From Candidatus Nitrosocaldus sp. (GTDB lineage Archaea > Thermoproteota > Nitrososphaeria > Nitrososphaerales > Nitrosocaldaceae), in the NCBI GenBank assembly GCA_025054855.1, contig JANWZS010000001.1, positions 4,583 through 68,582 of the forward strand: DNA of 64,000 nucleotides. The letters are read 5' to 3'. This document shows, piece by piece, positions 1 to 64,000 of this stretch. Under the pieces are notes generated by a model. It worked only from the letters and a program-made list of their open reading frames with translations, did not search any database and had not been told where the DNA came from. Made by a program: the position numbers and the translations under genes. Within the stretch, counting starts at the first letter, position 1. Each line of letters starts with the position of its first letter.

Positions 1-234
1 GTTGACCGCAAGGTTCGCTGCACCACCAGCATAGTAGTGCTCATCCACAACCTCATTGACTGGGATCAGATGCTCCCTAGAGAGCCTCTTGACCCTAGTC
101 TCAACATAATGGTCTAGCATGAGGTCGCCTACGATCAGAACCCTCTTGCCCGTCATACCTGCGAGTATATCGCTGAACCTGTCCCTAGATATGGGGGTTG
201 TTACTGCTGCTGATGGTTGCTGTGATGATGACAT
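1..234 (-). CDS. PfkB/RfaE-like sugar kinase, N-terminal fragment
   Basis: This is the first 78 codons of a gene that runs off the window start. After a Ser/Gln-rich leader of about 15 residues comes a Rossmann-type strand with VLIVGDLMLDHYV, followed by a segment ending in YYAGGAANLAVN. The GDLMLD and GGAAN motifs are the N-terminal substrate-binding signature of ribokinase (PfkB) family kinases and most resemble the heptose-7-phosphate kinase (RfaE/HldE) branch. Such enzymes phosphorylate a sugar with ATP. The catalytic GAGD motif lies outside the window, so the substrate cannot be judged. The ATG at 234 is the only in-frame start seen. Confidence 0.7.
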   Translation of the reverse strand, partial: MSSSQQPSAAVTTPISRDRFSDILAGMTGKRVLIVGDLMLDHYVETRVKRLSREHLIPVNEVVDEHYYAGGAANLAVN

Positions 235-327
235 TGAACCAATCAATAAGAGTTGGTAAGAGGGATAAAAAGATATTGTTGGTACTGCCTTGCTACTGCT
301 GGACGCTTGTGGCTGCTGCTGCTACGA

Positions 328-783
328 CTACGATATCCTCATTATCTCTATAGTGCCTTGTATCTGATCTGGATGCTCAACACTCCTGTATGTAAGAGTT
401 GCATAATCGTCGTAACTGAACTGCAGCGATCTGGTCTCTCCTGGGAGTATTGGGCCTGTTGATGCGCCAGTACCATCAACCACTATGGTATGCGTATTCT
501 GACCGTTGTTGGTTATTGTGAGTTTCAGGGTGCATGCCAGGCAACTGAACATCTGCGGGTTAGGGTTTGCATTTGCAGCATCGCCAACGTTGAATAGCCT
601 ATCAGTACCATTGACATTCCTTATCACGAGTTTGACCTCTGTCACTGCAGGGGTCTGTCTATCTGGCCTGACATCTGGGAGTAACTTGCCACCAGTAGCC
701 CCGAATAGACCTAGTATGGCTGCTATACCTACTGCCAGGGGTATCGCTGTCACCGCTATACCCAACGCTAGTTTATTCACCAT
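328..783 (-). CDS. Secreted/anchored cupredoxin-like protein lacking the copper cysteine
   Basis: This 151-residue protein has an N-terminal hydrophobic segment (residues 5-27), probably a signal anchor, then a beta-rich domain. The C-terminal half reads like a cupredoxin: a THTIVVDG strand, a Pro-Gly turn (LPGETRSLQFSY) and YRSVEHPDQIQG near the end. In a type I blue-copper protein the last motif would be Y-x-C-x-x-H-P-x-x-M-G. Here the cysteine is Ser and the methionine position is not Met, while His is kept. A separate CLAC pair sits near residue 81. Thaumarchaea encode many cupredoxins for electron transport. This one probably keeps the fold but not a classical blue-copper site. It is transcribed alone, away from ABCE1. 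Confidence 0.6.
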   Translation of the reverse strand: MVNKLALGIAVTAIPLAVGIAAILGLFGATGGKLLPDVRPDRQTPAVTEVKLVIRNVNGTDRLFNVGDAANANPNPQMFSCLACTLKLTITNNGQNTHTIVVDGTGASTGPILPGETRSLQFSYDDYATLTYRSVEHPDQIQGTIEIMRIS

Positions 784-907
784 TACATTATCTTAACGGG
801 AGGATATATATATCGTTTTACTTCTGTACTAATTTATTATCAACCACGATGGCGACGATTACATTTCTAACAGAGGGCTAACATACATGCCTAGGGTAGA
901 ATAGATG

Positions 908-1025
908 GACACCGGCACTGCCGCTTCGCGAGGGCTTGCGCACCTCACTAGCACGGCAGCGTCAACAGGTTTGACTTCTGGGTTCGGAATGGGACCAGGT
1001 CTTACCCTGTCGCTATGGCCGGCTA
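908..1025 (-). rRNA. rrf: 5S ribosomal RNA
   Basis: The minus strand reads GCCGGCCATAGCGACAGGG at the 5' end, then the conserved loop around CCCATTCCGAACCCAGAAG, and ends in GTGCCGGTG, which pairs with the 5' GCCGGC to close helix I. Length is about 118 nt, normal for 5S. No 16S or 23S is nearby, so the 5S gene is unlinked, as is common in thaumarchaea. The ends are set from helix I and could be off by a few bases. Confidence 0.93.
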
Positions 1026-1104
1026 TGTATAATCGTACGAGATAGTAAATTAAACCTTTCTGATGCTGGAAGCATGGAGTATACATATATTACATGCAAG
1101 AGAA

Positions 1105-2919
1105 ATGAGGTGGATGCACAGCAACAATAGTAGGGTAGCGGTCATAGACAGGGACCTATGTAAGCCAAGAAACTGTAGTCTGGAGTGTATAGCATTCTGC
1201 CCGCTCAACAGGGATGGGGGCAAGTGTATAACGTTGAGCGAGGAGGATAGGAGCAAGGCAATAGCGGTCATAGATGAGGATATATGCAATGGCTGTGGCA
1301 TATGCGTCAAGAAGTGCCCGTTCGAGGCGATAACCATAGTCAACCTCGCTGAGGAGCTGGAGGAGAGGAAGGTGCACCAGTACGCCCAGAACTCGTTCAG
1401 GCTGTACAACATCCCAGTACCCAGAAGCGGTGCAGTGGTGGGGCTCCTTGGCAGGAACGGTATAGGGAAGAGCACCGTACTCAACATAGTGGCAGGGATG
1501 CTCAAGCCCAATCTCGGCAGGTATGAGGATGAGCCGTCATGGGATGAGGTGCTAGAGCACTTCAGGGGCACTGCAGTGAAGGAGCACCTCAAGGCTGTTG
1601 CGGAGAAGAGGATAAGGGTAGCGATGAAGCCACAGCAGGTCTACCTCATAGCGAAGGTCTTCAGGGGTACCGCCAGGGAACTGCTAGCCAGATACGATGA
1701 GAGCGGTTATGCTGAGCACTACGCATCTAGGCTTGCCCTACATGGGTCTATGGATAGGCATGTGGATGAGTTGAGTGGTGGAGAGCTGCAGAGGCTTGCA
1801 GTTGCCGTTGCAGCGAGCAAGGAGGCGGATCTGTACCTCTTCGATGAGCCATCATCGTACAACGATGTGCATCAGAGGCTGGAGGTTGCCAGGGTTATAA
1901 ACGATATAGCCAGCAGGAGGGGTAAGAGCGTCATGATAGTCGAGCATGATCTCACCATGCTCGACTACCTGAGCGATTACGTGCACGTACTCTACGGCGA
2001 GCCTGGTGCCTATGGTATAGTCTCTGATGCCATGAGCACGAACACAGCCATAAACGAGTTCCTCCAGGGCTATCTCTCGAGCATAAACGTGAGGTTCAGG
2101 GATAGGGCATTCAGGTTCGAGGGTGCCAGCAGCGGAGAGGACCTGATAATGGAGGAGGTTGTGGCTGAGTACACCACGGTAGAGAAGAGCCATCCTGGGT
2201 TCAGGCTGATCGCTGATGGTGCAAGGATCAGGAAGGGGGAGGTTGTGGGTGTGGTTGGTGCAAACGCTCTAGGCAAGACTACGCTGATGAGGATGATCTC
2301 TGGCATAGACAGCCCAGATAGAGGACAGTTCAGGATAAATGCAAGGATATCGTACAAGCCGCAGTACCTTGAGCAGGAGGATTACGGGTACGATGTGAGG
2401 ACACTCCTATCCGAAGCGTACGGGAAGGGTATAGAGGGGAGCAGCGCTGAGGCGACCATAGTCGAGCCCCTCAGGCTGAGGAGGTTGTACGATAAGATGG
2501 TCAGGAGCCTGAGCGGGGGAGAGCTCCAGAAGGTTGCCATAGCATCGTGCCTGCTAAGGGATGCTGATATATATGCAATGGATGAGCCATCTGCTTTCCT
2601 TGATGTTGAGGATAGGGTAACCATAGCAAGGTTCATACAGAGGTTCGTGAAGGGGCAGGGCAGGTCTGCCATAGTGGTTGATCATGATATGCATATGGTC
2701 GATATGGTTGCTGATACGCTCATAGTCTTCACTGGCATACCAGGGAAGGAGGGCCATGCTACGGGTACGCTGAGCAAGAGGGAAGGCATGAACATCTTCC
2801 TCAAAGGGCTTGATGTCACGTTCAGGAGGGATGAGGAGAGCAACAGGCCCAGGATAAACAAACTGAACAGCAGGCTAGACAGGATGCAGAAGGAGAAGGG
2901 CGTATACTATGCCATATGA
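1105..2919 (+). CDS. Ribosome recycling/splitting ATPase ABCE1 (RNase L inhibitor homologue)
   Basis: ABCE1 splits ribosomes after termination together with aRF1 or Pelota. The N-terminal iron-sulfur domain shows both 4Fe-4S motifs: CKPRNCSLECIAFCP and CNGCGICVKKCP. Two ABC ATPase halves follow. The first has Walker A GRNGIGKST and signature LSGGELQRL; the second has GANALGKTT and LSGGELQKV, each with a DEPS Walker B. Length of about 600 residues is normal. The reading frame opens at 1063, but an AT-rich TATA-like element at about 1080-1090 favours a leaderless start at 1105 or 1114. It is a single gene on the plus strand, downstream of the oppositely oriented 5S gene. Confidence 0.95.
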   Translation: MRWMHSNNSRVAVIDRDLCKPRNCSLECIAFCPLNRDGGKCITLSEEDRSKAIAVIDEDICNGCGICVKKCPFEAITIVNLAEELEERKVHQYAQNSFRLYNIPVPRSGAVVGLLGRNGIGKSTVLNIVAGMLKPNLGRYEDEPSWDEVLEHFRGTAVKEHLKAVAEKRIRVAMKPQQVYLIAKVFRGTARELLARYDESGYAEHYASRLALHGSMDRHVDELSGGELQRLAVAVAASKEADLYLFDEPSSYNDVHQRLEVARVINDIASRRGKSVMIVEHDLTMLDYLSDYVHVLYGEPGAYGIVSDAMSTNTAINEFLQGYLSSINVRFRDRAFRFEGASSGEDLIMEEVVAEYTTVEKSHPGFRLIADGARIRKGEVVGVVGANALGKTTLMRMISGIDSPDRGQFRINARISYKPQYLEQEDYGYDVRTLLSEAYGKGIEGSSAEATIVEPLRLRRLYDKMVRSLSGGELQKVAIASCLLRDADIYAMDEPSAFLDVEDRVTIARFIQRFVKGQGRSAIVVDHDMHMVDMVADTLIVFTGIPGKEGHATGTLSKREGMNIFLKGLDVTFRRDEESNRPRINKLNSRLDRMQKEKGVYYAI

Positions 2920-2953
2920 GGTCTATAGTTCAGATTCATAACCTATAAAAAGG

Positions 2954-3772
2954 TTAAGGGTTTAGACTCTGCCTTGCAGACTCTATCCAGCCCTTGACAT
3001 CATCTATGCTCAACCTGTACCCCTTCGGTACCTTCACTACCCTCTCCTTGATCGCACTGCTCAGCCTGTTGAAGAGCTCCTGCGGGTCGCTCTTTGCGAG
3101 CATCTCCCTCGAGTCCACCTTGCCTGCGACTACCAGCAGTTCAGCCGCCTGCTCATCCACACCCTCCAGCCCTGCAAACTCGCTGATGGCCATTAGCCTA
3201 GCCATGCCTATGAACCTCCTTGCCCTAACCTCATCCATGCCTGCAGCAGCAAGGTCCTTGGCCGATGCCCTTGCTAGGTCTGCTACGGTACCCAGCCCCT
3301 TCTCCCTCAGCACGCTGCCCAACCTTGGGCCTATACCCTCTATGGCCTCCACTGGTATAGGCCTTGGCTCTGGCTTGGGCTGAGGTCGTGGCTGAGCCTC
3401 CCTTGCAGGGAGCGGTATGGGCTTCATGGATATGTTTATAGTGCTCAGTAGTTCAGGCCTCACCTCCTCAGCCCTAGATGGGAGCACTAGTGCTATCTTA
3501 TCGTCCTTCTGCGTCACCACAGCCTTGAGCTGCAGACTCAGATCAGATACAACATATGTAGTGTTACGCTCCTGCTTGAGTGCAAAATCATCCACCTTGA
3601 GCAGATCGCTCTGTATTGACTTGATGAGTGTAGCAGGCTCCACTGCCAGAGCGAACCCCTTGGTCATCTCAGATATCCTGCTCCTCAATGCCTCATTCTC
3701 CCTCTCCAGCTCCGCAACCCTGGCGATCCTCTGCTTCAATACCTCATTCTCATCCCTCAGGGCCTTGAGCAT
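2954..3772 (-). CDS. Coiled-coil protein with helix-hairpin-helix (DUF4332-like) repeats
   Basis: The protein has 272 residues. Residues 1-40 form a heptad-rich coiled coil (LRDENEVLKQRIARVAELERENEAL). A middle region near 50-110 looks beta-rich. A Pro/Arg-rich linker follows near 120-140. The C-terminal half holds at least two helix-hairpin-helix units: VEAIEGIGPRLGSVLREKGL, then FAGLEGVDEQAAELL. Such HhH pairs bind DNA or mediate protein contacts. It is the last gene of a compact three-gene minus-strand operon with the two small genes upstream (gaps of 28 and 17 bases). The linker and HhH layout resembles DUF4332 proteins. Function is unknown; a structural or scaffold role with its operon partners is inference. 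Confidence 0.7.
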   Translation of the reverse strand: MLKALRDENEVLKQRIARVAELERENEALRSRISEMTKGFALAVEPATLIKSIQSDLLKVDDFALKQERNTTYVVSDLSLQLKAVVTQKDDKIALVLPSRAEEVRPELLSTINISMKPIPLPAREAQPRPQPKPEPRPIPVEAIEGIGPRLGSVLREKGLGTVADLARASAKDLAAAGMDEVRARRFIGMARLMAISEFAGLEGVDEQAAELLVVAGKVDSREMLAKSDPQELFNRLSSAIKERVVKVPKGYRLSIDDVKGWIESARQSLNP

Positions 3773-3800
3773 CCTCTGCAGATCCTCTATGCCTGACAGA

Positions 3801-4136
3801 TCACATCACCTCCTCCCTACCAACACCATCCCCATGTACGGTTGATGCTGTGCTCCGTGCTGATCTGCCTGGTACTGGTGATAGCCTTGCATGTATGGTA
3901 GCATCGTCACCCCTCCCATAATAGTTTGCTATATATGCGTTGGAGGGTGTTACATAGAGACCATATCCATCGTACTCTATAGAGCATCTGACCCCAACAT
4001 CTATGGATGAGGGTATGAACCTTACAGGCTCATCTGCAGTATCCTCCAGTGCACTCTCCACTGCGCTATTGACGCCATCTACCAGTGCCTCCAAAAAATG
4101 GTAGAGTTGGATGGATGCTACTGGCATATCCACCAC
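3801..4136 (-). CDS. Small trypco2-like protein of unknown function
   Basis: This 111-residue protein starts with an amphipathic helix (QLYHFLEALVDGVNSAVESAL), then a beta segment with VRFIPSSIDVGVRCSIEYDG, a short YGLYVTPSNAY strand, and a strand ending in ATIHARLSPVPG. That order, helix then RF-strand then a final strand closing with a Pro motif, matches the layout I associate with trypsin-co-occurring domain 2 (trypco2). The match is by eye and weak. The C-terminal 20 residues are Arg/Ser/Gly rich and probably disordered. It lies between the DUF2589-like gene (17-base gap) and the coiled-coil gene, so all three are probably co-transcribed. Confidence 0.6.
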   Translation of the reverse strand: MVDMPVASIQLYHFLEALVDGVNSAVESALEDTADEPVRFIPSSIDVGVRCSIEYDGYGLYVTPSNAYIANYYGRGDDATIHARLSPVPGRSARSTASTVHGDGVGREEVM

Positions 4137-4153
4137 ATCATACCATCATCATA

Positions 4154-4657
4154 CTATGCAGGTATCTGCGGAGGGTTATCCTGTGCTATCTTCTCTATGG
4201 CCTTCATGAGCGGTTGTGGAGGAGGCGCTGGGGCAACCTGTATCCTTATGTAACTGGATGCCTCTGCCTTGTATGAGTACGTGTTGGAGTACTTTGCATC
4301 AACCGATACGCTAGCGAACCAGAACTTTGCCTTTGCCTTGACACCTAACTGGAAGTCGGTCCTCCTCTCCATGGTTATGGCCATCTTCACCTCTATCACT
4401 CCATTCTGTATCTGGAGCATCGTTGGGAGTATTCCAAATGCTAGGGCATTTCCACTGATGGTCTTCTCCTCTTCACCAGAGCCCGTCCTCTTCTTGTATT
4501 TTATCTCAACTATGGTATCTGCAAGCTCCTTTATACCCTCTATGAATGATGTATTGGCCTCATTCTGTGCTGCAACCATTGCCAGCAACAGATTCTTTAT
4601 CATCTCATCGAATGGCGCAGATGCCAGTTCCTGTGCTATAGCACTGCCTGAAGCCAT
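4154..4657 (-). CDS. DUF2589-like protein
   Basis: The protein has 167 residues. The N-terminal half is helical (PFDEMIKNLLLAMVAAQNEAN). The second half is beta-rich, with VEVKMAITMERRTDF, then FWFASVSVDAKYSNTYSYKAEASS and a closing strand IRIQVAPAPPPQPL. An N-terminal helix with a repeated beta-strand module ending in a Pro-rich VxPxPPP is typical of the DUF2589 family as I recall it. No signal peptide or membrane segment is seen, so it is probably cytoplasmic. It is the first gene of the three-gene operon. DUF2589 proteins have no established biochemical role that I can name. Confidence 0.65.
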   Translation of the reverse strand: MASGSAIAQELASAPFDEMIKNLLLAMVAAQNEANTSFIEGIKELADTIVEIKYKKRTGSGEEEKTISGNALAFGILPTMLQIQNGVIEVKMAITMERRTDFQLGVKAKAKFWFASVSVDAKYSNTYSYKAEASSYIRIQVAPAPPPQPLMKAIEKIAQDNPPQIPA

Positions 4658-4729
4658 GGCTGCCCTACCATAGCCTGCTACTTAAAGGCTCTTGTGAGTA
4701 TCTAAAGGGAAAACTTTAGCAATCCTGAA

Positions 4730-5620
4730 TTAGTAGCCCCATACGTACCTTTCCAGTTCTCTGAGCATGAACTCCCTCGGCTCTACGATCAACTTGTACG
4801 CTATCACCTGCATGTAGTATGGTAGCGATGCCAGCCTGCTATGTGATGGAAGCCTCAGCGATACCTCTATGGTGCCCCTCTCGCTACCTGCTAACACTGA
4901 GATGTCATGCTCAACCCTGAACCTCTCAAGCCTCTCCCTGAACTCCTCCCTCTCCCCTACTACACGCATGTACGCTACCCTAACGGGGTCGTAGTAGAAC
5001 CTTACCACCTCATGCATAAGCTGTATGAAGCCATTGTAGTCCTCTACTCTAGGCCTCAGGGATGCTATAACAACCCTTAGCACATTATCCAGGGTGCTGG
5101 ATGTGAAGTCCCTGAGCACGTTTATGTAACCTTGCAAGCCTCTGGCATCATCCTCAAGCCTACTGCCCATGAACCCCATGAGCGAGTCTGCTACCTCCTC
5201 ATCTGGACCATCCATGGTGTGATGCTTAGAGTAGTCCACGAGCGTGCTGTATATGCTCCCATCACGGGCATCTACAAGCCCTATGAGTACGAGTGCGAGT
5301 GCCAGCCTATTCCCCCTGTATGCTCCATCTGCAAGTGCGTTCATCACAACCCTGTTATCCCTGAACGATGACGGGTTGGATAGTATTGCTATGATCATGC
5401 CCCTGGGCGTTGGTCTGTAGAGGGTGTACCTGCCTCTACCCCCTCCCTTACCAGCACCTATCCTGTAGAGCAGTCCCTTCCTGTACAGGTATCGTAGCGA
5501 GTCCCCATCAGCGCTCTCCAATGAGGCGAGTATACTCGCACATCTCTCAAGCGTCCTACGGCTGGGGAAGAGGCTGGGGAAGAGTCTGGATACAGTATAG
5601 AGTGTATCAGCACCCTCCAT
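4730..5620 (-). CDS. Winged-helix-like protein of unknown function
   Basis: The protein has 296 residues and no membrane segment. Residues 15-80 have the pattern of a winged helix: helices around PSRRTLERCASILASL and LRYLYRKGLLYRI, then a Gly/Arg-rich wing (GAGKGGGRGRYTLYRPTPRG). The remainder is helical and Arg/Glu rich, with no catalytic motif I can identify. A DNA-binding regulator is plausible from the N-terminus but is inference. It is divergent from the tRNA methyltransferase gene, with only 41 bases between their starts. Confidence 0.6.
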   Translation of the reverse strand: MEGADTLYTVSRLFPSLFPSRRTLERCASILASLESADGDSLRYLYRKGLLYRIGAGKGGGRGRYTLYRPTPRGMIIAILSNPSSFRDNRVVMNALADGAYRGNRLALALVLIGLVDARDGSIYSTLVDYSKHHTMDGPDEEVADSLMGFMGSRLEDDARGLQGYINVLRDFTSSTLDNVLRVVIASLRPRVEDYNGFIQLMHEVVRFYYDPVRVAYMRVVGEREEFRERLERFRVEHDISVLAGSERGTIEVSLRLPSHSRLASLPYYMQVIAYKLIVEPREFMLRELERYVWGY

Positions 5621-5661
5621 GCAGGGATAATGCTATATTTGGTGGCTAAATAGGTTTTTGC

Positions 5662-6552
5662 ATGCCTATGCTCAAGGAGGCGTTGAAGGGCATACTGGAT
5701 GAGCATGAGATCAGGCACCTATACAGTTCTTTCGATGTGATAGGGGATATAGCGATAATAAAGGTCCCAGATGAGTTGGTGCATAGGAGGCATGAGATAG
5801 GCAATGCCATACTAGAGGGTGTGAAGCATGTGAGGAGCGTCTACATGCAGGTATCACCCGTCAAGGATCTGCACAGGGTCAGGGAGATAGAGTGTATAGC
5901 GGGTGTGGATGATCCCGTGACTATGTACAAGGAGCATGGGTGCAGGTTCAAGGTGAATGTAGCGAAGGTGTACTTCTCGCCAAGGCTATCCACGGAGAGG
6001 GCGAGGATAGCCTCACTCGTCAGGGATGGCGAGACCGTACTCAACATGTTTGCAGGGGTATGCACATTCTCCATAGTCATAGCCAAGAGGAATCCCAGAT
6101 GCAGGGTATACAGCATAGACATAAACCCAGATGCGGTGATGCTCTGCATAGAGAATGCGAGGCTGAACAAGGTGGAGGATAGGGTTAGTGTGATACTTGG
6201 CGATGCTAGAGAGGTTACAGTTGATAGACTCCTGAACACGGTGGATAGGGTGCTCATGCCACTCCCAGAGAAGGCGAAGGAGTACCTCATCTATGCCATA
6301 ATGGCCTTGAGGCCTGGGGGTGAGTGCTTTATACACTACTTCACCCACCTGATGGGTGGCAGGGATAAGGTCTATGATATGTGCAGGGAGGAGTTGGATG
6401 GTATAATGCGTTCTGGTGCATACAGTATGGGTGGATTAAGTTACAGGTACACGTACAGCATAGCAGGTGTGAGGGTAGTCAGGGAGGTGGGTCCAAGGGT
6501 CTACCAGGTGGTCGCCGATATAGCGGTGAGCAAATGGCTTGATGGATCATGA
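5662..6552 (+). CDS. tRNA (guanine37-N1)-methyltransferase, Trm5 family
   Basis: Trm5 methylates G37 beside the tRNA anticodon using S-adenosylmethionine. Seen here are an N-terminal D1-like region (residues 10-65, ending around EGVKHVRSVYMQ), a linker, and a Rossmann methyltransferase core with GETVLNMFAGVCTFSIV (SAM motif I) and VYSIDINPDAV (acidic motif II). The catalytic NLP/NPP-like position reads VLMPLPEKA. It belongs to the Met-10+ family. Length of 296 is close to the shorter archaeal forms. A Taw2-type wyosine enzyme is the main alternative. An AT-rich promoter lies in the 41-base divergent spacer. Confidence 0.85.
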   Translation: MPMLKEALKGILDEHEIRHLYSSFDVIGDIAIIKVPDELVHRRHEIGNAILEGVKHVRSVYMQVSPVKDLHRVREIECIAGVDDPVTMYKEHGCRFKVNVAKVYFSPRLSTERARIASLVRDGETVLNMFAGVCTFSIVIAKRNPRCRVYSIDINPDAVMLCIENARLNKVEDRVSVILGDAREVTVDRLLNTVDRVLMPLPEKAKEYLIYAIMALRPGGECFIHYFTHLMGGRDKVYDMCREELDGIMRSGAYSMGGLSYRYTYSIAGVRVVREVGPRVYQVVADIAVSKWLDGS

Positions 6553-6648
6553 TGCATCATGCATGCACGCATGTATGTATGGTGATCATCCATAGAGATG
6601 GTCTGGCAGATGTGTTATATGCAGATGGATGCTGGTGTGCTGTCATGT

Positions 6649-6888
6649 TCAGCCCAGTACCCTAGGGCGCTCGTCATCACCACCCATACCCCTCCTCCTC
6701 CCTGCCATGGCTATGCTCAGTCCGAGCCATGCGAATACCCCTGCTATGCATGCAACGAGCATGAGCACTGTGTACTTGAGGATGAGCACGCTCCACTCCG
6801 ATGCCAGTAGTAGCCAAGAGTAGATCATGAATGCAACTATGCTGGATATGAAGAGCACTACACCCATGGTCCTCCTTCTATACTGCAT
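6649..6888 (-). CDS. Small membrane protein with two transmembrane helices
   Basis: This 79-residue protein has two hydrophobic helices (about 8-28 and 36-62) and Arg-rich ends: MQYRRRTMG at the start and MAGRRRGMGGDDERPR at the end. No catalytic motif is visible. It stands alone on the minus strand. The composition strongly suggests a real membrane protein rather than a chance frame, but its function is unknown. Confidence 0.55.
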   Translation of the reverse strand: MQYRRRTMGVVLFISSIVAFMIYSWLLLASEWSVLILKYTVLMLVACIAGVFAWLGLSIAMAGRRRGMGGDDERPRVLG

Positions 6889-7025
6889 ACCTATAGGCGG
6901 TATACTCTCCCAGTTTATTAGCCTTGATCATGCGTTAGGAGGTTGCTAATGTATCCATGGATGTACGAATGCATTACCAGCAGTACCTCCACAGCCCCTC
7001 TTCTGCTGGCATCATATGCTGGTGA

Positions 7026-7532
7026 TCATGCAGGCTCATGCAGGTCTAGAGCCATGAGGTAGGCATCCTCACCATCCCTGTAGTATCCTCTGAGCCTTGA
7101 CTTGATGGTGAACTTGAGGTTCTCATACACGCTTATAGCAGGTTCGTTGCTCACCCTAACCTCCAGATACACCTCATCGCACCCCCTCGCTATCATGGCA
7201 TTCATCGCCTCCTGCATGAGTGCGGTGCCTAGACCCCTGCCCCTATGCTCCTTCAGCACAGCTATGGATACTACATGCCCCTTCTTCACGAACCCAAGCC
7301 TCTTGAAGTTGGAGAACCCATACTCCACCTTGCACATTATGTAACCCACTATCGTACCATCGATCTCTGCCACGAGGAACGCCTCTGGGAACTCCCTGAA
7401 GAGCTCCTCGAAGAAGTACTCAGAGTAGTGCTCCGATAGCGCAACCATGTTTATCTCCATGACATGTAGGAGGTCCTTGTACTCACACCGCCTTATGGTG
7501 TAGTCCCCCACATGTCTAAGCACCACTTGCAT
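7026..7532 (-). CDS. GNAT family N-acetyltransferase (RimI/Ard1-like)
   Basis: The protein has 168 residues. The acetyl-CoA site is clear: VVSIAVLKEHRGRGLGTALMQEAM contains the V-x-x-x-R/Q-G-x-G-x-A loop. It is followed by YLEVRVSNEPAISVYENLKFTIKSRLRGYYRDGEDAYLMAL, the C-terminal half typical of RimI-type N-terminal acetyltransferases. Archaeal members acetylate protein N-termini such as Ser or Ala. A short AT-rich spacer separates it from the divergent site-2 protease gene. Confidence 0.88.
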   Translation of the reverse strand: MQVVLRHVGDYTIRRCEYKDLLHVMEINMVALSEHYSEYFFEELFREFPEAFLVAEIDGTIVGYIMCKVEYGFSNFKRLGFVKKGHVVSIAVLKEHRGRGLGTALMQEAMNAMIARGCDEVYLEVRVSNEPAISVYENLKFTIKSRLRGYYRDGEDAYLMALDLHEPA

Positions 7533-7613
7533 AAGGAATTATAATGGCAAGGGTATTTAACTCTTGGCAGGTAGAACCAAACGTATTAAAGTGATACCGT
7601 TGTAGATAGGGTA

Positions 7614-8729
7614 GTGGAGTACTCCGAGAGTGAGCATGGGCATATAGACGATAGGATACCCATACTGGTATCGAGCCTCTTCGTTGTGAGGAGTTACTAT
7701 ATACGTGAGGATAGGGCCTATGAGTTCCATATAGATGGTAAGGATACGCTCAAGGGTGACTTTGTTAGGCTGGTTAAGGAGTTGGATGGATACGGCTACC
7801 ATGCCATGCTGAGCAGGGCAGATGAGTCGAACGATGCGATAAGTGCAAGGGACCTCATCCTGCTCGTAATACCAAAGGTACAGCCTACCAGGAGGTTCAA
7901 GCCCTGGATGCCTGTGGTGCTCTTCATAGCTACAGTAGCGGTCGTGCTCTACGATGGGCTGCTCAGATCAGAGGGGTTGGCAGGCCTGGTGTATGGACCA
8001 TGGCAGATGGCAGCGCTGTACACGCTGTCGCTCATGGGCATACTGGGCATACATGAGCTTGGGCATATGCTTGCATCCAGGGTGCACAGGATAAAGGCCA
8101 CATGGCCATTCTTCATCCCAGGCGTACCAGGGTTCTTCGTGCCCACATTCGGGGCTGTGATATTCTCCAGGGCACCGATGACCAACAGGGATGTGCTCTT
8201 CGATATAGGCGTCTCAGGCCCAATAGCTGGGCTCATAGTGACCATAGTGGTATCGTTCTATGGTGCGATGCTCAGCCCATTGATAGATGAGGCACAGGCT
8301 AGGGCCATGATGGCCAACGCACAGCTGATCCCACTCCAGCCCAGTCTCCTGATGGAGCTTGCGTTCGAGTTGACTGGGAAATCTGTGCCAGGGTATGTGC
8401 CAGTGCTCTCCCCAGTAGCATTCGCTGCCTGGATAGGGTTCCTCATAACCTTCCTTAACCTGCTCCCAGCATGGCAGCTCGATGGGGGGCATATAGCAAG
8501 GGCTACCCTGGGCTACAAGTGGCAGAGGAGGCTGACGTTCGTGAGTGTTGTTATACTCGCTGCACTGGGCTACATATTCATGGCAATGTTCATAATGTTC
8601 ATGAGCGCAAGGACACAGGATGTTAGGCCACTGGATGATGTATCTCCACTCTCCAGGGGTAGGAGGATACTCTTCATGGTGGTGATAGTGCTTGCTGTGC
8701 TGTGTGCACCCATACCATCGTGGGTATGA
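7614..8729 (+). CDS. Site-2 protease family (M50) membrane metalloprotease
   Basis: S2P-type proteases cut transmembrane segments inside the membrane, often to release regulators. The zinc motif HELGH is seen in LGIHELGHMLAS (about residue 145), and the third ligand in NLLPAWQLDGGHIA (about residue 290). A soluble N-terminal domain of about 100 residues precedes the first membrane helix, as in several archaeal and plant EGY-type members. At least six hydrophobic segments follow. The start is GTG, with an AT-rich cgtattaaag element about 25 bases upstream. Confidence 0.92.
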   Translation: MEYSESEHGHIDDRIPILVSSLFVVRSYYIREDRAYEFHIDGKDTLKGDFVRLVKELDGYGYHAMLSRADESNDAISARDLILLVIPKVQPTRRFKPWMPVVLFIATVAVVLYDGLLRSEGLAGLVYGPWQMAALYTLSLMGILGIHELGHMLASRVHRIKATWPFFIPGVPGFFVPTFGAVIFSRAPMTNRDVLFDIGVSGPIAGLIVTIVVSFYGAMLSPLIDEAQARAMMANAQLIPLQPSLLMELAFELTGKSVPGYVPVLSPVAFAAWIGFLITFLNLLPAWQLDGGHIARATLGYKWQRRLTFVSVVILAALGYIFMAMFIMFMSARTQDVRPLDDVSPLSRGRRILFMVVIVLAVLCAPIPSWV

Positions 8730-8772
8730 GGCGTAGGGTCTCTGCACCATCATGAGCCATACACCACCACCA

Positions 8773-9822
8773 TCATACCCTCACCAGGGGCATAGTATAT
8801 GCATCAGAGACTACCATCACCTTGTGCCTCTGCCCCATCCTGCCAAGTATGTATGCTAGTGCATCCCTTATCCTCCTGAACGCTCTGAAGCCCAAGGCTC
8901 TGACGTAACGCTCAGGGAGCATGGTAACCAGTCCTAGATCGTGGCCCTTCTCCCTCATAGCCTTGATCATGTGCACGTACTCCAGCCCATCTACGTACCC
9001 ATGACTATCCACTGCAGCAGTATACTGTATTCTGCCCTCAACCAGCATCTGGAGTGCTTCAGCACCTAACCCATCTACACACTCTGCTAGCATGATGATG
9101 ATCCCATCATCACCCTTGAGTACCCTGGAGCAGTTCCAGAGCGCCGTCAGGGCATCGGTAAGCCTGTACGTATGCCCTGGGCTCGCTATGATGGATCTGC
9201 ATACCTCAGCATGGTATGCTAGCCCATCGAGCCTGGAAGATACCAGATGATAGGATGATGGGGTATCGCATACTAGCAGATCCACAATACCCCTCTCCCC
9301 CTGGATGATCTCGAGCGAGGTGGAGTTGGAGTTGATACCCTGCAGATAACCATCCACCATCTCCCTTATCCTCGAGTGCTCGCCATGGATGAATGCGTTG
9401 TACGCATTGTGCATGAGCCTTGTATCGAGCCTCATGAGTGCAGTTGCCGTACACGAGTAGGTGAATACAGGGTCCAGCGCTGCCCTTGAGATTAGTACAG
9501 TCCTCCTACCACTTGCTATGCCCCTGAATGGTCTAGCATCGATCCCAGTCACTCTTGCAGTGGAGTAGATACCGCCTATGCTCCTGCCCCTGCCCTCCAA
9601 GTAGGATACTAGCCTGGATGCTACACCAGCAGCAACCCTGGAGCCATCTAGGATCACCATATCCACTGGACCATCTACGGATGAGCATATGGCCTCGTAC
9701 CTTGCACTCAGCACATCATCGCTCATAGGCTCCTCTGCTAGCCTAGCATGCCTGAGCATATTCTCAGCCTTTATATCCAGCACCACCTCGCTCGTACCGT
9801 ATCTCAGCCAGATCTCTGGCAT
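8773..9822 (-). CDS. LarA-like (DUF2088) protein with altered cofactor residues
   Basis: The protein has 349 residues. The N-terminus (WLRYGTSEVVLDIKAENML) and the later blocks FRGIASGRRTVL and LAECVDGLGAE align by eye with the nickel-dependent lactate racemase LarA, where they read FAGFSGGRKSVL and GARDGHGGE. In LarA the lysine after GGR holds the nickel-pincer nucleotide; here it is Arg, and the preceding ESHF histidine is absent. The gene therefore probably encodes a family member with another activity, or one without the cofactor. It is divergent from pyrE with a 42-base gap. Confidence 0.62.
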   Translation of the reverse strand: MPEIWLRYGTSEVVLDIKAENMLRHARLAEEPMSDDVLSARYEAICSSVDGPVDMVILDGSRVAAGVASRLVSYLEGRGRSIGGIYSTARVTGIDARPFRGIASGRRTVLISRAALDPVFTYSCTATALMRLDTRLMHNAYNAFIHGEHSRIREMVDGYLQGINSNSTSLEIIQGERGIVDLLVCDTPSSYHLVSSRLDGLAYHAEVCRSIIASPGHTYRLTDALTALWNCSRVLKGDDGIIIMLAECVDGLGAEALQMLVEGRIQYTAAVDSHGYVDGLEYVHMIKAMREKGHDLGLVTMLPERYVRALGFRAFRRIRDALAYILGRMGQRHKVMVVSDAYTMPLVRV

Positions 9823-9864
9823 AATAACACTATCTTATTATATGTGTAGATAAATGCTTAGGTT

Positions 9865-10470
9865 ATGAAGGGTGAACTTGCAGAGTTCCTGCTCAAATCC
9901 AATGCGATAAGGTTCGGTATATTCAGGCTTGCAAGTGGGAAGGAGAGCACATACTACATAGACCTTAGGGTACTCCCAAGCTTCCCTGCATACTTTAGGA
10001 TGGCAGTTGAGGCCCTGAGGGAGAAGGTTGAGGAGGAGATAGGTAAGGATGCTATAGATTACATATGCACCATACCATCTGCAGGGCTGGTCTATGCATC
10101 TGCCCTAGCATACACCATGGAGAAGAGCCTGGTGTATGTGAGGAAGGATGTGAAGGACCATGGCACATCCAGGTTACTCGAGGGTTACCTGAGGCATGGC
10201 TCAAGGGTGCTCCTGCTGGATGATGTTGCCACCACTGGAACATCGCTAGCATATGCTGCAGATGTCGTGAGGAGCAACGGTGGGATAGTGGAGCATGCTA
10301 TAGTGCTCATAGATAGGCTTGAGGGTGCTGGAGAGCACCTTGCTGGCAAGGGTATAAGGCTTACTAGCGTTGCAGACATAGAGGAGGTTGTAGAGATGCT
10401 GTACAGAGCGGATCTGCTGGATGAGGATACTGTAAGGATAATAAAGGCACAGATGGGGGGTAATAGGTAG
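9865..10470 (+). CDS. pyrE: Orotate phosphoribosyltransferase
   Basis: PyrE joins orotate to PRPP to make orotidine 5'-phosphate in pyrimidine synthesis. The PRPP-binding motif is VLLLDDVATTGTSLAYA (about residues 115-131), and the N-terminal region holds FGIFRLASGKESTYYIDLR, typical of PyrE. Length of 201 is normal for the stand-alone archaeal enzyme. A TATA-like cttattatat at about 9833 sits 25-30 bases above the ATG, so the mRNA is probably leaderless. Confidence 0.95.
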   Translation: MKGELAEFLLKSNAIRFGIFRLASGKESTYYIDLRVLPSFPAYFRMAVEALREKVEEEIGKDAIDYICTIPSAGLVYASALAYTMEKSLVYVRKDVKDHGTSRLLEGYLRHGSRVLLLDDVATTGTSLAYAADVVRSNGGIVEHAIVLIDRLEGAGEHLAGKGIRLTSVADIEEVVEMLYRADLLDEDTVRIIKAQMGGNR

Positions 10471-10570
10471 TAGTAATAGTAGTATTATATATGATAAGCG
10501 TATGATATATTGAAATAATTAGAGATCTTTACTCCATTGCTGGCTGGATTTTCTTGTGAAACTGCAGATA

Positions 10571-11131
10571 CTATCTGTACATCATCAGTCCCTTCTCCTC
10601 AAGCAGTATATGCAGGTTGTTCACCGCCTTGTATACCTCATCCTCCTTCTTGGCACCAGTGCACACCAACTTGCCAGATGCGAAGAGCAGGATCACCGTC
10701 TTCGGATCTAGCATCCTGTGTATCAACCCTGGGAACTGCTCTGGCTCGTACATGCTCCTTGGTAGCATCCTTGCTGCCTGCTCGAGGTGTATCTTGCCTC
10801 CCAGGCTTGCCGATGCAACTATATTCTGTATCTCTATTATAGGCTCGTTCTCTATCTCTATACCAGCCTTCCTGAGTTTCGCTACAACCGTCTTCACAGC
10901 CTTGATAGCCTGCTCCTCAGACTTGGAGCCGGTGCATACCATCTTACCAGAGCTGAATATGAGCGTAGCGGTCTTTGGTGCCTTGAGCCTGAACACCAGC
11001 CCTGGGAACTGGTCTGGGTGGTACTCTACATCTGGGAAGAGTTGCGTTATCTGGTTGAGGTTTATAGTCTGGTTTACAGTTGCCGATGCAACCACATTCT
11101 CTATGCTTATTATTGGCTTCGTCTGGGGCAT
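10571..11131 (-). CDS. tbp: TATA-box binding protein
   Basis: TBP recruits TFB and RNA polymerase to archaeal promoters. Two direct repeats of the saddle are obvious: IENVVASATVNQTINLNQI with QFPGLVFRLKAPKTATLIFSSGKMVCTG, and IQNIVASASLGGKIHLEQA with QFPGLIHRMLDPKTVILLFASGKLVCTG. The frame is open to 11194, but homology begins at MPQTKPIISIENVV (ATG at 11131). A perfect TTTATATA box sits 21 bases above this ATG, so I chose it as a leaderless start. The long gene-free stretch upstream contains a duplicated promoter-like element. Confidence 0.96.
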   Translation of the reverse strand: MPQTKPIISIENVVASATVNQTINLNQITQLFPDVEYHPDQFPGLVFRLKAPKTATLIFSSGKMVCTGSKSEEQAIKAVKTVVAKLRKAGIEIENEPIIEIQNIVASASLGGKIHLEQAARMLPRSMYEPEQFPGLIHRMLDPKTVILLFASGKLVCTGAKKEDEVYKAVNNLHILLEEKGLMMYR

Positions 11132-11151
11132 ACCTATCTTATAAATAGGGG

Positions 11152-11237
11152 GTATATAAACCCTATATATACTATCGCCACACCAATTGCTCATACCCTA
11201 ATATATACAAAAAATTAAGTATATAAACCCTATATAT
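11152..11237. repeat. Direct repeat of a TATA-containing element upstream of tbp
   Basis: The 19 bases gtatataaaccctatatat occur at 11152-11170 and again at 11219-11237, and similarity continues for several bases (actatcg versus ggtatcg). The proximal copy holds the tbp TATA box. The distal copy may be a second promoter or an extra TBP or regulator site, allowing TBP to control its own gene; that role is inference. Confidence 0.8.
11153..11160 (-). promoter_or_regulatory. TATA box of the tbp gene
   Basis: On the minus strand the bases read TTTATATA, 21 bases before the ATG of tbp, the spacing for transcription starting at or next to the start codon. The box is inside a 19-base element that is repeated about 67 bases further upstream. 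Confidence 0.75.
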
Positions 11238-11747
11238 GGTATCGTTACCATCTAGGAGGCTGATAGTTGAAGATTGTGTTCGCATAGCAATAGTAGTATA
11301 CATGCGATGATGGCAGGTGGATGTGACGATGATCAACTCAACGGTCGCTGCTAGGCAGTAAGTGAGGATGGAAGATGCAAACAACAGGTATCAAGGATGG
11401 ATACCTACCTCCCAACACGACTGGCAAGTTACTAGCGATACATATGATTATGGGTGCAGCAAGTAGATCCTGCACATCACATGGATATGCGTAAATCTGC
11501 AACAGGAGTAGATGCTCATTCGTGTGTAAAGGCCAGCCATGCATGCTGAGTTACAGTACAGTAGATACCGAGGGGTCAACATGTGTGTCAGGCAGGGATG
11601 GTATGCTGGTGGATGATGATTACGAATAGTTAGGATGGGAATGAGTCATATACTGGATAACAGGCCACCATGGAATAGGTATGAGTGAGGGGCTTATGAT
11701 ATCCATGCTGATGGCGACTTTATGCGCACAACCACCTGGCCCCTAAA
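11238..11747. other. Gene-free stretch of about 510 bases
   Basis: No convincing reading frame or recognised RNA is seen here. A 7-base stem with 7-base loop (aggtatc, then gatacct, 11386-11406) is the clearest structure. Base composition does not differ obviously from the neighbours. It could hold a small RNA or a long regulatory region for tbp, but nothing in the sequence proves that. Confidence 0.5.
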
Positions 11748-12485
11748 TCACCCTTCCTTATCTACTCTTCTGCCAGGCTGATCATCGCTACCGCTGCTAC
11801 TGCTGCTACTACTACTAACTCCTGCCCCAGATCCACCGTATCCATCCCTCCTACTTCCTTCTTCTTCTGCTCCTTCTCCTCCTCCACCACCACCATCATC
11901 ATCCTTACCCATCCCATCCCTATGGCCTTCTCCTGCCTGCGACTCGTCGACCTTGCTGCTCTCGTCCTTCCTCTCACCCTCACGCAACTTGCTTAGGAAT
12001 ATGACAGCAAGTATTATCCCTATCACTATGTAGTTGATTGGAGGGGTGAGTACCTTGCTCACCAGCCCAAGCTTGGGTATCACGAAGACCACCTTGCCTA
12101 TGTACTCATCCTTCGTTATGGGATAGTCTATCCCAGGTATGGAGATTGGATTGTTATCCCCCTTTGTGGTTATGACCCTCTCGCTTGCATGCTCAACCTT
12201 AACCACTCTATGCACTATGACCCTGTCATGCGTAGACGGGCTGTTGAAGACTATTATATCCCCAGGCTTCACCTCATCGAACGTTGAACCATTCCTCACC
12301 ACTATAACATCGTAAACCTGAAGAGTAGGTAGCATGCTCTCGCTAGAGACCACATAGAACGGGTTATCGGTAGCGAATGCTACCCTTAACGCAAGCCATA
12401 CGGATGCTACCCCAACAACTATTATGATTATATCCTTCACTGCCCTATTCAGGTTCCTGCTTGGCAATGGGATGATATACCCCAT
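11748..12485 (-). CDS. Signal peptidase I (archaeal Sec11-like) with long low-complexity tail
   Basis: This enzyme cleaves signal peptides at the outer face of the membrane. An N-terminal membrane helix (about 16-38) precedes SSESMLPTL with the catalytic Ser; VIVHRVV carries the His that replaces Lys in archaeal enzymes; TKGDNNP carries the Asp. A second membrane helix near 150-172 is followed by about 70 residues made almost wholly of Gly, Ser, Glu and Asp, encoded by trinucleotide-rich DNA. That tail is unusual for the family and probably disordered. Confidence 0.9.
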   Translation of the reverse strand: MGYIIPLPSRNLNRAVKDIIIIVVGVASVWLALRVAFATDNPFYVVSSESMLPTLQVYDVIVVRNGSTFDEVKPGDIIVFNSPSTHDRVIVHRVVKVEHASERVITTKGDNNPISIPGIDYPITKDEYIGKVVFVIPKLGLVSKVLTPPINYIVIGIILAVIFLSKLREGERKDESSKVDESQAGEGHRDGMGKDDDGGGGGGEGAEEEGSRRDGYGGSGAGVSSSSSSSSGSDDQPGRRVDKEG

Positions 12486-12600
12486 CCCATTAGTAAATCT
12501 TACTAGCAGCTCAGATCAATGCCTTATCATCACCCATCAGATCAACTCTGAGTCTTCACAGCTGCATACATACTCTCCACCATCCAGTATATAGTTGTGA

Positions 12601-13044
12601 CTATTCACGTAACTTGCCAGAGTCGCTCTTACCGTACAGCATCTTCTTGGCTAGGTGTACCAACTTGGACCACGACTTGCTGGCCTTCAGCACCTTGTAT
12701 GCCTTGATGGATACCTTTGCCATCTTGAATACGAAGAGGAATGGTATCAGAGCAAGCATGATGATATCCATCCAGTTCTTCCGCACGAGCACCCTAAGGC
12801 TGCCCACCTTCCTGTACTTCAAGAAGATATCTAGCGATGCTAGACCAAATATCATCCAGGGTATGCTATACCAGTACTGATCCATCCATGCTGGAAGGTC
12901 GACTATAGGCTTGCTTGCTATGTACAACTCTGGCATCAACTCGAGTGAGCCTATGAAGAATAGGATTACGAGTGAGAGTATGGAGTAGTTTATTATCCTG
13001 TGGAGCCTTGTGAGGGTGATCAGAGAACCTACCAAATGGTTCAC
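12601..13044 (-). CDS. Membrane protein of unknown function
   Basis: The protein has 147 residues with hydrophobic segments near 18-38, 58-73 and 92-108, linked by basic stretches (KYRKVGSLRVLVRKNW). The C-terminus is a Lys-rich amphipathic helix (KAYKVLKASKSWSKLVHLAKKML). The layout faintly recalls a voltage-sensor-like bundle, but no regular Arg repeat is present. Its start overlaps the end of the RNase H gene by 4 bases, so the two are probably co-transcribed. Confidence 0.55.
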   Translation of the reverse strand: MNHLVGSLITLTRLHRIINYSILSLVILFFIGSLELMPELYIASKPIVDLPAWMDQYWYSIPWMIFGLASLDIFLKYRKVGSLRVLVRKNWMDIIMLALIPFLFVFKMAKVSIKAYKVLKASKSWSKLVHLAKKMLYGKSDSGKLRE

Positions 13045-13460
13045 CTCAACGCATCCCCTGCTAGGTACATATCTATAGCCTCGTTGGCGAGTCTATCGGC
13101 ATCGGCATTCTCCCACCTTGGTATATGCTCATACTTTACATCAAGGTTCTCCCTTGCTATGAGATCGCCTACCTGCTTCACCAGTTCCCGCAGGTGCCTC
13201 CTCCTAACCTTGTACTCCTTGCTCATCTGCCTGACCATGAGTATGCTATCTGACATGACGGTTATATCCCTCCCATACCTTGCTGCGATCTCCAGACCCT
13301 TCTTGAGCGCTCTGTACTCTGCCACGTTGTTGGTTGCTATGCCTATACACTCCCTGTACCTAGTCAGCGTATTGCCTTTACAGTCCCTCACCACCAACCC
13401 TATACCAGCGATGCCAGGATTACCCCTGCTCGCACCATCCACATACAGGTATATACCCAT
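13041..13460 (-). CDS. rnhA: Ribonuclease HI
   Basis: RNase HI removes RNA from RNA-DNA hybrids. The catalytic acidic residues are seen in order: YVDGASRGNPG (first Asp), NNVAEYRAL (Glu), TVMSDSILMVRQM (Asp), and ENADADRLANEA (last Asp). The upstream part of the open frame (to 13502) overlaps an AT-rich promoter-like stretch, and homology begins at MGIYLYVDG. I therefore use the ATG at 13460, 25-30 bases below a ttatat element. It is divergent from the ferritin-like gene. Confidence 0.92.
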   Translation of the reverse strand: MGIYLYVDGASRGNPGIAGIGLVVRDCKGNTLTRYRECIGIATNNVAEYRALKKGLEIAARYGRDITVMSDSILMVRQMSKEYKVRRRHLRELVKQVGDLIARENLDVKYEHIPRWENADADRLANEAIDMYLAGDALR

Positions 13461-13520
13461 CGGGAGATGGGCCAGTGGCAGGGCATATAACTTTTTAAGC
13501 ATGAATAACGTACCAGCTGT

Positions 13521-14042
13521 ATGGGAAGGAAGGGTAGAGAGATAGTAGGTCCAATAGTCGATGATGTGATAGATGGTCTGAAGGTCTCATACTGCAACGA
13601 ACTCATGGCGTTCCATTACTACTGGTACACATCGCTCTACATGCAGGGCATGGGCTCTCTAACCATAGCAGGGAAGTTCAAGGAGTCTGCGATGGAGGAG
13701 CTGAAGCATGCAGGCATCATAGCTGAGAGGCTCAACCAACTCGATGCCATGGCCCCGAGCTCGCCTAGTGAATGGGCTAACGTGAGCATATTGGGCGATG
13801 CTGACCCAAGCAAGTACACAACCCTGAGGAGTGCTGTAGAGAAGGCATTGGAGATCGAGGGGAAGGCCATAGAGCATTACAACGAGTTGATAAAGAAGGT
13901 CAAGGATGCAGATTACGCTACATACGATATACTCCAGGATATACTGGTTGAGGAGGTAAAGGAGGAGCAGGATCTGGAGGATATACTTGCCAAGCTGGAG
14001 TTGGTTGAGGAGGAGGGAAGGGAGATAATAGAGCAGTTCTGA
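13521..14042 (+). CDS. Ferritin-like / DPS-like di-iron protein
   Basis: This 173-residue four-helix protein has the ligand patterns of the ferritin superfamily: ELMAFHYYWYTSLYM in helix 1, ESAMEELKHAGIIAERL in helix 2 (E-x-x-H), GKAIEHYNELIKKV in helix 3 and VEEVKEEQDLEDIL in helix 4. It probably oxidises and stores iron or detoxifies peroxide. The size fits bacterioferritin-like or DPS-like archaeal proteins; the subfamily cannot be fixed by eye. The next gene downstream is a metal-sensing regulator. Confidence 0.85.
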   Translation: MGRKGREIVGPIVDDVIDGLKVSYCNELMAFHYYWYTSLYMQGMGSLTIAGKFKESAMEELKHAGIIAERLNQLDAMAPSSPSEWANVSILGDADPSKYTTLRSAVEKALEIEGKAIEHYNELIKKVKDADYATYDILQDILVEEVKEEQDLEDILAKLELVEEEGREIIEQF

Positions 14043-14171
14043 TCACAACCAATTTATTTTAATCATTGCATCGATCCAATGCCAGCGTAGCATACACAGA
14101 ATCTATTTAAATCTTAGTTCAGGTGAAATAGTTTTATATATAAATCTGCCCTTAGCAGGGATCGATGAAGG

Positions 14172-14597
14172 ATGAAGCGTCATGCCAACGGTAATGATGT
14201 AGTAAGGATAAGTATATCGCTTCCATCAGACCTTCTAGATGGGTTCGAGCGTACGATGAAGAGGATTGGGTTCACAGATAGATCGAAGGCAATACAGACT
14301 GCTATGAGGGCATTCATATCTGAGAATGAGTGGACTGCTGAGTCCAGTAAGGGTGCTGGCTTGATAGAACTCCTGTACGATCCAAAGACCAGAAATATAG
14401 AGAAGGCTCTAACACTCATACAGCATGAGTATAATCACATAGTGACCTCCTCAACACACATACACCTCGATGAGAGTAACTGTCTGGAGGTGATAATAGT
14501 GCGTGGGAATGCCAAGAGCATAAAGAGGCTTGCGAGGGAACTGGCGGGGAACAAGGGGATAAAGCGCATAAAGATCAACTTCGTCAAGGTCATATGA
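14172..14597 (+). CDS. NikR-like ribbon-helix-helix metal-responsive regulator
   Basis: The N-terminal ribbon-helix-helix domain reads RISISLPSDLLDGFERTMKR, followed by DRSKAIQTAMRAFI. The C-terminal ACT-like domain contains HEYNHIV, then THIHLDESNCLEVIIVRG, which holds the four nickel-site residues known from NikR (His, His, His, Cys). It should bind DNA when loaded with metal, probably nickel. A strong tttatatataaa promoter lies at about 14132. The gene converges on a Znu/Tro-type metal importer, a likely but unproven target. Confidence 0.88.
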   Translation: MKRHANGNDVVRISISLPSDLLDGFERTMKRIGFTDRSKAIQTAMRAFISENEWTAESSKGAGLIELLYDPKTRNIEKALTLIQHEYNHIVTSSTHIHLDESNCLEVIIVRGNAKSIKRLARELAGNKGIKRIKINFVKVI

Positions 14598-14696
14598 ATG
14601 GTGTGAGTGGTAATGTTATCAGTAGCAGCAGTATCGATGCTAGCTATGCTAACCTAATGCTCATGCTTCGTTCATCTTCATCATGCTGGGGATTGT

Positions 14697-15638
14697 TCAT
14701 CCATTGGTATGAGACCTATGTTCATGTTCATGTTCATGTTCATGATCCCCTCTATGTGCATGTAGGTGTGCATGCCTCATACTCCCATGAGAGTGCGTAT
14801 GGTATGCTCTGCGCAGTAGCGTGTAGATGAGTAGTACAGCAAACAGCCCAGCACCAAATAGCACTATGGTCGCACCTGATGCAGAGTCAAGGAAGAAGCT
14901 TACGTACATGCCAGAGAAGGCAGTTAGGGCACCAAGTACAGTAGATAGGATGATCATCCTGGAGAAGTTGTTGGTTAGCATTCTAGCAGAGATTGCAGGT
15001 GCAACTATGGCTGCTGCAAGGAGTGTAACCCCTATAGCATTCATGGATGCTATAACTACTACTGCAAGGAGTATGGAGAATACCAACTCAACTAGATCGG
15101 TTCTCACGCCATACACCCTTGCGGTCTCCCTATCGAATATGGTGAATAGCATCATCCTGTTCAGGGTGAGGAAGAATGCTAGAACTACAATGGAGACTAT
15201 GGATATGATGAGCATATCCATATCCGTTATGCCAAGTATGTTACCGAAGAGCAGCGCCTCGAAGTTCCTGGTGAAGCTCCTCGTACTACTGATCAGGAAT
15301 ATGCCTATGGCGAACCCTGCAGTACTTATCACCCCGATGATTGCATCTGCCCTCACCCTAGTCCTCCTACTCACCTCACCTATGATCATGCTTGATGCTA
15401 TACCCCATAGTGCCGCACCAATGTACATGTTGATGTTGAGCATATGGCTCACGACTGCACCACCAAAGACCGCATGCGATAGACCATGGCCTATGTAGCT
15501 CATACCTCTCAGCACTATATACACGCCTAGCATACCGTTCATTGCACCTACAAGTATAGAGACGAGTATGCCCCTGATGAAGAACTCGTACTGGAACGGG
15601 AGCAGGAGTGAGTTGATCTCGCTCATACATTCATGCAC
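14697..15638 (-). CDS. Metal ABC transporter permease (ZnuB/MntB family) with His-rich tail
   Basis: The protein has 313 residues, with about eight hydrophobic segments and the family block GMSYIGHGLSHAVFGGAV near residue 50. The last 40 residues are a metal-binding-like tail rich in His and Glu (SHGSMRHAHLHAHRGDHEHEHEHEH). ABC-3 family permeases carry Zn, Mn or Fe. It is the last gene of a three-gene operon (binding protein, ATPase, permease). The His-Glu run suggests zinc or nickel buffering at the cytoplasmic or outer face. Confidence 0.9.
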   Translation of the reverse strand: MHECMSEINSLLLPFQYEFFIRGILVSILVGAMNGMLGVYIVLRGMSYIGHGLSHAVFGGAVVSHMLNINMYIGAALWGIASSMIIGEVSRRTRVRADAIIGVISTAGFAIGIFLISSTRSFTRNFEALLFGNILGITDMDMLIISIVSIVVLAFFLTLNRMMLFTIFDRETARVYGVRTDLVELVFSILLAVVVIASMNAIGVTLLAAAIVAPAISARMLTNNFSRMIILSTVLGALTAFSGMYVSFFLDSASGATIVLFGAGLFAVLLIYTLLRRAYHTHSHGSMRHAHLHAHRGDHEHEHEHEHRSHTNG

Positions 15639-15662
15639 TCCATCATCATGATGATCATCATA

Positions 15663-16469
15663 TCACAGCCTCATGGAATCCACCAGCCCGTATATCCTCA
15701 GCAGGTTATCCTGTGTAAGTATATCCTTTGCACTGCCATCAGCAAGTATGCGCCTATTCAGGCATACAACCCTTGGAAGCCTTGATGCAACACCACTTAT
15801 ATCGTGCGTAGTGAGCATTATGGTAACTCCCCTCTTACTCAACCCATCAAGTACATTCAGTATATCCTCCCTTGTATGATGGTCTGCACCAGATGTAGGT
15901 TCATCTAGGAGCAGTAACTCTGGCTCATGCACTATAGCCCTTGCAAGGAATACCCTCTGCTGCTCACCGCCAGAGAGCTCCCTTATCTGCCTCTTAGCAT
16001 ACCTGCTCATTCCCAACACCTCAAGCACGTCAGATACCTTCTCCCTAGCATACCTATTAGACCATGGCATGGCTCCAGATCTCTTCCATAGTGCTAGTGC
16101 GATGACCTCCTCCACGGTTATAGGAAAGTCCCAGTCTATGCTCTCAACCTGTGGCATGTAACCTATAACAGGCCTGTTGGAGTTAGTTGTGGTAGTAGTG
16201 GTAGTGGTAGTGGTACTGAATACTATGGAGCCAGACCAAGGCTTGATCAGCCCTGCTATGATCTTGAGTAGTGTACTCTTGCCGGAACCATTAGGGCCCA
16301 GGATGCCTATCTTCTCACCCCTCCTCACATCAAGGCTTATCCCCTCGAGCACTGGTACATGGGAGTACCCATATACTATATTCCTCATGCTGATCATGGT
16401 AGCTGTAGTGCTGGCAGGAGGAGGAAGGGCATGGTCCATGATACTCATCCAGAGGCTCAACCAGTGCAT
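15663..16469 (-). CDS. Metal ABC transporter ATP-binding protein (ZnuC family)
   Basis: Walker A GPNGSGKSTLLK, Q-loop GYMPQVESIDWDFP, signature ELSGGEQQRVFLARA and Walker B LLLLDEPTSGAD are all present. Between Walker A and the Q-loop lies an insertion of ten consecutive threonines, encoded by a microsatellite-like run of about 40 bases. The frame overlaps the end of the binding-protein gene by 13 bases; a downstream ATG at 16448 is an alternative start. It powers the permease encoded next. Confidence 0.92.
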   Translation of the reverse strand: MHWLSLWMSIMDHALPPPASTTATMISMRNIVYGYSHVPVLEGISLDVRRGEKIGILGPNGSGKSTLLKIIAGLIKPWSGSIVFSTTTTTTTTTTNSNRPVIGYMPQVESIDWDFPITVEEVIALALWKRSGAMPWSNRYAREKVSDVLEVLGMSRYAKRQIRELSGGEQQRVFLARAIVHEPELLLLDEPTSGADHHTREDILNVLDGLSKRGVTIMLTTHDISGVASRLPRVVCLNRRILADGSAKDILTQDNLLRIYGLVDSMRL

Positions 16470-17488
16470 ACATCGCTTGGATCTATACCCTGAAGGGCAT
16501 CAACGCTACCCCCCAATGGTACTATCATGTTGCGCATATTCTCAAGCATCATACCTATGTAAGTATGCGCTGGATCACCAGGCCTCCCTGGGAGTACATC
16601 ATCTGCCAGAGTCTCCACTATCTTGACCCCTGACTCCCTTGCTATCTGCTCCATAACCCTGCTAGGGAATACCTCTGATGCGAATATCGCAGGCACATCC
16701 TCCTCCCTTATCTGCTCTATTATCCTAGAGACCTCCTGGGGTGTAGGTTCCCCAAAGTCAGATGGCTGGACAGCGCCTATAACCTCCATACCATAACGTT
16801 TAGCAAAGTATGCCCATGAGTCATGATAGGTCAGAAGCTTCCTATGCTGCTCTGGTATGGTCTGTACTGCCTTCATTATACCCTCATCCAGTGCTCTAAG
16901 CTTCGCTATGTAGCGTTCAGCATTACCTGCATAGTATGATGCATTCTCTCCATCCATCTCGATCAGTTTATCCCTTACAAGTTCAACATACCTTATAGCA
17001 TAGGCAACGTTAAGCCAGAGATGGGGATTGGGATCGCCCTTCTCCTCAGGGAAGGAGAAGTCGAATATCCACTCCTCTCTAGTTATCGTGTTATCTGCCA
17101 ACTTGAGCAATTGGATGCTGTTGACATCACCTCCCCTATCCGCTCTTGCTGCATTGACTATCCTCTCGAATGCTACCTCAAGGTTCAGACCATTTATTAT
17201 TACCAGATCTGCATCCTGTATTACCAATACATCAGATGGAGTAGGTTCGAATGTATGCGAATCCACTCCATCAGGCACTACACCCCTCAGATCTACATGC
17301 TCGCATCCTACATTCTTTACCATGTTGGTTATTGGAGCAACAGATGTGACTACTTTGAGCTTTGTGCTAGTAACTCCCTCATTAGTTGGGCTAGTATCAC
17401 TAGCACTACCAGATATCAGTACTACTGCTGTTGCTACTGCTATTGCTACTGCTACAACAGATATACCTATAATGAGTGGAACCCTCAC
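16457..17488 (-). CDS. Metal ABC transporter substrate-binding protein (ZnuA/TroA family)
   Basis: An N-terminal signal or lipoprotein-like hydrophobic segment (residues 4-28) is followed by a Ser/Thr-rich spacer and a TroA-like domain. Candidate metal ligands are seen in GVDSHTFEPTPSDV, GDPNPHLWLNVAY and LTYHDSWAYFAKRYG, with a final acidic position near FASEVFPSRV. It captures Zn, Mn or a related ion outside the membrane and delivers it to the permease. The start is GTG with a ttttaatact TATA-like box about 25 bases upstream and a palindrome about 70 bases upstream. Confidence 0.92.
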   Translation of the reverse strand: MRVPLIIGISVVAVAIAVATAVVLISGSASDTSPTNEGVTSTKLKVVTSVAPITNMVKNVGCEHVDLRGVVPDGVDSHTFEPTPSDVLVIQDADLVIINGLNLEVAFERIVNAARADRGGDVNSIQLLKLADNTITREEWIFDFSFPEEKGDPNPHLWLNVAYAIRYVELVRDKLIEMDGENASYYAGNAERYIAKLRALDEGIMKAVQTIPEQHRKLLTYHDSWAYFAKRYGMEVIGAVQPSDFGEPTPQEVSRIIEQIREEDVPAIFASEVFPSRVMEQIARESGVKIVETLADDVLPGRPGDPAHTYIGMMLENMRNMIVPLGGSVDALQGIDPSDVCTG

Positions 17489-17554
17489 GAGTATGCTATC
17501 TTAAGCATAGTATTAAAAATTTACTGTTTGGTAATACTCTATTAGATGGTAGTA

Positions 17555-17568
17555 AGTCGACGTCGACT
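17555..17568. promoter_or_regulatory. Perfect palindrome upstream of the metal transporter operon
   Basis: The 14 bases agtcgacgtcgact are self-complementary and lie 67-80 bases above the GTG of the binding-protein gene and 25 bases beyond the end of the next gene. An outer inverted pair (tttggta at 17526, taccaaa at 17574) surrounds it. This fits an operator for a dimeric metal regulator; a role in ending the neighbouring transcript is an alternative. Confidence 0.5.
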
Positions 17569-17592
17569 AACTATACCAAAAAATGAAGGAAT

Positions 17593-19032
17593 CTATCTGA
17601 TCATCATGTGAGCACGATGCCTTGCCAGCAGAGAGACCGCTATCATGGCTGTTATGAGTACACCCGCTATGCCCAACGGGAACTCTGGTACCACATTTAG
17701 ACCAAAGACTACCCTATCCTCATCATCGTTTATGTTGAGCACTACAGCGTATGAGCCACCCTCGGTTATACCGTATTCAAGCGTATCCTTACCATCTGCC
17801 ACCAGATCATCCACAATAACCCTATCCTGGTTATATATCAGGAGCCTGTACGGCACGCTTACAGCCTCGTTATCATCTGCCCTGAAGATCCTTATCTGGA
17901 AGGCTGTGGGCTCGTCTATATTTGGTTGCACTGGTGCATACCTTATCTCTGCTATATACCTGCCCTTCTCACCCTTGAGTACCATGGCCTCTGCCCACTC
18001 CAGCCTCTTCCCTACCTCTCCCTCCCCTTCTCCAGGTTTGACTCCAGTATCCTCCATCAACCTGCCCACAACCAGTGTGTAGATCACCCTATCCCTCTCA
18101 TCCTCGCTCACCATCTCTGCCATCTTCACCAGCCTGCTCTTGATTATCATATAGTGTACAACTATGTACCCTTCAGCTGCTCTGTCAACGAAGACGCTGG
18201 CATCCATACCATTGATGTACCCCTTCATCTCCCTGTTCACCCAGTCGGGGAACTGGTCCTTTGGTATGTAGTACTCGAAGTGCAGCAATGGTATATCCTT
18301 AACGAACTCTGGTGACCAGTCAAAGTCAGATACAGCCTCCACTACTATGTTGCCATCGCTATCAGTGAAGAGTTTCAGGTCCTTGACCTTCTCGAAGTAG
18401 GAGATGTACTCCATATCCCTGGTCTTGCCATCGTACTCAACCTTCCATGAGCCCTGCTCTGAGATGGTCAGATACGATACGTACTGGACTGGTCTGCTCA
18501 GGAACCCATCTCCTATACCAACTAGGTCTATGGTGAATATGTAGAGCCCAGCATCAACCAGCACTGGTCCACGCACCACTATATCCCTACCATCCTCTGT
18601 ACGCATGTAACCCATGTTCGGCATGGTCTCTCCCTCTATGGTCACCTCCTTGGCCTCTGGATCTGGCTTGAATATTATCTTCAGTGTATCCTGGTCTGGC
18701 ATTATATGGAATCTATCCCTCAACTGCACATCCTGTGTGCCAAACTTGGCTACTGCGATATCGTAGACTATGGTGCCAGGTATTATCTCTTTTGTACTGG
18801 CATCTATGGCCTTCATGGTGAATGTCATATCAACAAGCTCACCGACCTTCCTCAACTCTGGCTCTATCTTGATGTCGAGGGAGATGGATCTGCCGTTGAC
18901 ATCCTTTGGCCCAACGGTCTCCTTGCCCATACCATGGCCATACGCTGGTACTACTGGAGTAGAGAGTGGGAGCAGTAGACCTGCGAGCAGCACCGCTACC
19001 ATGATCACTGCTGATACAAGAGTACCTCTCAT
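17593..19032 (-). CDS. Large exported surface protein with VPEF-type C-terminal sorting tail
   Basis: The protein has 479 residues. A signal peptide (about 5-30) leads into a beta-rich ectodomain with no family I recognise. The C-terminus is VVPEFPLGIAG, then a hydrophobic helix and the basic end RHRAHMMIR. That tripartite end (PEF-like motif, helix, basic residues) matches thaumarchaeal PEFG-CTERM style sorting signals, so the mature protein is probably cut and anchored by an archaeosortase. It lies in tandem with the next exported protein (gap 146 bases). Confidence 0.7.
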   Translation of the reverse strand: MRGTLVSAVIMVAVLLAGLLLPLSTPVVPAYGHGMGKETVGPKDVNGRSISLDIKIEPELRKVGELVDMTFTMKAIDASTKEIIPGTIVYDIAVAKFGTQDVQLRDRFHIMPDQDTLKIIFKPDPEAKEVTIEGETMPNMGYMRTEDGRDIVVRGPVLVDAGLYIFTIDLVGIGDGFLSRPVQYVSYLTISEQGSWKVEYDGKTRDMEYISYFEKVKDLKLFTDSDGNIVVEAVSDFDWSPEFVKDIPLLHFEYYIPKDQFPDWVNREMKGYINGMDASVFVDRAAEGYIVVHYMIIKSRLVKMAEMVSEDERDRVIYTLVVGRLMEDTGVKPGEGEGEVGKRLEWAEAMVLKGEKGRYIAEIRYAPVQPNIDEPTAFQIRIFRADDNEAVSVPYRLLIYNQDRVIVDDLVADGKDTLEYGITEGGSYAVVLNINDDEDRVVFGLNVVPEFPLGIAGVLITAMIAVSLLARHRAHMMIR

Positions 19033-19178
19033 CCCTGATCATCATACACTGTTATTATAGTTAAGTATTATGGTACAGGAGTAGAAGGATAGGTATACGT
19101 ATAAGCATCGTGTAGGGAGTGTACTACAGACCTCTTCTTCATATAAAATAAAGGGATTGGGTTGTTGATGGTGTATAT

Positions 19179-20267
19179 TCAGTTCCTCCTCCTTGCGTAG
19201 AGTATGAAGGAGCCCAGTGCAGCACCGACGAGGCCTATGCTTCCTATGAGCACCTCTGGCACCACTGCGAAGCCTGTAACCTCAAAGTCCAGACTGTGGT
19301 AACCCTTGGTTCCATCATACATCATGCCCATCGGATGGCCAGTGCATGCAAGTATCTTCAGCATGGTCCCTGGAGCAAGGTCTGGCACCGTTAGGGTTGC
19401 TGTAGCCTCAACCACACCAGGTCCTGTGAGCCTTCCTGTGCTTGGGTCAACGGTGCCCGATACCAGTGTTCCTGCAACGTCCACGTGTGGAGCAGCAAGG
19501 TTACCTGTGGAGTCTATGAATGCGAACCTCATCAACTGCCACCCAGGAGGTCTATCACCTGCAATAAGATTCACCCTTGCCGTTACCGTTATCGGCTCAC
19601 CTGGCATACCCTGTGATGGAGCATCTATCTCCATCTCCCTGTCACGCTCTGTATGGCATATGGATACCTGGTATGGTGCTACCGTGTAGTTCATATCCAT
19701 TGAACCGCCACCAGGCATTGGATGTGCAAAGCATGCTATGAGCCATATCTCCTCCCCTGGAAGGAGGTTAGCTACCGTTATCTCTGGCACAGGGAACTGA
19801 TTCACTGTCCTGCTACCCACACCGCCTACCCATGTTGTTATCAATGCGTTGTTGGGTACTGGTCTTGTAGGGCTAGGGGTTAGGCTTGGATCATCTGCAG
19901 GATTGTACCATATACCTCCAGAAGCATCTGCTATCCATGTACCTGTTGATGGTCTATACCAGGCAAAGGTTACGTAACTGTACATGAACTCGAATATTGG
20001 TTGTGGTAATGCTCCTCCAGAAGCGTTGAAATCAGCCCTGACTGTAACATTGGTCTTATCCCCAGGGAGACCACCTGCTGGGTGCAGATCAAGGGAGATG
20101 AATGTGTCGTTGAACGTACCGCATATGTTGCCCAACACATCTCCAGGTTCTCCATACCCTCCATCGCCATGATCATGATCGCCATTGGCATATGCACTAG
20201 TTATGCTACTGAAGCCTCCCATCACCAACACTGCTATTAGGAGTAGAGCCTTGGACTGCATTACCAT
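19179..20267 (-). CDS. Exported protein with two Cys/HPM repeat domains and VPE sorting tail
   Basis: The protein has 362 residues with a signal peptide (about 5-27). Two beta-rich domains of about 150 residues follow. Domain 1 starts at ICGTFNDTF and ends with IWLIACFAHPMPGGGSMDMNYTV; domain 2 starts at SICHTERDRE and ends with LKILACTGHPMGMM. Each has a Cys at its start and one in the AC motif, which suggests an internal disulfide. The C-terminus is VVPEVLIG, a membrane helix and YARRRN. The same domain occurs four times in the divergently transcribed 1078-residue protein. No known family is recognised. Confidence 0.75.
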   Translation of the reverse strand: MVMQSKALLLIAVLVMGGFSSITSAYANGDHDHGDGGYGEPGDVLGNICGTFNDTFISLDLHPAGGLPGDKTNVTVRADFNASGGALPQPIFEFMYSYVTFAWYRPSTGTWIADASGGIWYNPADDPSLTPSPTRPVPNNALITTWVGGVGSRTVNQFPVPEITVANLLPGEEIWLIACFAHPMPGGGSMDMNYTVAPYQVSICHTERDREMEIDAPSQGMPGEPITVTARVNLIAGDRPPGWQLMRFAFIDSTGNLAAPHVDVAGTLVSGTVDPSTGRLTGPGVVEATATLTVPDLAPGTMLKILACTGHPMGMMYDGTKGYHSLDFEVTGFAVVPEVLIGSIGLVGAALGSFILYARRRN

Positions 20268-20297
20268 ATCCTTCCCATCCTACTTCTAAAAATCTTG

Positions 20298-20392
20298 TGG
20301 TACAACCATCAAAATATGCATAATACTATAACTTATCTTACATAACATATCTCTAGTACAACTATCGAATAGGTAATTTGATGGTTGTACCA
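20298..20392. promoter_or_regulatory. Divergent promoter region with 16-base inverted repeat operator
   Basis: The 16 bases tggtacaaccatcaaa (20298-20313) return as the exact inverse tttgatggttgtacca (20377-20392). A third partial copy, gtacaactatc (20356-20366), differs at one base from gtacaaccatc. The sites lie between the starts of the two related surface-protein genes, so one regulator probably controls both. Confidence 0.75.
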
Positions 20393-20437
20393 TAACCATT
20401 ATTACCGTCCATCACTAACTCTATCTAGGAGATATCC

Positions 20438-23400
20438 TTGAAGAGAACCATACTGCTTGTAGCAGTAGCTGCTGTGGTCATTACAGGTGCACTCATAGCA
20501 GTCAGCATCTACAATCAGCAGGCTAGAGAGCCTACACCAGTGCAGGAACCAGCAGAGGAGAGGGTTGGTGTAAGTAACGAAAGCAGCAATGAAGACTCGC
20601 TAGCATTGAGCGATGAGGTAACTGTAAGTGTCAATAGGGGCTCAGTGACTGAAGGGGTTGAGCAGGATAAGAGAGAGCAGGAGCGGGTTGAGCCCAAGCA
20701 GCCTGAACCAGAGCCAAAGGCCAGTGAGCCTACACCAGTACAGGTAGAGTGCGTACCAAGGGAGGGCAAGGTGCTTCCCACAGGTGTTGATATGAGCCTC
20801 TCACTCAGCAAGAGTCACGGTCTTGCAGGTACTACCGTGAATGCTGAGGCACTGCTGAAGGGTACTGATGAGAGCATGATCTTCAGATACAGTACGTTAA
20901 GGTTTGCATGGTTCTCCATGGATGATGCTCGCTCACGCCTTACAGACTGGGAGGAGAGCAGGATAACATGGGACTATGCAGATGATGGGAATGGTACTGT
21001 CGGTGTGGTTGGGAGGGCATCAATATACGCTAAGGTACCATCACTCCCTCCAAATACAGAGGTTGTGATGGTTGCCTGCTTGCTTGAGAAGGGTACAGCA
21101 ACATCAAGCAAGGAGGTAGGATATGTAGCATCTACATTCAGAGTAATCGAGGAGGAGAAGCAGATCACATACTATAGGGTAAGTAGTGTGGAGGAGGTCT
21201 ACGCAAGGGTTGGGGAGGCCCTGAAGGATAGGGGTATAGATGGGAGTGATGAGGCTATCAAGCAGTTACTCGATAGAGTCTTCGTTGTAGATGGAGAGGA
21301 TAGAGCGATTACAGTCAAGGAGAACTCGTACCTCTTCATAGACGCATCAAGTGGTAGCCTATACATACTTGGGTGCATCACACAGAACCTTACGGTGAAG
21401 GATAATGATCTCCTTCAATGCTTCTTCACAAGTAGTACAGAGGATGAGTACAACATTGCCATAGATGTTGTGTACAGCGATGGCACAACGCATACAGTGT
21501 ACGATGATGTAGCAGGTAGGGAGTTTGCGTATGCATTCAAGCATACAATCAGTAACGGAAGAGAAGGGAGTGTGTACGTTATTGCAAGGGTAAATGATGT
21601 AGCACTGCTCGAGATAGGGATCAAGAAGATAACCAAGCTTGATATCAAGGATCTGTGTGTGCCCTGGGTAGACAGGGATGTGAGCATAATCCTAGAGCCA
21701 TCGTATGGGCTGCCTGCAAGTGATGTTAGAGCGAAGATCGGGATAAAGATACTGCCAGAGGATGAGAGCATGAGGTGGATGTTCGAGTACATAACAGTGA
21801 CATGGCTGGATGATGCGAATAGACCTATTCCAACCACATGGAGGTATACTGAGAGCAGTGGTGAGGAGTTGGTGAGCAAGTGGAAGGACCCATTGAGGAT
21901 AGTGAGTTGGGATGATGGTGATGATGATATATACACAGGTAGCACAGAGGTGATGCTCAATGTGCCAGATGTGAGTGTTGGAAGCAGGCTCAGCCTCCTT
22001 GTATGCTTTGTTCATCCCATGCTCGATGGCTACATGGATATGGTTGCCAAGGTAGTACCATTCTACGTTGGGAGTGAGATGCCAAAGGTAGAGGAGCAGC
22101 AACAGCAACAGCAGGGCCAACAACAGCAACAGCAGCAGAGGCCCACTGGCGCACTACCATGCAGCACCCTCCCTGGAGGCGATAGGCAGATAGAGTTCAT
22201 TATAAACCCAACGAGTGGAGCACCAGGGTCATCTGTCATGGCCACGCTTAAGGTTAGGGTCAATCCTGGTGACTATGGGGAACCATTCGATCCCACGAAG
22301 CACTGGAGATGGATGTACGAGTCTGTGAACTTCTTCTGGCTGGATCAGGACAACAGAATAATATCACAGACTGGCATGATGAAGGTAGTATCATGGAGCG
22401 TTGATGATCCACTCTATGGCGAGGCTAATGTGAGTCTAACTGTACCATCTGGAAGTGGTAGGGTGACACTGCTTGCGTGCTTCGTACATCCAATGCCTGG
22501 AGACCCACCATACATGGAGATGACATATAGGACTAGAGAGTTCACCATAGAGGGTAGTGGAGCAGGAGGAACGATCGGTAACCCTGGGGCTGGTGGTGGC
22601 ACTGGAGCAGGTGGGGGTGGGGGTGGTGGCGGAGGCGGAGGTGGAGGTGGAGGTAGTAATGGTATACCTGGTGATAACCCGATAGATACTAGTAGGGGCA
22701 GCATGAACTTCGATGTTGGTGAGATATGTGGCAAGTACACAAGCAGGAAGGACTTTATAGATCTGAGACTCGTTCCGCTCTCCGATGGAAGTGTAAGGGC
22801 ATATGCCAAGGTCACATTGAATGCAAACGATCCTATGCTGGATATATGGAAGTTCATGTACAGTTACCTCAAGTTCAGATGGTACAACTACTCAACCAAT
22901 ACATATGCCAGTGAGTGGATACCATCGACGCCAGTGCAGTTGATAAAGGATGATGCATGGACGAATGAGAACGGTAAGGTAGTGGGCATAGCAGAGTATG
23001 CTCTTCCAGTACCTAGCGTGCAGCCTGGGAGCATGCTTGGTCTCATAGCATGCTTCTCCCATCCATGGCCAGGGCCTACAGGGTACATGGATATGAACTA
23101 CACGGTAGCAGGCTACATAGCGCCTAGCAGTTACTACACGTTAACCAGCAGGGATATGATAGGTGAGGTTATAGGCAGTGTACTTCGCGATAATGTGAGT
23201 GAGGAGAAGACCAACAGCATAATGGGTACGGTGAACAGCATCAAGCATAGGTTCAGTGCAGATGCAAGGTACCTAATGCTCGATGTAAGATCTGGTAGCA
23301 TCTATATCATGGGATGTCTGCTCGATGAAATCCCAGCAGAGATAAATGATACCATACAGTGCTTTGCCATAACGGACAACAGTGCAGTGGATAGGCTGGT

Positions 23401-23674
23401 GATCACTGCCATAAATGCTGATGGCACGTATGTGAAGAAGACATACAGCATGGAGGATGTAGGGGGTAACCGTATCTCGATAGCAAATATAAGACTGGAC
23501 AGGGCTGGGGAGTGGATGATACTTGGAGAGTTTGGTACCACTGCTGCTATAAGGGTCAGCGTATCGTTGAATGTAGTGCCAGAGGGTATGTTAGGACCCA
23601 TAGCAGTTATCGTATCTATGATGGCTATAGCAGTACTGTATGCTATGAGGAGGGTCAAGAATACACTCTCCTAA
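20438..23674 (+). CDS. Giant multi-domain surface protein with Cys/HPM repeats
   Basis: The protein has 1078 residues. Its order is: membrane anchor or signal (4-24); Glu/Pro-rich linker; repeat domain A1; domain B1; A2; a poly-Gln linker; A3; a poly-Gly linker; A4; B2; then VVPEGMLG, a membrane helix and a basic end. A domains share an opening Cys and a closing motif, for example LLVCFVHPMLDGYMDM, LLACFVHPMPGDPPYMEM and LIACFSHPWPGPTGYMDM. B domains share GS-x-YI-x-GC and QCF. The start is TTG with aggaga 6 bases upstream. Function is unknown; extracellular display is strongly suggested. Confidence 0.8.
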   Translation: MKRTILLVAVAAVVITGALIAVSIYNQQAREPTPVQEPAEERVGVSNESSNEDSLALSDEVTVSVNRGSVTEGVEQDKREQERVEPKQPEPEPKASEPTPVQVECVPREGKVLPTGVDMSLSLSKSHGLAGTTVNAEALLKGTDESMIFRYSTLRFAWFSMDDARSRLTDWEESRITWDYADDGNGTVGVVGRASIYAKVPSLPPNTEVVMVACLLEKGTATSSKEVGYVASTFRVIEEEKQITYYRVSSVEEVYARVGEALKDRGIDGSDEAIKQLLDRVFVVDGEDRAITVKENSYLFIDASSGSLYILGCITQNLTVKDNDLLQCFFTSSTEDEYNIAIDVVYSDGTTHTVYDDVAGREFAYAFKHTISNGREGSVYVIARVNDVALLEIGIKKITKLDIKDLCVPWVDRDVSIILEPSYGLPASDVRAKIGIKILPEDESMRWMFEYITVTWLDDANRPIPTTWRYTESSGEELVSKWKDPLRIVSWDDGDDDIYTGSTEVMLNVPDVSVGSRLSLLVCFVHPMLDGYMDMVAKVVPFYVGSEMPKVEEQQQQQQGQQQQQQQRPTGALPCSTLPGGDRQIEFIINPTSGAPGSSVMATLKVRVNPGDYGEPFDPTKHWRWMYESVNFFWLDQDNRIISQTGMMKVVSWSVDDPLYGEANVSLTVPSGSGRVTLLACFVHPMPGDPPYMEMTYRTREFTIEGSGAGGTIGNPGAGGGTGAGGGGGGGGGGGGGGGSNGIPGDNPIDTSRGSMNFDVGEICGKYTSRKDFIDLRLVPLSDGSVRAYAKVTLNANDPMLDIWKFMYSYLKFRWYNYSTNTYASEWIPSTPVQLIKDDAWTNENGKVVGIAEYALPVPSVQPGSMLGLIACFSHPWPGPTGYMDMNYTVAGYIAPSSYYTLTSRDMIGEVIGSVLRDNVSEEKTNSIMGTVNSIKHRFSADARYLMLDVRSGSIYIMGCLLDEIPAEINDTIQCFAITDNSAVDRLVITAINADGTYVKKTYSMEDVGGNRISIANIRLDRAGEWMILGEFGTTAAIRVSVSLNVVPEGMLGPIAVIVSMMAIAVLYAMRRVKNTLS

Positions 23675-24041
23675 CTCATATATTTTATCAATCAGTGGAA
23701 CGTAGAATATAGACCTGTTATATTCATGAATTGGTAGAGCAGTAGGGTTTAGAGTAGGTAAGGATGCATATGAGAACCAGAATAAGAAGAGATCGATAAG
23801 GCTATGGAGATTGTTATTCTAGTGATATGATATGATCGTATTGGTCTCCTGAATTGCAAGTATGGTTAGGATGATGGGGAACCTGTCTATGATTCTGAAT
23901 GTAACAGGGTACCTGACTCGTCAGCTAAATTACACATACAGGTTCTTAGGCTCTCCGCCTATATATCTATCATCCATCTCGTTGGCAAGATCACCGTCCA
24001 GCATCTATTATCTTTACACCCTAATCAACAAGAATGGATAG
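23675..24041. other. Gene-free stretch with a weak C/D box-like segment
   Basis: No reading frame is convincing. On the plus strand, 23871-23916 shows atgatgg (C box-like), CTGA at 23895 and CTGA at 23913, spaced like a short C/D box sRNA. The last C-box base does not fit and no terminal stem is clear, so it is only a candidate. An inverted pair, cagggtacctg near 23905, is also present. Confidence 0.35.
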
Positions 24042-24157
24042 TGGGCCCGAAGGGCTTCGATCCCTTGACCTACCGGTCTCCCCAGTCTGGTTATAACCTT
24101 ATGAGCCGGTCGCTCTTCCAAGCTAAGCATCCCGCCACATGGTGTGGTTACGGGCCC
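24042..24157 (-). tRNA. tRNA with CAU anticodon (Ile2 or Met), two introns
   Basis: The acceptor GGGCCCG pairs with CGGGCCC plus discriminator A. The mature 74-nt cloverleaf needs two introns removed. Intron 1 (20 nt, 24129-24148) lies between positions 9 and 10: CCCG pairs with CGGG as the central helix, with 3-base bulges TAA and ATG. Intron 2 (22 nt, 24078-24099) is at the usual 37/38 site in loop CTCATAA. The anticodon stem is ACCGG/CCGGT and the T-arm AAGGG/CCCTT. The acceptor GGGCCCG resembles archaeal tRNA-Ile2 (CAU read as AUA after modification) more than elongator or initiator Met. Confidence 0.88.
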
Positions 24158-24246
24158 ACCTACAGAAGGCAACCAGCTCTACTCTGCACAGAGCGATTAC
24201 ATATAATTATCTTTTGCTCGTCTGCCTGCTTACTGCTACATATCAA

Positions 24247-24903
24247 TCAACATGCATCCTTGATGTACCTCTCATACACAGCGTCGAGCAGCAGATTCTG
24301 TGCAACCATGGACTCTACTGCACAGGCATGGAGTGAATCATGCGCATCCTCTGGCATGCTGGAGATCATCCTCCTCCAGAGATCTGCATGCCTCACATCG
24401 ACCACGCTGTGCACCCTCTGGTACTCCGTAGCCTCTTCTTTACTCTCCATACTGTAGTACTTGATCAGCCCGTCGAGCTTGATGGCACTTATCCTCGGTA
24501 TCTCTGCCTCGTAAGCATACATCGCTGCTACACCCTCACGCCTGGATGTGAGGGTTAGCAGCCTCTCCACAGCCTCCTTGGTCTTACTGCTCACCCCATA
24601 CGCATACAGATCCTCCCTGCTTATGCCCAAGGCCTCTGCGAACCTTATCCAGAGTGCTATATGCTCCCTCTCCTCCCTAAGGTTGTTGTCAATCTCTCTG
24701 GCATACTCACCTCCATCATGGTGCTGCATCACATTCTCCACCATCTCAGGAACATGCCTCACTAGGTGAAAGTACTCGAGCGCATATCCCCTCAGCGCAT
24801 CCATGCTTAACCTGCCCTCTGACCAGAGTCTGTAGAACGGATGTTTGAGGAGGCTCAGCCTCTCTACCTCCAGATCTATCCTCTCTACTATCTCCCTACC
24901 CAT
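24247..24903 (-). CDS. CADD/TenA-like heme-oxygenase-fold protein
   Basis: The protein has about 218 residues and is all helical. ERIDLEVERLSLLKHPFYRLWSEGRLSMDALRGYALEYFHLVRHVPEMVENV matches the start of the CADD family, linked to p-aminobenzoate (folate) synthesis. HIALWIRFAEALG and AMYAYEAEIPRISAIKLDGL carry later His/Glu/Tyr positions for a di-metal site. The open frame runs to 25011, but that part overlaps the tRNA-Glu gene; an ATG at 24903 lies 25 bases below a tttttta box and is the better start. A TenA (thiaminase) relative is the alternative. Confidence 0.75.
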   Translation of the reverse strand: MGREIVERIDLEVERLSLLKHPFYRLWSEGRLSMDALRGYALEYFHLVRHVPEMVENVMQHHDGGEYAREIDNNLREEREHIALWIRFAEALGISREDLYAYGVSSKTKEAVERLLTLTSRREGVAAMYAYEAEIPRISAIKLDGLIKYYSMESKEEATEYQRVHSVVDVRHADLWRRMISSMPEDAHDSLHACAVESMVAQNLLLDAVYERYIKDAC

Positions 24904-24987
24904 GGCATAGCATCCCATGCACCCATAAAAAATCTTTGCTCTCTCCATGGGAAGGATTTTATTGTTATGGTATATGCTAGAGTATGT

Positions 24988-25091
24988 GCTCCGGTGGTGT
25001 AGCCCGGTCAAGCATGGCGGCCTTTCGAGCCGCAGATCGCGGGTTCAAATCATGCATATCATATAGGCATGGGGGAGTCCCGCCCGGAGCA
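24988..25091 (+). tRNA. tRNA-Glu (UUC) with an intron in the T-loop
   Basis: GCTCCGG pairs with CCGGAGC plus discriminator A, the anticodon loop is CTTTCGA (UUC, Glu) and the anticodon stem is GCGGC/GCCGC. The T-arm is GCGGG, TTCAAAT, CCCGC only if 28 bases (25050-25077) are removed between positions 59 and 60. That insert contains the hairpin CATGC/GCATG next to 3-base bulges AAT and AGT, a relaxed splice motif. A tttatt box lies about 28 bases upstream. Confidence 0.92.
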
Positions 25092-25253
25092 CTATAATTA
25101 ATAAGGGGAATAGACAATCGATCAAAGATCTTTCGATTGTATAATGTAATTATTAGATGAAACATTCTATATTAGTATATAAATTAGCATAGAGAGATGC
25201 TGATAGATATTAAACTATATATAGATAGTAAGAACCATTAGAAATGTGACGGT

Positions 25254-26756
25254 ATGACCGTAAACAACCCCCTCACCATGCCCTATCCTTGGTGGTATGA
25301 GATGTATCAGAGGATAAGGCTCGCACCCTGGTGGTTCAGTTACAAGATAGGCCTAAGCAAACAGGCCCTGCTCCAGGATAAGATAATAGATCTCGCCCAG
25401 GAGGTAGGTATCCAGGACCTCTGGGCAAAGAGTGTGGTGAACTTTGCGATAACAGAGTTCTCGAAGAAGGGTCTAGGCCCAGACTACTATGGTTACCACA
25501 ACATAGACCATGAGTTGGAGGCAACATACTTTACACTGCTTGTGGCTGAGGGGCTGAGCAGGAGGCTCAGCAGGGATGACCTCTACTACCTATTCCTTGC
25601 AGCGCTCTTCCATGACTTCGATCCACTCAAGGACTTCGATAGACCCAATGAGGACTCTGTGGAATGGTTCCTGAGGAACAACAAGCGCATAGTGAGGTTC
25701 GTTGAGTACGTTGGCCTCAGCCTGGATATAGTCGTGGCGATGATATACAGGACCGCATTCCCATTCAAGGGAGAGGTCAAGGAACGTGCGTTGAGGAAGA
25801 TGGATGAGCTATTCACCAGCGCTGGCATACCAGAGGGCGATCCAAGGAGGGAGCACTACATGTGGCTAGGATGGATAGTCTCCATCGCAGAGAGGGTAGC
25901 AGGCTATGCCATGAAGGATTACAACGGTTCCATGGAGCTTGCGATGAAGAATGCCCATGCCCTGGGCTGGCACCCCTCCATCATAAACAGGGAGGCGGTG
26001 AAGTACTTCAACTCGATGCTGGAGGAGGAGAGGGATATGCTCGATCTCATACTCTCAGCAGTGCCTGTAGAGTACAGGGAGAGGTTCTACAGGAACGTTA
26101 ATGCGTTCAAGGAGGCTTATGCAAGGGAGCTCGAGGCGAGGGAGATGATACGGCAAGGGCTTATAGGGTTCGCCATCAACGTTGAGAGGAATGGCCACTG
26201 TTCAGACTCGTGCATCGCTTCACTCCTCAGGTTACATAAACTGCTGCCCCTGCCATTACGTATGAGCGATGATCTGTTCATATCCACGCTGAAGCGTGAT
26301 GATACACTGCTCATAACCCTGAGGGGGGTCTACAATGGTAAAGGGGGTAGCAAGGGGGGCAACGAGGGGGAGGGTGATGGATGCGGGATACTCGGATACT
26401 CGAAGGGTGGTCCACTGGAGCTCTACAGGCTTAGAAGGGGTACCAAGGATGAGAACAGGGGTAGGAGGAATACCATATACCTCGAGCCTATAAGCATAGA
26501 CTATGCGTACTGGGGGGCTAACGGTGGCCATCTGCTACGCTACTCGTTCATACTTGAGGCTAAGAGGAGGGGCTACAGGTTCCTTACGGCATATGCGCAT
26601 AGATCGGTTATAGAGGAGAGGATCGCAAAGGGCGAGCCCATAGAGGTTGTGTGCAAGTACGATCCGGATAGGTTCGATTACTACAGATACGATCTGTCTA
26701 GGGTAGATGAGGACTCACTCGCCAGGGAGATAGGGTATATGCTAAGGGGTTCCTGA
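25254..26756 (+). CDS. HD-domain phosphohydrolase with C-terminal GNAT-like domain
   Basis: The protein has 500 residues. The HD superfamily metal site is read in YGYHNIDHELEATY and AALFHDFDPLKDF (residues about 80-125), a fold that usually hydrolyses nucleotides or cyclic nucleotides. A Gly-rich low-complexity insert near 360-375 separates it from a C-terminal block, GGHLLRYSFILEAKRRGYRFLTAYAHRSVIEERI, that looks like a GNAT acyltransferase-type fold. The fusion is unusual. A tatatataga box lies about 35 bases upstream. The substrate is unknown. Confidence 0.7.
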   Translation: MTVNNPLTMPYPWWYEMYQRIRLAPWWFSYKIGLSKQALLQDKIIDLAQEVGIQDLWAKSVVNFAITEFSKKGLGPDYYGYHNIDHELEATYFTLLVAEGLSRRLSRDDLYYLFLAALFHDFDPLKDFDRPNEDSVEWFLRNNKRIVRFVEYVGLSLDIVVAMIYRTAFPFKGEVKERALRKMDELFTSAGIPEGDPRREHYMWLGWIVSIAERVAGYAMKDYNGSMELAMKNAHALGWHPSIINREAVKYFNSMLEEERDMLDLILSAVPVEYRERFYRNVNAFKEAYARELEAREMIRQGLIGFAINVERNGHCSDSCIASLLRLHKLLPLPLRMSDDLFISTLKRDDTLLITLRGVYNGKGGSKGGNEGEGDGCGILGYSKGGPLELYRLRRGTKDENRGRRNTIYLEPISIDYAYWGANGGHLLRYSFILEAKRRGYRFLTAYAHRSVIEERIAKGEPIEVVCKYDPDRFDYYRYDLSRVDEDSLAREIGYMLRGS

Positions 26757-28589
26757 CTGCCCAGCATCGTCGTGCTGGCCAGTGGGAGTGGATGAGGGCG
26801 ATGAACTCTCCTCCATACCTTTCTTGCCTGCCGTTACTGCAACCGGCTCACCAGTCTCTATCACACCATCGGCATCTATGGAACCTGCTCCAGGACTTGC
26901 TCCACCACCATCGGTCATTCCTCCTGTTCCCTGCGTGTATGACCCATGACCAGCATCACCACCACCACCATCTACACCCTTGCTGGAATCGCTAACAACG
27001 CTACCCTGGGGGTGCCCCTCCTGCTGCTGATTACGCACCATCCCAGACTGCAACCCACCAGGAAGTGCAGAGAATACATCGCTAGATGGTACTGATGCCT
27101 GGGAGAATGCTATCAATGGTGCAGGGTATACACCGAAGCCCACCATGAATGCTAGGGCGAATGCAAGCACAGCAAGTATCAGCCTAGGCTCCCTCACCTT
27201 CAGCATACCAGCAGCGCCATACAGATAGTTCTGGTTAACCGCTGGTATGGTTGCTGGTTCATCGAAGTACATGCGCCTTATCACCCATGCGTAGTACCCC
27301 AGGGATAATGCGCTGTTCAGTATCCCTGCTATTGCAAGGTACGGCGCCCAGGAGACCACGGAGCCAGCATTAACGGCAGCAGCGAATAGTATGAACTTGC
27401 TCCAGAACCCGTTGAGCGGTGGCACACCAGCTAATGCTAGCAGTGATACAGCCATGACCAGGGATATGAGTGGCATCCTGCGCCCTATACCCCTGTACTG
27501 GTCTATGTTCATGGTCCCTATGACTAGTGCTATGCCAGCGGCGGCTATGAACGCTGAGGACTTCATAACCGCATGGTTCATCACATGGAAGAGTGCCCCC
27601 TGCATTGCCAGATCGGAGTATGGGGCAAGGCTCAGGCCTATCAGCATGTACCCTGCCTGGGAGATGCTCGAGTATGCTAGGATCCTGGTCATGCTCCTCT
27701 GCGTCAGGGCGGCAAGGTTGCCTATGGTCATGGTGAGCACTGCTACTACAGCAAGCATTAGGCTCCACTCCACGTTGAGTACAAGCATGCCGAATATCAC
27801 TGCCTTGAACGCTGCTGCAAACCCAGCCTTCTTCGTTGCTGCAGAGAGCAGTGCGCTTATCGGTGCTGGAGAGCCCTCGTACGTATCAGGTATCCACATG
27901 TGGAATGGTACCAGAGCCATCTTGAACCCAAAGCCAGCTATAAGCATGGCCAGTGCTATGAGTGCTAGGGGTCTCAGCCCCTCATCCATACCTACGAGTG
28001 ACTGTATGATGGCTGCTATGTTGGTTGAGCCTGTTATGCCGTAGATGAGCGATGCTGCGTATATGAGCATGCCAGATGCCAGTGCACCAAACAGGAAGTA
28101 CTTTATCGCCGCCTCATTGGTCAAGGGGTCCCTCTTCCTGAACGCTGCAAGCACATACGTTGGGATGCTCATCAGCTCCCATGCGACTATAAGCATCAAC
28201 AGGTCTGTAGAGTATGCAAGCATGACCATGCCTATGGATGAGAGGAGGATGAGCGAGTAGTAAGGTCCTGGGTTGGGTACCCTGCGCATGTACTCTACAG
28301 ATGAGACCACAGTGCTTATGGCGACTATGAGCATGGCTATGCTGAAGAACGAGCCGAACATGTCATCTGCCATGACCTGATCTGTGAACGTTATGCCTAG
28401 GGGTATCGAGCCAGATGCTATCCTTGCAAGTATCACGGCCATTGCCAGTATGAGTGCACCAAACGCTATGCTACCATGGACCTTATGGCCCATATCCCTC
28501 CTCCTAAACGCATCCAGGAGTGGGAGGATGAGACCTGCAACCCCAAGTACCACTGTGATCATCACTGGTGTAGAGTACAGATCTACCAT
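26742..28589 (-). CDS. nuoN: NADH-quinone oxidoreductase-like subunit N (complex I)
   Basis: This is an antiporter-like proton-pumping subunit of complex I with about 14 membrane helices. Family blocks include LMLIVAWELMSIPTYVLAAF, KMALVPFHMWIPDTYEGSPAPISALLSAATKKAGF and ILAYSSISQAGYMLIG. About 100 extra residues at the C-terminus are Gly, Ser, Asp and Gln rich and probably disordered, unlike standard NuoN. It is the last gene of the nuo operon. Its stop overlaps the end of the convergent HD-domain gene by 15 bases. Confidence 0.95.
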   Translation of the reverse strand: MVDLYSTPVMITVVLGVAGLILPLLDAFRRRDMGHKVHGSIAFGALILAMAVILARIASGSIPLGITFTDQVMADDMFGSFFSIAMLIVAISTVVSSVEYMRRVPNPGPYYSLILLSSIGMVMLAYSTDLLMLIVAWELMSIPTYVLAAFRKRDPLTNEAAIKYFLFGALASGMLIYAASLIYGITGSTNIAAIIQSLVGMDEGLRPLALIALAMLIAGFGFKMALVPFHMWIPDTYEGSPAPISALLSAATKKAGFAAAFKAVIFGMLVLNVEWSLMLAVVAVLTMTIGNLAALTQRSMTRILAYSSISQAGYMLIGLSLAPYSDLAMQGALFHVMNHAVMKSSAFIAAAGIALVIGTMNIDQYRGIGRRMPLISLVMAVSLLALAGVPPLNGFWSKFILFAAAVNAGSVVSWAPYLAIAGILNSALSLGYYAWVIRRMYFDEPATIPAVNQNYLYGAAGMLKVREPRLILAVLAFALAFMVGFGVYPAPLIAFSQASVPSSDVFSALPGGLQSGMVRNQQQEGHPQGSVVSDSSKGVDGGGGDAGHGSYTQGTGGMTDGGGASPGAGSIDADGVIETGEPVAVTAGKKGMEESSSPSSTPTGQHDDAGQSGTP

Positions 28590-28692
28590 GCTAGTACACC
28601 ACCGCTACCACTACCATTACCATTAACATCAACATCAACATTAACATCAACAGTCCCTCCTTCAGACTCACCATCTCGTGTGTTACCATGCA

Positions 28693-30834
28693 TCATGCAC
28701 CACTCCCTGCTATCACCAGCAGCAGTACGAATATGATGCCTACGGCGAATGCGTATATGTACGTTTGAACCACACCAGTCTGCATGTACCTTACGACCTT
28801 TGACCACCATGCCATTGCGAACTGGAATGCTGGGTTTATACCATCTATCACAACCATCTCAAAGTACCTCCATGCAACCCTTGATGCGAACAGTGGTGCT
28901 ATGACGAATGCCCAGTAGTAACCGCTGTTAACATACCACCTGTTCTCTAGGAACCTGTACACGGCATATGCTACTGCACTCCTCGACACCGCCTCTGGGC
29001 TTAGTGCTCTCCTTATGTAGAAGAGATAGCCTAGACCAGAGCCTATACCGAATGCTATGACAGATGATGCTATGGCCTCTATGTGCAGCTTGACCTCCCC
29101 ATGGCTCTCTATACCGTAGGAGTTGAGCAGGAAGATAGCGAAGAGATCGTGCAACTGCCCTTCCACCAAAGGCCCCGCTATGCCTATCGCTATGGTCAGC
29201 CCAGCGAGTATACCGAATGGTACCCACATCACAGCACCAACATCATGCAGCCTATGCCCATGGTGCTCCAGCTCCTGCAGATGCCTGCTCTTCTCCCCAA
29301 ACATCACCATACCGACCATCCTTATGGTGTAGAATGCTGTCATGACAGCAGTTAGGAACGCCATCCAGAATAGCACAGGTGCGAATACGTAGTGTGACTC
29401 CATTAGGGATGCGAATATCGCATCCTTGCTCCAGAAGCCAGAGGTCACTATCGGTGCACCAGCGAGCGAGAGCGCACCAGCGAGCATGAACACGTACGTC
29501 TTCCTTGCGTGCTTTCTTAGCCCTCCCATATCATCCATGAACCTGCTCTCTGCTATATGCAGTATACCTCCAGCAGCCATGAAGAGCGATGCCTTGAACA
29601 TGGCATGGCTTGCAAGGTGGAAGAGCCCTGCTGTGTAACCGTTCACGAACTCTGCTGATAGCCCTGCTATGCCCAGTGCTAGGAGCATGTAGCCTATCTG
29701 TGAGCCTGTAGAGTATGCCAGGACCTTCTTTATCTCCTTGTTCACTATGGCCTGTGATGCAAGCATGAATGCGGTTATGGCACCAACCCATGCTACCACC
29801 TCGAAGAATACGCTAACATCAGTGCTTGCTACTGCGAAGAACAATGGTCCTAACCTTGCTACTAGGAACACACCAGCCTTGACCATGGTTGCTGCATGTA
29901 TGAGTGCTGATACCGATGTTGGGCCTGTCATGGCCTCAAGCAACCACTCATGCAGTGGGAACTGTGCTGACTTGCCTATTGCTCCAACGAATATGAGCAC
30001 TGCTGCAGGTACCAGCAGCCCATTCGCCTGCATGGCATGAGCCCACCCAGTATCCTCCAAGAGCAACTTGTACTCGAACGTACCAGCATGTATGAATATA
30101 AGGAAGATGCCAGCGAGCATGGCGGCATCCCCTGCTCTCGTCATGAGGAATGCCTTCATACCGGCGTGTGATGGTGATGTGTACTGTGCTATACCCCATG
30201 CATGGTGCCCTATCCTGCCCACGTAGTCCTTTACCCTGTCCCTGTACCAGAAGCCTATGAGCGCATATGATGCCAGACCAACACCCTCCCAGCCGAAGAA
30301 GAGCATGAGCAGGTTGTCAGATAGCACTATGAGCTGCATGCTACCTATGAAGAAGTTCATGAAGAACCAGTACCTGACCAGGTTGGGGTCACCCTTCATG
30401 TAGCCTATGCTGTATACCATGATCAGGAAGGATATCCATGCTACGAGGTTACTCATTATTATGCTGAGCGTATCAGCTAAAACACCAGCCCTTATCCCAA
30501 GATCTGGTATCCATGAGTACTGGCTGTGCACCTCATCACCAGCGAGGGCAACTGGGATCAGTGTTGATGCCATTATGGCGCTTGCTAGTGAGAATGCTAC
30601 TGGTGCGGTATCTCTGACCCTACTGCCTAGCCTACCAAACAGTGGGCTGAGCATAGCTCCTATCATGGGAAGTACCCATACCAGCCAGACGTTGAGCGCT
30701 AGGGCATCGAACTCTGGGTTATGTATGAACCTGCCTGCGCTCTCCTCTACTGCACCTGCACCTGCACCTGCAGCAAGCACTATTATACTTAACATTACGC
30801 TGATTATACCTTCCATCACATCACCCTCCTCCAA
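28693..30834 (-). CDS. nuoL: NADH-quinone oxidoreductase-like subunit L (complex I)
   Basis: The largest membrane subunit of complex I, 713 residues with about 16 helices. Seen are LLMLFFGWEGVGLASYALIGFWYRD, SAQFPLHEWLLEAMTGPTSVSALIHAATMVKAGVFL and VLAYSTGSQIGYMLLA, with the lateral helix region towards the C-terminus. The proton-channel Lys and Glu residues of the antiporter fold are present in these blocks. Its start overlaps the end of nuoM by 14 bases. Confidence 0.96.
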   Translation of the reverse strand: MEEGDVMEGIISVMLSIIVLAAGAGAGAVEESAGRFIHNPEFDALALNVWLVWVLPMIGAMLSPLFGRLGSRVRDTAPVAFSLASAIMASTLIPVALAGDEVHSQYSWIPDLGIRAGVLADTLSIIMSNLVAWISFLIMVYSIGYMKGDPNLVRYWFFMNFFIGSMQLIVLSDNLLMLFFGWEGVGLASYALIGFWYRDRVKDYVGRIGHHAWGIAQYTSPSHAGMKAFLMTRAGDAAMLAGIFLIFIHAGTFEYKLLLEDTGWAHAMQANGLLVPAAVLIFVGAIGKSAQFPLHEWLLEAMTGPTSVSALIHAATMVKAGVFLVARLGPLFFAVASTDVSVFFEVVAWVGAITAFMLASQAIVNKEIKKVLAYSTGSQIGYMLLALGIAGLSAEFVNGYTAGLFHLASHAMFKASLFMAAGGILHIAESRFMDDMGGLRKHARKTYVFMLAGALSLAGAPIVTSGFWSKDAIFASLMESHYVFAPVLFWMAFLTAVMTAFYTIRMVGMVMFGEKSRHLQELEHHGHRLHDVGAVMWVPFGILAGLTIAIGIAGPLVEGQLHDLFAIFLLNSYGIESHGEVKLHIEAIASSVIAFGIGSGLGYLFYIRRALSPEAVSRSAVAYAVYRFLENRWYVNSGYYWAFVIAPLFASRVAWRYFEMVVIDGINPAFQFAMAWWSKVVRYMQTGVVQTYIYAFAVGIIFVLLLVIAGSGA

Positions 30835-32365
30835 ACAGTCCCCTCATGTATGGCACTATGAGCGATGTCAGCATATCTGGATATATGCCTATCAGTATGG
30901 TTAGTATGGCGAGGAACATCATCGGGGCAGCCATGTACATGGAACCTTCCCTGACATTCTCTAGCCCTTCTCTATGCCCGTAGAAGATGCGCTTGTACAT
31001 CCAGAGTATGTAGCCTGCTGTCAGCACTGTAGCTGCCATGGCTAAGGCAAATGCCACCACCCTGACAAGGGAGCCATGCTCTGCACTGGTAGCGCTCTCC
31101 AGCACGCCAAGGAAGAGCATCCACTCAGCCATGAATCCGTTGGTCGGTGGTATGCCCATTATCGCTAGCCCTCCTATCATCGCTGTGACAGCTGTTATGG
31201 GCATCCTCCCTGCTAGCCCACCCAACTTGGCAAGGCTCCTGGTACCTGCCTGCATTATGAGCATCCCAGCCATCATGAAGAGCAGTGCCTTACCAGTACC
31301 ATGACTAACATACATCATCACTGCCCCAGTCGAGCCTATCACGCTCAGGGATGAGATGCCGAAGAGGAAGTAGCCCATCTGGCTTATGCTCGAGTATGCT
31401 AACACTCTCTTAACATCATCCTGCATGAGTGCCATCGCCCCTCCATATATCATGGTCACAAGCCCTCCCAGGTTGAGCCAGATAGAGATATCTGCATATG
31501 TGCTTGGGAGCAGCTGCATAACCAGCCTTGCTAGAGCGTACCCCCCTATCCCTATCATGGCTGGGGATAAGAGCGCGCTTATGGGTGTTGGTGCCTCAGC
31601 ATGCGCATACGGTAGCCATATGTGCACGGGGAATATGGCCAACTTCACTACTAGCCCTATGATTATGGCCCCTGCTATGAACGGCAGCAACCCCTTGTCT
31701 ATCACTGCCTCGTTCACAGCAGCCATATCGAAGCTGTTGACGGATAGCCCCATGGCTATGAGCCCTATGAGGAGTACCACAGCACCAACATGCGTCCAGA
31801 AGAGGTACATCAACGCTATCCTCTTCCTAGCACCATAGCCATAGAGTGCGACGAGGAAGAAAGATGGTACTAGCATGATCTCAAAGAATACGTAGAACTG
31901 CACGAGGTTGGTGGCAAGTACAGTGCCTAGCATGCCCATGGCAAACGCAAGGTAGAGTGCATAGTATATGCCCATGTTGGTGTTTATGTACTCCACTGGC
32001 ACCTCCACCACGGATCTGACTGGTGCACCCCCAGAGTTGGCATGCTCATGCTCGTACTGCTCGACTATCTTGTGCACCATGTAAGGCTTCGAGTAGAGCA
32101 CTAGAACAGTTGATAGTATGTATATGATGAGTGCGAACGGTATGCTCAGGCCATCGAGCAGTAGACCAAACTCGCCCAACTGACTCCATGGATAGTGCTC
32201 CTCGTACCTCCCCTGCATAGATGCTATGAGTAGCATGATGGTAGAGTAGAGCATCACACCGAATGTGAACCACGTGGATGCATTGACACCGTGCTTCCTG
32301 CCTATGTAGTAGGCTAGGGGTGATAGTAGAAGTGGTATGAAGACAGCCTGCAATAGGTAGTACAT
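30821..32365 (-). CDS. nuoM: NADH-quinone oxidoreductase-like subunit M (complex I)
   Basis: This 514-residue antiporter-like membrane subunit carries FYVFFEIMLVPSFFLVALYGYGARKRIA, KLAIFPVHIWLPYAHAEAPTPISALLS and VLAYSSISQMGYFLFG. In complex I it pumps protons across the membrane. It shares its stop/start junction with nuoK upstream (end 32365) and overlaps nuoL downstream. A loop near residue 110 (EYEHEHANSGG) is somewhat longer than usual. Confidence 0.96.
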   Translation of the reverse strand: MYYLLQAVFIPLLLSPLAYYIGRKHGVNASTWFTFGVMLYSTIMLLIASMQGRYEEHYPWSQLGEFGLLLDGLSIPFALIIYILSTVLVLYSKPYMVHKIVEQYEHEHANSGGAPVRSVVEVPVEYINTNMGIYYALYLAFAMGMLGTVLATNLVQFYVFFEIMLVPSFFLVALYGYGARKRIALMYLFWTHVGAVVLLIGLIAMGLSVNSFDMAAVNEAVIDKGLLPFIAGAIIIGLVVKLAIFPVHIWLPYAHAEAPTPISALLSPAMIGIGGYALARLVMQLLPSTYADISIWLNLGGLVTMIYGGAMALMQDDVKRVLAYSSISQMGYFLFGISSLSVIGSTGAVMMYVSHGTGKALLFMMAGMLIMQAGTRSLAKLGGLAGRMPITAVTAMIGGLAIMGIPPTNGFMAEWMLFLGVLESATSAEHGSLVRVVAFALAMAATVLTAGYILWMYKRIFYGHREGLENVREGSMYMAAPMMFLAILTILIGIYPDMLTSLIVPYMRGLFGGG

Positions 32366-32673
32366 TACCCGCTTAGCCTCTTCAGCCCCTTGATATCTAT
32401 ATTCCTATATATTCTATATGCGACTATGATCAGTGCTAGTCCAACAGCGACCTCTGCTGCTGCTATAGCGATTGAGAATAATGCGAACGTCTGCCCAGTT
32501 GCGTTTGGTGCTGGCATGAGCCTAGAGAATGCTACGAGGTTCAGGTTTGCAGCATTAACAATTATCTCCACAGCAAAGAGCATCCTTATGAAGTTCCTCT
32601 TCACAGTGAGGCCGTATATGCCTATGGCAAGGAGTATGATAGATACTATGGTGTAATCTAGTATCTCTGCCAT
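32365..32673 (-). CDS. nuoK: NADH-quinone oxidoreductase-like subunit K (complex I)
   Basis: A short three-helix membrane subunit of about 102 residues. IGIYGLTVKRNFIRMLFAVEIIVNAANLNLVAF holds the conserved membrane Glu, and IAIAAAEVAVGLALIIVAYR holds the second. The frame is open to 32727, but homology starts at the ATG at 32673. It sits between nuoJ and nuoM in the operon and links proton channels to the quinone module. Confidence 0.93.
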   Translation of the reverse strand: MAEILDYTIVSIILLAIGIYGLTVKRNFIRMLFAVEIIVNAANLNLVAFSRLMPAPNATGQTFALFSIAIAAAEVAVGLALIIVAYRIYRNIDIKGLKRLSG

Positions 32674-32740
32674 GTACCCTGCATCACCCCGTGAGTAGAT
32701 GCGGTAATAACACTGCAGTTCATCCAACTCATCCCATCAC

Positions 32741-33355
32741 TCACCTCTCCTCCTCTCTCTCCTTCCCCCACCTCGTATCCTCTCCTTCCCCAACTGCCCC
32801 TCGTGCCTCCCCCTCCTCGCTACCCATAACCCCTTCCCCTGCTTCTGAATCGCTGGCCTCTCCCCCGCCCCTCTCCACCTTCGCAAGCACCAGTGCACCT
32901 ATTACTGATGCTGCCAGTGTAAGTGCCAGTGCTATGAATGCTGGAGAGTAGTATGTGAGCATCTCCTCCCCTATCTGGATCAGTGTTGGGGCGCTCTCCG
33001 ATGCCTGCCACCTTGCTATGCTGGAACCTGCAAGTAGTGCACCCACGAGCCCTATGACCGCTAGAGCAACGACCACACCCATTATCCTCCTCCTGCCCCC
33101 CTCATCTAACCTCAACCACGCCTCCCTTCTAACTAGCATTATGGTGAATATTATGAGCACTACCACGGCACCAACGTACACTGTTATCTGGAACATGGCC
33201 ACGAATGTAGCATCGAGGAGCACGAAGAACATGGCAATGCCTAGGAGCGTAACTGCAAGCGCTATGGCACCATATATCAGTTCCCTGAACTCGAGTGCTA
33301 TTATCGCTGATGCTATGGTTATAGCAGAGACTGCTATGAAGTATGGATCACTCAT
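32741..33355 (-). CDS. nuoJ: NADH-quinone oxidoreductase-like subunit J (complex I) with acidic tail
   Basis: The five-helix core (residues 1-160) matches NuoJ, with the key pi-bulge block FVLLDATFVAMFQITVYVGAVVVLIIFTIML. A tail of about 45 residues follows, rich in Glu, Gly, Arg and Asp (GEGVMGSEEGEARGAVGEG), not usual for the family. The ATG at 33355 lies 8 bases inside the end of nuoI, so translation is probably coupled. Confidence 0.93.
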   Translation of the reverse strand: MSDPYFIAVSAITIASAIIALEFRELIYGAIALAVTLLGIAMFFVLLDATFVAMFQITVYVGAVVVLIIFTIMLVRREAWLRLDEGGRRRIMGVVVALAVIGLVGALLAGSSIARWQASESAPTLIQIGEEMLTYYSPAFIALALTLAASVIGALVLAKVERGGGEASDSEAGEGVMGSEEGEARGAVGEGEDTRWGKEREEER

Positions 33356-33848
33356 CGTGGTATGCACCCAACTCATCTACCTTTATCTCGTACGTGCCCT
33401 GGTACTTTGGCTTCACTGCCAGTTGGTCTGGTGTGTATATCAGATGTTCTTTGGTGTATGCTGCAAGTTCGTAATCATCGGTCATGAAGAGTGCATAGAA
33501 GGGGCAGGCATCCACACATAGCCCACAGAAGACGCACTTGCCGTAATCGATCTGGGGCATTATACCCTTCTTGTTCTGCTTGTACTGCTTATCCACCTTC
33601 ACCATGCTTATGGCCTCTGCTATGCCCTCGCATGCTATTGAGCAGAGTTGGCAGCCAGTACACTTGTCATGGTAGAGTATATGCCTTCCCCTGTATCCTG
33701 CTATCCCAACACCTTCCTTTGGATCGAATTGATAGCCATCCCCTACGAACCTAAGCTTCTGCTCTGGGTAGCGTAGTGTGAACCTCTTTATGGCTAGATG
33801 CTTGCTACCAGATGCCAGTGTCTTCAACATGCCTGAGACTGAGCCCAT
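33348..33848 (-). CDS. nuoI: NADH-quinone oxidoreductase-like subunit I, 2x[4Fe-4S] (complex I)
   Basis: The 166-residue ferredoxin-like subunit carries two cluster motifs: CTGCQLCSIACEGIA and CVFCGLCVDACP. In complex I it passes electrons to NuoB. It has the N-terminal extension expected for the peripheral arm (KHLAIKRFTLRYPEQK). The first motif ends ACEG rather than the usual ACP, while all four Cys are kept. It follows nuoH with a 93-base gap. Confidence 0.95.
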   Translation of the reverse strand: MGSVSGMLKTLASGSKHLAIKRFTLRYPEQKLRFVGDGYQFDPKEGVGIAGYRGRHILYHDKCTGCQLCSIACEGIAEAISMVKVDKQYKQNKKGIMPQIDYGKCVFCGLCVDACPFYALFMTDDYELAAYTKEHLIYTPDQLAVKPKYQGTYEIKVDELGAYHDE

Positions 33849-33941
33849 CAGTCCATCACCACCATAACACTACTACCATATCCTAGCCACAACAACGCCG
33901 CCCATTGCATAAAACCCACATCATGACCATAGCAACCAACC

Positions 33942-35207
33942 TCAAGGACCAACACCTACAACACCAAGGTAGAGTAGTGCCACTGCTATAAATACATTGA
34001 TGAACGATAATGCTATCAACTTGGACCACCCTGCCCTTAACAGCACATCTATCTTCACCCTCGGGTTGGTACCTCTAACCAGTATCATGAAGAGTGCTAC
34101 ACCGAACGTCTTGATCGTGAACCAGAAGATGCCACTCGTCTCGCTGCTGCTCAGCACTTCCACACCGAAGACCTCTACCCCTGGAAGGAACTCTGGACCC
34201 ATCCAGCCACCAAGGAAGAGTGTCGTGAACAGTGCTGATAGGGCATACATCTTTATGTAGTTTGCCAACTGGATCAGGCCATAGGTCATGCCAGAGTACT
34301 CCGTCAGCCATCCAGCGACTATCTCACTCTCAGCCTCCGGGAGATCGAAGGGTATCCTCTCCAGCTCTGCTAGAGCGGTTATGAAGAACACGAATGCGCC
34401 TATAGGTACCAGCAGTATGAACCAGTATGCATACTGAGCCTCAACTATCCCAGTGAGGCTGAGTGTAGATGCGAGTATGACTATAGGTAGAACAGCGAGT
34501 ATCAGTGGTATCTCATAGGATATGAGCTGGTAGAGCGCCCTTAACCCTCCAATGAACGGGTACTTGCTATTACTCGCATAAGAGGCAAGGAGCACTGTGA
34601 GCGGGAAGAAGCCTAGGAGAGCGAATACTGCCAGCAGGCTGACATCTATATCTGCTATAACCCATCCTGGTGCCACTGGTATCAGTGCGATGAGCCCTGC
34701 TGCTGCTATGACGAGTACTACCGGGGCAGCCCAGAATATCGGCTTATCCGCACCGGATGGGACTATGATCTCCTTGCCCAGCAACTTGAGCAGGTCTGCT
34801 ATGAGTTGCAGGAACCCTCCTAGGGAGTTTGCCCACCAGAACGCCTCCCTGCCAGCATGGTAGGGCCCAACTCTCAACTGCATCTTTGCAAGGAACTTCC
34901 TCTCAGCGAATATCAGCACTGTAGCGAACAGTGCAGCGAATGTGAACCCTGGGAATACTGCTATCCTGAAGAAGAGGCTATCCAGAGTCGGGCGTATCAA
35001 TGGTGCCCCAACCTGTGGGTTGGTGAGCATGGTGAGCAGTAGGTATGGGTTGATCTCTACCCCGTTTATTACTGGAGGGGGTACGTAGAATAGCACTATG
35101 AATAGTATAGGTAGTGCTATGAGCGAGACTATCATGAGTACCCAGAAGAGAAGCCAGAGTACGCTCTTGATGAAGTTTGAGAATGTGAACTCGCTCACCG
35201 TTGCCAT
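33942..35207 (-). CDS. nuoH: NADH-quinone oxidoreductase-like subunit H (complex I)
   Basis: The quinone-site membrane subunit, 421 residues and about 9-10 helices. Seen are FAERKFLAKMQLRVGPYHAG, LASYASNSKYPFIGGLRALYQLISYEIPL and ELERIPFDLPEAESEIVAGWLTEYSGMTYG, all diagnostic. The N-terminus is about 70 residues longer than bacterial NuoH, with an extra hydrophobic segment. A 126-base spacer with tandem GTCA-like units separates it from nuoD. Confidence 0.96.
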   Translation of the reverse strand: MATVSEFTFSNFIKSVLWLLFWVLMIVSLIALPILFIVLFYVPPPVINGVEINPYLLLTMLTNPQVGAPLIRPTLDSLFFRIAVFPGFTFAALFATVLIFAERKFLAKMQLRVGPYHAGREAFWWANSLGGFLQLIADLLKLLGKEIIVPSGADKPIFWAAPVVLVIAAAGLIALIPVAPGWVIADIDVSLLAVFALLGFFPLTVLLASYASNSKYPFIGGLRALYQLISYEIPLILAVLPIVILASTLSLTGIVEAQYAYWFILLVPIGAFVFFITALAELERIPFDLPEAESEIVAGWLTEYSGMTYGLIQLANYIKMYALSALFTTLFLGGWMGPEFLPGVEVFGVEVLSSSETSGIFWFTIKTFGVALFMILVRGTNPRVKIDVLLRAGWSKLIALSFINVFIAVALLYLGVVGVGP

Positions 35208-35333
35208 GGGTCACTCACCTCCTCCCCATCACCAGCCTGCTCACTCATTCACCAACCCACCCATCCATCCACTCGCCCTGCCTACACTCCCCTCCTACTA
35301 GTCTCTATATCTATCTAACTGACTGACCGACTG

Positions 35334-36491
35334 CTACCTATCAGCCTCCACTGGCCAGTAGTTCATGCTCCAGTATATGCTCGGCATATCTGCGAGCTTG
35401 GCTCCCCTGAGTAGGTGTGCCATAACAGGTATCTCCCTGAACGATGGTACGCTCAGCTTGACCCTGTATGGCCTTGGGTTGCCATCGCTAACCAGATAGT
35501 ACGCCAACTCCCCTCTCGCAGCCTCTACACGCTTGAATGCCTCACCTACAGCACCCTTTGGGTTCGGCCCCAGTTTTGTCCTGACCGGGCCTGAGGGCAT
35601 CTTCTCGAGCGCCTGAAGTGCTATCTCAACGCTCTCATACATCTCAAGCCATGGCACGTATGCCCTAGCAAAGCTGTCCCCCTCCTTCATGGTCACAACA
35701 TCAAAGTCAAGCTCATCGTATACATCGTATGGCTCCACCTTACGTATATCATGGTCAACACCAGATGCCCTGAGCACTGGGCCAGTTGCACCAAGGTTTA
35801 TAGCATCCTCCCTGCTGAGCACACCAACCCCTACAGTCCTGGCCTGGAAGAGCGGGTTATCGTAGAATATGTCCCTGTACTCCTTCAGCCTGTTCCTGAA
35901 GTAGAGCAGGTGCCTCCTAGCCTTCTCAGGGAAGGCATCTGGGATATCGTTCCTCACGCCTCCAGGCACAAAGTACGCATGGGTAACCCTTGCACCAGAG
36001 GCCATCTCTGCAAGGTCTATGAGGAGTTCTCTATCTGCCATGGGCCACATGAACATGGTAGAGTGCCCAAGGAATATCCCGTATATGCCAAGCCAGTAGA
36101 GCTCGAATATACATCTATTGATCTCAGCCATCATGACCCTTATGTACTTTGCACGCTCTGGTACTGGGATGTTGGCTATCTCCTCTACTGCAAGCACGTA
36201 TGGGTAGAGTATGCCACACGAGTCAGCGATCATGGGCCTCTCAAGGTGGGGTATGTTCTGTATGTAGTTCCTGTACTCGCACATCTTCTCCTCCCCCCTG
36301 TGCACGTAACCTGGGTCTGGGAGTGCCTCCACTATTATATCCCCATCGACCTTGACGACCAACCTAAAGTGCCCAGAGCCTGGGTGCTGTGGACCAACAC
36401 TGAGCGTAAGTATGCCCCTATCCATGCCATCTTCCCCCTTGCCCTCTATCTGGAACCCAGGTATCCCTTCAGCGCTACCCATTCCACTCAT
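35334..36491 (-). CDS. nuoD: NADH-quinone oxidoreductase-like subunit D (complex I)
   Basis: The 49-kDa-type subunit, 385 residues, which forms the quinone pocket with NuoB. SVGPQHPGSGHFRLVV and GYVHRGEEKMCEYRNY match the N-terminal signature, and the C-terminus ends IPVMAHLLRGAKLADMPSIYWSMNYWPVEADR, typical of the family. A short extra N-terminus (about 28 residues) precedes it. It lies between nuoC (6-base gap) and nuoH. Confidence 0.96.
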   Translation of the reverse strand: MSGMGSAEGIPGFQIEGKGEDGMDRGILTLSVGPQHPGSGHFRLVVKVDGDIIVEALPDPGYVHRGEEKMCEYRNYIQNIPHLERPMIADSCGILYPYVLAVEEIANIPVPERAKYIRVMMAEINRCIFELYWLGIYGIFLGHSTMFMWPMADRELLIDLAEMASGARVTHAYFVPGGVRNDIPDAFPEKARRHLLYFRNRLKEYRDIFYDNPLFQARTVGVGVLSREDAINLGATGPVLRASGVDHDIRKVEPYDVYDELDFDVVTMKEGDSFARAYVPWLEMYESVEIALQALEKMPSGPVRTKLGPNPKGAVGEAFKRVEAARGELAYYLVSDGNPRPYRVKLSVPSFREIPVMAHLLRGAKLADMPSIYWSMNYWPVEADR

Positions 36492-36497
36492 GGATGA

Positions 36498-37010
36498 TCA
36501 CTCCTCCCTCCCCTTTATATGGAAGTCCTTACGCAATGGTGGTATATCAGCCCAGTCCTCTGGAAGGAGCAGGCGCTCAAGCCTCGGATGCCCCTCGAAT
36601 ATTACACCAAACATCTCGAACGTCTCACGCTCATGGTACTCAACCCCCCTATACACGGGGATGAGTGTTGGCATCACAGGGTCATCCCTGTCAAGTTGCA
36701 CAGCAAACGCAAGGACGAACGATCTGTACCTATCGTTGGTACATGAGCCTACATGGTACACAACATCTATGATCCTGTTCTTCGGATAGTCTACACCTGA
36801 TACCGATATGGGATGGTCGAACCCAAGTTCATCCCTAGCGAACCTGGCAAACTCCATGATGCTATCCTTGCTCACATTGAACCTTACCCTCCTGGGCTTC
36901 ACATATGCCAGTTTGGCCTTATCGCCAAACCTTGCAGTCACCTTATCCACTATCTCCTTCTCAAGGATCAGTTGACCGCTATCTGCACCTGCCTGCCCCT
37001 GCTGGCTCAT
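36498..37010 (-). CDS. nuoC: NADH-quinone oxidoreductase-like subunit C (complex I)
   Basis: The 30-kDa-type subunit, 170 residues. VIPVYRGVEYHERETFEMFGVIFEGHPRLERLLLPEDWADIPPLRKDF is the diagnostic C-terminal block. It sits in the peripheral arm beside NuoD. The N-terminus is Gln and Gly rich. It lies 33 bases after nuoB in the operon. Confidence 0.95.
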   Translation of the reverse strand: MSQQGQAGADSGQLILEKEIVDKVTARFGDKAKLAYVKPRRVRFNVSKDSIMEFARFARDELGFDHPISVSGVDYPKNRIIDVVYHVGSCTNDRYRSFVLAFAVQLDRDDPVMPTLIPVYRGVEYHERETFEMFGVIFEGHPRLERLLLPEDWADIPPLRKDFHIKGREE

Positions 37011-37043
37011 ACACCATCATCATCTGTTACTGCTTGCCACCGA

Positions 37044-37598
37044 TTACCTGAACCTGGTCCTCTTTATCTTCTCCTGCAGGAGGATGCAGCCCTGTATGAG
37101 GGTCTCTGGTCTGGGTGGGCATCCTGGGACATACACATCCACTGGTATAACGCCATCTATCCCTGGCAGTACGTTGTATGAGTCGAAGTATAGACCTCCA
37201 GTTATTGCGCATGCGCCCATGGCTATGACGTACTTGGGCTCTGGCATCTGATCGTATATCATCCTAACCCTTGGGGCCATCTTCCTTGTAACCGTACCCT
37301 GTATAACCATGAGATCGCACTGCCTAAGGGAACCGAAGGCCTCTATTATACCAAAGCGCTCCACATCGTACCTTGGGCCAGATGCCGCACCGAACTCTAG
37401 GCTACAGCATGCAGTCTCCAGGTGCACAGGCCATAGCGACCATAACCTGCCCCAGTTTATGGCGTAGCCTAATGGCTTATCTACAGCCCTTACAAGCACC
37501 TCGGATAATCTGCCAACCAACACGTTGAAGTTCGCTGGCCTCTCACCAGCCTCTCCCTTGCTCATCTCACGCTTGGGGCTCAGGAGTTCTCTCAGCAT
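37044..37598 (-). CDS. nuoB: NADH-quinone oxidoreductase-like subunit B (complex I)
   Basis: The N2 cluster subunit, 184 residues. The cluster Cys pattern is seen in HLETACCSLEFGAASGPRYDVERFG (paired Cys), MGACAITGG and VPGCPPRPETLIQG. It takes electrons from NuoI and delivers them to quinone. The N-terminus has about 35 extra residues. No NuoE, F or G genes are present, so electrons probably come from ferredoxin or another donor. Confidence 0.97.
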   Translation of the reverse strand: MLRELLSPKREMSKGEAGERPANFNVLVGRLSEVLVRAVDKPLGYAINWGRLWSLWPVHLETACCSLEFGAASGPRYDVERFGIIEAFGSLRQCDLMVIQGTVTRKMAPRVRMIYDQMPEPKYVIAMGACAITGGLYFDSYNVLPGIDGVIPVDVYVPGCPPRPETLIQGCILLQEKIKRTRFR

Positions 37599-37726
37599 GC
37601 AACTTCATGTACCCTACAAGGGGATAGTATTTATACCTTATCAGTGGCTAGGAGGATGTTACCACTCTTCTTACTTACTTACTGACTGACTACCCTCTAC
37701 TATCCTCTATCCTACCACCCTTACCA

Positions 37727-38098
37727 TCACCATATATCCCTCCTTGAGGATAGGTACATGGCATAGCCCAGTGCAGCGCCTAGGATGGCAAGGAAGACTA
37801 TGATTGGGAGGGTGACGAACCTTGGGAGGCCGAATAGCGATGCGCCCCAGGCATAGAGGAAGATGGTCATCACATCGAAGACCACGAACATAAGCACGTA
37901 CGAGTAGTACTGCATCATGAACCTAGTCCTACCCTCACCGCTGGGAACCTGCCCACACTCCATGGGCATGAACTTGACGGGATTGAAGAACCTCCTCCTT
38001 GGTGCTATCATCTTGGCCACTATGAGTGCTGGCACAGAGGCTACGACGCCGAAGAGTAGCATCCAGAGCAGTGGCTCGAATGATGCGCTCGCACCCAA
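37727..38098 (-). CDS. nuoA: NADH-quinone oxidoreductase-like subunit A (complex I)
   Basis: A three-helix membrane subunit of 123 residues. KFMPMECGQVPSGEGRTRFMMQYYSYVLMFVVFDVMTIFLYAWG is the diagnostic block with the mobile loop Cys. It is the first gene of the nuoABCDHIJKMLN operon, which keeps the usual order without interruption. A TATA-like box inside an inverted repeat lies about 35 bases upstream. Confidence 0.96.
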   Translation of the reverse strand: MGASASFEPLLWMLLFGVVASVPALIVAKMIAPRRRFFNPVKFMPMECGQVPSGEGRTRFMMQYYSYVLMFVVFDVMTIFLYAWGASLFGLPRFVTLPIIVFLAILGAALGYAMYLSSRRDIW

Positions 38099-38126
38099 CC
38101 CTACCAGCCTCTAACTAGAGATGGTC

Positions 38127-38150
38127 TCCAGTTATAAAAGGATAACTGGA
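38127..38150 (-). promoter_or_regulatory. Promoter of the complex I operon inside an inverted repeat
   Basis: Nine-base arms tccagttat and ataactgga flank aaaagg and overlap the TATA-like cttttataac read towards nuoA. A regulator bound here would cover the promoter. It also lies 49 bases above the divergent membrane-protein gene, whose own TATA box (gtataaata) is near 38168-38176. Confidence 0.6.
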
Positions 38151-38198
38151 TAATCTGGCATGCTACCGTATAAATAAACGCTCTCTCCATCCCATCGT

Positions 38199-39410
38199 AT
38201 GCTCCTAGTATCTACATGGAGCAGACCATTCGTCAAGGCAACTGTGGTACTGCTCTTCATAGGCACTGGAATAGGCTCTGCATGGATGCTGATGCTCTCT
38301 GGCTACAGCATGGGTATCCCAGCAGGTGTATTTGCACTTCACAGGGAGTTCCAGACAGGGGCCATAACACTGCTTATAATGGGTGTGATGTACATGTTGG
38401 TGCCGAGGATAAGGAGCATCAGGTTTACCAATGTGAGAGAGGCAAGGATATCATTCGTGCTGATGATAGCATCTCTAGTAATGCAATCGAGTGCGGTAGT
38501 GGTTGGGAGCAGCATGATTCTGGTAGCAGCAGTAACGAGACTAACCGCAGTAGCACTCTTCTCCCTACTCGTACTCCTGATGCTGAGGGTTGCTCCAAGA
38601 TCAGGCAGGTTGGCAGATCACTACTTCACACTCTCGCTCTCCATGCTTATCGCATACAGTGCACTGCATACAGCTGCTGCAGTAGGCATGAACATCAAGA
38701 TGGAGCCCCTGAACCTCATCTACATATGGATGGCATCCGTGATATTCACCATATTTGGTGTGCAGTACAAGGTCGTGCCTGTATTCTTCAACCAGTCTTC
38801 CCCCATGAGGGGTGTGGACCTCGTTGCGTTCATATCTGCACTGACATCCGCATCCATGCTTGTGATGCAACTATTCGCTGCCGCAGTAGCTGCAATGATG
38901 GTCTCTGCGCTTGCATTTGCATACAGCATATACCTCATGCGCAGACTGACCATACCAGGGTTCCTCTACACGTCACAGGACCCTCAGGCGACAGAGAAGA
39001 TAGCGAGGCTGAGGTTCTTTGCTACACTGCTGAGGGTAGCGTACATAGCACTCCTCCTAGGCCTGATAAACGCACTGCTCTATGCCACGAACCCTACATT
39101 CCACCTCTACGACCTTGCAATACATATGGTTACGATGGGGTTCATAGGCATAACCATAATGAACTTCATGCCCATAATGCTACCTCCTATAGTTGGGAGG
39201 AATGTTAACTATACGAGGTTCAATATGATACCATTGATTGTGCTGCTCTCTGCAATAGCATTGAGGGTATCCTGGAATCTCATGCCATATATGATGGCAG
39301 TCGATAGGGTTGTGTTCGGCATATCTGGCCTCGTTACCGTTGCAGCTATGATACTCTACATAAACATGATCCACGCATCCATGGACCCTCCTGCGCATGT
39401 AGAAGGCTAA
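38199..39410 (+). CDS. Polytopic membrane protein, NnrS-like
   Basis: The protein has 403 residues and about 12 hydrophobic helices. Isolated His residues lie in FALHREFQTGAITLLIMGVMYMLVPR, SALHTAAAVG and DLAIHMVTMGFIGITIMNFMPIMLPPIVGR. This spacing recalls NnrS and heme-copper oxidase subunit I relatives, which use membrane His for heme or copper. The assignment is by pattern only. It is divergent from nuoA and transcribed from a TATA box about 25 bases above the ATG. Redox or nitric oxide handling is possible, not shown. Confidence 0.6.
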   Translation: MLLVSTWSRPFVKATVVLLFIGTGIGSAWMLMLSGYSMGIPAGVFALHREFQTGAITLLIMGVMYMLVPRIRSIRFTNVREARISFVLMIASLVMQSSAVVVGSSMILVAAVTRLTAVALFSLLVLLMLRVAPRSGRLADHYFTLSLSMLIAYSALHTAAAVGMNIKMEPLNLIYIWMASVIFTIFGVQYKVVPVFFNQSSPMRGVDLVAFISALTSASMLVMQLFAAAVAAMMVSALAFAYSIYLMRRLTIPGFLYTSQDPQATEKIARLRFFATLLRVAYIALLLGLINALLYATNPTFHLYDLAIHMVTMGFIGITIMNFMPIMLPPIVGRNVNYTRFNMIPLIVLLSAIALRVSWNLMPYMMAVDRVVFGISGLVTVAAMILYINMIHASMDPPAHVEG

Positions 39411-39485
39411 TGGTCTATGTGCTCTTGCAGTAGACTACTGACCGCTACCCATCATTATCTACCCATCAGTATCTGTGTACCCTAC

Positions 39486-41342
39486 CTACTTCACCGTAAC
39501 AGACTTCGCTAGGTTCCTTGGGTAGTCTGGATTGCAGTCTCTCTTCAGGGCCATGTGGTATGCAAGTAACTGCAACGGTATAACCTCATACAGTGGGTAG
39601 AGCAGTGGCTCAACTCCTGGGATGGCCAGTATGGTATCGTAGAGGCTGCTCTCTGCATCAGATATGCCTATGATGTACGCCCCTCTAGACTTGACCTCAT
39701 GCACAGATGTGAGCATATCCCTGTACGTCTGATCCATGGGGTTCAACGCTATCACCACACTCTTCCCATCTATCAGCGCCAATGGGCCATGCTTAAGTTC
39801 ACCTGCATGTATAGCTTCAGCATGCACATATGCAAGTTCCTTCAGCTTCAGTGCACCCTCTAGCGCTATGACATGGTGTATGCCTTTGGCTATGATGTAT
39901 ACGCTACTTGCATCCTTTATACGCTCAGCGGTACTTGCTATATGCTCCTCCCCTTCAAGTATGCTCCCAACGTGCATGCTGGGGTTACCTATATCGATCT
40001 CCATGGTGCTCCTACCCATAGCCTTGGCCATCTCCATGCATATCCTGTAGAGTAGTGCAACCTGTGCAGTGAAGCTCTTGGTTGCAGCAACACCTATCTC
40101 TGGCCCAGCATTTATGCTCAGGAAGAGATCGCTCTCCCTAGCAAGTGTGGATAGCGGGGAGTTTACCAGTGATAGTATCCTGAAGCCCTTGCTCCTCGCC
40201 ATCCTAACAGCATCCAGCACATCCGCAGTCTCTCCGCTCTGTGATACTGCAAGTAGGACTGGGCCTACACCATGATCGCAGTTGCTATCGTCATCTACAT
40301 AATGAGTATCCATACTGTACAGGAACTCGCTTGCAACAACGACATCACAGCCTACCATACATATCCTTGAGAGTAGATGCTTGGCCATGAGTGCTGCATG
40401 GTAACTGCTACCAGAGCCAGTCACCACTATCCTTCTAGAGGCGAGTAGCGTCCTGACTACCTCATGCACTCTACTACCCTCAATACTGAATGCCCTAGAT
40501 ATGGTATCTCTCTGCTCATGTATCTCCTTGATGGTGTAGTGTGCGAACCTCCCCTTATCTATATCAGCAAACTCCCATGCTACCTGTGTTACATCCTTCG
40601 CAACCTTGCCATGTCTATCATATACCTCTATGCTCAACCCCTTCTGTGCCTCTCTAACTATGAATGCCTCGCCATCTGCAAGGAATACTGCCTTATCTGT
40701 ATGCCCTATGAATGCCAGTACATCGCTTGCTATGAAGCACTCATCTGCAAACAACATACCATCCCTGCCCTTACGTGGATTGCCCAGCCCTATAATGAGT
40801 GGTTCATGGTTCCTTGCTCCTACCAGTGTGCCATCATGCACAAGTGCCACGAATGAGTACGAACCACTCAACATACTGGTCAGATCCAAGAGTGCCTTGC
40901 TTATGCTATTGCCATCGTATACAACAGGAGTAGGCAGGTACTCTAGCAGGTGTGCTATGACCTCGCTATCTGTCTCGCTCCTGAATATATGCCCCCTTGT
41001 AGTGAGCATGGACCTCAACTCCACATGATTCTCCACTATCCCGTTATGCACAACTGCTACTCTACCATCGCATGATACGTGGGGGTGTGCGTTGATATCG
41101 TTCACTACTCCATGCGTAGCCCATCGTGTATGCCCTATACCAACACTACCATACATGCCATCTAGGTTCAGTCTAGCATTAACATGACCCACGTTGCCAA
41201 CACCCTTCCTTACCACCAACCTAGAGTTGTGCACTGTGGCTAAACCAACGCTATCGTAACCCCTGTACTCCATCATGGATAATCCCCTGACTATGAGAGG
41301 GGCTGCATCCCTGTAACCCTTGTATGCAATGATGGAGCACAC
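39486..41342 (-). CDS. glmS: Glutamine-fructose-6-phosphate aminotransferase (isomerising)
   Basis: GlmS makes glucosamine 6-phosphate from fructose 6-phosphate and glutamine, the entry to amino-sugar synthesis. The N-terminal glutaminase begins MCSIIAYKG with the catalytic Cys (Ser replaces the usual third-position Gly), with GHTRWATHG and HNGIVENH following. Two SIS domains follow: TGSGSSYHAALMAKHLL with LLAVSQSGETADVLDAV, and HAGELKHGPLALID. The end KRDCNPDYPRNLAKSVTVK is the typical C-terminus. Length of 618 is normal. Confidence 0.96.
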   Translation of the reverse strand: MCSIIAYKGYRDAAPLIVRGLSMMEYRGYDSVGLATVHNSRLVVRKGVGNVGHVNARLNLDGMYGSVGIGHTRWATHGVVNDINAHPHVSCDGRVAVVHNGIVENHVELRSMLTTRGHIFRSETDSEVIAHLLEYLPTPVVYDGNSISKALLDLTSMLSGSYSFVALVHDGTLVGARNHEPLIIGLGNPRKGRDGMLFADECFIASDVLAFIGHTDKAVFLADGEAFIVREAQKGLSIEVYDRHGKVAKDVTQVAWEFADIDKGRFAHYTIKEIHEQRDTISRAFSIEGSRVHEVVRTLLASRRIVVTGSGSSYHAALMAKHLLSRICMVGCDVVVASEFLYSMDTHYVDDDSNCDHGVGPVLLAVSQSGETADVLDAVRMARSKGFRILSLVNSPLSTLARESDLFLSINAGPEIGVAATKSFTAQVALLYRICMEMAKAMGRSTMEIDIGNPSMHVGSILEGEEHIASTAERIKDASSVYIIAKGIHHVIALEGALKLKELAYVHAEAIHAGELKHGPLALIDGKSVVIALNPMDQTYRDMLTSVHEVKSRGAYIIGISDAESSLYDTILAIPGVEPLLYPLYEVIPLQLLAYHMALKRDCNPDYPRNLAKSVTVK

Positions 41343-41440
41343 GGCATAATATACCCCTGCTGGTATTTCAATATTTGGAGGCTATATAATAATGATGATG
41401 GAAGGCTATTACAGCACCTCGATACTATGCTTGCACCTGC

Positions 41441-42385
41441 CTACGCGTATACCTTGCCTATCTGCTTCCTCATCATCCTTATAAGCCTCATCTGGGAGCG
41501 CTTAACCACGAGTGAGAGTACGCCTATGCTCATCCCCTGTATTGCTACCAGCAGTAACGCTATACCAACGAGGAACCAGTTGCTGGAGAACCTGCCAGTG
41601 TACACCATCTCCATGAACGAGCTGAACAATATTATGCTAGCAGGTATAAGTAGCATGCTGACCATTAGTGAGTAGAATGCCCCAGGGTTATGCACCTTTG
41701 CGAGGTTGAATATACTGCTCATTATCCTGAACCCATGCTTCCATGTGGAGAGCTTCCTCTTCCCTATCCTACTCCTGTAGTTTATAGGCACCTCCGTTAT
41801 ATTGCCTATGCTTGCTATCTGTGCAGCGATCTCAGCCTCAACATCGAACCCAGATGTGCTCAGATCTATCTCCCTCATGGTCTCAGTCTTGAGCATGTAC
41901 ATGCCAGAGCATACATCCGAGAGGTTTGTGTTCATGAGTAGGTTGAATACCTTCGTTATTATTGCATTGCCCAACTTGTGTAAACCGCTCATGCTCTCCT
42001 CCTCAACAGGCACCCTTGCACCGATTATCTCATCATAACTGCCCATGTGCTGAATGAAGCGCTCTATGCTCGATGCATCATACGTGTAATCCCCATCCAT
42101 GACTAGCATGTATGGAGTATCCACATTCTCAAATGCTGTCTTGAGTGCCCCAGTCTTGCCCTTGCCATGCTGGTAGATCACCCTTGCACCAAGACCCCTT
42201 GCCACCTCAACCGTTCTATCTCTAGAGTAGCCATCAACCACCAGTATGTTGGTTATGCCTAGGGAGTGCAACTCCTCTATAACCTTGGCTATACCCTCCT
42301 CCTCATTAAGCGTTGGTATAACCACTGTTATCAGCCTGTTCACATCCAGACTCCTGAGCCTCTCCTTGACCTCTACACCCATCAT
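41441..42385 (-). CDS. Family 2 glycosyltransferase, dolichol-phosphate mannosyltransferase-like
   Basis: The protein has 314 residues. The GT-A core shows TVVIPTLNEEEGIAKVI, VVDGYSRDRTVEVARGLG and MLVMDGDYTYDASSI (DxD-like). Two membrane helices close the protein (about 235-255 and 265-290). Such enzymes load a sugar from a nucleotide onto a lipid carrier for surface polymers or glycoproteins. It overlaps the winged-helix gene upstream by 4 bases, so the two are translationally linked. Confidence 0.9.
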   Translation of the reverse strand: MMGVEVKERLRSLDVNRLITVVIPTLNEEEGIAKVIEELHSLGITNILVVDGYSRDRTVEVARGLGARVIYQHGKGKTGALKTAFENVDTPYMLVMDGDYTYDASSIERFIQHMGSYDEIIGARVPVEEESMSGLHKLGNAIITKVFNLLMNTNLSDVCSGMYMLKTETMREIDLSTSGFDVEAEIAAQIASIGNITEVPINYRSRIGKRKLSTWKHGFRIMSSIFNLAKVHNPGAFYSLMVSMLLIPASIILFSSFMEMVYTGRFSSNWFLVGIALLLVAIQGMSIGVLSLVVKRSQMRLIRMMRKQIGKVYA

Positions 42386-42744
42386 AACCTATCACCCTCC
42401 TCAAGAGACTTGCTCGATATGCTAGCCTTAGCCTTGCTCGTATTTAAGCTTTCGTAGAACTTTAGATACCTGAGCCCCTTCTCCGTTGTTATGTATATGC
42501 ACCTGCCACGCTTACCAGCATTGCTATCCTCATGCATGCTGATGAAGCCATGCTCCAAGGCGTAGTTTATGTAGTGCTTGACCTGCGCAAAGCTCAGGGC
42601 ATTATCGTACATCATCTTGGTCTTGGTTATGCCGTTGATTGCTGATGCAAGAACACCTGCCAGTATCTCCTCCCTGCTCCTCCTCCTTGTATGCATATAA
42701 TCAGACCTGTTCTTGACATCACGCCTGTTCATGTTCCTGCTCAT
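42382..42744 (-). CDS. Winged-helix DNA-binding protein
   Basis: The protein has about 120 residues. RRSREEILAGVLASAINGITKTKMMYDNALSFAQVKHYINYALEHGFI is a winged helix-turn-helix, followed by the wing GRCIYITTEKGLRYLKFYESL. It resembles archaeal small HTH regulators. The frame opens at a GTG at 42777 that overlaps the tttatatt TATA box, so I place the start at the ATG at 42744. It may regulate its own glycosyltransferase operon, which is inference. Confidence 0.8.
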   Translation of the reverse strand: MSRNMNRRDVKNRSDYMHTRRRSREEILAGVLASAINGITKTKMMYDNALSFAQVKHYINYALEHGFISMHEDSNAGKRGRCIYITTEKGLRYLKFYESLNTSKAKASISSKSLEEGDRL

Positions 42745-42837
42745 ACGTACTACTCTCCATGACTGGAATATAAACACAGTTGGAATATGAGATATGTAAT
42801 AGGTATTATATAACAGGAGTTACATGATTGAATACAC

Positions 42838-43527
42838 CTAATGCATCCTTACCAGTAGTGCACGTAAACCCTGGAGTACTGATGCTGATAGGAGCGCTGC
42901 GAATGATATGTGGAGTACGATGGCAAGTATATCTATGGCATCATAAACGCCTCTAATTATACTCTTTGAGCTGATACCACCTATACCCAGTATGTGGTCG
43001 AGGAAGAGTAGACCGTCGGTAGTGAAGAGGTAGAGCATAGAACCTATGAGGGGGAGCATAACCACCATACCAAGTATGTTCCTCGAGTTCATGGCAACCA
43101 TAGCCTTATCATACCTTAGGATGAGCAGAAGTGCCATGCCCATGCCTATGAACTCCATTGCTATGTTGAGTGGTGAGAGCAGGCTATTGCCCATGCCTAC
43201 CTGGAACCTGAGTGGCCAGAGTATGTTAGTACTCGCAACTACCACATCACCGAAGATTATGTGCTGGATGACCGCTACGAAGTACGGTATGCTCCTCCTC
43301 CTGTACATTATGAAGAGTGGTATGAATGCTATGCCCCATAAGAGTACGCTATGCGTCACAGACCTATGCTTGATGTACTCCTGGAGCAGGATATCCACAT
43401 CTGGTATCATGCCCAAGAGCATCACGAGATAGGGGTTGATCTTGACCCTGAGCACTGATGCCAATGGCCTGGATATCACATATGCCCATGCAGCATGCCC
43501 TACTAGGAACACCTGTAGAGCTTCCAT
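42838..43527 (-). CDS. Membrane-bound metal-dependent hydrolase, DUF457/YdjM-like
   Basis: The protein has 229 residues and about six hydrophobic segments. Possible metal ligands are seen in VGHAAWAYV, GMIPDVDILLQEYIKHRSVTHSVLLW and VIQHIIFGDVV, which match the His and Asp pattern of the DUF457 family. Members of this family are thought to be membrane hydrolases with unknown substrate. It is divergent from the small basic gene. Confidence 0.75.
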   Translation of the reverse strand: MEALQVFLVGHAAWAYVISRPLASVLRVKINPYLVMLLGMIPDVDILLQEYIKHRSVTHSVLLWGIAFIPLFIMYRRRSIPYFVAVIQHIIFGDVVVASTNILWPLRFQVGMGNSLLSPLNIAMEFIGMGMALLLILRYDKAMVAMNSRNILGMVVMLPLIGSMLYLFTTDGLLFLDHILGIGGISSKSIIRGVYDAIDILAIVLHISFAALLSASVLQGLRALLVRMH

Positions 43528-43570
43528 GATCTGGCTAAAAACCTTTATCTACCCATGCCTAATGCTCTGT

Positions 43571-43675
43571 ATGGCGAAGAGGTTCAACCCCGAGAGGTTC
43601 ATTAGATGCACGGCAAAGTCATACAGCAGGAAGGAAGCGAAGGCCAAGCGTGTACGGGTGAGGAGGAAGCGCTAG
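43571..43675 (+). CDS. Small basic protein of 34 residues
   Basis: From an ATG at 43571 the frame encodes MAKRFNPERFIRCTAKSY and ends in a run of Lys and Arg (AKRVRVRRKR). About 15 of 34 residues are Lys or Arg. A TATA-like ctttatct at about 43543 lies 25-27 bases upstream, the leaderless spacing used by neighbours. The composition suggests RNA binding or a small ribosome-associated protein. I do not recognise a family, and its reality rests on the promoter and the strongly basic reading. Confidence 0.5.
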   Translation: MAKRFNPERFIRCTAKSYSRKEAKAKRVRVRRKR

Positions 43676-43747
43676 CCTCATATCATCCATCGGCCAAGAG
43701 CCCAGCAGAAGCATCATCATGGCGCATCCAGCAGCGAGCGCTTCCAC

Positions 43748-45100
43748 TCACCTTGCAAACTCCTGCATCATACTGCTCACATAGCATATACCATCCAGCA
43801 CGTTCCTCACACTAGTGAACTCATTCGGCGCATGTATGTTTGCATGTGCTGGTGAGCATCCAGTCCATACTGAGTTCATCTTCAGTATCTTGGTGAATAC
43901 GTAGTCTGGTCCAGATGCCCACGAGTTCGGGAATATCGATGGCTTTCTGCTGTAAACGCTACTTGCTGCAGAGGCTACTGCCTTCACTATCCTCGCATTG
44001 GGGTTGGTCTTTGAAGGTTCCAGAGAGCCCAGCATAGTAACCTCGACATCCGTGAAGCCCAGGCTGCTTATATGATCCTGCAGTCTCCTGAAGAGTTCCT
44101 CTGGCCTCTGATCATACACCAGCCTAAAGTCTACCTTGGCGAGAGCCTCGCTAGGAAGGACTGTCTTTGAGCCAGAGGCTACGTAGCCAGAGTATATACC
44201 AGCGATGTTGCACGTCGGCTCGAACAGTAGCCTCTTGAGTGCCACCTTGCCCTTGACCTTGCCTATGAACTCCCTCACGCCATAATCCTTCTTGATACTC
44301 TCAACATCGTACTCCAGACTCTCTAGCAGGGTGAGATCATCCTTCGTTGGTACCCTGACATCATCGTACCAGCCCTTGACCATTATCCTCCCATCCCTCC
44401 TGATGCTGTTGAGCAGCCTTGTGAGTGTCCATGCGGCGTTAGGTGCTATGGGGGCTAGGGATGAGTGCATGTCCACAGATGCTGTCCTTACCCTGAACTC
44501 GACGTAGAGCAGGCCCTTGAGACCAGCGTATATGTTGGGTGAGCCAGAGGGGTTGAGTGAGCCATCGAAGCATACACAGGCATCCGCCTTGAGCATATCT
44601 GCATGCTCCTTCACGAACCCTGGGAGGTGCACTGATGATACCTCCTCCTCTCCCTCTATGAGCACCTTCACGTTGAGGGGTAGTGTGCCATTCATATCCA
44701 GCATGGCCTTCACTGCCTTGACCAATGCTATCACATTACCCTTCGAGTCTGCTGCACCCCTTCCATGCACCTTATCATCGGTCACTATCCCAGAGAAGGG
44801 GTTGTAGCGCCACGCATCCAGTGGCTCTGCTGGCTGCACATCGTAGTGCCCGTAGAAGAGCAGTGTCCTATCGCTCTCGCCCTTCGCCTCACCGTAGACC
44901 ACTGGATTACCCTCCTCAAGCCTTATGATCCTGCTCTCCAGCCCAGCATCACGCATTATCCCATTGAGTACGCCAGCACACTCGTCTATCCCTATACCCT
45001 GCGCAGATACGCTTGGGTGCTTTATGAGGCTCCTTAGATCACCGACTATGTCATCCCTGTTCTCCCTAACGTACTCCCTTAACTTGTCGATCACTAGCAT
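43748..45100 (-). CDS. M20 family dipeptidase / amidohydrolase
   Basis: The protein has 450 residues. The co-catalytic metal site is read in LLFYGHYDVQPAEPLDAW, HGRGAADSKGNVIAL and LIEGEEEVSSVHLPG, typical of M20 peptidases (DapE/ArgE/CNDP type). An internal dimerisation domain fills the middle, and a His near HAPNEFTSVRN completes the site. It cleaves dipeptides or N-acyl amino acids; the exact substrate is unclear. Confidence 0.92.
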   Translation of the reverse strand: MLVIDKLREYVRENRDDIVGDLRSLIKHPSVSAQGIGIDECAGVLNGIMRDAGLESRIIRLEEGNPVVYGEAKGESDRTLLFYGHYDVQPAEPLDAWRYNPFSGIVTDDKVHGRGAADSKGNVIALVKAVKAMLDMNGTLPLNVKVLIEGEEEVSSVHLPGFVKEHADMLKADACVCFDGSLNPSGSPNIYAGLKGLLYVEFRVRTASVDMHSSLAPIAPNAAWTLTRLLNSIRRDGRIMVKGWYDDVRVPTKDDLTLLESLEYDVESIKKDYGVREFIGKVKGKVALKRLLFEPTCNIAGIYSGYVASGSKTVLPSEALAKVDFRLVYDQRPEELFRRLQDHISSLGFTDVEVTMLGSLEPSKTNPNARIVKAVASAASSVYSRKPSIFPNSWASGPDYVFTKILKMNSVWTGCSPAHANIHAPNEFTSVRNVLDGICYVSSMMQEFAR

Positions 45101-45210
45101 GATATATGGTGCGAGGAAGTTAACTTAATACTTTGCCCTTGCCCCAAGGGATATATTTTATTGTTCGAGGACCAGATATAAATAATATATCGATGAATTG
45201 GGGATAGTGC

Positions 45211-45224
45211 TTAATGAATTAAGC
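45211..45224. promoter_or_regulatory. Palindrome upstream of the HPS gene
   Basis: The bases cttaat-ga-attaag are a near-perfect palindrome with a 2-base centre, about 60-70 bases above the start codon. A TATA-like aatttatata follows at about 45246. An operator is possible but unproven. Confidence 0.4.
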
Positions 45225-45282
45225 CTAACATGACATAAGAATTAAAATTTATATAATTCGAGATGCTAATGATACGTGAGGT

Positions 45283-45936
45283 ATGGGCAAGGCACTGCTC
45301 CAAGTTGCGCTGGATGTCACTAGGGTTGAGGATGCACTGAGCATAGCTATGATGGCCAGGGAGAACGGTGCTGATATGATAGAGGCTGGTACGCTCCTCA
45401 TAAAGAGCGCTGGCATCACATCCGTAAAGAGCATAAAGCAGGTCTGCAGGGACATACCAGTGGTTGCGGATATGAAGGTGCTGGATACTGGTGCAGAAGA
45501 AGTTGAACTAGCAGCGAGGAACGGTGCCGATATAGTCACGGTATCTGCACTGGCACACGATAGAACCATACTGGATGCTGTTATAGCAGCAAGGAACCAT
45601 GGTGTGAAGATAATGGTTGATTTTCTGCATGTGAGTGATCCCCTAGATAGGGGTATGGATCTGTGCGAGTTGGGTGTGGATTACATATGCATACACAGGG
45701 GGATAGATGCTGTAAAGGCTGGAGCGATGCGTATGGATGAAGTTATGAGGATCGTCAAGGCTCTCAGCAGTTCATGCAACATACCAGTTGCTGTTGCTGG
45801 AGGCATAGACGACTCGAATATATGTGAGTTGGTAAGGGCAGGGGCAAAGGTACTGGTCATAGGCTCGTACATAACCAGATCTGCAGATGTTGGAAGGACT
45901 GTGAGGTGGGTCAAGAGGTTCATAGATAGTGCATAA
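45283..45936 (+). CDS. hxlA: 3-hexulose-6-phosphate synthase
   Basis: HPS joins formaldehyde and ribulose 5-phosphate; in archaea it usually runs in reverse to supply ribose phosphates. The sequence starts LLQVALDVTRVEDAL, with ADMIEAGTLLIKSAG, VVADMKVLDTGAEEVELAARNGADIVTVS (metal-binding Asp-x-Lys region) and VAVAGGIDDSNICELVRAGAKVLVIGS, the orotidine-decarboxylase fold. It fits the absence of a classical pentose-phosphate route. The start ATG has gaggt upstream and a TATA-like element about 28 bases upstream. Confidence 0.92.
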   Translation: MGKALLQVALDVTRVEDALSIAMMARENGADMIEAGTLLIKSAGITSVKSIKQVCRDIPVVADMKVLDTGAEEVELAARNGADIVTVSALAHDRTILDAVIAARNHGVKIMVDFLHVSDPLDRGMDLCELGVDYICIHRGIDAVKAGAMRMDEVMRIVKALSSSCNIPVAVAGGIDDSNICELVRAGAKVLVIGSYITRSADVGRTVRWVKRFIDSA

Positions 45937-45938
45937 CG

Positions 45939-45962
45939 AATTGATTAATTAATTAATCAATT
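45939..45962. promoter_or_regulatory. 24-base AT palindrome just after the HPS gene
   Basis: The bases aattgattaatt and aattaatcaatt form a perfect palindrome beginning 3 bases after the stop codon. It contains no GC-rich stem, so it is not a bacterial-type terminator. It could end transcription or bind a protein. Confidence 0.5.
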
Positions 45963-46164
45963 GATTAGTGAAGGAATTAGCGAATATTGGTAAGTATACA
46001 GGTCATCTGGGGACCTGTAAGATATGTATGGAGTTTATATGACTACCAGCATATACATGCTGCTGGCAGGAGTAACCGGTCGATAGCTCTATCTAGGGCT
46101 CATGCCACGTATGAAGTAAGTCGCTATGCTGCTGATCATTGATTTTGCTTGCTGTGCTGCCCTG

Positions 46165-49087
<2,923 letters not shown>

Positions 49088-49183
49088 ATCTTACCTACCC
49101 CCATCCTCTCTTTTATCCTATTCGTTACAATATGCTAGGAGGTGCACATGCTAGCGATAATATATATATTAGGTTGTATGCTG

Positions 49184-49354
49184 TTAGCCTCCTCCAGTGG
49201 TAGCATCGAATAGGCAGCAACTGCAGCCCTCCCTCTCACCACAGTAGGGGCACACGCATGAGCATGCCTCTATAGCATTGCCACATATATCACAGAAGAC
49301 CATCTCTGCCCCATCCGCATCAACGTCCGTCTCTGCGCTGGGATCATCATCCAT
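49184..49354 (-). CDS. Small zinc-ribbon protein
   Basis: From an ATG at 49354 the 56-residue product contains VFCDICGNAIEACSCVCPYCGEREGCSCC, several Cys-x-x-Cys knuckles typical of zinc ribbons. The upstream part of the open frame is not conserved in character, and a gcttttaaatat box lies about 27 bases above the chosen ATG. Role unknown; RNA polymerase or ribosome association is common for such proteins but not shown here. Confidence 0.65.
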   Translation of the reverse strand: MDDDPSAETDVDADGAEMVFCDICGNAIEACSCVCPYCGEREGCSCCLFDATTGGG

Positions 49355-49471
49355 GCTATTACTAGCCAACCACTTGCTTTTAAATATGTTCGCCCGGGCA
49401 CCTGAAAGAACCATATGCCTAACCCTCATGAGACAGGAATTCTGCATATTACCATGAAGTTAATACATGTT

Positions 49472-49714
49472 TTATGGTGTGTAGTTGCATGTAGTTGCCA
49501 CGCTCTTGAGTTCTGTGAACCTTACAGAACCTTCAGGTACCTCGCCCTGCATCTGCTTCAACCCGACTATACTCTCCACCAGCATAAGGTGCTCCCTGCA
49601 TACAACACCTACCATGTACTCCCCAGAGCCATCGATTATGGAGATTATGTGTGATGGTGGGTTGCTGCATCTCCTGAACCCTCTCCTTATACAGCACCCA
49701 TCTGGTATAGGCAT
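49472..49714 (-). CDS. Small protein of unknown function
   Basis: The 80-residue product has two Cys-rich spots: a CC pair near residue 7 with another Cys at 16, and VVCREHLMLVESIVGLKQM. The CREH motif with a Cys pair could bind zinc, as in a degenerate finger. It lies on the minus strand beside the zinc-ribbon gene. No family is recognised. Confidence 0.5.
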   Translation of the reverse strand: MPIPDGCCIRRGFRRCSNPPSHIISIIDGSGEYMVGVVCREHLMLVESIVGLKQMQGEVPEGSVRFTELKSVATTCNYTP

Positions 49715-49790
49715 GCATCATCTACCTCCCCTCCTACTTTTATCCTTATCTTAAGACTATTATTACTCGCATGTATATTCGTAGGATTGT

Positions 49791-50459
49791 ATGAGGATTG
49801 GTGGTAGGATGTTCTATCGCAAGGGTAGCGATATCCAAGATATACTGCTGGAGCACTTGAGTGTTGTGATGGATACGCTGAGAAGCTTCAAGAGCATGAT
49901 AGATGCGCTCATTGCACTTGATCTGGAGAAGGGCAAGGGCTACCTTGCCATGGTCGATGAACTGGAGACGAAGGCTGATGGTGTGCATAGGGAGAATGTA
50001 ATCAAGGTATGCAAGGGCTCGTTCTTTGCCTACATGCGTGAGGATATACTAACGTTCATGGAGCGTGTCGATGATATTGCTGATAGTGCAAAGGAGGCAT
50101 CCAGGGTGCTGATGATCAGGAAGGTACCAGATGACGCACTGCTCAGGTTCCTCAACGCAAACACAACAGCATACATAGACGGGAGTATGGAGACTGTGAT
50201 GCGCCTCATTGACCTGGTGAACTCTCTGCATGAGAAGAGGGAGATCATACTCGAGAGGGTGAAGAGGGTTGAGCAGAGCGAGGAGAGTGTAGATGCCATG
50301 AAGAGCACTGTACTGCACGAACTCTACTCCAACAGTACATATGATATACTTACTGTGATACAGCTCAAGGAGTTCATACAGCTAGTTGATAGGATCGCTG
50401 ATAGTGCAGAGGATGCAAGCGATGTCATAATACTCATGCTTGCAAAAGGGTATGCATGA
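49791..50459 (+). CDS. DUF47/PhoU-like phosphate transport regulator
   Basis: The protein has 222 residues, all helical. The repeated blocks VDELETKADGVHRENVIKVC, TFMERVDDIADSAKEASRVL and EFIQLVDRIADSAEDASDVIILML are the PhoU-like metal-binding helices of DUF47 (TIGR00153). Such proteins accompany PiT transporters and adjust phosphate uptake. It overlaps the transporter gene downstream by up to 20 bases. Confidence 0.88.
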   Translation: MRIGGRMFYRKGSDIQDILLEHLSVVMDTLRSFKSMIDALIALDLEKGKGYLAMVDELETKADGVHRENVIKVCKGSFFAYMREDILTFMERVDDIADSAKEASRVLMIRKVPDDALLRFLNANTTAYIDGSMETVMRLIDLVNSLHEKREIILERVKRVEQSEESVDAMKSTVLHELYSNSTYDILTVIQLKEFIQLVDRIADSAEDASDVIILMLAKGYA

Positions 50460-51369
50460 TATAGCAGTGCACGCATTGGATCTGATCCTACTGCTCTACA
50501 TAGCGTTCGTCTTCGGCATAAACAACGCAGGCATAACTGTAATGGGGATGCTGGCCTCTGGCTTCAACTACAGGAGGAGTGCAGGAGTGGCAGTGCTGGG
50601 GTTCATGACCGGGGCGTTGCTTGAGGGCTGGAAGATGGGCGGTGTGATTATGCTGGAGGATCACATTGACACTGTTACATATGCAGTCACAGCAGCCATG
50701 CTCTCCATCTTCTCGCTCCTGAACATGCCTGTGAGCATGGTGAATATAATGTTTGCAGGTTACGTTGGGGGTGTAGCCTCTACCTGCCCTATCCCTATCG
50801 GCCATGTAGCGTACGTTATAGCAGCATGGATCATAGCCCCATTCATAGCGCTCATCGCAACAATGGCCATCTACCATCTCATACTGAGATCTACAGCGTT
50901 GCTGAGCCTTGCAAATCTCTCCAGGTTCTATTCCATTATGATGCCACCTGCAGCATTCTACGCATCATATGCTATAGGGGCGAACAACCTAGGGCTACTC
51001 TACTCAATGGGTGGTGGGTACACTACGTATGGTATCTACATGATGCCTGCTGTACTGGCTGTATTCTCTGCTGGTGTCATGATGGGCAAGGGCGTATCGA
51101 GGTTCCTGAGCGAGGATATAGTTGGTTACACCCCTGCTACAGTGCTGAGCGGGATATCTGCATGCTCAATCATACTCTGGGTATCAACACAGATACGTAT
51201 ACCACTGCCCTTCTCACAGATGCTCATAGGCTCGCTCATAGGTATCAACATGGTAAGGAGGCCCCATGTGTACAATAAGCGCTCGCTGCTCCTACTCGTA
51301 TCATCCTGGATAGGGTCTACGCTGCTGAGTCTCACTATAACATCTGTAATCACGATGACTATGGCGTAA
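50440..51369 (+). CDS. PiT-family inorganic phosphate transporter-like protein
   Basis: The protein has 309 residues and about nine membrane segments. The two inverted halves carry FVFGINNAGITVMGMLASGF and AIGANNLGLLYSMGGGY in the place of the PiT signature GANDVANA, so the second Asp is Asn in both. The pairing with DUF47 directly upstream supports a phosphate (or related anion) permease. An in-frame ATG at 50452 is an alternative start that still overlaps the upstream gene. Confidence 0.82.
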   Translation: MQKGMHDIAVHALDLILLLYIAFVFGINNAGITVMGMLASGFNYRRSAGVAVLGFMTGALLEGWKMGGVIMLEDHIDTVTYAVTAAMLSIFSLLNMPVSMVNIMFAGYVGGVASTCPIPIGHVAYVIAAWIIAPFIALIATMAIYHLILRSTALLSLANLSRFYSIMMPPAAFYASYAIGANNLGLLYSMGGGYTTYGIYMMPAVLAVFSAGVMMGKGVSRFLSEDIVGYTPATVLSGISACSIILWVSTQIRIPLPFSQMLIGSLIGINMVRRPHVYNKRSLLLLVSSWIGSTLLSLTITSVITMTMA

Positions 51370-51488
51370 TGGTGTATTGACCCATGTTGCTACAAACAAT
51401 AAAAATATGTGTATTCATCATCCTCAACCAGCCCGTATACGGCAGTTCATACCTTCGATTCATCGTGCCTTATTGGCTGCTTGCCAGA

Positions 51489-51764
51489 TCAACGCTTTCT
51501 AGCCACTATGGTATGCGTCTTTGTGACGTACCACCTTATCTTATCCTTGAAGCTTGGCCACCAATCGAGGAACTTGTCTGCATCATCGCTCTCGAATATA
51601 AGGAATCCATTGTACTCGGTCCCCCACGCATGCACATACTCGCCGACGAGCCTTACGCCCTCTGGGATGCTCCTCTTCAGCTCGTTCCACTCCCTGCTTG
51701 CCTTCGATGCCTCATCGTTACTCATGCTCTTGAACTGGTAGAGTACTAGGAATGCTGTAGCCAT
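51489..51764 (-). CDS. Small dimeric alpha/beta-barrel protein, DUF3303-like
   Basis: The 91-residue protein has a ferredoxin-like alternating pattern: FLVLYQFKSMSNDEASKASREWNELKRSIPEGVRLVGEYVHAWGTEYNGFLIFESDDADKFLDWW. The WG block with LIFESDDAD is typical of small stress-type or DUF3303 proteins that act as dimeric barrels. No catalytic residue is obvious. It stands alone near the PiT locus. Confidence 0.6.
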   Translation of the reverse strand: MATAFLVLYQFKSMSNDEASKASREWNELKRSIPEGVRLVGEYVHAWGTEYNGFLIFESDDADKFLDWWPSFKDKIRWYVTKTHTIVARKR

Positions 51765-51823
51765 GGGTGGATATCGATGCGCATGTTATTAAGCATTGTG
51801 CATATGCATCCATCGCTCGCTGA

Positions 51824-52360
51824 CTAACTAGACAGTGCCAGTATACGCTTGCGTATCCTTCCTAGGTCAGTGACCCCTATCATATCTACGATGGTGTTGA
51901 TCTGGGCTCTGAACCTGGTAACCTGATCCATGCTAACCGTCAGAACAGCATCCCTTCCAAGTGAGCCTACTATCCTACCACTCTCATCCATACCATTAGC
52001 CCATAGTGCTAGAAGTGACTGCCCTGCTCTGTGCCCCTTCGAGTCCCTGCCAGCGAGCACTATGCACCTTATCCCCTCGTTGGCCGTGACGTACCTGACT
52101 AGAGCATCTATGCCCTTGTTCTCAGATAGCAGCCTACCAGCTATGGCTATATACTGCATGATATCTGACCTCGATACCTCGAGCAGGAGATCCATGCTTG
52201 ATAGAGTGCATAGTGCTATGCTGGAGTTGGTGTTGCCCATGAATACATCATGCCTTATCGGTAGTATGATCTCGCATGCCTTGCCAGCTATATCGGAGAG
52301 GAGCCTCCCCAGGCCCATGGTTGGTATGTGAAGCATTACACTATAAAATATTGCCTTCAC
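51824..52360 (-). CDS. MtrA-like protein (methyltransferase subunit A domain)
   Basis: The protein has 178 residues. IRCIVLAGRDSKGHRAGQSLLALWANGMDESGRIVGSLGRDAVL followed by VTRFRAQINTIVDMIG matches the C-terminal core of MtrA, the corrinoid-binding subunit of methyl-tetrahydromethanopterin:coenzyme M methyltransferase. No other mtr gene is here and the species is no methanogen, so it may be a stand-alone corrinoid or pterin-related protein. The upstream region carries an additional conserved helix. The ATG overlaps the downstream gene by 4 bases. Confidence 0.65.
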   Translation of the reverse strand: MKAIFYSVMLHIPTMGLGRLLSDIAGKACEIILPIRHDVFMGNTNSSIALCTLSSMDLLLEVSRSDIMQYIAIAGRLLSENKGIDALVRYVTANEGIRCIVLAGRDSKGHRAGQSLLALWANGMDESGRIVGSLGRDAVLTVSMDQVTRFRAQINTIVDMIGVTDLGRIRKRILALSS

Positions 52361-52740
52361 AGGCCCCAGGATACCTTCTTGGTCACACTGACCTTTATGA
52401 ACGGTGCCTCGCCCTCACCCCAGGGTTCCCTCCTGACCCACTCGAACCTGCTGTAGAACAACCTGTATATCTCCCTGAACTCCTCCCCACGCTCCACTAT
52501 CTCCGCTGTACCCTCGACCATCACAGCCCTGTTCGGCCTGTAAGTATCTATGACGAGTGAGATGCTCCTATTCCTCAGCACATTCCTGAACTTCCTGGTA
52601 GCGTAATCGGTTGCTATGTAGAAGTGGTTGTTAGAGAAGATGTAGCAGACTGGCACCACATGCGGTCTACCATCTGAACATGTTGCCAACCTGCACACCT
52701 CATGCTTGCCTATGAACTCCAACTCCCTCTCTGTGAACAT
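52357..52740 (-). CDS. Pyridoxamine 5'-phosphate oxidase-fold flavoprotein
   Basis: From the ATG at 52740 the product has 127 residues: FTERELEFIGKHEVCRLATCSDGRPHVVPVCYIFSNNHFYIATDYATRKFRNVLRNRSISLVID. This is the split-barrel fold that binds FMN or F420 in PNPOx-like proteins. The frame is open to 52857, but that stretch lies inside the tRNA-Ser gene and a tatatt box precedes 52740. It overlaps the MtrA-like gene by 4 bases. Confidence 0.82.
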   Translation of the reverse strand: MFTERELEFIGKHEVCRLATCSDGRPHVVPVCYIFSNNHFYIATDYATRKFRNVLRNRSISLVIDTYRPNRAVMVEGTAEIVERGEEFREIYRLFYSRFEWVRREPWGEGEAPFIKVSVTKKVSWGL

Positions 52741-52787
52741 ACACGTATGGTATGCACTGCTAGTAATATAGGTTAGGATCGATGGGA

Positions 52788-52922
52788 CGCCGGGGGTGGG
52801 ATTTGAACCCACGAGCCCTTGCGGGCACAGGCTAACTATTCTTTGTACTCCAGGCATGGGCTTGGCTTACATCAGTATCACTGCCATCCAAACTGCCCCC
52901 TACCAGACTAGGGTACCCCGGC
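52788..52922 (-). tRNA. tRNA-Ser (GGA) with two introns
   Basis: GCCGGGG pairs with CCCCGGC plus discriminator G, and a long variable arm (CCC, GCAA, GGG) marks a class II tRNA. The mature anticodon stem CAGGC/GCCTG with loop CTGGAGA (GGA, Ser) only forms if two introns go. Intron 1 (37 nt, 52856-52892) interrupts the stem between positions 29 and 30: central helix GGGC/GCCC with 3-base bulges AGT and ATG and inner TTGG/CCAA. Intron 2 (14 nt, 52834-52847) is at 37/38. The 84-nt product is a normal tRNA-Ser. Confidence 0.88.
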
Positions 52923-53018
52923 ATACCTCATCTATTCACTCTCTCCCTCTACCTACCTCCATACATAAATACGATTCCTTTAGCAACGGTTTAATAGCCA
53001 TGTGCACCAATGACAGGT

Positions 53019-53342
53019 ATGAGCACGAAGTGGAGTTGTGCGATATGCTCTAAGCAGATAGCGTGGAGTGAGCTGTTCACATTCTACTCAAAGGGCGCTG
53101 TGCACTTCACATGCTTCAGGGACTCTGTTATGGGCAAGGATGGTAGTGATGAGGCGAAGGCCCTTGTGGATGCCCTAGAGCATGAACTCAGGATGATAGT
53201 TGCGTACAAGGGCTACATGCCAATGGTGAAGAGCGATGAGGCTAGGAGGCTTCTGGAGGAGAATGAGAAGGATGCTGAGAAGCATGCTGCCCTACTGACC
53301 AAGCTCATAGACAGGCGTGTACTGCAGGGTGCTGGTAGTTAG
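53019..53342 (+). CDS. DUF2175 zinc-finger-like protein
   Basis: The 107-residue product begins STKWSCAICSKQIAWSELFTFYSKGAVHFTCFRDSV, with two Cys pairs (CAIC and HFTC) around a WELFTF-like core, the DUF2175 pattern. The rest is helical. A ggtttaatagcc box lies about 25 bases above the ATG at 53019, so I chose it over one 9 bases upstream. Function unknown; probably binds zinc. Confidence 0.75.
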   Translation: MSTKWSCAICSKQIAWSELFTFYSKGAVHFTCFRDSVMGKDGSDEAKALVDALEHELRMIVAYKGYMPMVKSDEARRLLEENEKDAEKHAALLTKLIDRRVLQGAGS

Positions 53343-53372
53343 TGTGCCATAGCACATAACCCATTCACACAG

Positions 53373-54386
53373 CTATTCTTCCTTACTCTTACCCTTACTC
53401 TTCCAGGCTCTAGGGTACGTGTTTGGCCTCATTATAACACGCTTGAGCGTAAACGCTATACCCCTATCTGCCTCAGCTATCTCCTGTGCAGACATCACCG
53501 CCTCTGCAAGCGCAACGAGTTCACCTTTCAGTGTGTATACACCTACCAGGTCACCCCTCCTGAGGTCCCTGGATACCCTGAGTACACCTGGTACTGCAAG
53601 CTGTGCACCATGACATAGAGAGTCCACCGTACTATCCCTTACAACCACGGCCTTCACATGCTGCAGTGCATACTCTACAGGCTTGATCATGCTCCTCAAC
53701 CTCTCCTCTCTACCCTCCTCCCTCCATAGCATGTACGCATCGTATAGATCGTGCAACCTCACCATATCATCCTCATCCAGCATGCTGACCCTGGTCCTCC
53801 TCAACTCCACCATGCTTGCACCAGAGCCGAGCACCTCCCCTATATCGTATATGAGCTTCCTAACGTACGTACCTGCCTGGCATAGCACACGCAGTAGGAG
53901 TAGCCTTCCATGCTCCTCAACCAGTTCCAACTCGTATATCCTCCTTATCCTCACCTCCCTCTTCACGGATGACCTCTGAGGAGGCCTCTGGTATATATCG
54001 CCTATGAACATCCTCATGGTATCGTGCAGTGTACTGCTGGGCACACTCGCATGCAGCCTTGCTATTGCGTAGTACTCCTTGGGCCCTAGAAGGAGTACGG
54101 TGAGTGCCTTGGTAGCCTCCCCAACCCCTATTGGTAGCAGGCCAGTGGTCGGAGGGTCTAGCGTACCGCTGTGCCCTGCACTCTCTACCCCGAGCATCCT
54201 CTTAACCCATGCAACGACCTCATGGCTGGTCGGTCCTGCTGGCTTGTCGAGTGCTATCAGGCCGTAGTCTAGGAGCACATCCATAGGTCTAGAGAATGGA
54301 GGGTAGCCGTGATGCTCATCAGTAACATCATCATCTATACTCAGTAGGTTGTTGAGCTGGGGTAACTGCTCATAACCGTGCATCAT
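53373..54386 (-). CDS. cbf5: Archaeal H/ACA pseudouridine synthase Cbf5
   Basis: The protein has 337 residues. GLIALDKPAGPTSHEVVAWVKRMLGVESAGHSGTLDPPTTGLLPIGVGEATKAL carries the catalytic Asp of the TruB family, and REVRIRRIYELELVEEHG and GTYVRKLIYDIGEVLGSGASMVELRRTRV follow. The C-terminus holds a PUA domain (GAQLAVPGVLRVSRDLRRGDLVGVYTLKGELVALAEAVMS), typical of Cbf5/dyskerin. It modifies rRNA or tRNA with guide RNAs. It overlaps the kinase gene upstream by 17 bases. Confidence 0.94.
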   Translation of the reverse strand: MMHGYEQLPQLNNLLSIDDDVTDEHHGYPPFSRPMDVLLDYGLIALDKPAGPTSHEVVAWVKRMLGVESAGHSGTLDPPTTGLLPIGVGEATKALTVLLLGPKEYYAIARLHASVPSSTLHDTMRMFIGDIYQRPPQRSSVKREVRIRRIYELELVEEHGRLLLLRVLCQAGTYVRKLIYDIGEVLGSGASMVELRRTRVSMLDEDDMVRLHDLYDAYMLWREEGREERLRSMIKPVEYALQHVKAVVVRDSTVDSLCHGAQLAVPGVLRVSRDLRRGDLVGVYTLKGELVALAEAVMSAQEIAEADRGIAFTLKRVIMRPNTYPRAWKSKGKSKEE

Positions 54387-55053
54387 GCCCTCCCTTACCC
54401 ATGCCTCTGATCAGATGCCCTACTATATTGCATGCTATATCTATAACGCTCTCTGCCTCAAGGTCATCGGTGCTTATGACGAAGTCGAATACATGAGTAT
54501 CCCTGCAGAGGTCTATGTTGTACAGGCTCCTGTAGAGCCTCTTGTTCCTCTCATCCCTTATGGTTACTATACGTAGTGCCTCCTCATAAGGTATAGCATC
54601 CCTGGCAGACATCCTCTCAGCCCTCTTCTCCCTGGAGCCCTTGAGCAGTATCTTCACCACTTCCGATTCACTCTCCATCAGCCAAGGTAGCGTATAGCTG
54701 GTCACTACAACACCACCCTTCCTCACCAGTGCCATGAGTCGATCATCCACATACCTATCGAACTCTGGGTTCGATTCTCTCTCCTCGAGGAACCTTATAC
54801 CATGCTCCCTATCCCACCAGTCACTCCCAGCATGCATGTAGCCCCTGGCTATGGCAAGCTCCTTCAGTATATCACCGCCAGAGTAGTAGCGTAGATTGAA
54901 CCTATCTGCTATCGCCTTTGCCACGGTGGTCTTGCCTACCGCAGGTAGGCCAGATACTATTATGGATAGCCTCCCCCCCATACCTTGAACTGATGCTCCA
55001 GCCATATCTAATTTACTCTTCTTGCTCCTCTTGCCCGACTCATCAACTACCAT
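54370..55053 (-). CDS. cmk: Cytidylate kinase, archaeal type
   Basis: From the ATG at 55053 the product has about 227 residues. The P-loop VSGLPAVGKTTVAKAIADRFNLRYYSGGDILKELAIARGYM is that of CMP kinases, and RDAIPYEEALRIVTIRDERNKRLYRSLYNID matches the family's C-terminal substrate region. The start overlaps the stop of the DUF106 gene as TGATG, which decides this start over the longer open frame to 55128. Confidence 0.9.
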   Translation of the reverse strand: MVVDESGKRSKKSKLDMAGASVQGMGGRLSIIVSGLPAVGKTTVAKAIADRFNLRYYSGGDILKELAIARGYMHAGSDWWDREHGIRFLEERESNPEFDRYVDDRLMALVRKGGVVVTSYTLPWLMESESEVVKILLKGSREKRAERMSARDAIPYEEALRIVTIRDERNKRLYRSLYNIDLCRDTHVFDFVISTDDLEAESVIDIACNIVGHLIRGMGKGGHDARL

Positions 55054-55904
55054 CAGCTGACGCTCATCTCTGTCCTGGTTATCTTCATGACTATGCCAGA
55101 GAATGCTATAGATGCTATAGCATACCATGCCCAGAGCAGTACCTCATTCTCTGCGGTACATGATGGTACCCTCTCCTGGACCTTGCTCTCCAGGTTTGCG
55201 TTGAGCACATCATACGCTGCAAGTATCCTATCCCTTGCAGCTATGTACTGCCCTGCATCTACCAGTTCCCTAGCCTCCCTTGCGAGTGAGGTGACCTGAT
55301 CCCTTACCATAGAGTTCTGTATGCCCTCTGCATGCTTGACTATCTCATCGCTTATGCTGCTAACATCCTTGACTATTATGCTCTTGGTGCATGTTATTGG
55401 GAGTAGGTCTCCAAATATGTTCAGTGAGATTGGGGAGATCGCTACGGTGTGCCCGAAGACCTGGGGCAGTATGGCCCACCATACTATGAGCATGGGTATC
55501 ATGAAGACTATCATAGGCCTGAAGTTCATCTGCATCACCTCCATGTTGATCCTGTTCATGTACTCCTGCTTCTCCCTCAACTTCTCTATCCTCTCCTTGT
55601 CCTGCTTCCTCATCGCCTCCATGTAATCCCTCCTCCAGTCATTAACCTCCTTCATCAACCTCCTCAACCTCTGCATATCCGTCATCTTGAGTCTGAGGAG
55701 TGCGTAGAAGAACTGGAGTGCTATGGCTATGATACTCACCAGTATGGATGCACTCAACATGTTTGTTATGTATGGATGTGCAGATGCTGGGGGTGCAAAC
55801 TGCAATGGCAGCATGGATGGTAGTGGTGATGCCAGTAGTAGTGGTGATGGGTAGGGTAGTAGTAGTAGGTTCAGGGCGTATGCAAATATCAATGTTGGCT
55901 CCAT
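55053..55904 (-). CDS. DUF106/EMC3-type membrane insertase, Oxa1 superfamily
   Basis: The protein has 283 residues. A first membrane helix lies near 48-68, a charged coiled coil (MKEVNDWRRDYMEAMRKQDKERIEKLREKQEYM), then FRPMIVFMIPMLIVWWAILPQVFG, and a last helix near 260. This is the DUF106 pattern of archaeal Oxa1/YidC relatives that help insert membrane proteins. The extra loop near 180-240 is larger than in the shortest members. It lies in the SecY-Adk-DUF106-Cmk order usual in archaea. Confidence 0.9.
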   Translation of the reverse strand: MEPTLIFAYALNLLLLPYPSPLLLASPLPSMLPLQFAPPASAHPYITNMLSASILVSIIAIALQFFYALLRLKMTDMQRLRRLMKEVNDWRRDYMEAMRKQDKERIEKLREKQEYMNRINMEVMQMNFRPMIVFMIPMLIVWWAILPQVFGHTVAISPISLNIFGDLLPITCTKSIIVKDVSSISDEIVKHAEGIQNSMVRDQVTSLAREARELVDAGQYIAARDRILAAYDVLNANLESKVQERVPSCTAENEVLLWAWYAIASIAFSGIVMKITRTEMSVS

Positions 55905-56525
55905 CTACTGCTCAACCCCCCTCCTCCCATCAGCAAGCAGACTTGCCAGCTCCTGTGATGCCTCATCAACCCTACCCTCCCTGTTCATGACTATGGCGAA
56001 GGGTGCTCCAGTGAGTATCGAGCATGCAGCAAGCATTATCCTCGCTATCTCCAACTCATGTGCTATCTCACCCTCATCGACAAGGTCCCTCTGCCTGGTC
56101 TTGTCATTCATCCTCCTACCAAGTATCTCCCTGGGCTCCGCTGCAACCAAGATGAGGTTGGTTGGCTTGAGCAGGTTGAGCAGGTGCAGTGGCAGTCCAG
56201 GGTAGTAACCCTCCTTGGTGCTTATGAAGAGGTGAGTATCTATTATTATCACATCATCGCTCATGCTGGCTATCTTCAGTGCAGCGTTCTCCTGCAGTCT
56301 CCTCTGCTCCTCAACGCTCATCCTGCGCATCTCATCCCTGTGCCTTACACCCATCTTCATCGCTTCTTCAAACATCACCGTACCGAATACGACTAGCCTA
56401 GCATTCAGACCATGCATACTCAGCATCTCCACAGCCCTTGTTATCACTGTTGTCTTGCCTACTCCTGGTATACCTACCACTATTGCACGCTTGTTGTTTA
56501 TCCTACTTCCTTCCAAGGAGCGCAC
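55905..56525 (-). CDS. adkA: Adenylate kinase, archaeal type
   Basis: The protein has 206 residues. The P-loop VVGIPGVGKTTVITRAVEM starts the enzyme; DVIIIDTHLFISTKEGYYPGLPLHLLNLLKPTNLILVAAEPREILGRRMND supplies Walker B and the lid region. Archaeal AdkA balances ATP, ADP and AMP. It overlaps the secY end by 23 bases, consistent with one transcript. Confidence 0.95.
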   Translation of the reverse strand: MRSLEGSRINNKRAIVVGIPGVGKTTVITRAVEMLSMHGLNARLVVFGTVMFEEAMKMGVRHRDEMRRMSVEEQRRLQENAALKIASMSDDVIIIDTHLFISTKEGYYPGLPLHLLNLLKPTNLILVAAEPREILGRRMNDKTRQRDLVDEGEIAHELEIARIMLAACSILTGAPFAIVMNREGRVDEASQELASLLADGRRGVEQ

Positions 56526-57927
56526 TCAACCTTGGCATATACACATCTATCTGCTCCCTCAGCAACAGGTTGTAGTAGTTGATCAGTATATCGACCATCA
56601 GCAGCAGCCCTATACCAGTGCCGAATACACCGAGCACATCACTCCCTCCAGCAAGGAAGCCCAGAAAGAGTGAACTCATGAGCGTAACTGATGGTATGTA
56701 GCGCTTCAATAGCATCTCTATCGATGACTCTACCCTCCTGAACCCTGGCACCTGCACATCAGCATCTATGAGGCTGCTTGCTGCCTTCTGGGGCGAGAGC
56801 CCTCCCAACTCCACCCACAACCTGCCGAATAGCACTACCATGCCAGTAAGTATGAACACATAGACGATTGCATGCAATGGTTCTGCCATGGCAGCCTCTA
56901 TACCCCTAGTTGGGATGAGGAACTTCACTATACCTCCTATTGGTGTTGTGGGATTCTGGGGGTCGAACATGGCTATCCAGTTGAACTCCTCTCTATTGTT
57001 CAATGGGTTGTAGTTTGCCCAGAAGAGCTGTGACATGAATACGAGGTTAGCGATTAGTGCTGATGATAGTATGACTGGGATGTTTGATACGTACATGAAC
57101 TTTATTGGGTAGGAGGCTGTGAACCCCCTGAACCTGCTAGAGACTATGGGTATCTCAAGCTTCATACCCTGTGTGAATAGCAGGAGTGCTATTATCGCTA
57201 TGGTTATGAAGAGACCTATGAGGTTTGGTAGTTGTCCAAACCTGAACAAGGCATACATGATATCGAAGTTCCCGCTAGAGGCCATCTGGATGAGCATGGG
57301 GAATACACCGAAGGGTAGCCCATCCTGTGCAGTGACAGGGCTGAATACATGCCAGAGCAGGCTCTGTGCAACACCAGCCATTATGAACAGGCTTATCCCA
57401 CTCCCTAGACCCCAGCCCTTCTGCACCATCTCATCCAGGAACATCACTATAAGGCTTGCACCTATCAACTGTCCTATTATCACCATGGTCACATCCTGGG
57501 GCATCTTGTAGACCATGGAGCCGTAGATCGCACCCTCAACTATTATCACTATTATCGTGACGAGTTTGGTTGCTGAAGTGAAGAGCGCTCTATCCTCTGG
57601 GTTCTTGAAGTCCAACTTGAATATCTCTGCACCCTTGAGCAACTGCATGAGCAGCCCAGCAGTTACTATGGGTCCTATACCAAGTTCTATCAGGGTGCCC
57701 TGCTGGGATGCGAAGATCACCCTGAATGCAGCGAACGGGTCGAAGGGGCTCGTTGGTGCACCGTATAGAGGGATCTGCCCCATCACAAGGTACACGAGCA
57801 ATGCCAACCCACTCCACATGAACTTCTGTGTAAGCGTTAACTTCTTCTTGGGCTTTGGTATCTGTGGCAGATAGACTGAGGCCTTGTCAACTATCCCCCT
57901 GAAGCTTATACCAGCAGGCTTCAGCAT
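56503..57927 (-). CDS. secY: Preprotein translocase subunit SecY
   Basis: The protein has 474 residues with ten membrane helices, the channel of the Sec translocon. Diagnostic pieces are MGQIPLYGAPTSPF (plug region), GIGPIVTAGLLMQLLKGAEIF, and GWGLGSGISLFIMAGVAQSLLWH. The C-terminal cytoplasmic loops carry FRGFTASYPIKFMYVSNIPVIL and VQVPGFRRVESSIEMLLKRYIP. It overlaps uL15 by 7 bases. Confidence 0.97.
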   Translation of the reverse strand: MLKPAGISFRGIVDKASVYLPQIPKPKKKLTLTQKFMWSGLALLVYLVMGQIPLYGAPTSPFDPFAAFRVIFASQQGTLIELGIGPIVTAGLLMQLLKGAEIFKLDFKNPEDRALFTSATKLVTIIVIIVEGAIYGSMVYKMPQDVTMVIIGQLIGASLIVMFLDEMVQKGWGLGSGISLFIMAGVAQSLLWHVFSPVTAQDGLPFGVFPMLIQMASSGNFDIMYALFRFGQLPNLIGLFITIAIIALLLFTQGMKLEIPIVSSRFRGFTASYPIKFMYVSNIPVILSSALIANLVFMSQLFWANYNPLNNREEFNWIAMFDPQNPTTPIGGIVKFLIPTRGIEAAMAEPLHAIVYVFILTGMVVLFGRLWVELGGLSPQKAASSLIDADVQVPGFRRVESSIEMLLKRYIPSVTLMSSLFLGFLAGGSDVLGVFGTGIGLLLMVDILINYYNLLLREQIDVYMPRLSALLGRK

Positions 57928-58346
57928 GTGATGATCTCACCACCAACACCTGCAACCTTGCTCCTTGCAGACTCTGTGCACGCCTTGACCACAACATGAT
58001 ACACACCTTTAACTTTACCAGAGCCCAGTAACTTATCATAGCCCAACGAGTCCAGATCTATGACCTTCCTCCCATTCTCATCTACCCTACCATGCTTGAG
58101 GAAGAGGTCATCAAGCATACCAATGTTGATCCATCTCCTCACCATACTCCTGCTGCTGGTCGGGTTATGGAATCCATGCTTGCCGAAGTACTTGCCCTCT
58201 ATGAGCACAGCCTGCGTCCATTTGTGCTTGTGTAACCCAACCCTCCTGTAGCCCTTCTTCCCCGTATCCCTATGCTGACCAATCTGCCCCCACCCATGGG
58301 TCCTTGAACCCCTCTGCTTCCTAACCTTTCTGAGTCTAGTTACCAC
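57921..58346 (-). CDS. rpl15: Large ribosomal subunit protein uL15
   Basis: The 141-residue protein starts VTRLRKVRKQRGSRTHGWGQIGQHRDTGKKGYRRVGLHKHKW, the glycine- and basic-rich N-terminus of archaeal/eukaryotic uL15, and ends GVYHVVVKACTESARSKVAGVGGEI. The start is GTG. A TTAATTAA box lies 25 bases upstream, so this end of the ribosomal operon has its own promoter after the insertion that splits it from uL30. Confidence 0.94.
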   Translation of the reverse strand: MVTRLRKVRKQRGSRTHGWGQIGQHRDTGKKGYRRVGLHKHKWTQAVLIEGKYFGKHGFHNPTSSRSMVRRWINIGMLDDLFLKHGRVDENGRKVIDLDSLGYDKLLGSGKVKGVYHVVVKACTESARSKVAGVGGEIITC

Positions 58347-58367
58347 ACATTACCAGATGACAAGGCG

Positions 58368-58375
58368 TTAATTAA
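58368..58375 (-). promoter_or_regulatory. TATA box of uL15
   Basis: The palindrome TTAATTAA sits inside aaggc-N-gcctt-type arms (58362-58380) and about 25 bases above the GTG of the uL15 gene. This is the usual archaeal spacing for transcription starting at the start codon. Confidence 0.6.
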
Positions 58376-58395
58376 GCCTTGCTATGGGTAAGAGG

Positions 58396-58422
58396 AGAGA
58401 AAGAAAGAAAGAAAGAAAGAAA
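58396..58422. repeat. Tandem GAAA microsatellite
   Basis: Five to six tandem gaaa units lie between the uL15 promoter and the end of the RTX gene, on the border of the segment that interrupts the ribosomal operon. Confidence 0.85.
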
Positions 58423-58441
58423 GGTTATGCTGGCCATGGGA

Positions 58442-60577
58442 TTAGCCAGCGTGAGACCCTTTACTGGACCCTCTCTTCGCACTCGCATATACCAGTATCG
58501 CAGCAAGCATGGAGCACACTATGCCCACTACACCTACCAGTACCTCTGGCACAACGCTGAACGATATCCTGAACTCGGTGACTATAGGATCTCCAACCTC
58601 CGTACTCAGCATGGCTGTGTATGTGCCTGGAGTGCCTGTATCGCAACCTGTACCAGTGAACTGGTCAGGGTATGTTGCCCTGAACATGCCACCTGCTGGT
58701 ACCCTGGTTGGTAGTTCGGTGTACCTGCACTCATCACCCTTTGGGGTTACTACCATCAAGCCAGTTATCACAACCTCGTTATCTGCACTGGACACGAATT
58801 CTAGAGTAACGCTCTCTCCAGCATCCACCACATCTAGCAGTGACCTGAACGTCACCAGCCTGGATATATCATCGTACTCGCAGTTCTCTTCGCTGTCTGG
58901 ATCACTTGCACATATATCCTCATAGCCCAGGGTTGTATGCTCTGCATCTATATGATCGCCATCTATGCTATCATCATACGTACCATCTATGGCATTGATC
59001 AGATCGTTGCCTCCATACGTAACATCCTCATCGCCTGCACCCCATACAGAGTCCCCATAGAGTGTATCAGCACCAGCACCACCATCAAGCGCATCGTTAC
59101 CCCCACTCATGGTATCATCCCCACTGCCTCCATTCACATGATCCCCATACAATGCATCAGCACCACCATCACCACTCAACTTGTCAATACCTCCAGTTAT
59201 AACATCATCACCTTCACTTCCAGATATGCCATCACCAAGAAGCCCATCGCTGCCATCGCCTCCCTCAAGTGTATCATTGCCTCCAGTTATCCCATCGCTT
59301 CCAATACCCCCGGAGATACTATCGCCCCAGAGCCAGTCATCGCCATCGCCTCCCTCAAGTGTATCATTGCCTCCAACAATGACATCCTTACCATCGTACG
59401 CATCAATCATATCCCCAAAGAGCATATCAGCACCATAACCCCCGCTCAACTCATCTCTGCCTCCAGTAACCGTATCATCACCTCTATACACCAACAGCTT
59501 ATCACCATACAACCAGTCATTGCCATACCCTCCATCTAGCCTGTCAATACCTCCAGTTATAACATCATCACCTTCACTTCCAGATATGCCATCACCGATG
59601 AGTGTATCATCACCATCGCCTCCATCCAGTGCATCATAGCCTCCACGCACTTTATTATTGCCAGTCATGCCTACCCATACCCTGTCCCCATGTAGCGAGT
59701 CGTTACCATCGCCTCCCTCAAGCATATCATTACCTCCAGTTATCTCATCATCGCCATTACCCCCAGATATGCCATCACCGATGAGTGTATCATCGCCATA
59801 GCCTCCATCCAATCTGTCCTCTCCACCAATCACTACATCATCACTCGTACCCTCGCCCATCTCGTGCAGGGCATCACCAAACAGCCAGTCTCCAGCAAGC
59901 ATATCATCGCCTACCCCTCCCCTTAGACTATCTCTACCCCCATTAATCGTATCATATCCATCCCCTCCGTTCACACCATCTCCATAGAGTATATCATATC
60001 CCATGCCGCCATCCAGTATATCGTTGCCCCCAGTTATGGTATCATCACCACCATAGCCATATATCCAGTCACGCCCATCCCCATACAGCATATCATTACC
60101 ATCGTTGCCACAGAGCACATCGTCACCCCCCTGCAGTCTATCGTTACCATCAGTACCCGCTATGTAGTCTCCAGCAAGCAGATCATTGCCATCTAGACCA
60201 ACTATAAAGTCATCCCCTCCTCTAGCATCACTAGCACGTACACGCTCCCCATATATCATATCATGACCATTGCTACCAACCATGAAGTCATTGCCAAGGG
60301 TACCCTCCATGTAGCCAGAGCCTATCTTCACTGTGTACGTCCTGCTACCTATTGCTATTGTATCACCGTTGTTATATAGTGTGCCATTCACGAGTACCTC
60401 ATCTGCACCATCGCCATCGAAGTTACCCCTGATTATCTTGTGATCCACACAGTCTACTCCCTCATCCGCATATACTGCTACGGAGAGGAGCGATGTTATG
60501 CTCATTACGATAACGGTAGCAAGTAGTAGGGGTACTGCGTGCCTCTTACTCGCATAGTTGCTATCACTATCATCCAT
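58442..60577 (-). CDS. RTX (calcium-binding repeat) surface protein with VPE sorting tail
   Basis: About 711 residues. A signal peptide (near residues 10-35) is followed by about 450 residues of glycine-aspartate repeats such as GGDGDDTLIGD and GGYGNDWLYGD, the RTX nonapeptide that binds Ca and forms beta rolls. A C-terminal beta domain (about 580-680) leads to VVPEVLVG, a membrane helix and a basic end, the same tail type as the surface proteins near 18-24 kb. ATG at 60577 is preferred over a GTG at 60589. It lies inside the split ribosomal operon, divergent from a patatin gene. Confidence 0.88.
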   Translation of the reverse strand: MDDSDSNYASKRHAVPLLLATVIVMSITSLLSVAVYADEGVDCVDHKIIRGNFDGDGADEVLVNGTLYNNGDTIAIGSRTYTVKIGSGYMEGTLGNDFMVGSNGHDMIYGERVRASDARGGDDFIVGLDGNDLLAGDYIAGTDGNDRLQGGDDVLCGNDGNDMLYGDGRDWIYGYGGDDTITGGNDILDGGMGYDILYGDGVNGGDGYDTINGGRDSLRGGVGDDMLAGDWLFGDALHEMGEGTSDDVVIGGEDRLDGGYGDDTLIGDGISGGNGDDEITGGNDMLEGGDGNDSLHGDRVWVGMTGNNKVRGGYDALDGGDGDDTLIGDGISGSEGDDVITGGIDRLDGGYGNDWLYGDKLLVYRGDDTVTGGRDELSGGYGADMLFGDMIDAYDGKDVIVGGNDTLEGGDGDDWLWGDSISGGIGSDGITGGNDTLEGGDGSDGLLGDGISGSEGDDVITGGIDKLSGDGGADALYGDHVNGGSGDDTMSGGNDALDGGAGADTLYGDSVWGAGDEDVTYGGNDLINAIDGTYDDSIDGDHIDAEHTTLGYEDICASDPDSEENCEYDDISRLVTFRSLLDVVDAGESVTLEFVSSADNEVVITGLMVVTPKGDECRYTELPTRVPAGGMFRATYPDQFTGTGCDTGTPGTYTAMLSTEVGDPIVTEFRISFSVVPEVLVGVVGIVCSMLAAILVYASAKRGSSKGSHAG
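59182..59596. repeat. Identical 55-base repeats inside the RTX gene
   Basis: The 55 bases 59182-59236 recur exactly at 59542-59596, 360 bases (120 codons) apart. A second block (near 59257) recurs 90 bases later. Exact copies in a gene whose other repeats have diverged suggest recent duplication or gene conversion. Confidence 0.85.
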
Positions 60578-60747
60578 ATCAGTCCACACTTACAGATCAT
60601 CCGCATGCCTGTAGATAAGCCTTGTGTGTCAGTATCCTATAGCAAACATACGCCTAGGGGTAGCAGAGCCATACTTCATAGACGTTGTGCAACAGCACTG
60701 GTCATACTAGATCCATGGATGTTGGATGCCTTGCAGAACCCACCACT

Positions 60748-60756
60748 AATAAATAG
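60748..60756 (+). promoter_or_regulatory. TATA box of the patatin-like gene
   Basis: An AT-rich aataaata lies about 25-30 bases above the ATG at 60779, within the spacer between the divergent RTX and patatin genes. Confidence 0.6.
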
Positions 60757-60778
60757 GAAGGTAGCATGGATATGGTTG

Positions 60779-61885
60779 ATGGGAGATGGTGTGGAGAGGG
60801 TACTAGTACTTCAGGGAGGAGGCTCCCTTGGCGCATATGAGTGTGGTGTATACAAGGCATTGGCTAGGAACGATATCAGATTCGATATAGTTGCAGGTAC
60901 CAGCATAGGAGCTGTGAACGCATCAATAATAGTGGCAGCTAAGGATGACCCTGCAGAGGCTCTGGAGCGCTTCTGGCTAGAACTCGCATATACAAGCATG
61001 CCCAGTACCATACCAGATGAGATGAAGCATATCCTAACTATGACATATAACTCACTCTATGGTAACCCAAGGGTGTTTGTACCAAGATGGTTGCGTCCTG
61101 CGTGTATTGATAGCATCGCACCGTACACGTGGACCTACCTGTATGATATAGAACCATTGGGAGATACACTTGCAAGATACGTGGATCAGCACAGGTTAAG
61201 ATCCAGAGACGGGGCAAGGTTGATAGTCACCGCAACGGATATACTTGATGGGAGTGTAGTTGTGTTTGACAGTTACAAGATGGATATTGAGCTCAAGCAT
61301 ATAGTAGCAAGTGCTGCCTACCCATTCTATGGACTTGGTTGGGTGAGGGTTGGTAAGAGGTACCTATGGGATGGTAGTCTCTTAAGCAATACGCCGCTAA
61401 GAGAGGCCATGGATGCATCGCCGAGGAGGGATAAGTTGGTGTTCATAGTAGATCTATTCCCAAGGAGGGTGGAGAGACTACCTATAAACATGATAGATGC
61501 TCTACATAGGGCAAGGGATATACTCTTCACCGATAAGACGTACAATAGCGTGAGGATGTCTAGGGTAGTATCTAGATACATTAGATTACTCAAAGAGATG
61601 CATGATATACTCGTGCATCTCAAGGATGGGGTGCAGATAGATCCCAGTATCAGAGAGAGGTTGGAGAGGTTGGAGCGGGAGTACAGTAGATTATGTACAG
61701 AGAGAGGGGCGATGATAAGGGAGGTGGTGAGGATAGAGAGGAAGGAGCGTAGAGGAACCCATAGTGGCTGGATATTTGAGGATGCGGACTTTACGCTGGA
61801 GAATATAAGATACCTGATCAGACAAGGGGAGAGGGATTGTGAGATGGTCCTACAGGATACAAGGATAACCGAGAGATTGGAGTAG
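60779..61885 (+). CDS. Patatin-like phospholipase
   Basis: From the ATG at 60779 the product has 368 residues. LVLQGGGSLGAYECGVYKAL is the oxyanion hole, AGTSIGAVNASIIVA contains the nucleophile Ser (GTSIG), and YLWDGSLLSNTPL provides the dyad Asp. Such enzymes release fatty acids from lipids. There is no signal peptide. The C-terminal part is a long basic coiled-coil-like helix (about 255-340). The frame is open upstream to 60539 but has no homology there. It converges on uL30. Confidence 0.9.
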   Translation: MGDGVERVLVLQGGGSLGAYECGVYKALARNDIRFDIVAGTSIGAVNASIIVAAKDDPAEALERFWLELAYTSMPSTIPDEMKHILTMTYNSLYGNPRVFVPRWLRPACIDSIAPYTWTYLYDIEPLGDTLARYVDQHRLRSRDGARLIVTATDILDGSVVVFDSYKMDIELKHIVASAAYPFYGLGWVRVGKRYLWDGSLLSNTPLREAMDASPRRDKLVFIVDLFPRRVERLPINMIDALHRARDILFTDKTYNSVRMSRVVSRYIRLLKEMHDILVHLKDGVQIDPSIRERLERLEREYSRLCTERGAMIREVVRIERKERRGTHSGWIFEDADFTLENIRYLIRQGERDCEMVLQDTRITERLE

Positions 61886-61990
61886 AGTACAGTTGATGAG
61901 ATCAGATGGTAGCAGGTGTAATAGCATTATTGATAGATTGATGGTATATGGGATTCTACCACTCATGGATGCTGATAGTAATAGATTGCT

Positions 61991-62461
61991 TCACTGTATC
62001 ATCCTACCTGCCAGTTCTATCAACTCCCTATTCTCGCCAAGTATGCCTCCATCACTGTGCATGTGCTTGCTACTCCTCCTGAACCCTCCCCTAGGTGGGG
62101 CAAGGGCAAACCATGGCCTCACACCCTCCAGCCTCGATAGCACAACCTTATCGCTGGCTATTGCCTCCGCTAGCTCATCTATGCTGGAGAACCCGAGTCT
62201 GGTAAGATCACCGTAACTGCCCCTCTTCTCCAGCAACTCCCTTATGAAGGATGCATCAACCCTGCACCATGCCACATGCTCCTTGACCCTCCTGAGCATC
62301 CCTATGTAGGGCTCACGCTCAGGCACTATGGTGGCATTGAACCTCCTCTCCAAGTTTAGGAGTCTCAGTGTATGCCTTGCCCAGTACGGTACGTTTACGG
62401 TGCCCCTCAACCTTATCACAAGGTAAGCCATCCTGCCATCTACACCTCCTCTCCCATTCAA
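61991..62461 (-). CDS. rpl30: Large ribosomal subunit protein uL30
   Basis: The 156-residue protein contains YLVIRLRGTVNVPYWARHTLRLLNLERRFNATIVPEREPYIGMLRRVKEHVAW, the uL30 core of archaea/eukaryotes, and ends with the DNA-free basic tail LAPPRGGFRRSSKHMHSDGG. It overlaps uS5 by 4 bases. In most archaea uL15 follows directly; here 3.6 kb intervene. Confidence 0.94.
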   Translation of the reverse strand: MNGRGGVDGRMAYLVIRLRGTVNVPYWARHTLRLLNLERRFNATIVPEREPYIGMLRRVKEHVAWCRVDASFIRELLEKRGSYGDLTRLGFSSIDELAEAIASDKVVLSRLEGVRPWFALAPPRGGFRRSSKHMHSDGGILGENRELIELAGRMIQ

Positions 62462-63105
62462 CCTACGCTATACGTATTCCTCAACGCATTGTACACTGCA
62501 AGAGCGGTGGAGGACATTGTGCTGGTAGAGCCGAACGACCTGGTCCATGCATCCCTTATACCAGCCAGTCTGAGCATCATGGCTATATTGGTGCCTGCCA
62601 CTAGCCCAAGGCCCCTAGGCCCAGGGATGACCTCTACCTTGACGCTCCCTCCCTTCCCAACCACCTTGAATGGGACGGAGTGCCTCATGTTGCACCTGCA
62701 CTCCCAACTCCCACACCCAAGCTTGATGGGTATGACGTTGAGCATCGCATCCCTGGTAGCCTTGTCTATCGCAAGCCTCATCTGTGCTGCCTTCCCCCTA
62801 CCTATACCGAACCAGCCATCGGAGTTGCCGCATGCAACTATGGCGCTGAACCTGGTCAGTTCACCAGCATCCGTCTGCTTCTGCACAACACCAACATGCA
62901 CAACCTCGCTCTTGAGGTCTGGTAGCAGGGTCTTCACTATCTCTGGCTCCCTCAACCTGTAGCCCTGCTCGAATACCTCTTCCAGAGTAGTTATCTGCTT
63001 GCTTGCTACATACATACCAACCTTGGTCCTTGGCCTCCAGTTCTCCAAACCCTCGCCCTCCTTCCCGCTATCCCTTCCGGAAGAGTCCATGCCCACATCA
63101 ATCAC
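62458..63105 (-). CDS. rps5: Small ribosomal subunit protein uS5
   Basis: The 215-residue protein has WRPRTKVGMYVASKQITTLEEVFEQGYRLREPEIVKTLLPDLKSEVVHVGVVQKQTDAGELTRFSAIVACGNSDGWFGIGRGKA, the double-stranded RNA-binding fold of uS5, with the longer N-terminus of archaea. It overlaps uL18 by 8 bases and uL30 by 4. Confidence 0.96.
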   Translation of the reverse strand: MIDVGMDSSGRDSGKEGEGLENWRPRTKVGMYVASKQITTLEEVFEQGYRLREPEIVKTLLPDLKSEVVHVGVVQKQTDAGELTRFSAIVACGNSDGWFGIGRGKAAQMRLAIDKATRDAMLNVIPIKLGCGSWECRCNMRHSVPFKVVGKGGSVKVEVIPGPRGLGLVAGTNIAMMLRLAGIRDAWTRSFGSTSTMSSTALAVYNALRNTYSVG

Positions 63106-63664
63106 CCTTCATTATATTAGCCTTGACCTCGTTGAAGTGCTTAACGTACTCCTCAGGTCTGAGACCCCTTGCAAGTATGGCTGAGAACCTCTTTGAGTAC
63201 AATGCGCTATCCTCCTTGAGCATCCTTGCGTAATCTGCTATATGCTTGCCAGTTATCCTATCGTCATCTGGCAGGGCATCCTCGCCCACCGGGACATCTA
63301 AGCCTGCATCTATCAGGCCCTTTGCGCACGCCCCTACCCTGCTGGAGAACCCACGGACCCCTGCGTACACTATGCAACCATCTATGCCGTTGGCCCTGGC
63401 CTTCTTACCAGCGAGTAGGCCTGTGAGGTAGCATGCCGGTATGCACCTCCTGGAACCCTTCCAGCCGTACTTGAGCAACTCCCTGCTGTGTGCTGATGCT
63501 AACACCACATCACCATTCATAGTCGCCCTGCTTATCTGAACCATGACATTCTCATCACTCACCCTTACTGTTGCAAATACATGCTTGCCTAGCAGTATGG
63601 CCCTCCTCTTCCTGTAGTCAGTCCTACCCTCTCTTATACGCTTGAGCGTCTCTATGTAACCCAA
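63098..63664 (-). CDS. rpl18: Large ribosomal subunit protein uL18
   Basis: The 188-residue protein contains TLKRIREGRTDYRKRRAILLGKHVFATVRVSDENVMVQISRATMNGDVVLASAHSRELLKYGWKG, the archaeal uL18 core, which binds 5S rRNA. It heads the run uL18-uS5-uL30 on the minus strand. A gap of 155 bases without a gene precedes it. Confidence 0.96.
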   Translation of the reverse strand: MGYIETLKRIREGRTDYRKRRAILLGKHVFATVRVSDENVMVQISRATMNGDVVLASAHSRELLKYGWKGSRRCIPACYLTGLLAGKKARANGIDGCIVYAGVRGFSSRVGACAKGLIDAGLDVPVGEDALPDDDRITGKHIADYARMLKEDSALYSKRFSAILARGLRPEEYVKHFNEVKANIMKGD

Positions 63665-63819
63665 CCCCTGCTAGGATATCTGCAAGCACTTATAAACCTT
63701 AACAAAACAGCCCATCGATAAGGGAATAGGGAGAGGAAAGAAAAAGGGTTAGGGTGGAGAGGCATAGCCTATGCTGCCTTATGTGTTATGTGAACCTCCC
63801 TATGCGTTACTGCTAACCA

Positions 63820-64000
63820 TCATTCGTCTGCTTCCTTCCATAGTAGAGAGAAGAATGATACCATAGACTCTACGAGTGTGCTAGAGTCCGTCCATAGTGC
63901 TGCCGTATCATTCTTGTTCTTCTCCCTCAGCAGATGCACCATCTCCTTCCTATCCTTTATGACCATCAACTGGAGCTTGTTCTCTACTCTCTTCACATTG
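63820..64000 (-). CDS. C-terminal fragment of a protein of unknown function
   Basis: The frame enters from beyond the window end and stops at 63820, giving 59 residues. They begin VKRVENKLQLMVIKDRKEMVHLLREKNKN, an alpha-helical, charged segment, and finish WTDSSTLVESMVSFFSLLWKEADE. It is not an obvious ribosomal protein, although eL19 or eL32 often precedes uL18 in archaea. The 63665-63819 spacer shows only a short hairpin (gcatag, ctatgc). Confidence 0.5.
   Translation of the reverse strand, partial: NVKRVENKLQLMVIKDRKEMVHLLREKNKNDTAALWTDSSTLVESMVSFFSLLWKEADE

Follow-up and report, generated by a model that had tools for sequence, protein, structure and literature searches.

Non-canonical BHB introns have been described in archaeal tRNAs, including introns in the anticodon stem of Aeropyrum pernix tRNA-Trp and of Sulfolobus tokodaii tRNA-Leu, and cutting of the latter was shown with the organism's own EndA (PMC4307357). 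Multi-intron tRNAs are found in Thermoproteales and Thaumarchaeota (PMC8450103, PMC4033280); when introns lie close together, a neighbour must leave before the second BHB forms (tRNAscan-SE 2.0 paper, PMC8450103). Also described are Caldiarchaeum tRNA-Thr(GGU) (PMC3293823) and the three-intron tRNA-Ile(UAU) of Cyanidioschyzon merolae (PMC9602550). The tRNA-Ser(GGA) gene analyzed here shares with the A. pernix and S. tokodaii genes the BHB motif, the anticodon-stem site and, presumably, protein splicing, but it has a second intron 8 nt away and belongs to another isoacceptor and another lineage. Like the multi-intron tRNAs of Thermoproteales and Thaumarchaeota, it contains two introns per tRNA; it differs in that many Thermoproteota families have the pair at a single orthologous tRNA-Ser(GGA) locus. 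The Caldiarchaeum gene is likewise an archaeal tRNA gene with two introns, but these are located at 24/25 and 45/46 and vary within the population (PMC3293823). The introns of the C. merolae tRNA are removed in order, the anticodon intron last, as is likely for ours, but that tRNA is eukaryotic, and its introns are in the D, anticodon and T arms (PMC9602550).

The window, a stretch of 64,000 nucleotides, belongs to a 1.56 Mb genome in 42 contigs. Its cbf5 protein shares 88% identity with the counterpart in Candidatus Nitrosocaldus tengchongensis, and the two group together in the tree; the host is a Nitrosocaldus (Nitrososphaerota), a heat-loving ammonia-oxidising archaeon. The original prediction placed in the window a tRNA-Ser(GGA) gene with a 37-base intron at 29/30 and a 14-base intron at 37/38, separated by eight exon bases. 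Manual parsing and the spliced cloverleaf showed its coordinates and base pairs to be exact, and both intron lengths matched. The features are as follows.

52788..52922, minus strand: tRNA-Ser(GGA) gene, precursor of 135 nt (manual parse, syntenic orthologues, covariance model)
52893..52922, minus strand: exon 1, 30 nt, tRNA positions 1-29 (acceptor 5' strand, D arm, first 3 nt of the anticodon stem)
52856..52892, minus strand: intron 1, 37 nt, at 29/30 (BHB with covarying central helix; empty-site orthologues)
52895..52898, minus strand: 5' strand of the intron 1 BHB central helix, GGGC, tRNA positions 24-27, pairing with 52858-52861
52858..52861, minus strand: 3' strand of the same helix, GCCC, within intron 1
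52848..52855, minus strand: exon 2, 8 nt, GCCTGGAG, tRNA positions 30-37, with the anticodon GGA at 52849-52851
52834..52847, minus strand: intron 2, 14 nt, at the canonical 37/38 site, with a relaxed central helix (3/4 pairs)
52788..52833, minus strand: exon 3, 46 nt, tRNA positions 38-73 (variable arm, T arm, discriminator G73)
53373..54386, minus strand: cbf5 (pseudouridine synthase), just upstream on the same strand, marking the orthologous locus

The three exons and two introns add up to the precursor length (30+37+8+14+46 = 135). Exon 2 is unchanged in sequence across all parsed Nitrosocaldaceae, the variable arm in exon 3 reads GCCC-GCAA-GGGC, and the CCA end is not encoded. Removal of both introns yields a canonical 84-nt tRNA-Ser(GGA), which at minimum energy (-48.4 kcal/mol) folds into the cloverleaf; with two introns, the gene falls within the range of multi-intron archaeal tRNAs (2 or 3 introns per gene). 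ARAGORN called no tRNA at 52788-52922 in the raw window and miscalled the extracted 135-nt precursor; once intron 1 was deleted from the precursor, it reported tRNA-Ser(GGA) with a canonical intron. The R1 covariance model gave 111 bits at this gene, which was part of its training set. For a listed 166-aa open reading frame (window 52357-52857, minus strand) that begins within the tRNA, translation probably starts at a later ATG (MFTEREL...), beyond the downstream end of the tRNA gene.

Neither BLAST nor the covariance model retrieved a second Ser(GGA) gene from the 42 contigs of the host genome. The remaining host Ser tRNA genes, located like the other host tRNAs by family search, are CGA, GCU and UGA, and the window gene is the host's only tRNA-Ser for UCC and UCU codons. 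The same genome holds two Ala-like tRNA loci and one Leu (UAA) locus with seemingly non-canonical introns, at which ARAGORN reads wrong isotypes. In addition, its tRNA-Ile(GAU) (G000:C22:131401-131515, minus strand) has a variable-region intron enlarged by a 21-nt tandem duplication in which the anticodon arm is copied (CGGCTGATAACC...); at this site the introns of relatives are short, and G006 has none.

As predicted, intron 1 shows the full BHB signature: a 4-bp central helix (GGGC/GCCC), two 3-nt bulges (AGT and ATG) at the exon junctions and a 4-bp inner helix (TTGG/CCAA). The central helix, formed by positions 24-27 and the sixth-to-third last bases of the intron, was paired in 97.6% of cells over 21 distinct sequences, which are related and hence not independent; slid controls gave 10.7-56%. 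The pair at position 25 is A-U (10), G-C (9) or C-G (1), and that at position 24 is G-C, G-U or A-U. Two pairs of the helix show changes on both sides, with separate changes represented by A24-U in G006, C25-G in G338 and the A25-U group. Neither the paired share nor the covariation score was matched in any of 500 shuffles. Conservation of the outer helix is weaker than that of the central helix, and the inner helix ranges from none to 4 bp across relatives.

A 4+4 bp BHB appeared at the 29/30 junction in 0.06% of intron shuffles; empty-site orthologues and covariation provide stronger evidence against chance than this test. When all junctions were scanned within the precursor, 17 of 4743 placements combined a 4-bp central helix with at least three inner pairs, two of them being 4+4; among the 17, only the 29/30 junction agrees with the empty sites. 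By free energy, a different pairing is favored over the BHB in the window precursor (BHB probability 0.02 at 37 °C and 0.27 at 70 °C), and in several relatives the predicted BHB probability is close to zero. This alternative fold was rejected, as it is not conserved and is broken in half of the relatives' sequences. A box C/D guide embedded in intron 1 was also discarded: by eye, the intron is too short and proper boxes are absent.

A survey of the cbf5 locus in named genomes revealed tRNA-Ser(GGA) downstream of cbf5 in Nitrosocaldus, Nitrosopumilus, Methanomethylicota, Bathyarchaeota and Crenarchaeota; the location just downstream of cbf5 is syntenic in most lineages checked. Both introns are present in N. 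tengchongensis, in Methanomethylicota (12 + 11 or 12 nt), in Bathyarchaeota (22 or 25 + 14 or 15 nt) and in several further Thermoproteota families. A covariance model built from the cbf5-locus tRNA-Ser(GGA) set recovered the gene with both introns from each of the seven Nitrosocaldaceae genomes, with 11-58 nt for intron 1 and 10-42 nt for intron 2. When 398 genomes sampled from the phylum were scanned with a pattern for the 29/30 intron, 35 matched. Two of these matches, G024 and G273, are apparently false, and no fewer than four positives (G001, G002, G224, G338) escaped the pattern through their length or a single mismatch, which puts the number of genomes with this intron at 37 or more of the 398. 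Other arrangements were also found: intron 1 alone (L137, L138), the 37/38 intron alone (Nitrosopumilus; families f2 and f3 of one order) and neither intron (L032, L039). Family f4, basal to f2 and f3 in the cbf5 tree, has both. In orthologues lacking intron 1, intron 2 or both, the exons are joined exactly as predicted, and these natural empty sites confirm both junctions.

Several loci in this survey showed additional features. Genes L183 and L187 (families f27 and f37) have an apparent third intron in the D loop besides the 29/30 and post-anticodon introns, and a tRNA-Ser UGA (L139, in G239) also has a short insertion at 29/30. In Bathyarchaeota and several further families (L225-L234, L039, L040, L044, L046), cbf5 lies in two frames split at about residue 77, which corresponds to the known archaeal cbf5 pre-mRNA intron (PMC2738675).

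The host genome encodes two EndA paralogues. One (the C37 protein) is a catalytic α chain that keeps the conserved Tyr, His and Lys and matches the crenarchaeal EndA chains 3p1z and 2zyz. The other (the C42 protein) is β-like, with Pro aligned at the conserved His while Tyr and a Lys are retained. According to a review, Thaumarchaeota have α2-β2 EndA, the type linked to relaxed motifs (PMC4090602), and judging by sequence such a pair is as expected given the relaxed motifs seen here; the two chains presumably form one enzyme. Intron 1 would present a regular BHB in which exon bases of the D-stem and anticodon stem pair with the end of the intron; a heterotetrameric α + β EndA would cut it, and joining of the exons would complete the anticodon stem. 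This stem would then serve as the outer helix, allowing the enzyme to recognise the relaxed motif of intron 2 at 37/38. We favor, with a probability of roughly 0.85, the view that the gene is functional, that it is the only tRNA-Ser(GGA) gene in this Nitrosocaldus species and that proteins splice out its two BHB-type introns, intron 1 probably leaving first; splicing of both introns is presumed.

The order of removal is suggested by geometry and rough folds. The anticodon stem, which supplies the intron 2 motif with its outer helix, is interrupted by intron 1 past the third base pair of the stem. At 37 °C, the mean pair probability of this stem in the window sequence is close to zero in the full precursor and 0.95 without intron 1, whose removal creates the CAGGC/GCCTG stem as predicted. 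It follows that intron 1 is likely removed first. The original prediction went further, stating that intron 2 can only adopt its shape after intron 1 is gone; the rise in stem probability supports the dependence, but "can only" is too strong, since in the Methanomethylicota orthologue L109 the central helix of intron 2 is predicted to form despite intron 1. The L109 prediction speaks for a rival reading, in which both introns are removed independently, in either order, with the endonuclease inducing or tolerating the intron 2 fold without a complete anticodon stem. Relaxed motifs are known substrates of α2-β2 enzymes (PMC4090602), and genomes with one intron or the other indicate that neither needs its partner for removal. 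In intron 2 the central helix is itself relaxed, with 2-4 of 4 pairs in relatives and only 2/4 retained in other Nitrosocaldus species, which makes its recognition there less certain. However, as long as intron 1 remains, folding predicts neither this helix nor the anticodon stem for the window gene and for most relatives, and the intron 1 BHB takes up C27, plus 31-33 where its outer helix forms, the same bases that intron 2 needs. We consider independent removal unlikely, though a serious competitor to removal of intron 1 first.

That the gene is a degenerate tRNA with accidental insertions is hardly conceivable: it is missed by standard tRNA search, but its mature cloverleaf is perfect, it is the sole GGA gene, and the two insertion points are kept across families with covariation, a degree of conservation that contradicts this reading. 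A recent insertion of intron 1 through transposition, as in Thermoproteales, where large-scale tRNA intron transposition has been reported (PMC4033280), is improbable as well for this genome. No copies of intron 1 or intron 2 above chance were found in the host genome, and intron presence on the cbf5 tree requires 6 changes, against a mean of 11.9 with shuffled labels; deeper in the tree, a hot spot may have received insertions more than once. Well-supported branches force at least 3 of these changes, and the count fits an old intron with several losses, which does not by itself prove a single origin. A stronger proposal, that the two-intron gene is ancestral, has been inherited vertically at the cbf5-adjacent locus since the ancestor of Nitrososphaeria, Methanomethylicia and Bathyarchaeia, has been lost repeatedly (e.g., in Nitrosopumilaceae and Nitrososphaeraceae) and is spliced in an obligate order, intron 1 and then intron 2, can be put forward only tentatively, at less than even odds.

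Anticodon-stem introns, two or three introns per tRNA and dependence of a BHB on removal of its neighbour are known already, and the novelty here is modest. No description of the conserved tRNA-Ser(GGA) intron pair across Thermoproteota, with its covariation, was found in the limited literature searched. The gene escapes tRNA finders restricted to canonical introns. The non-canonical intron at 29/30 may be very old rather than a recent gain of the Thermoproteales type, and the natural series at one orthologous locus, with no intron, the 29/30 intron only, the 37/38 intron only or both, offers a direct test of splicing order and dependence.
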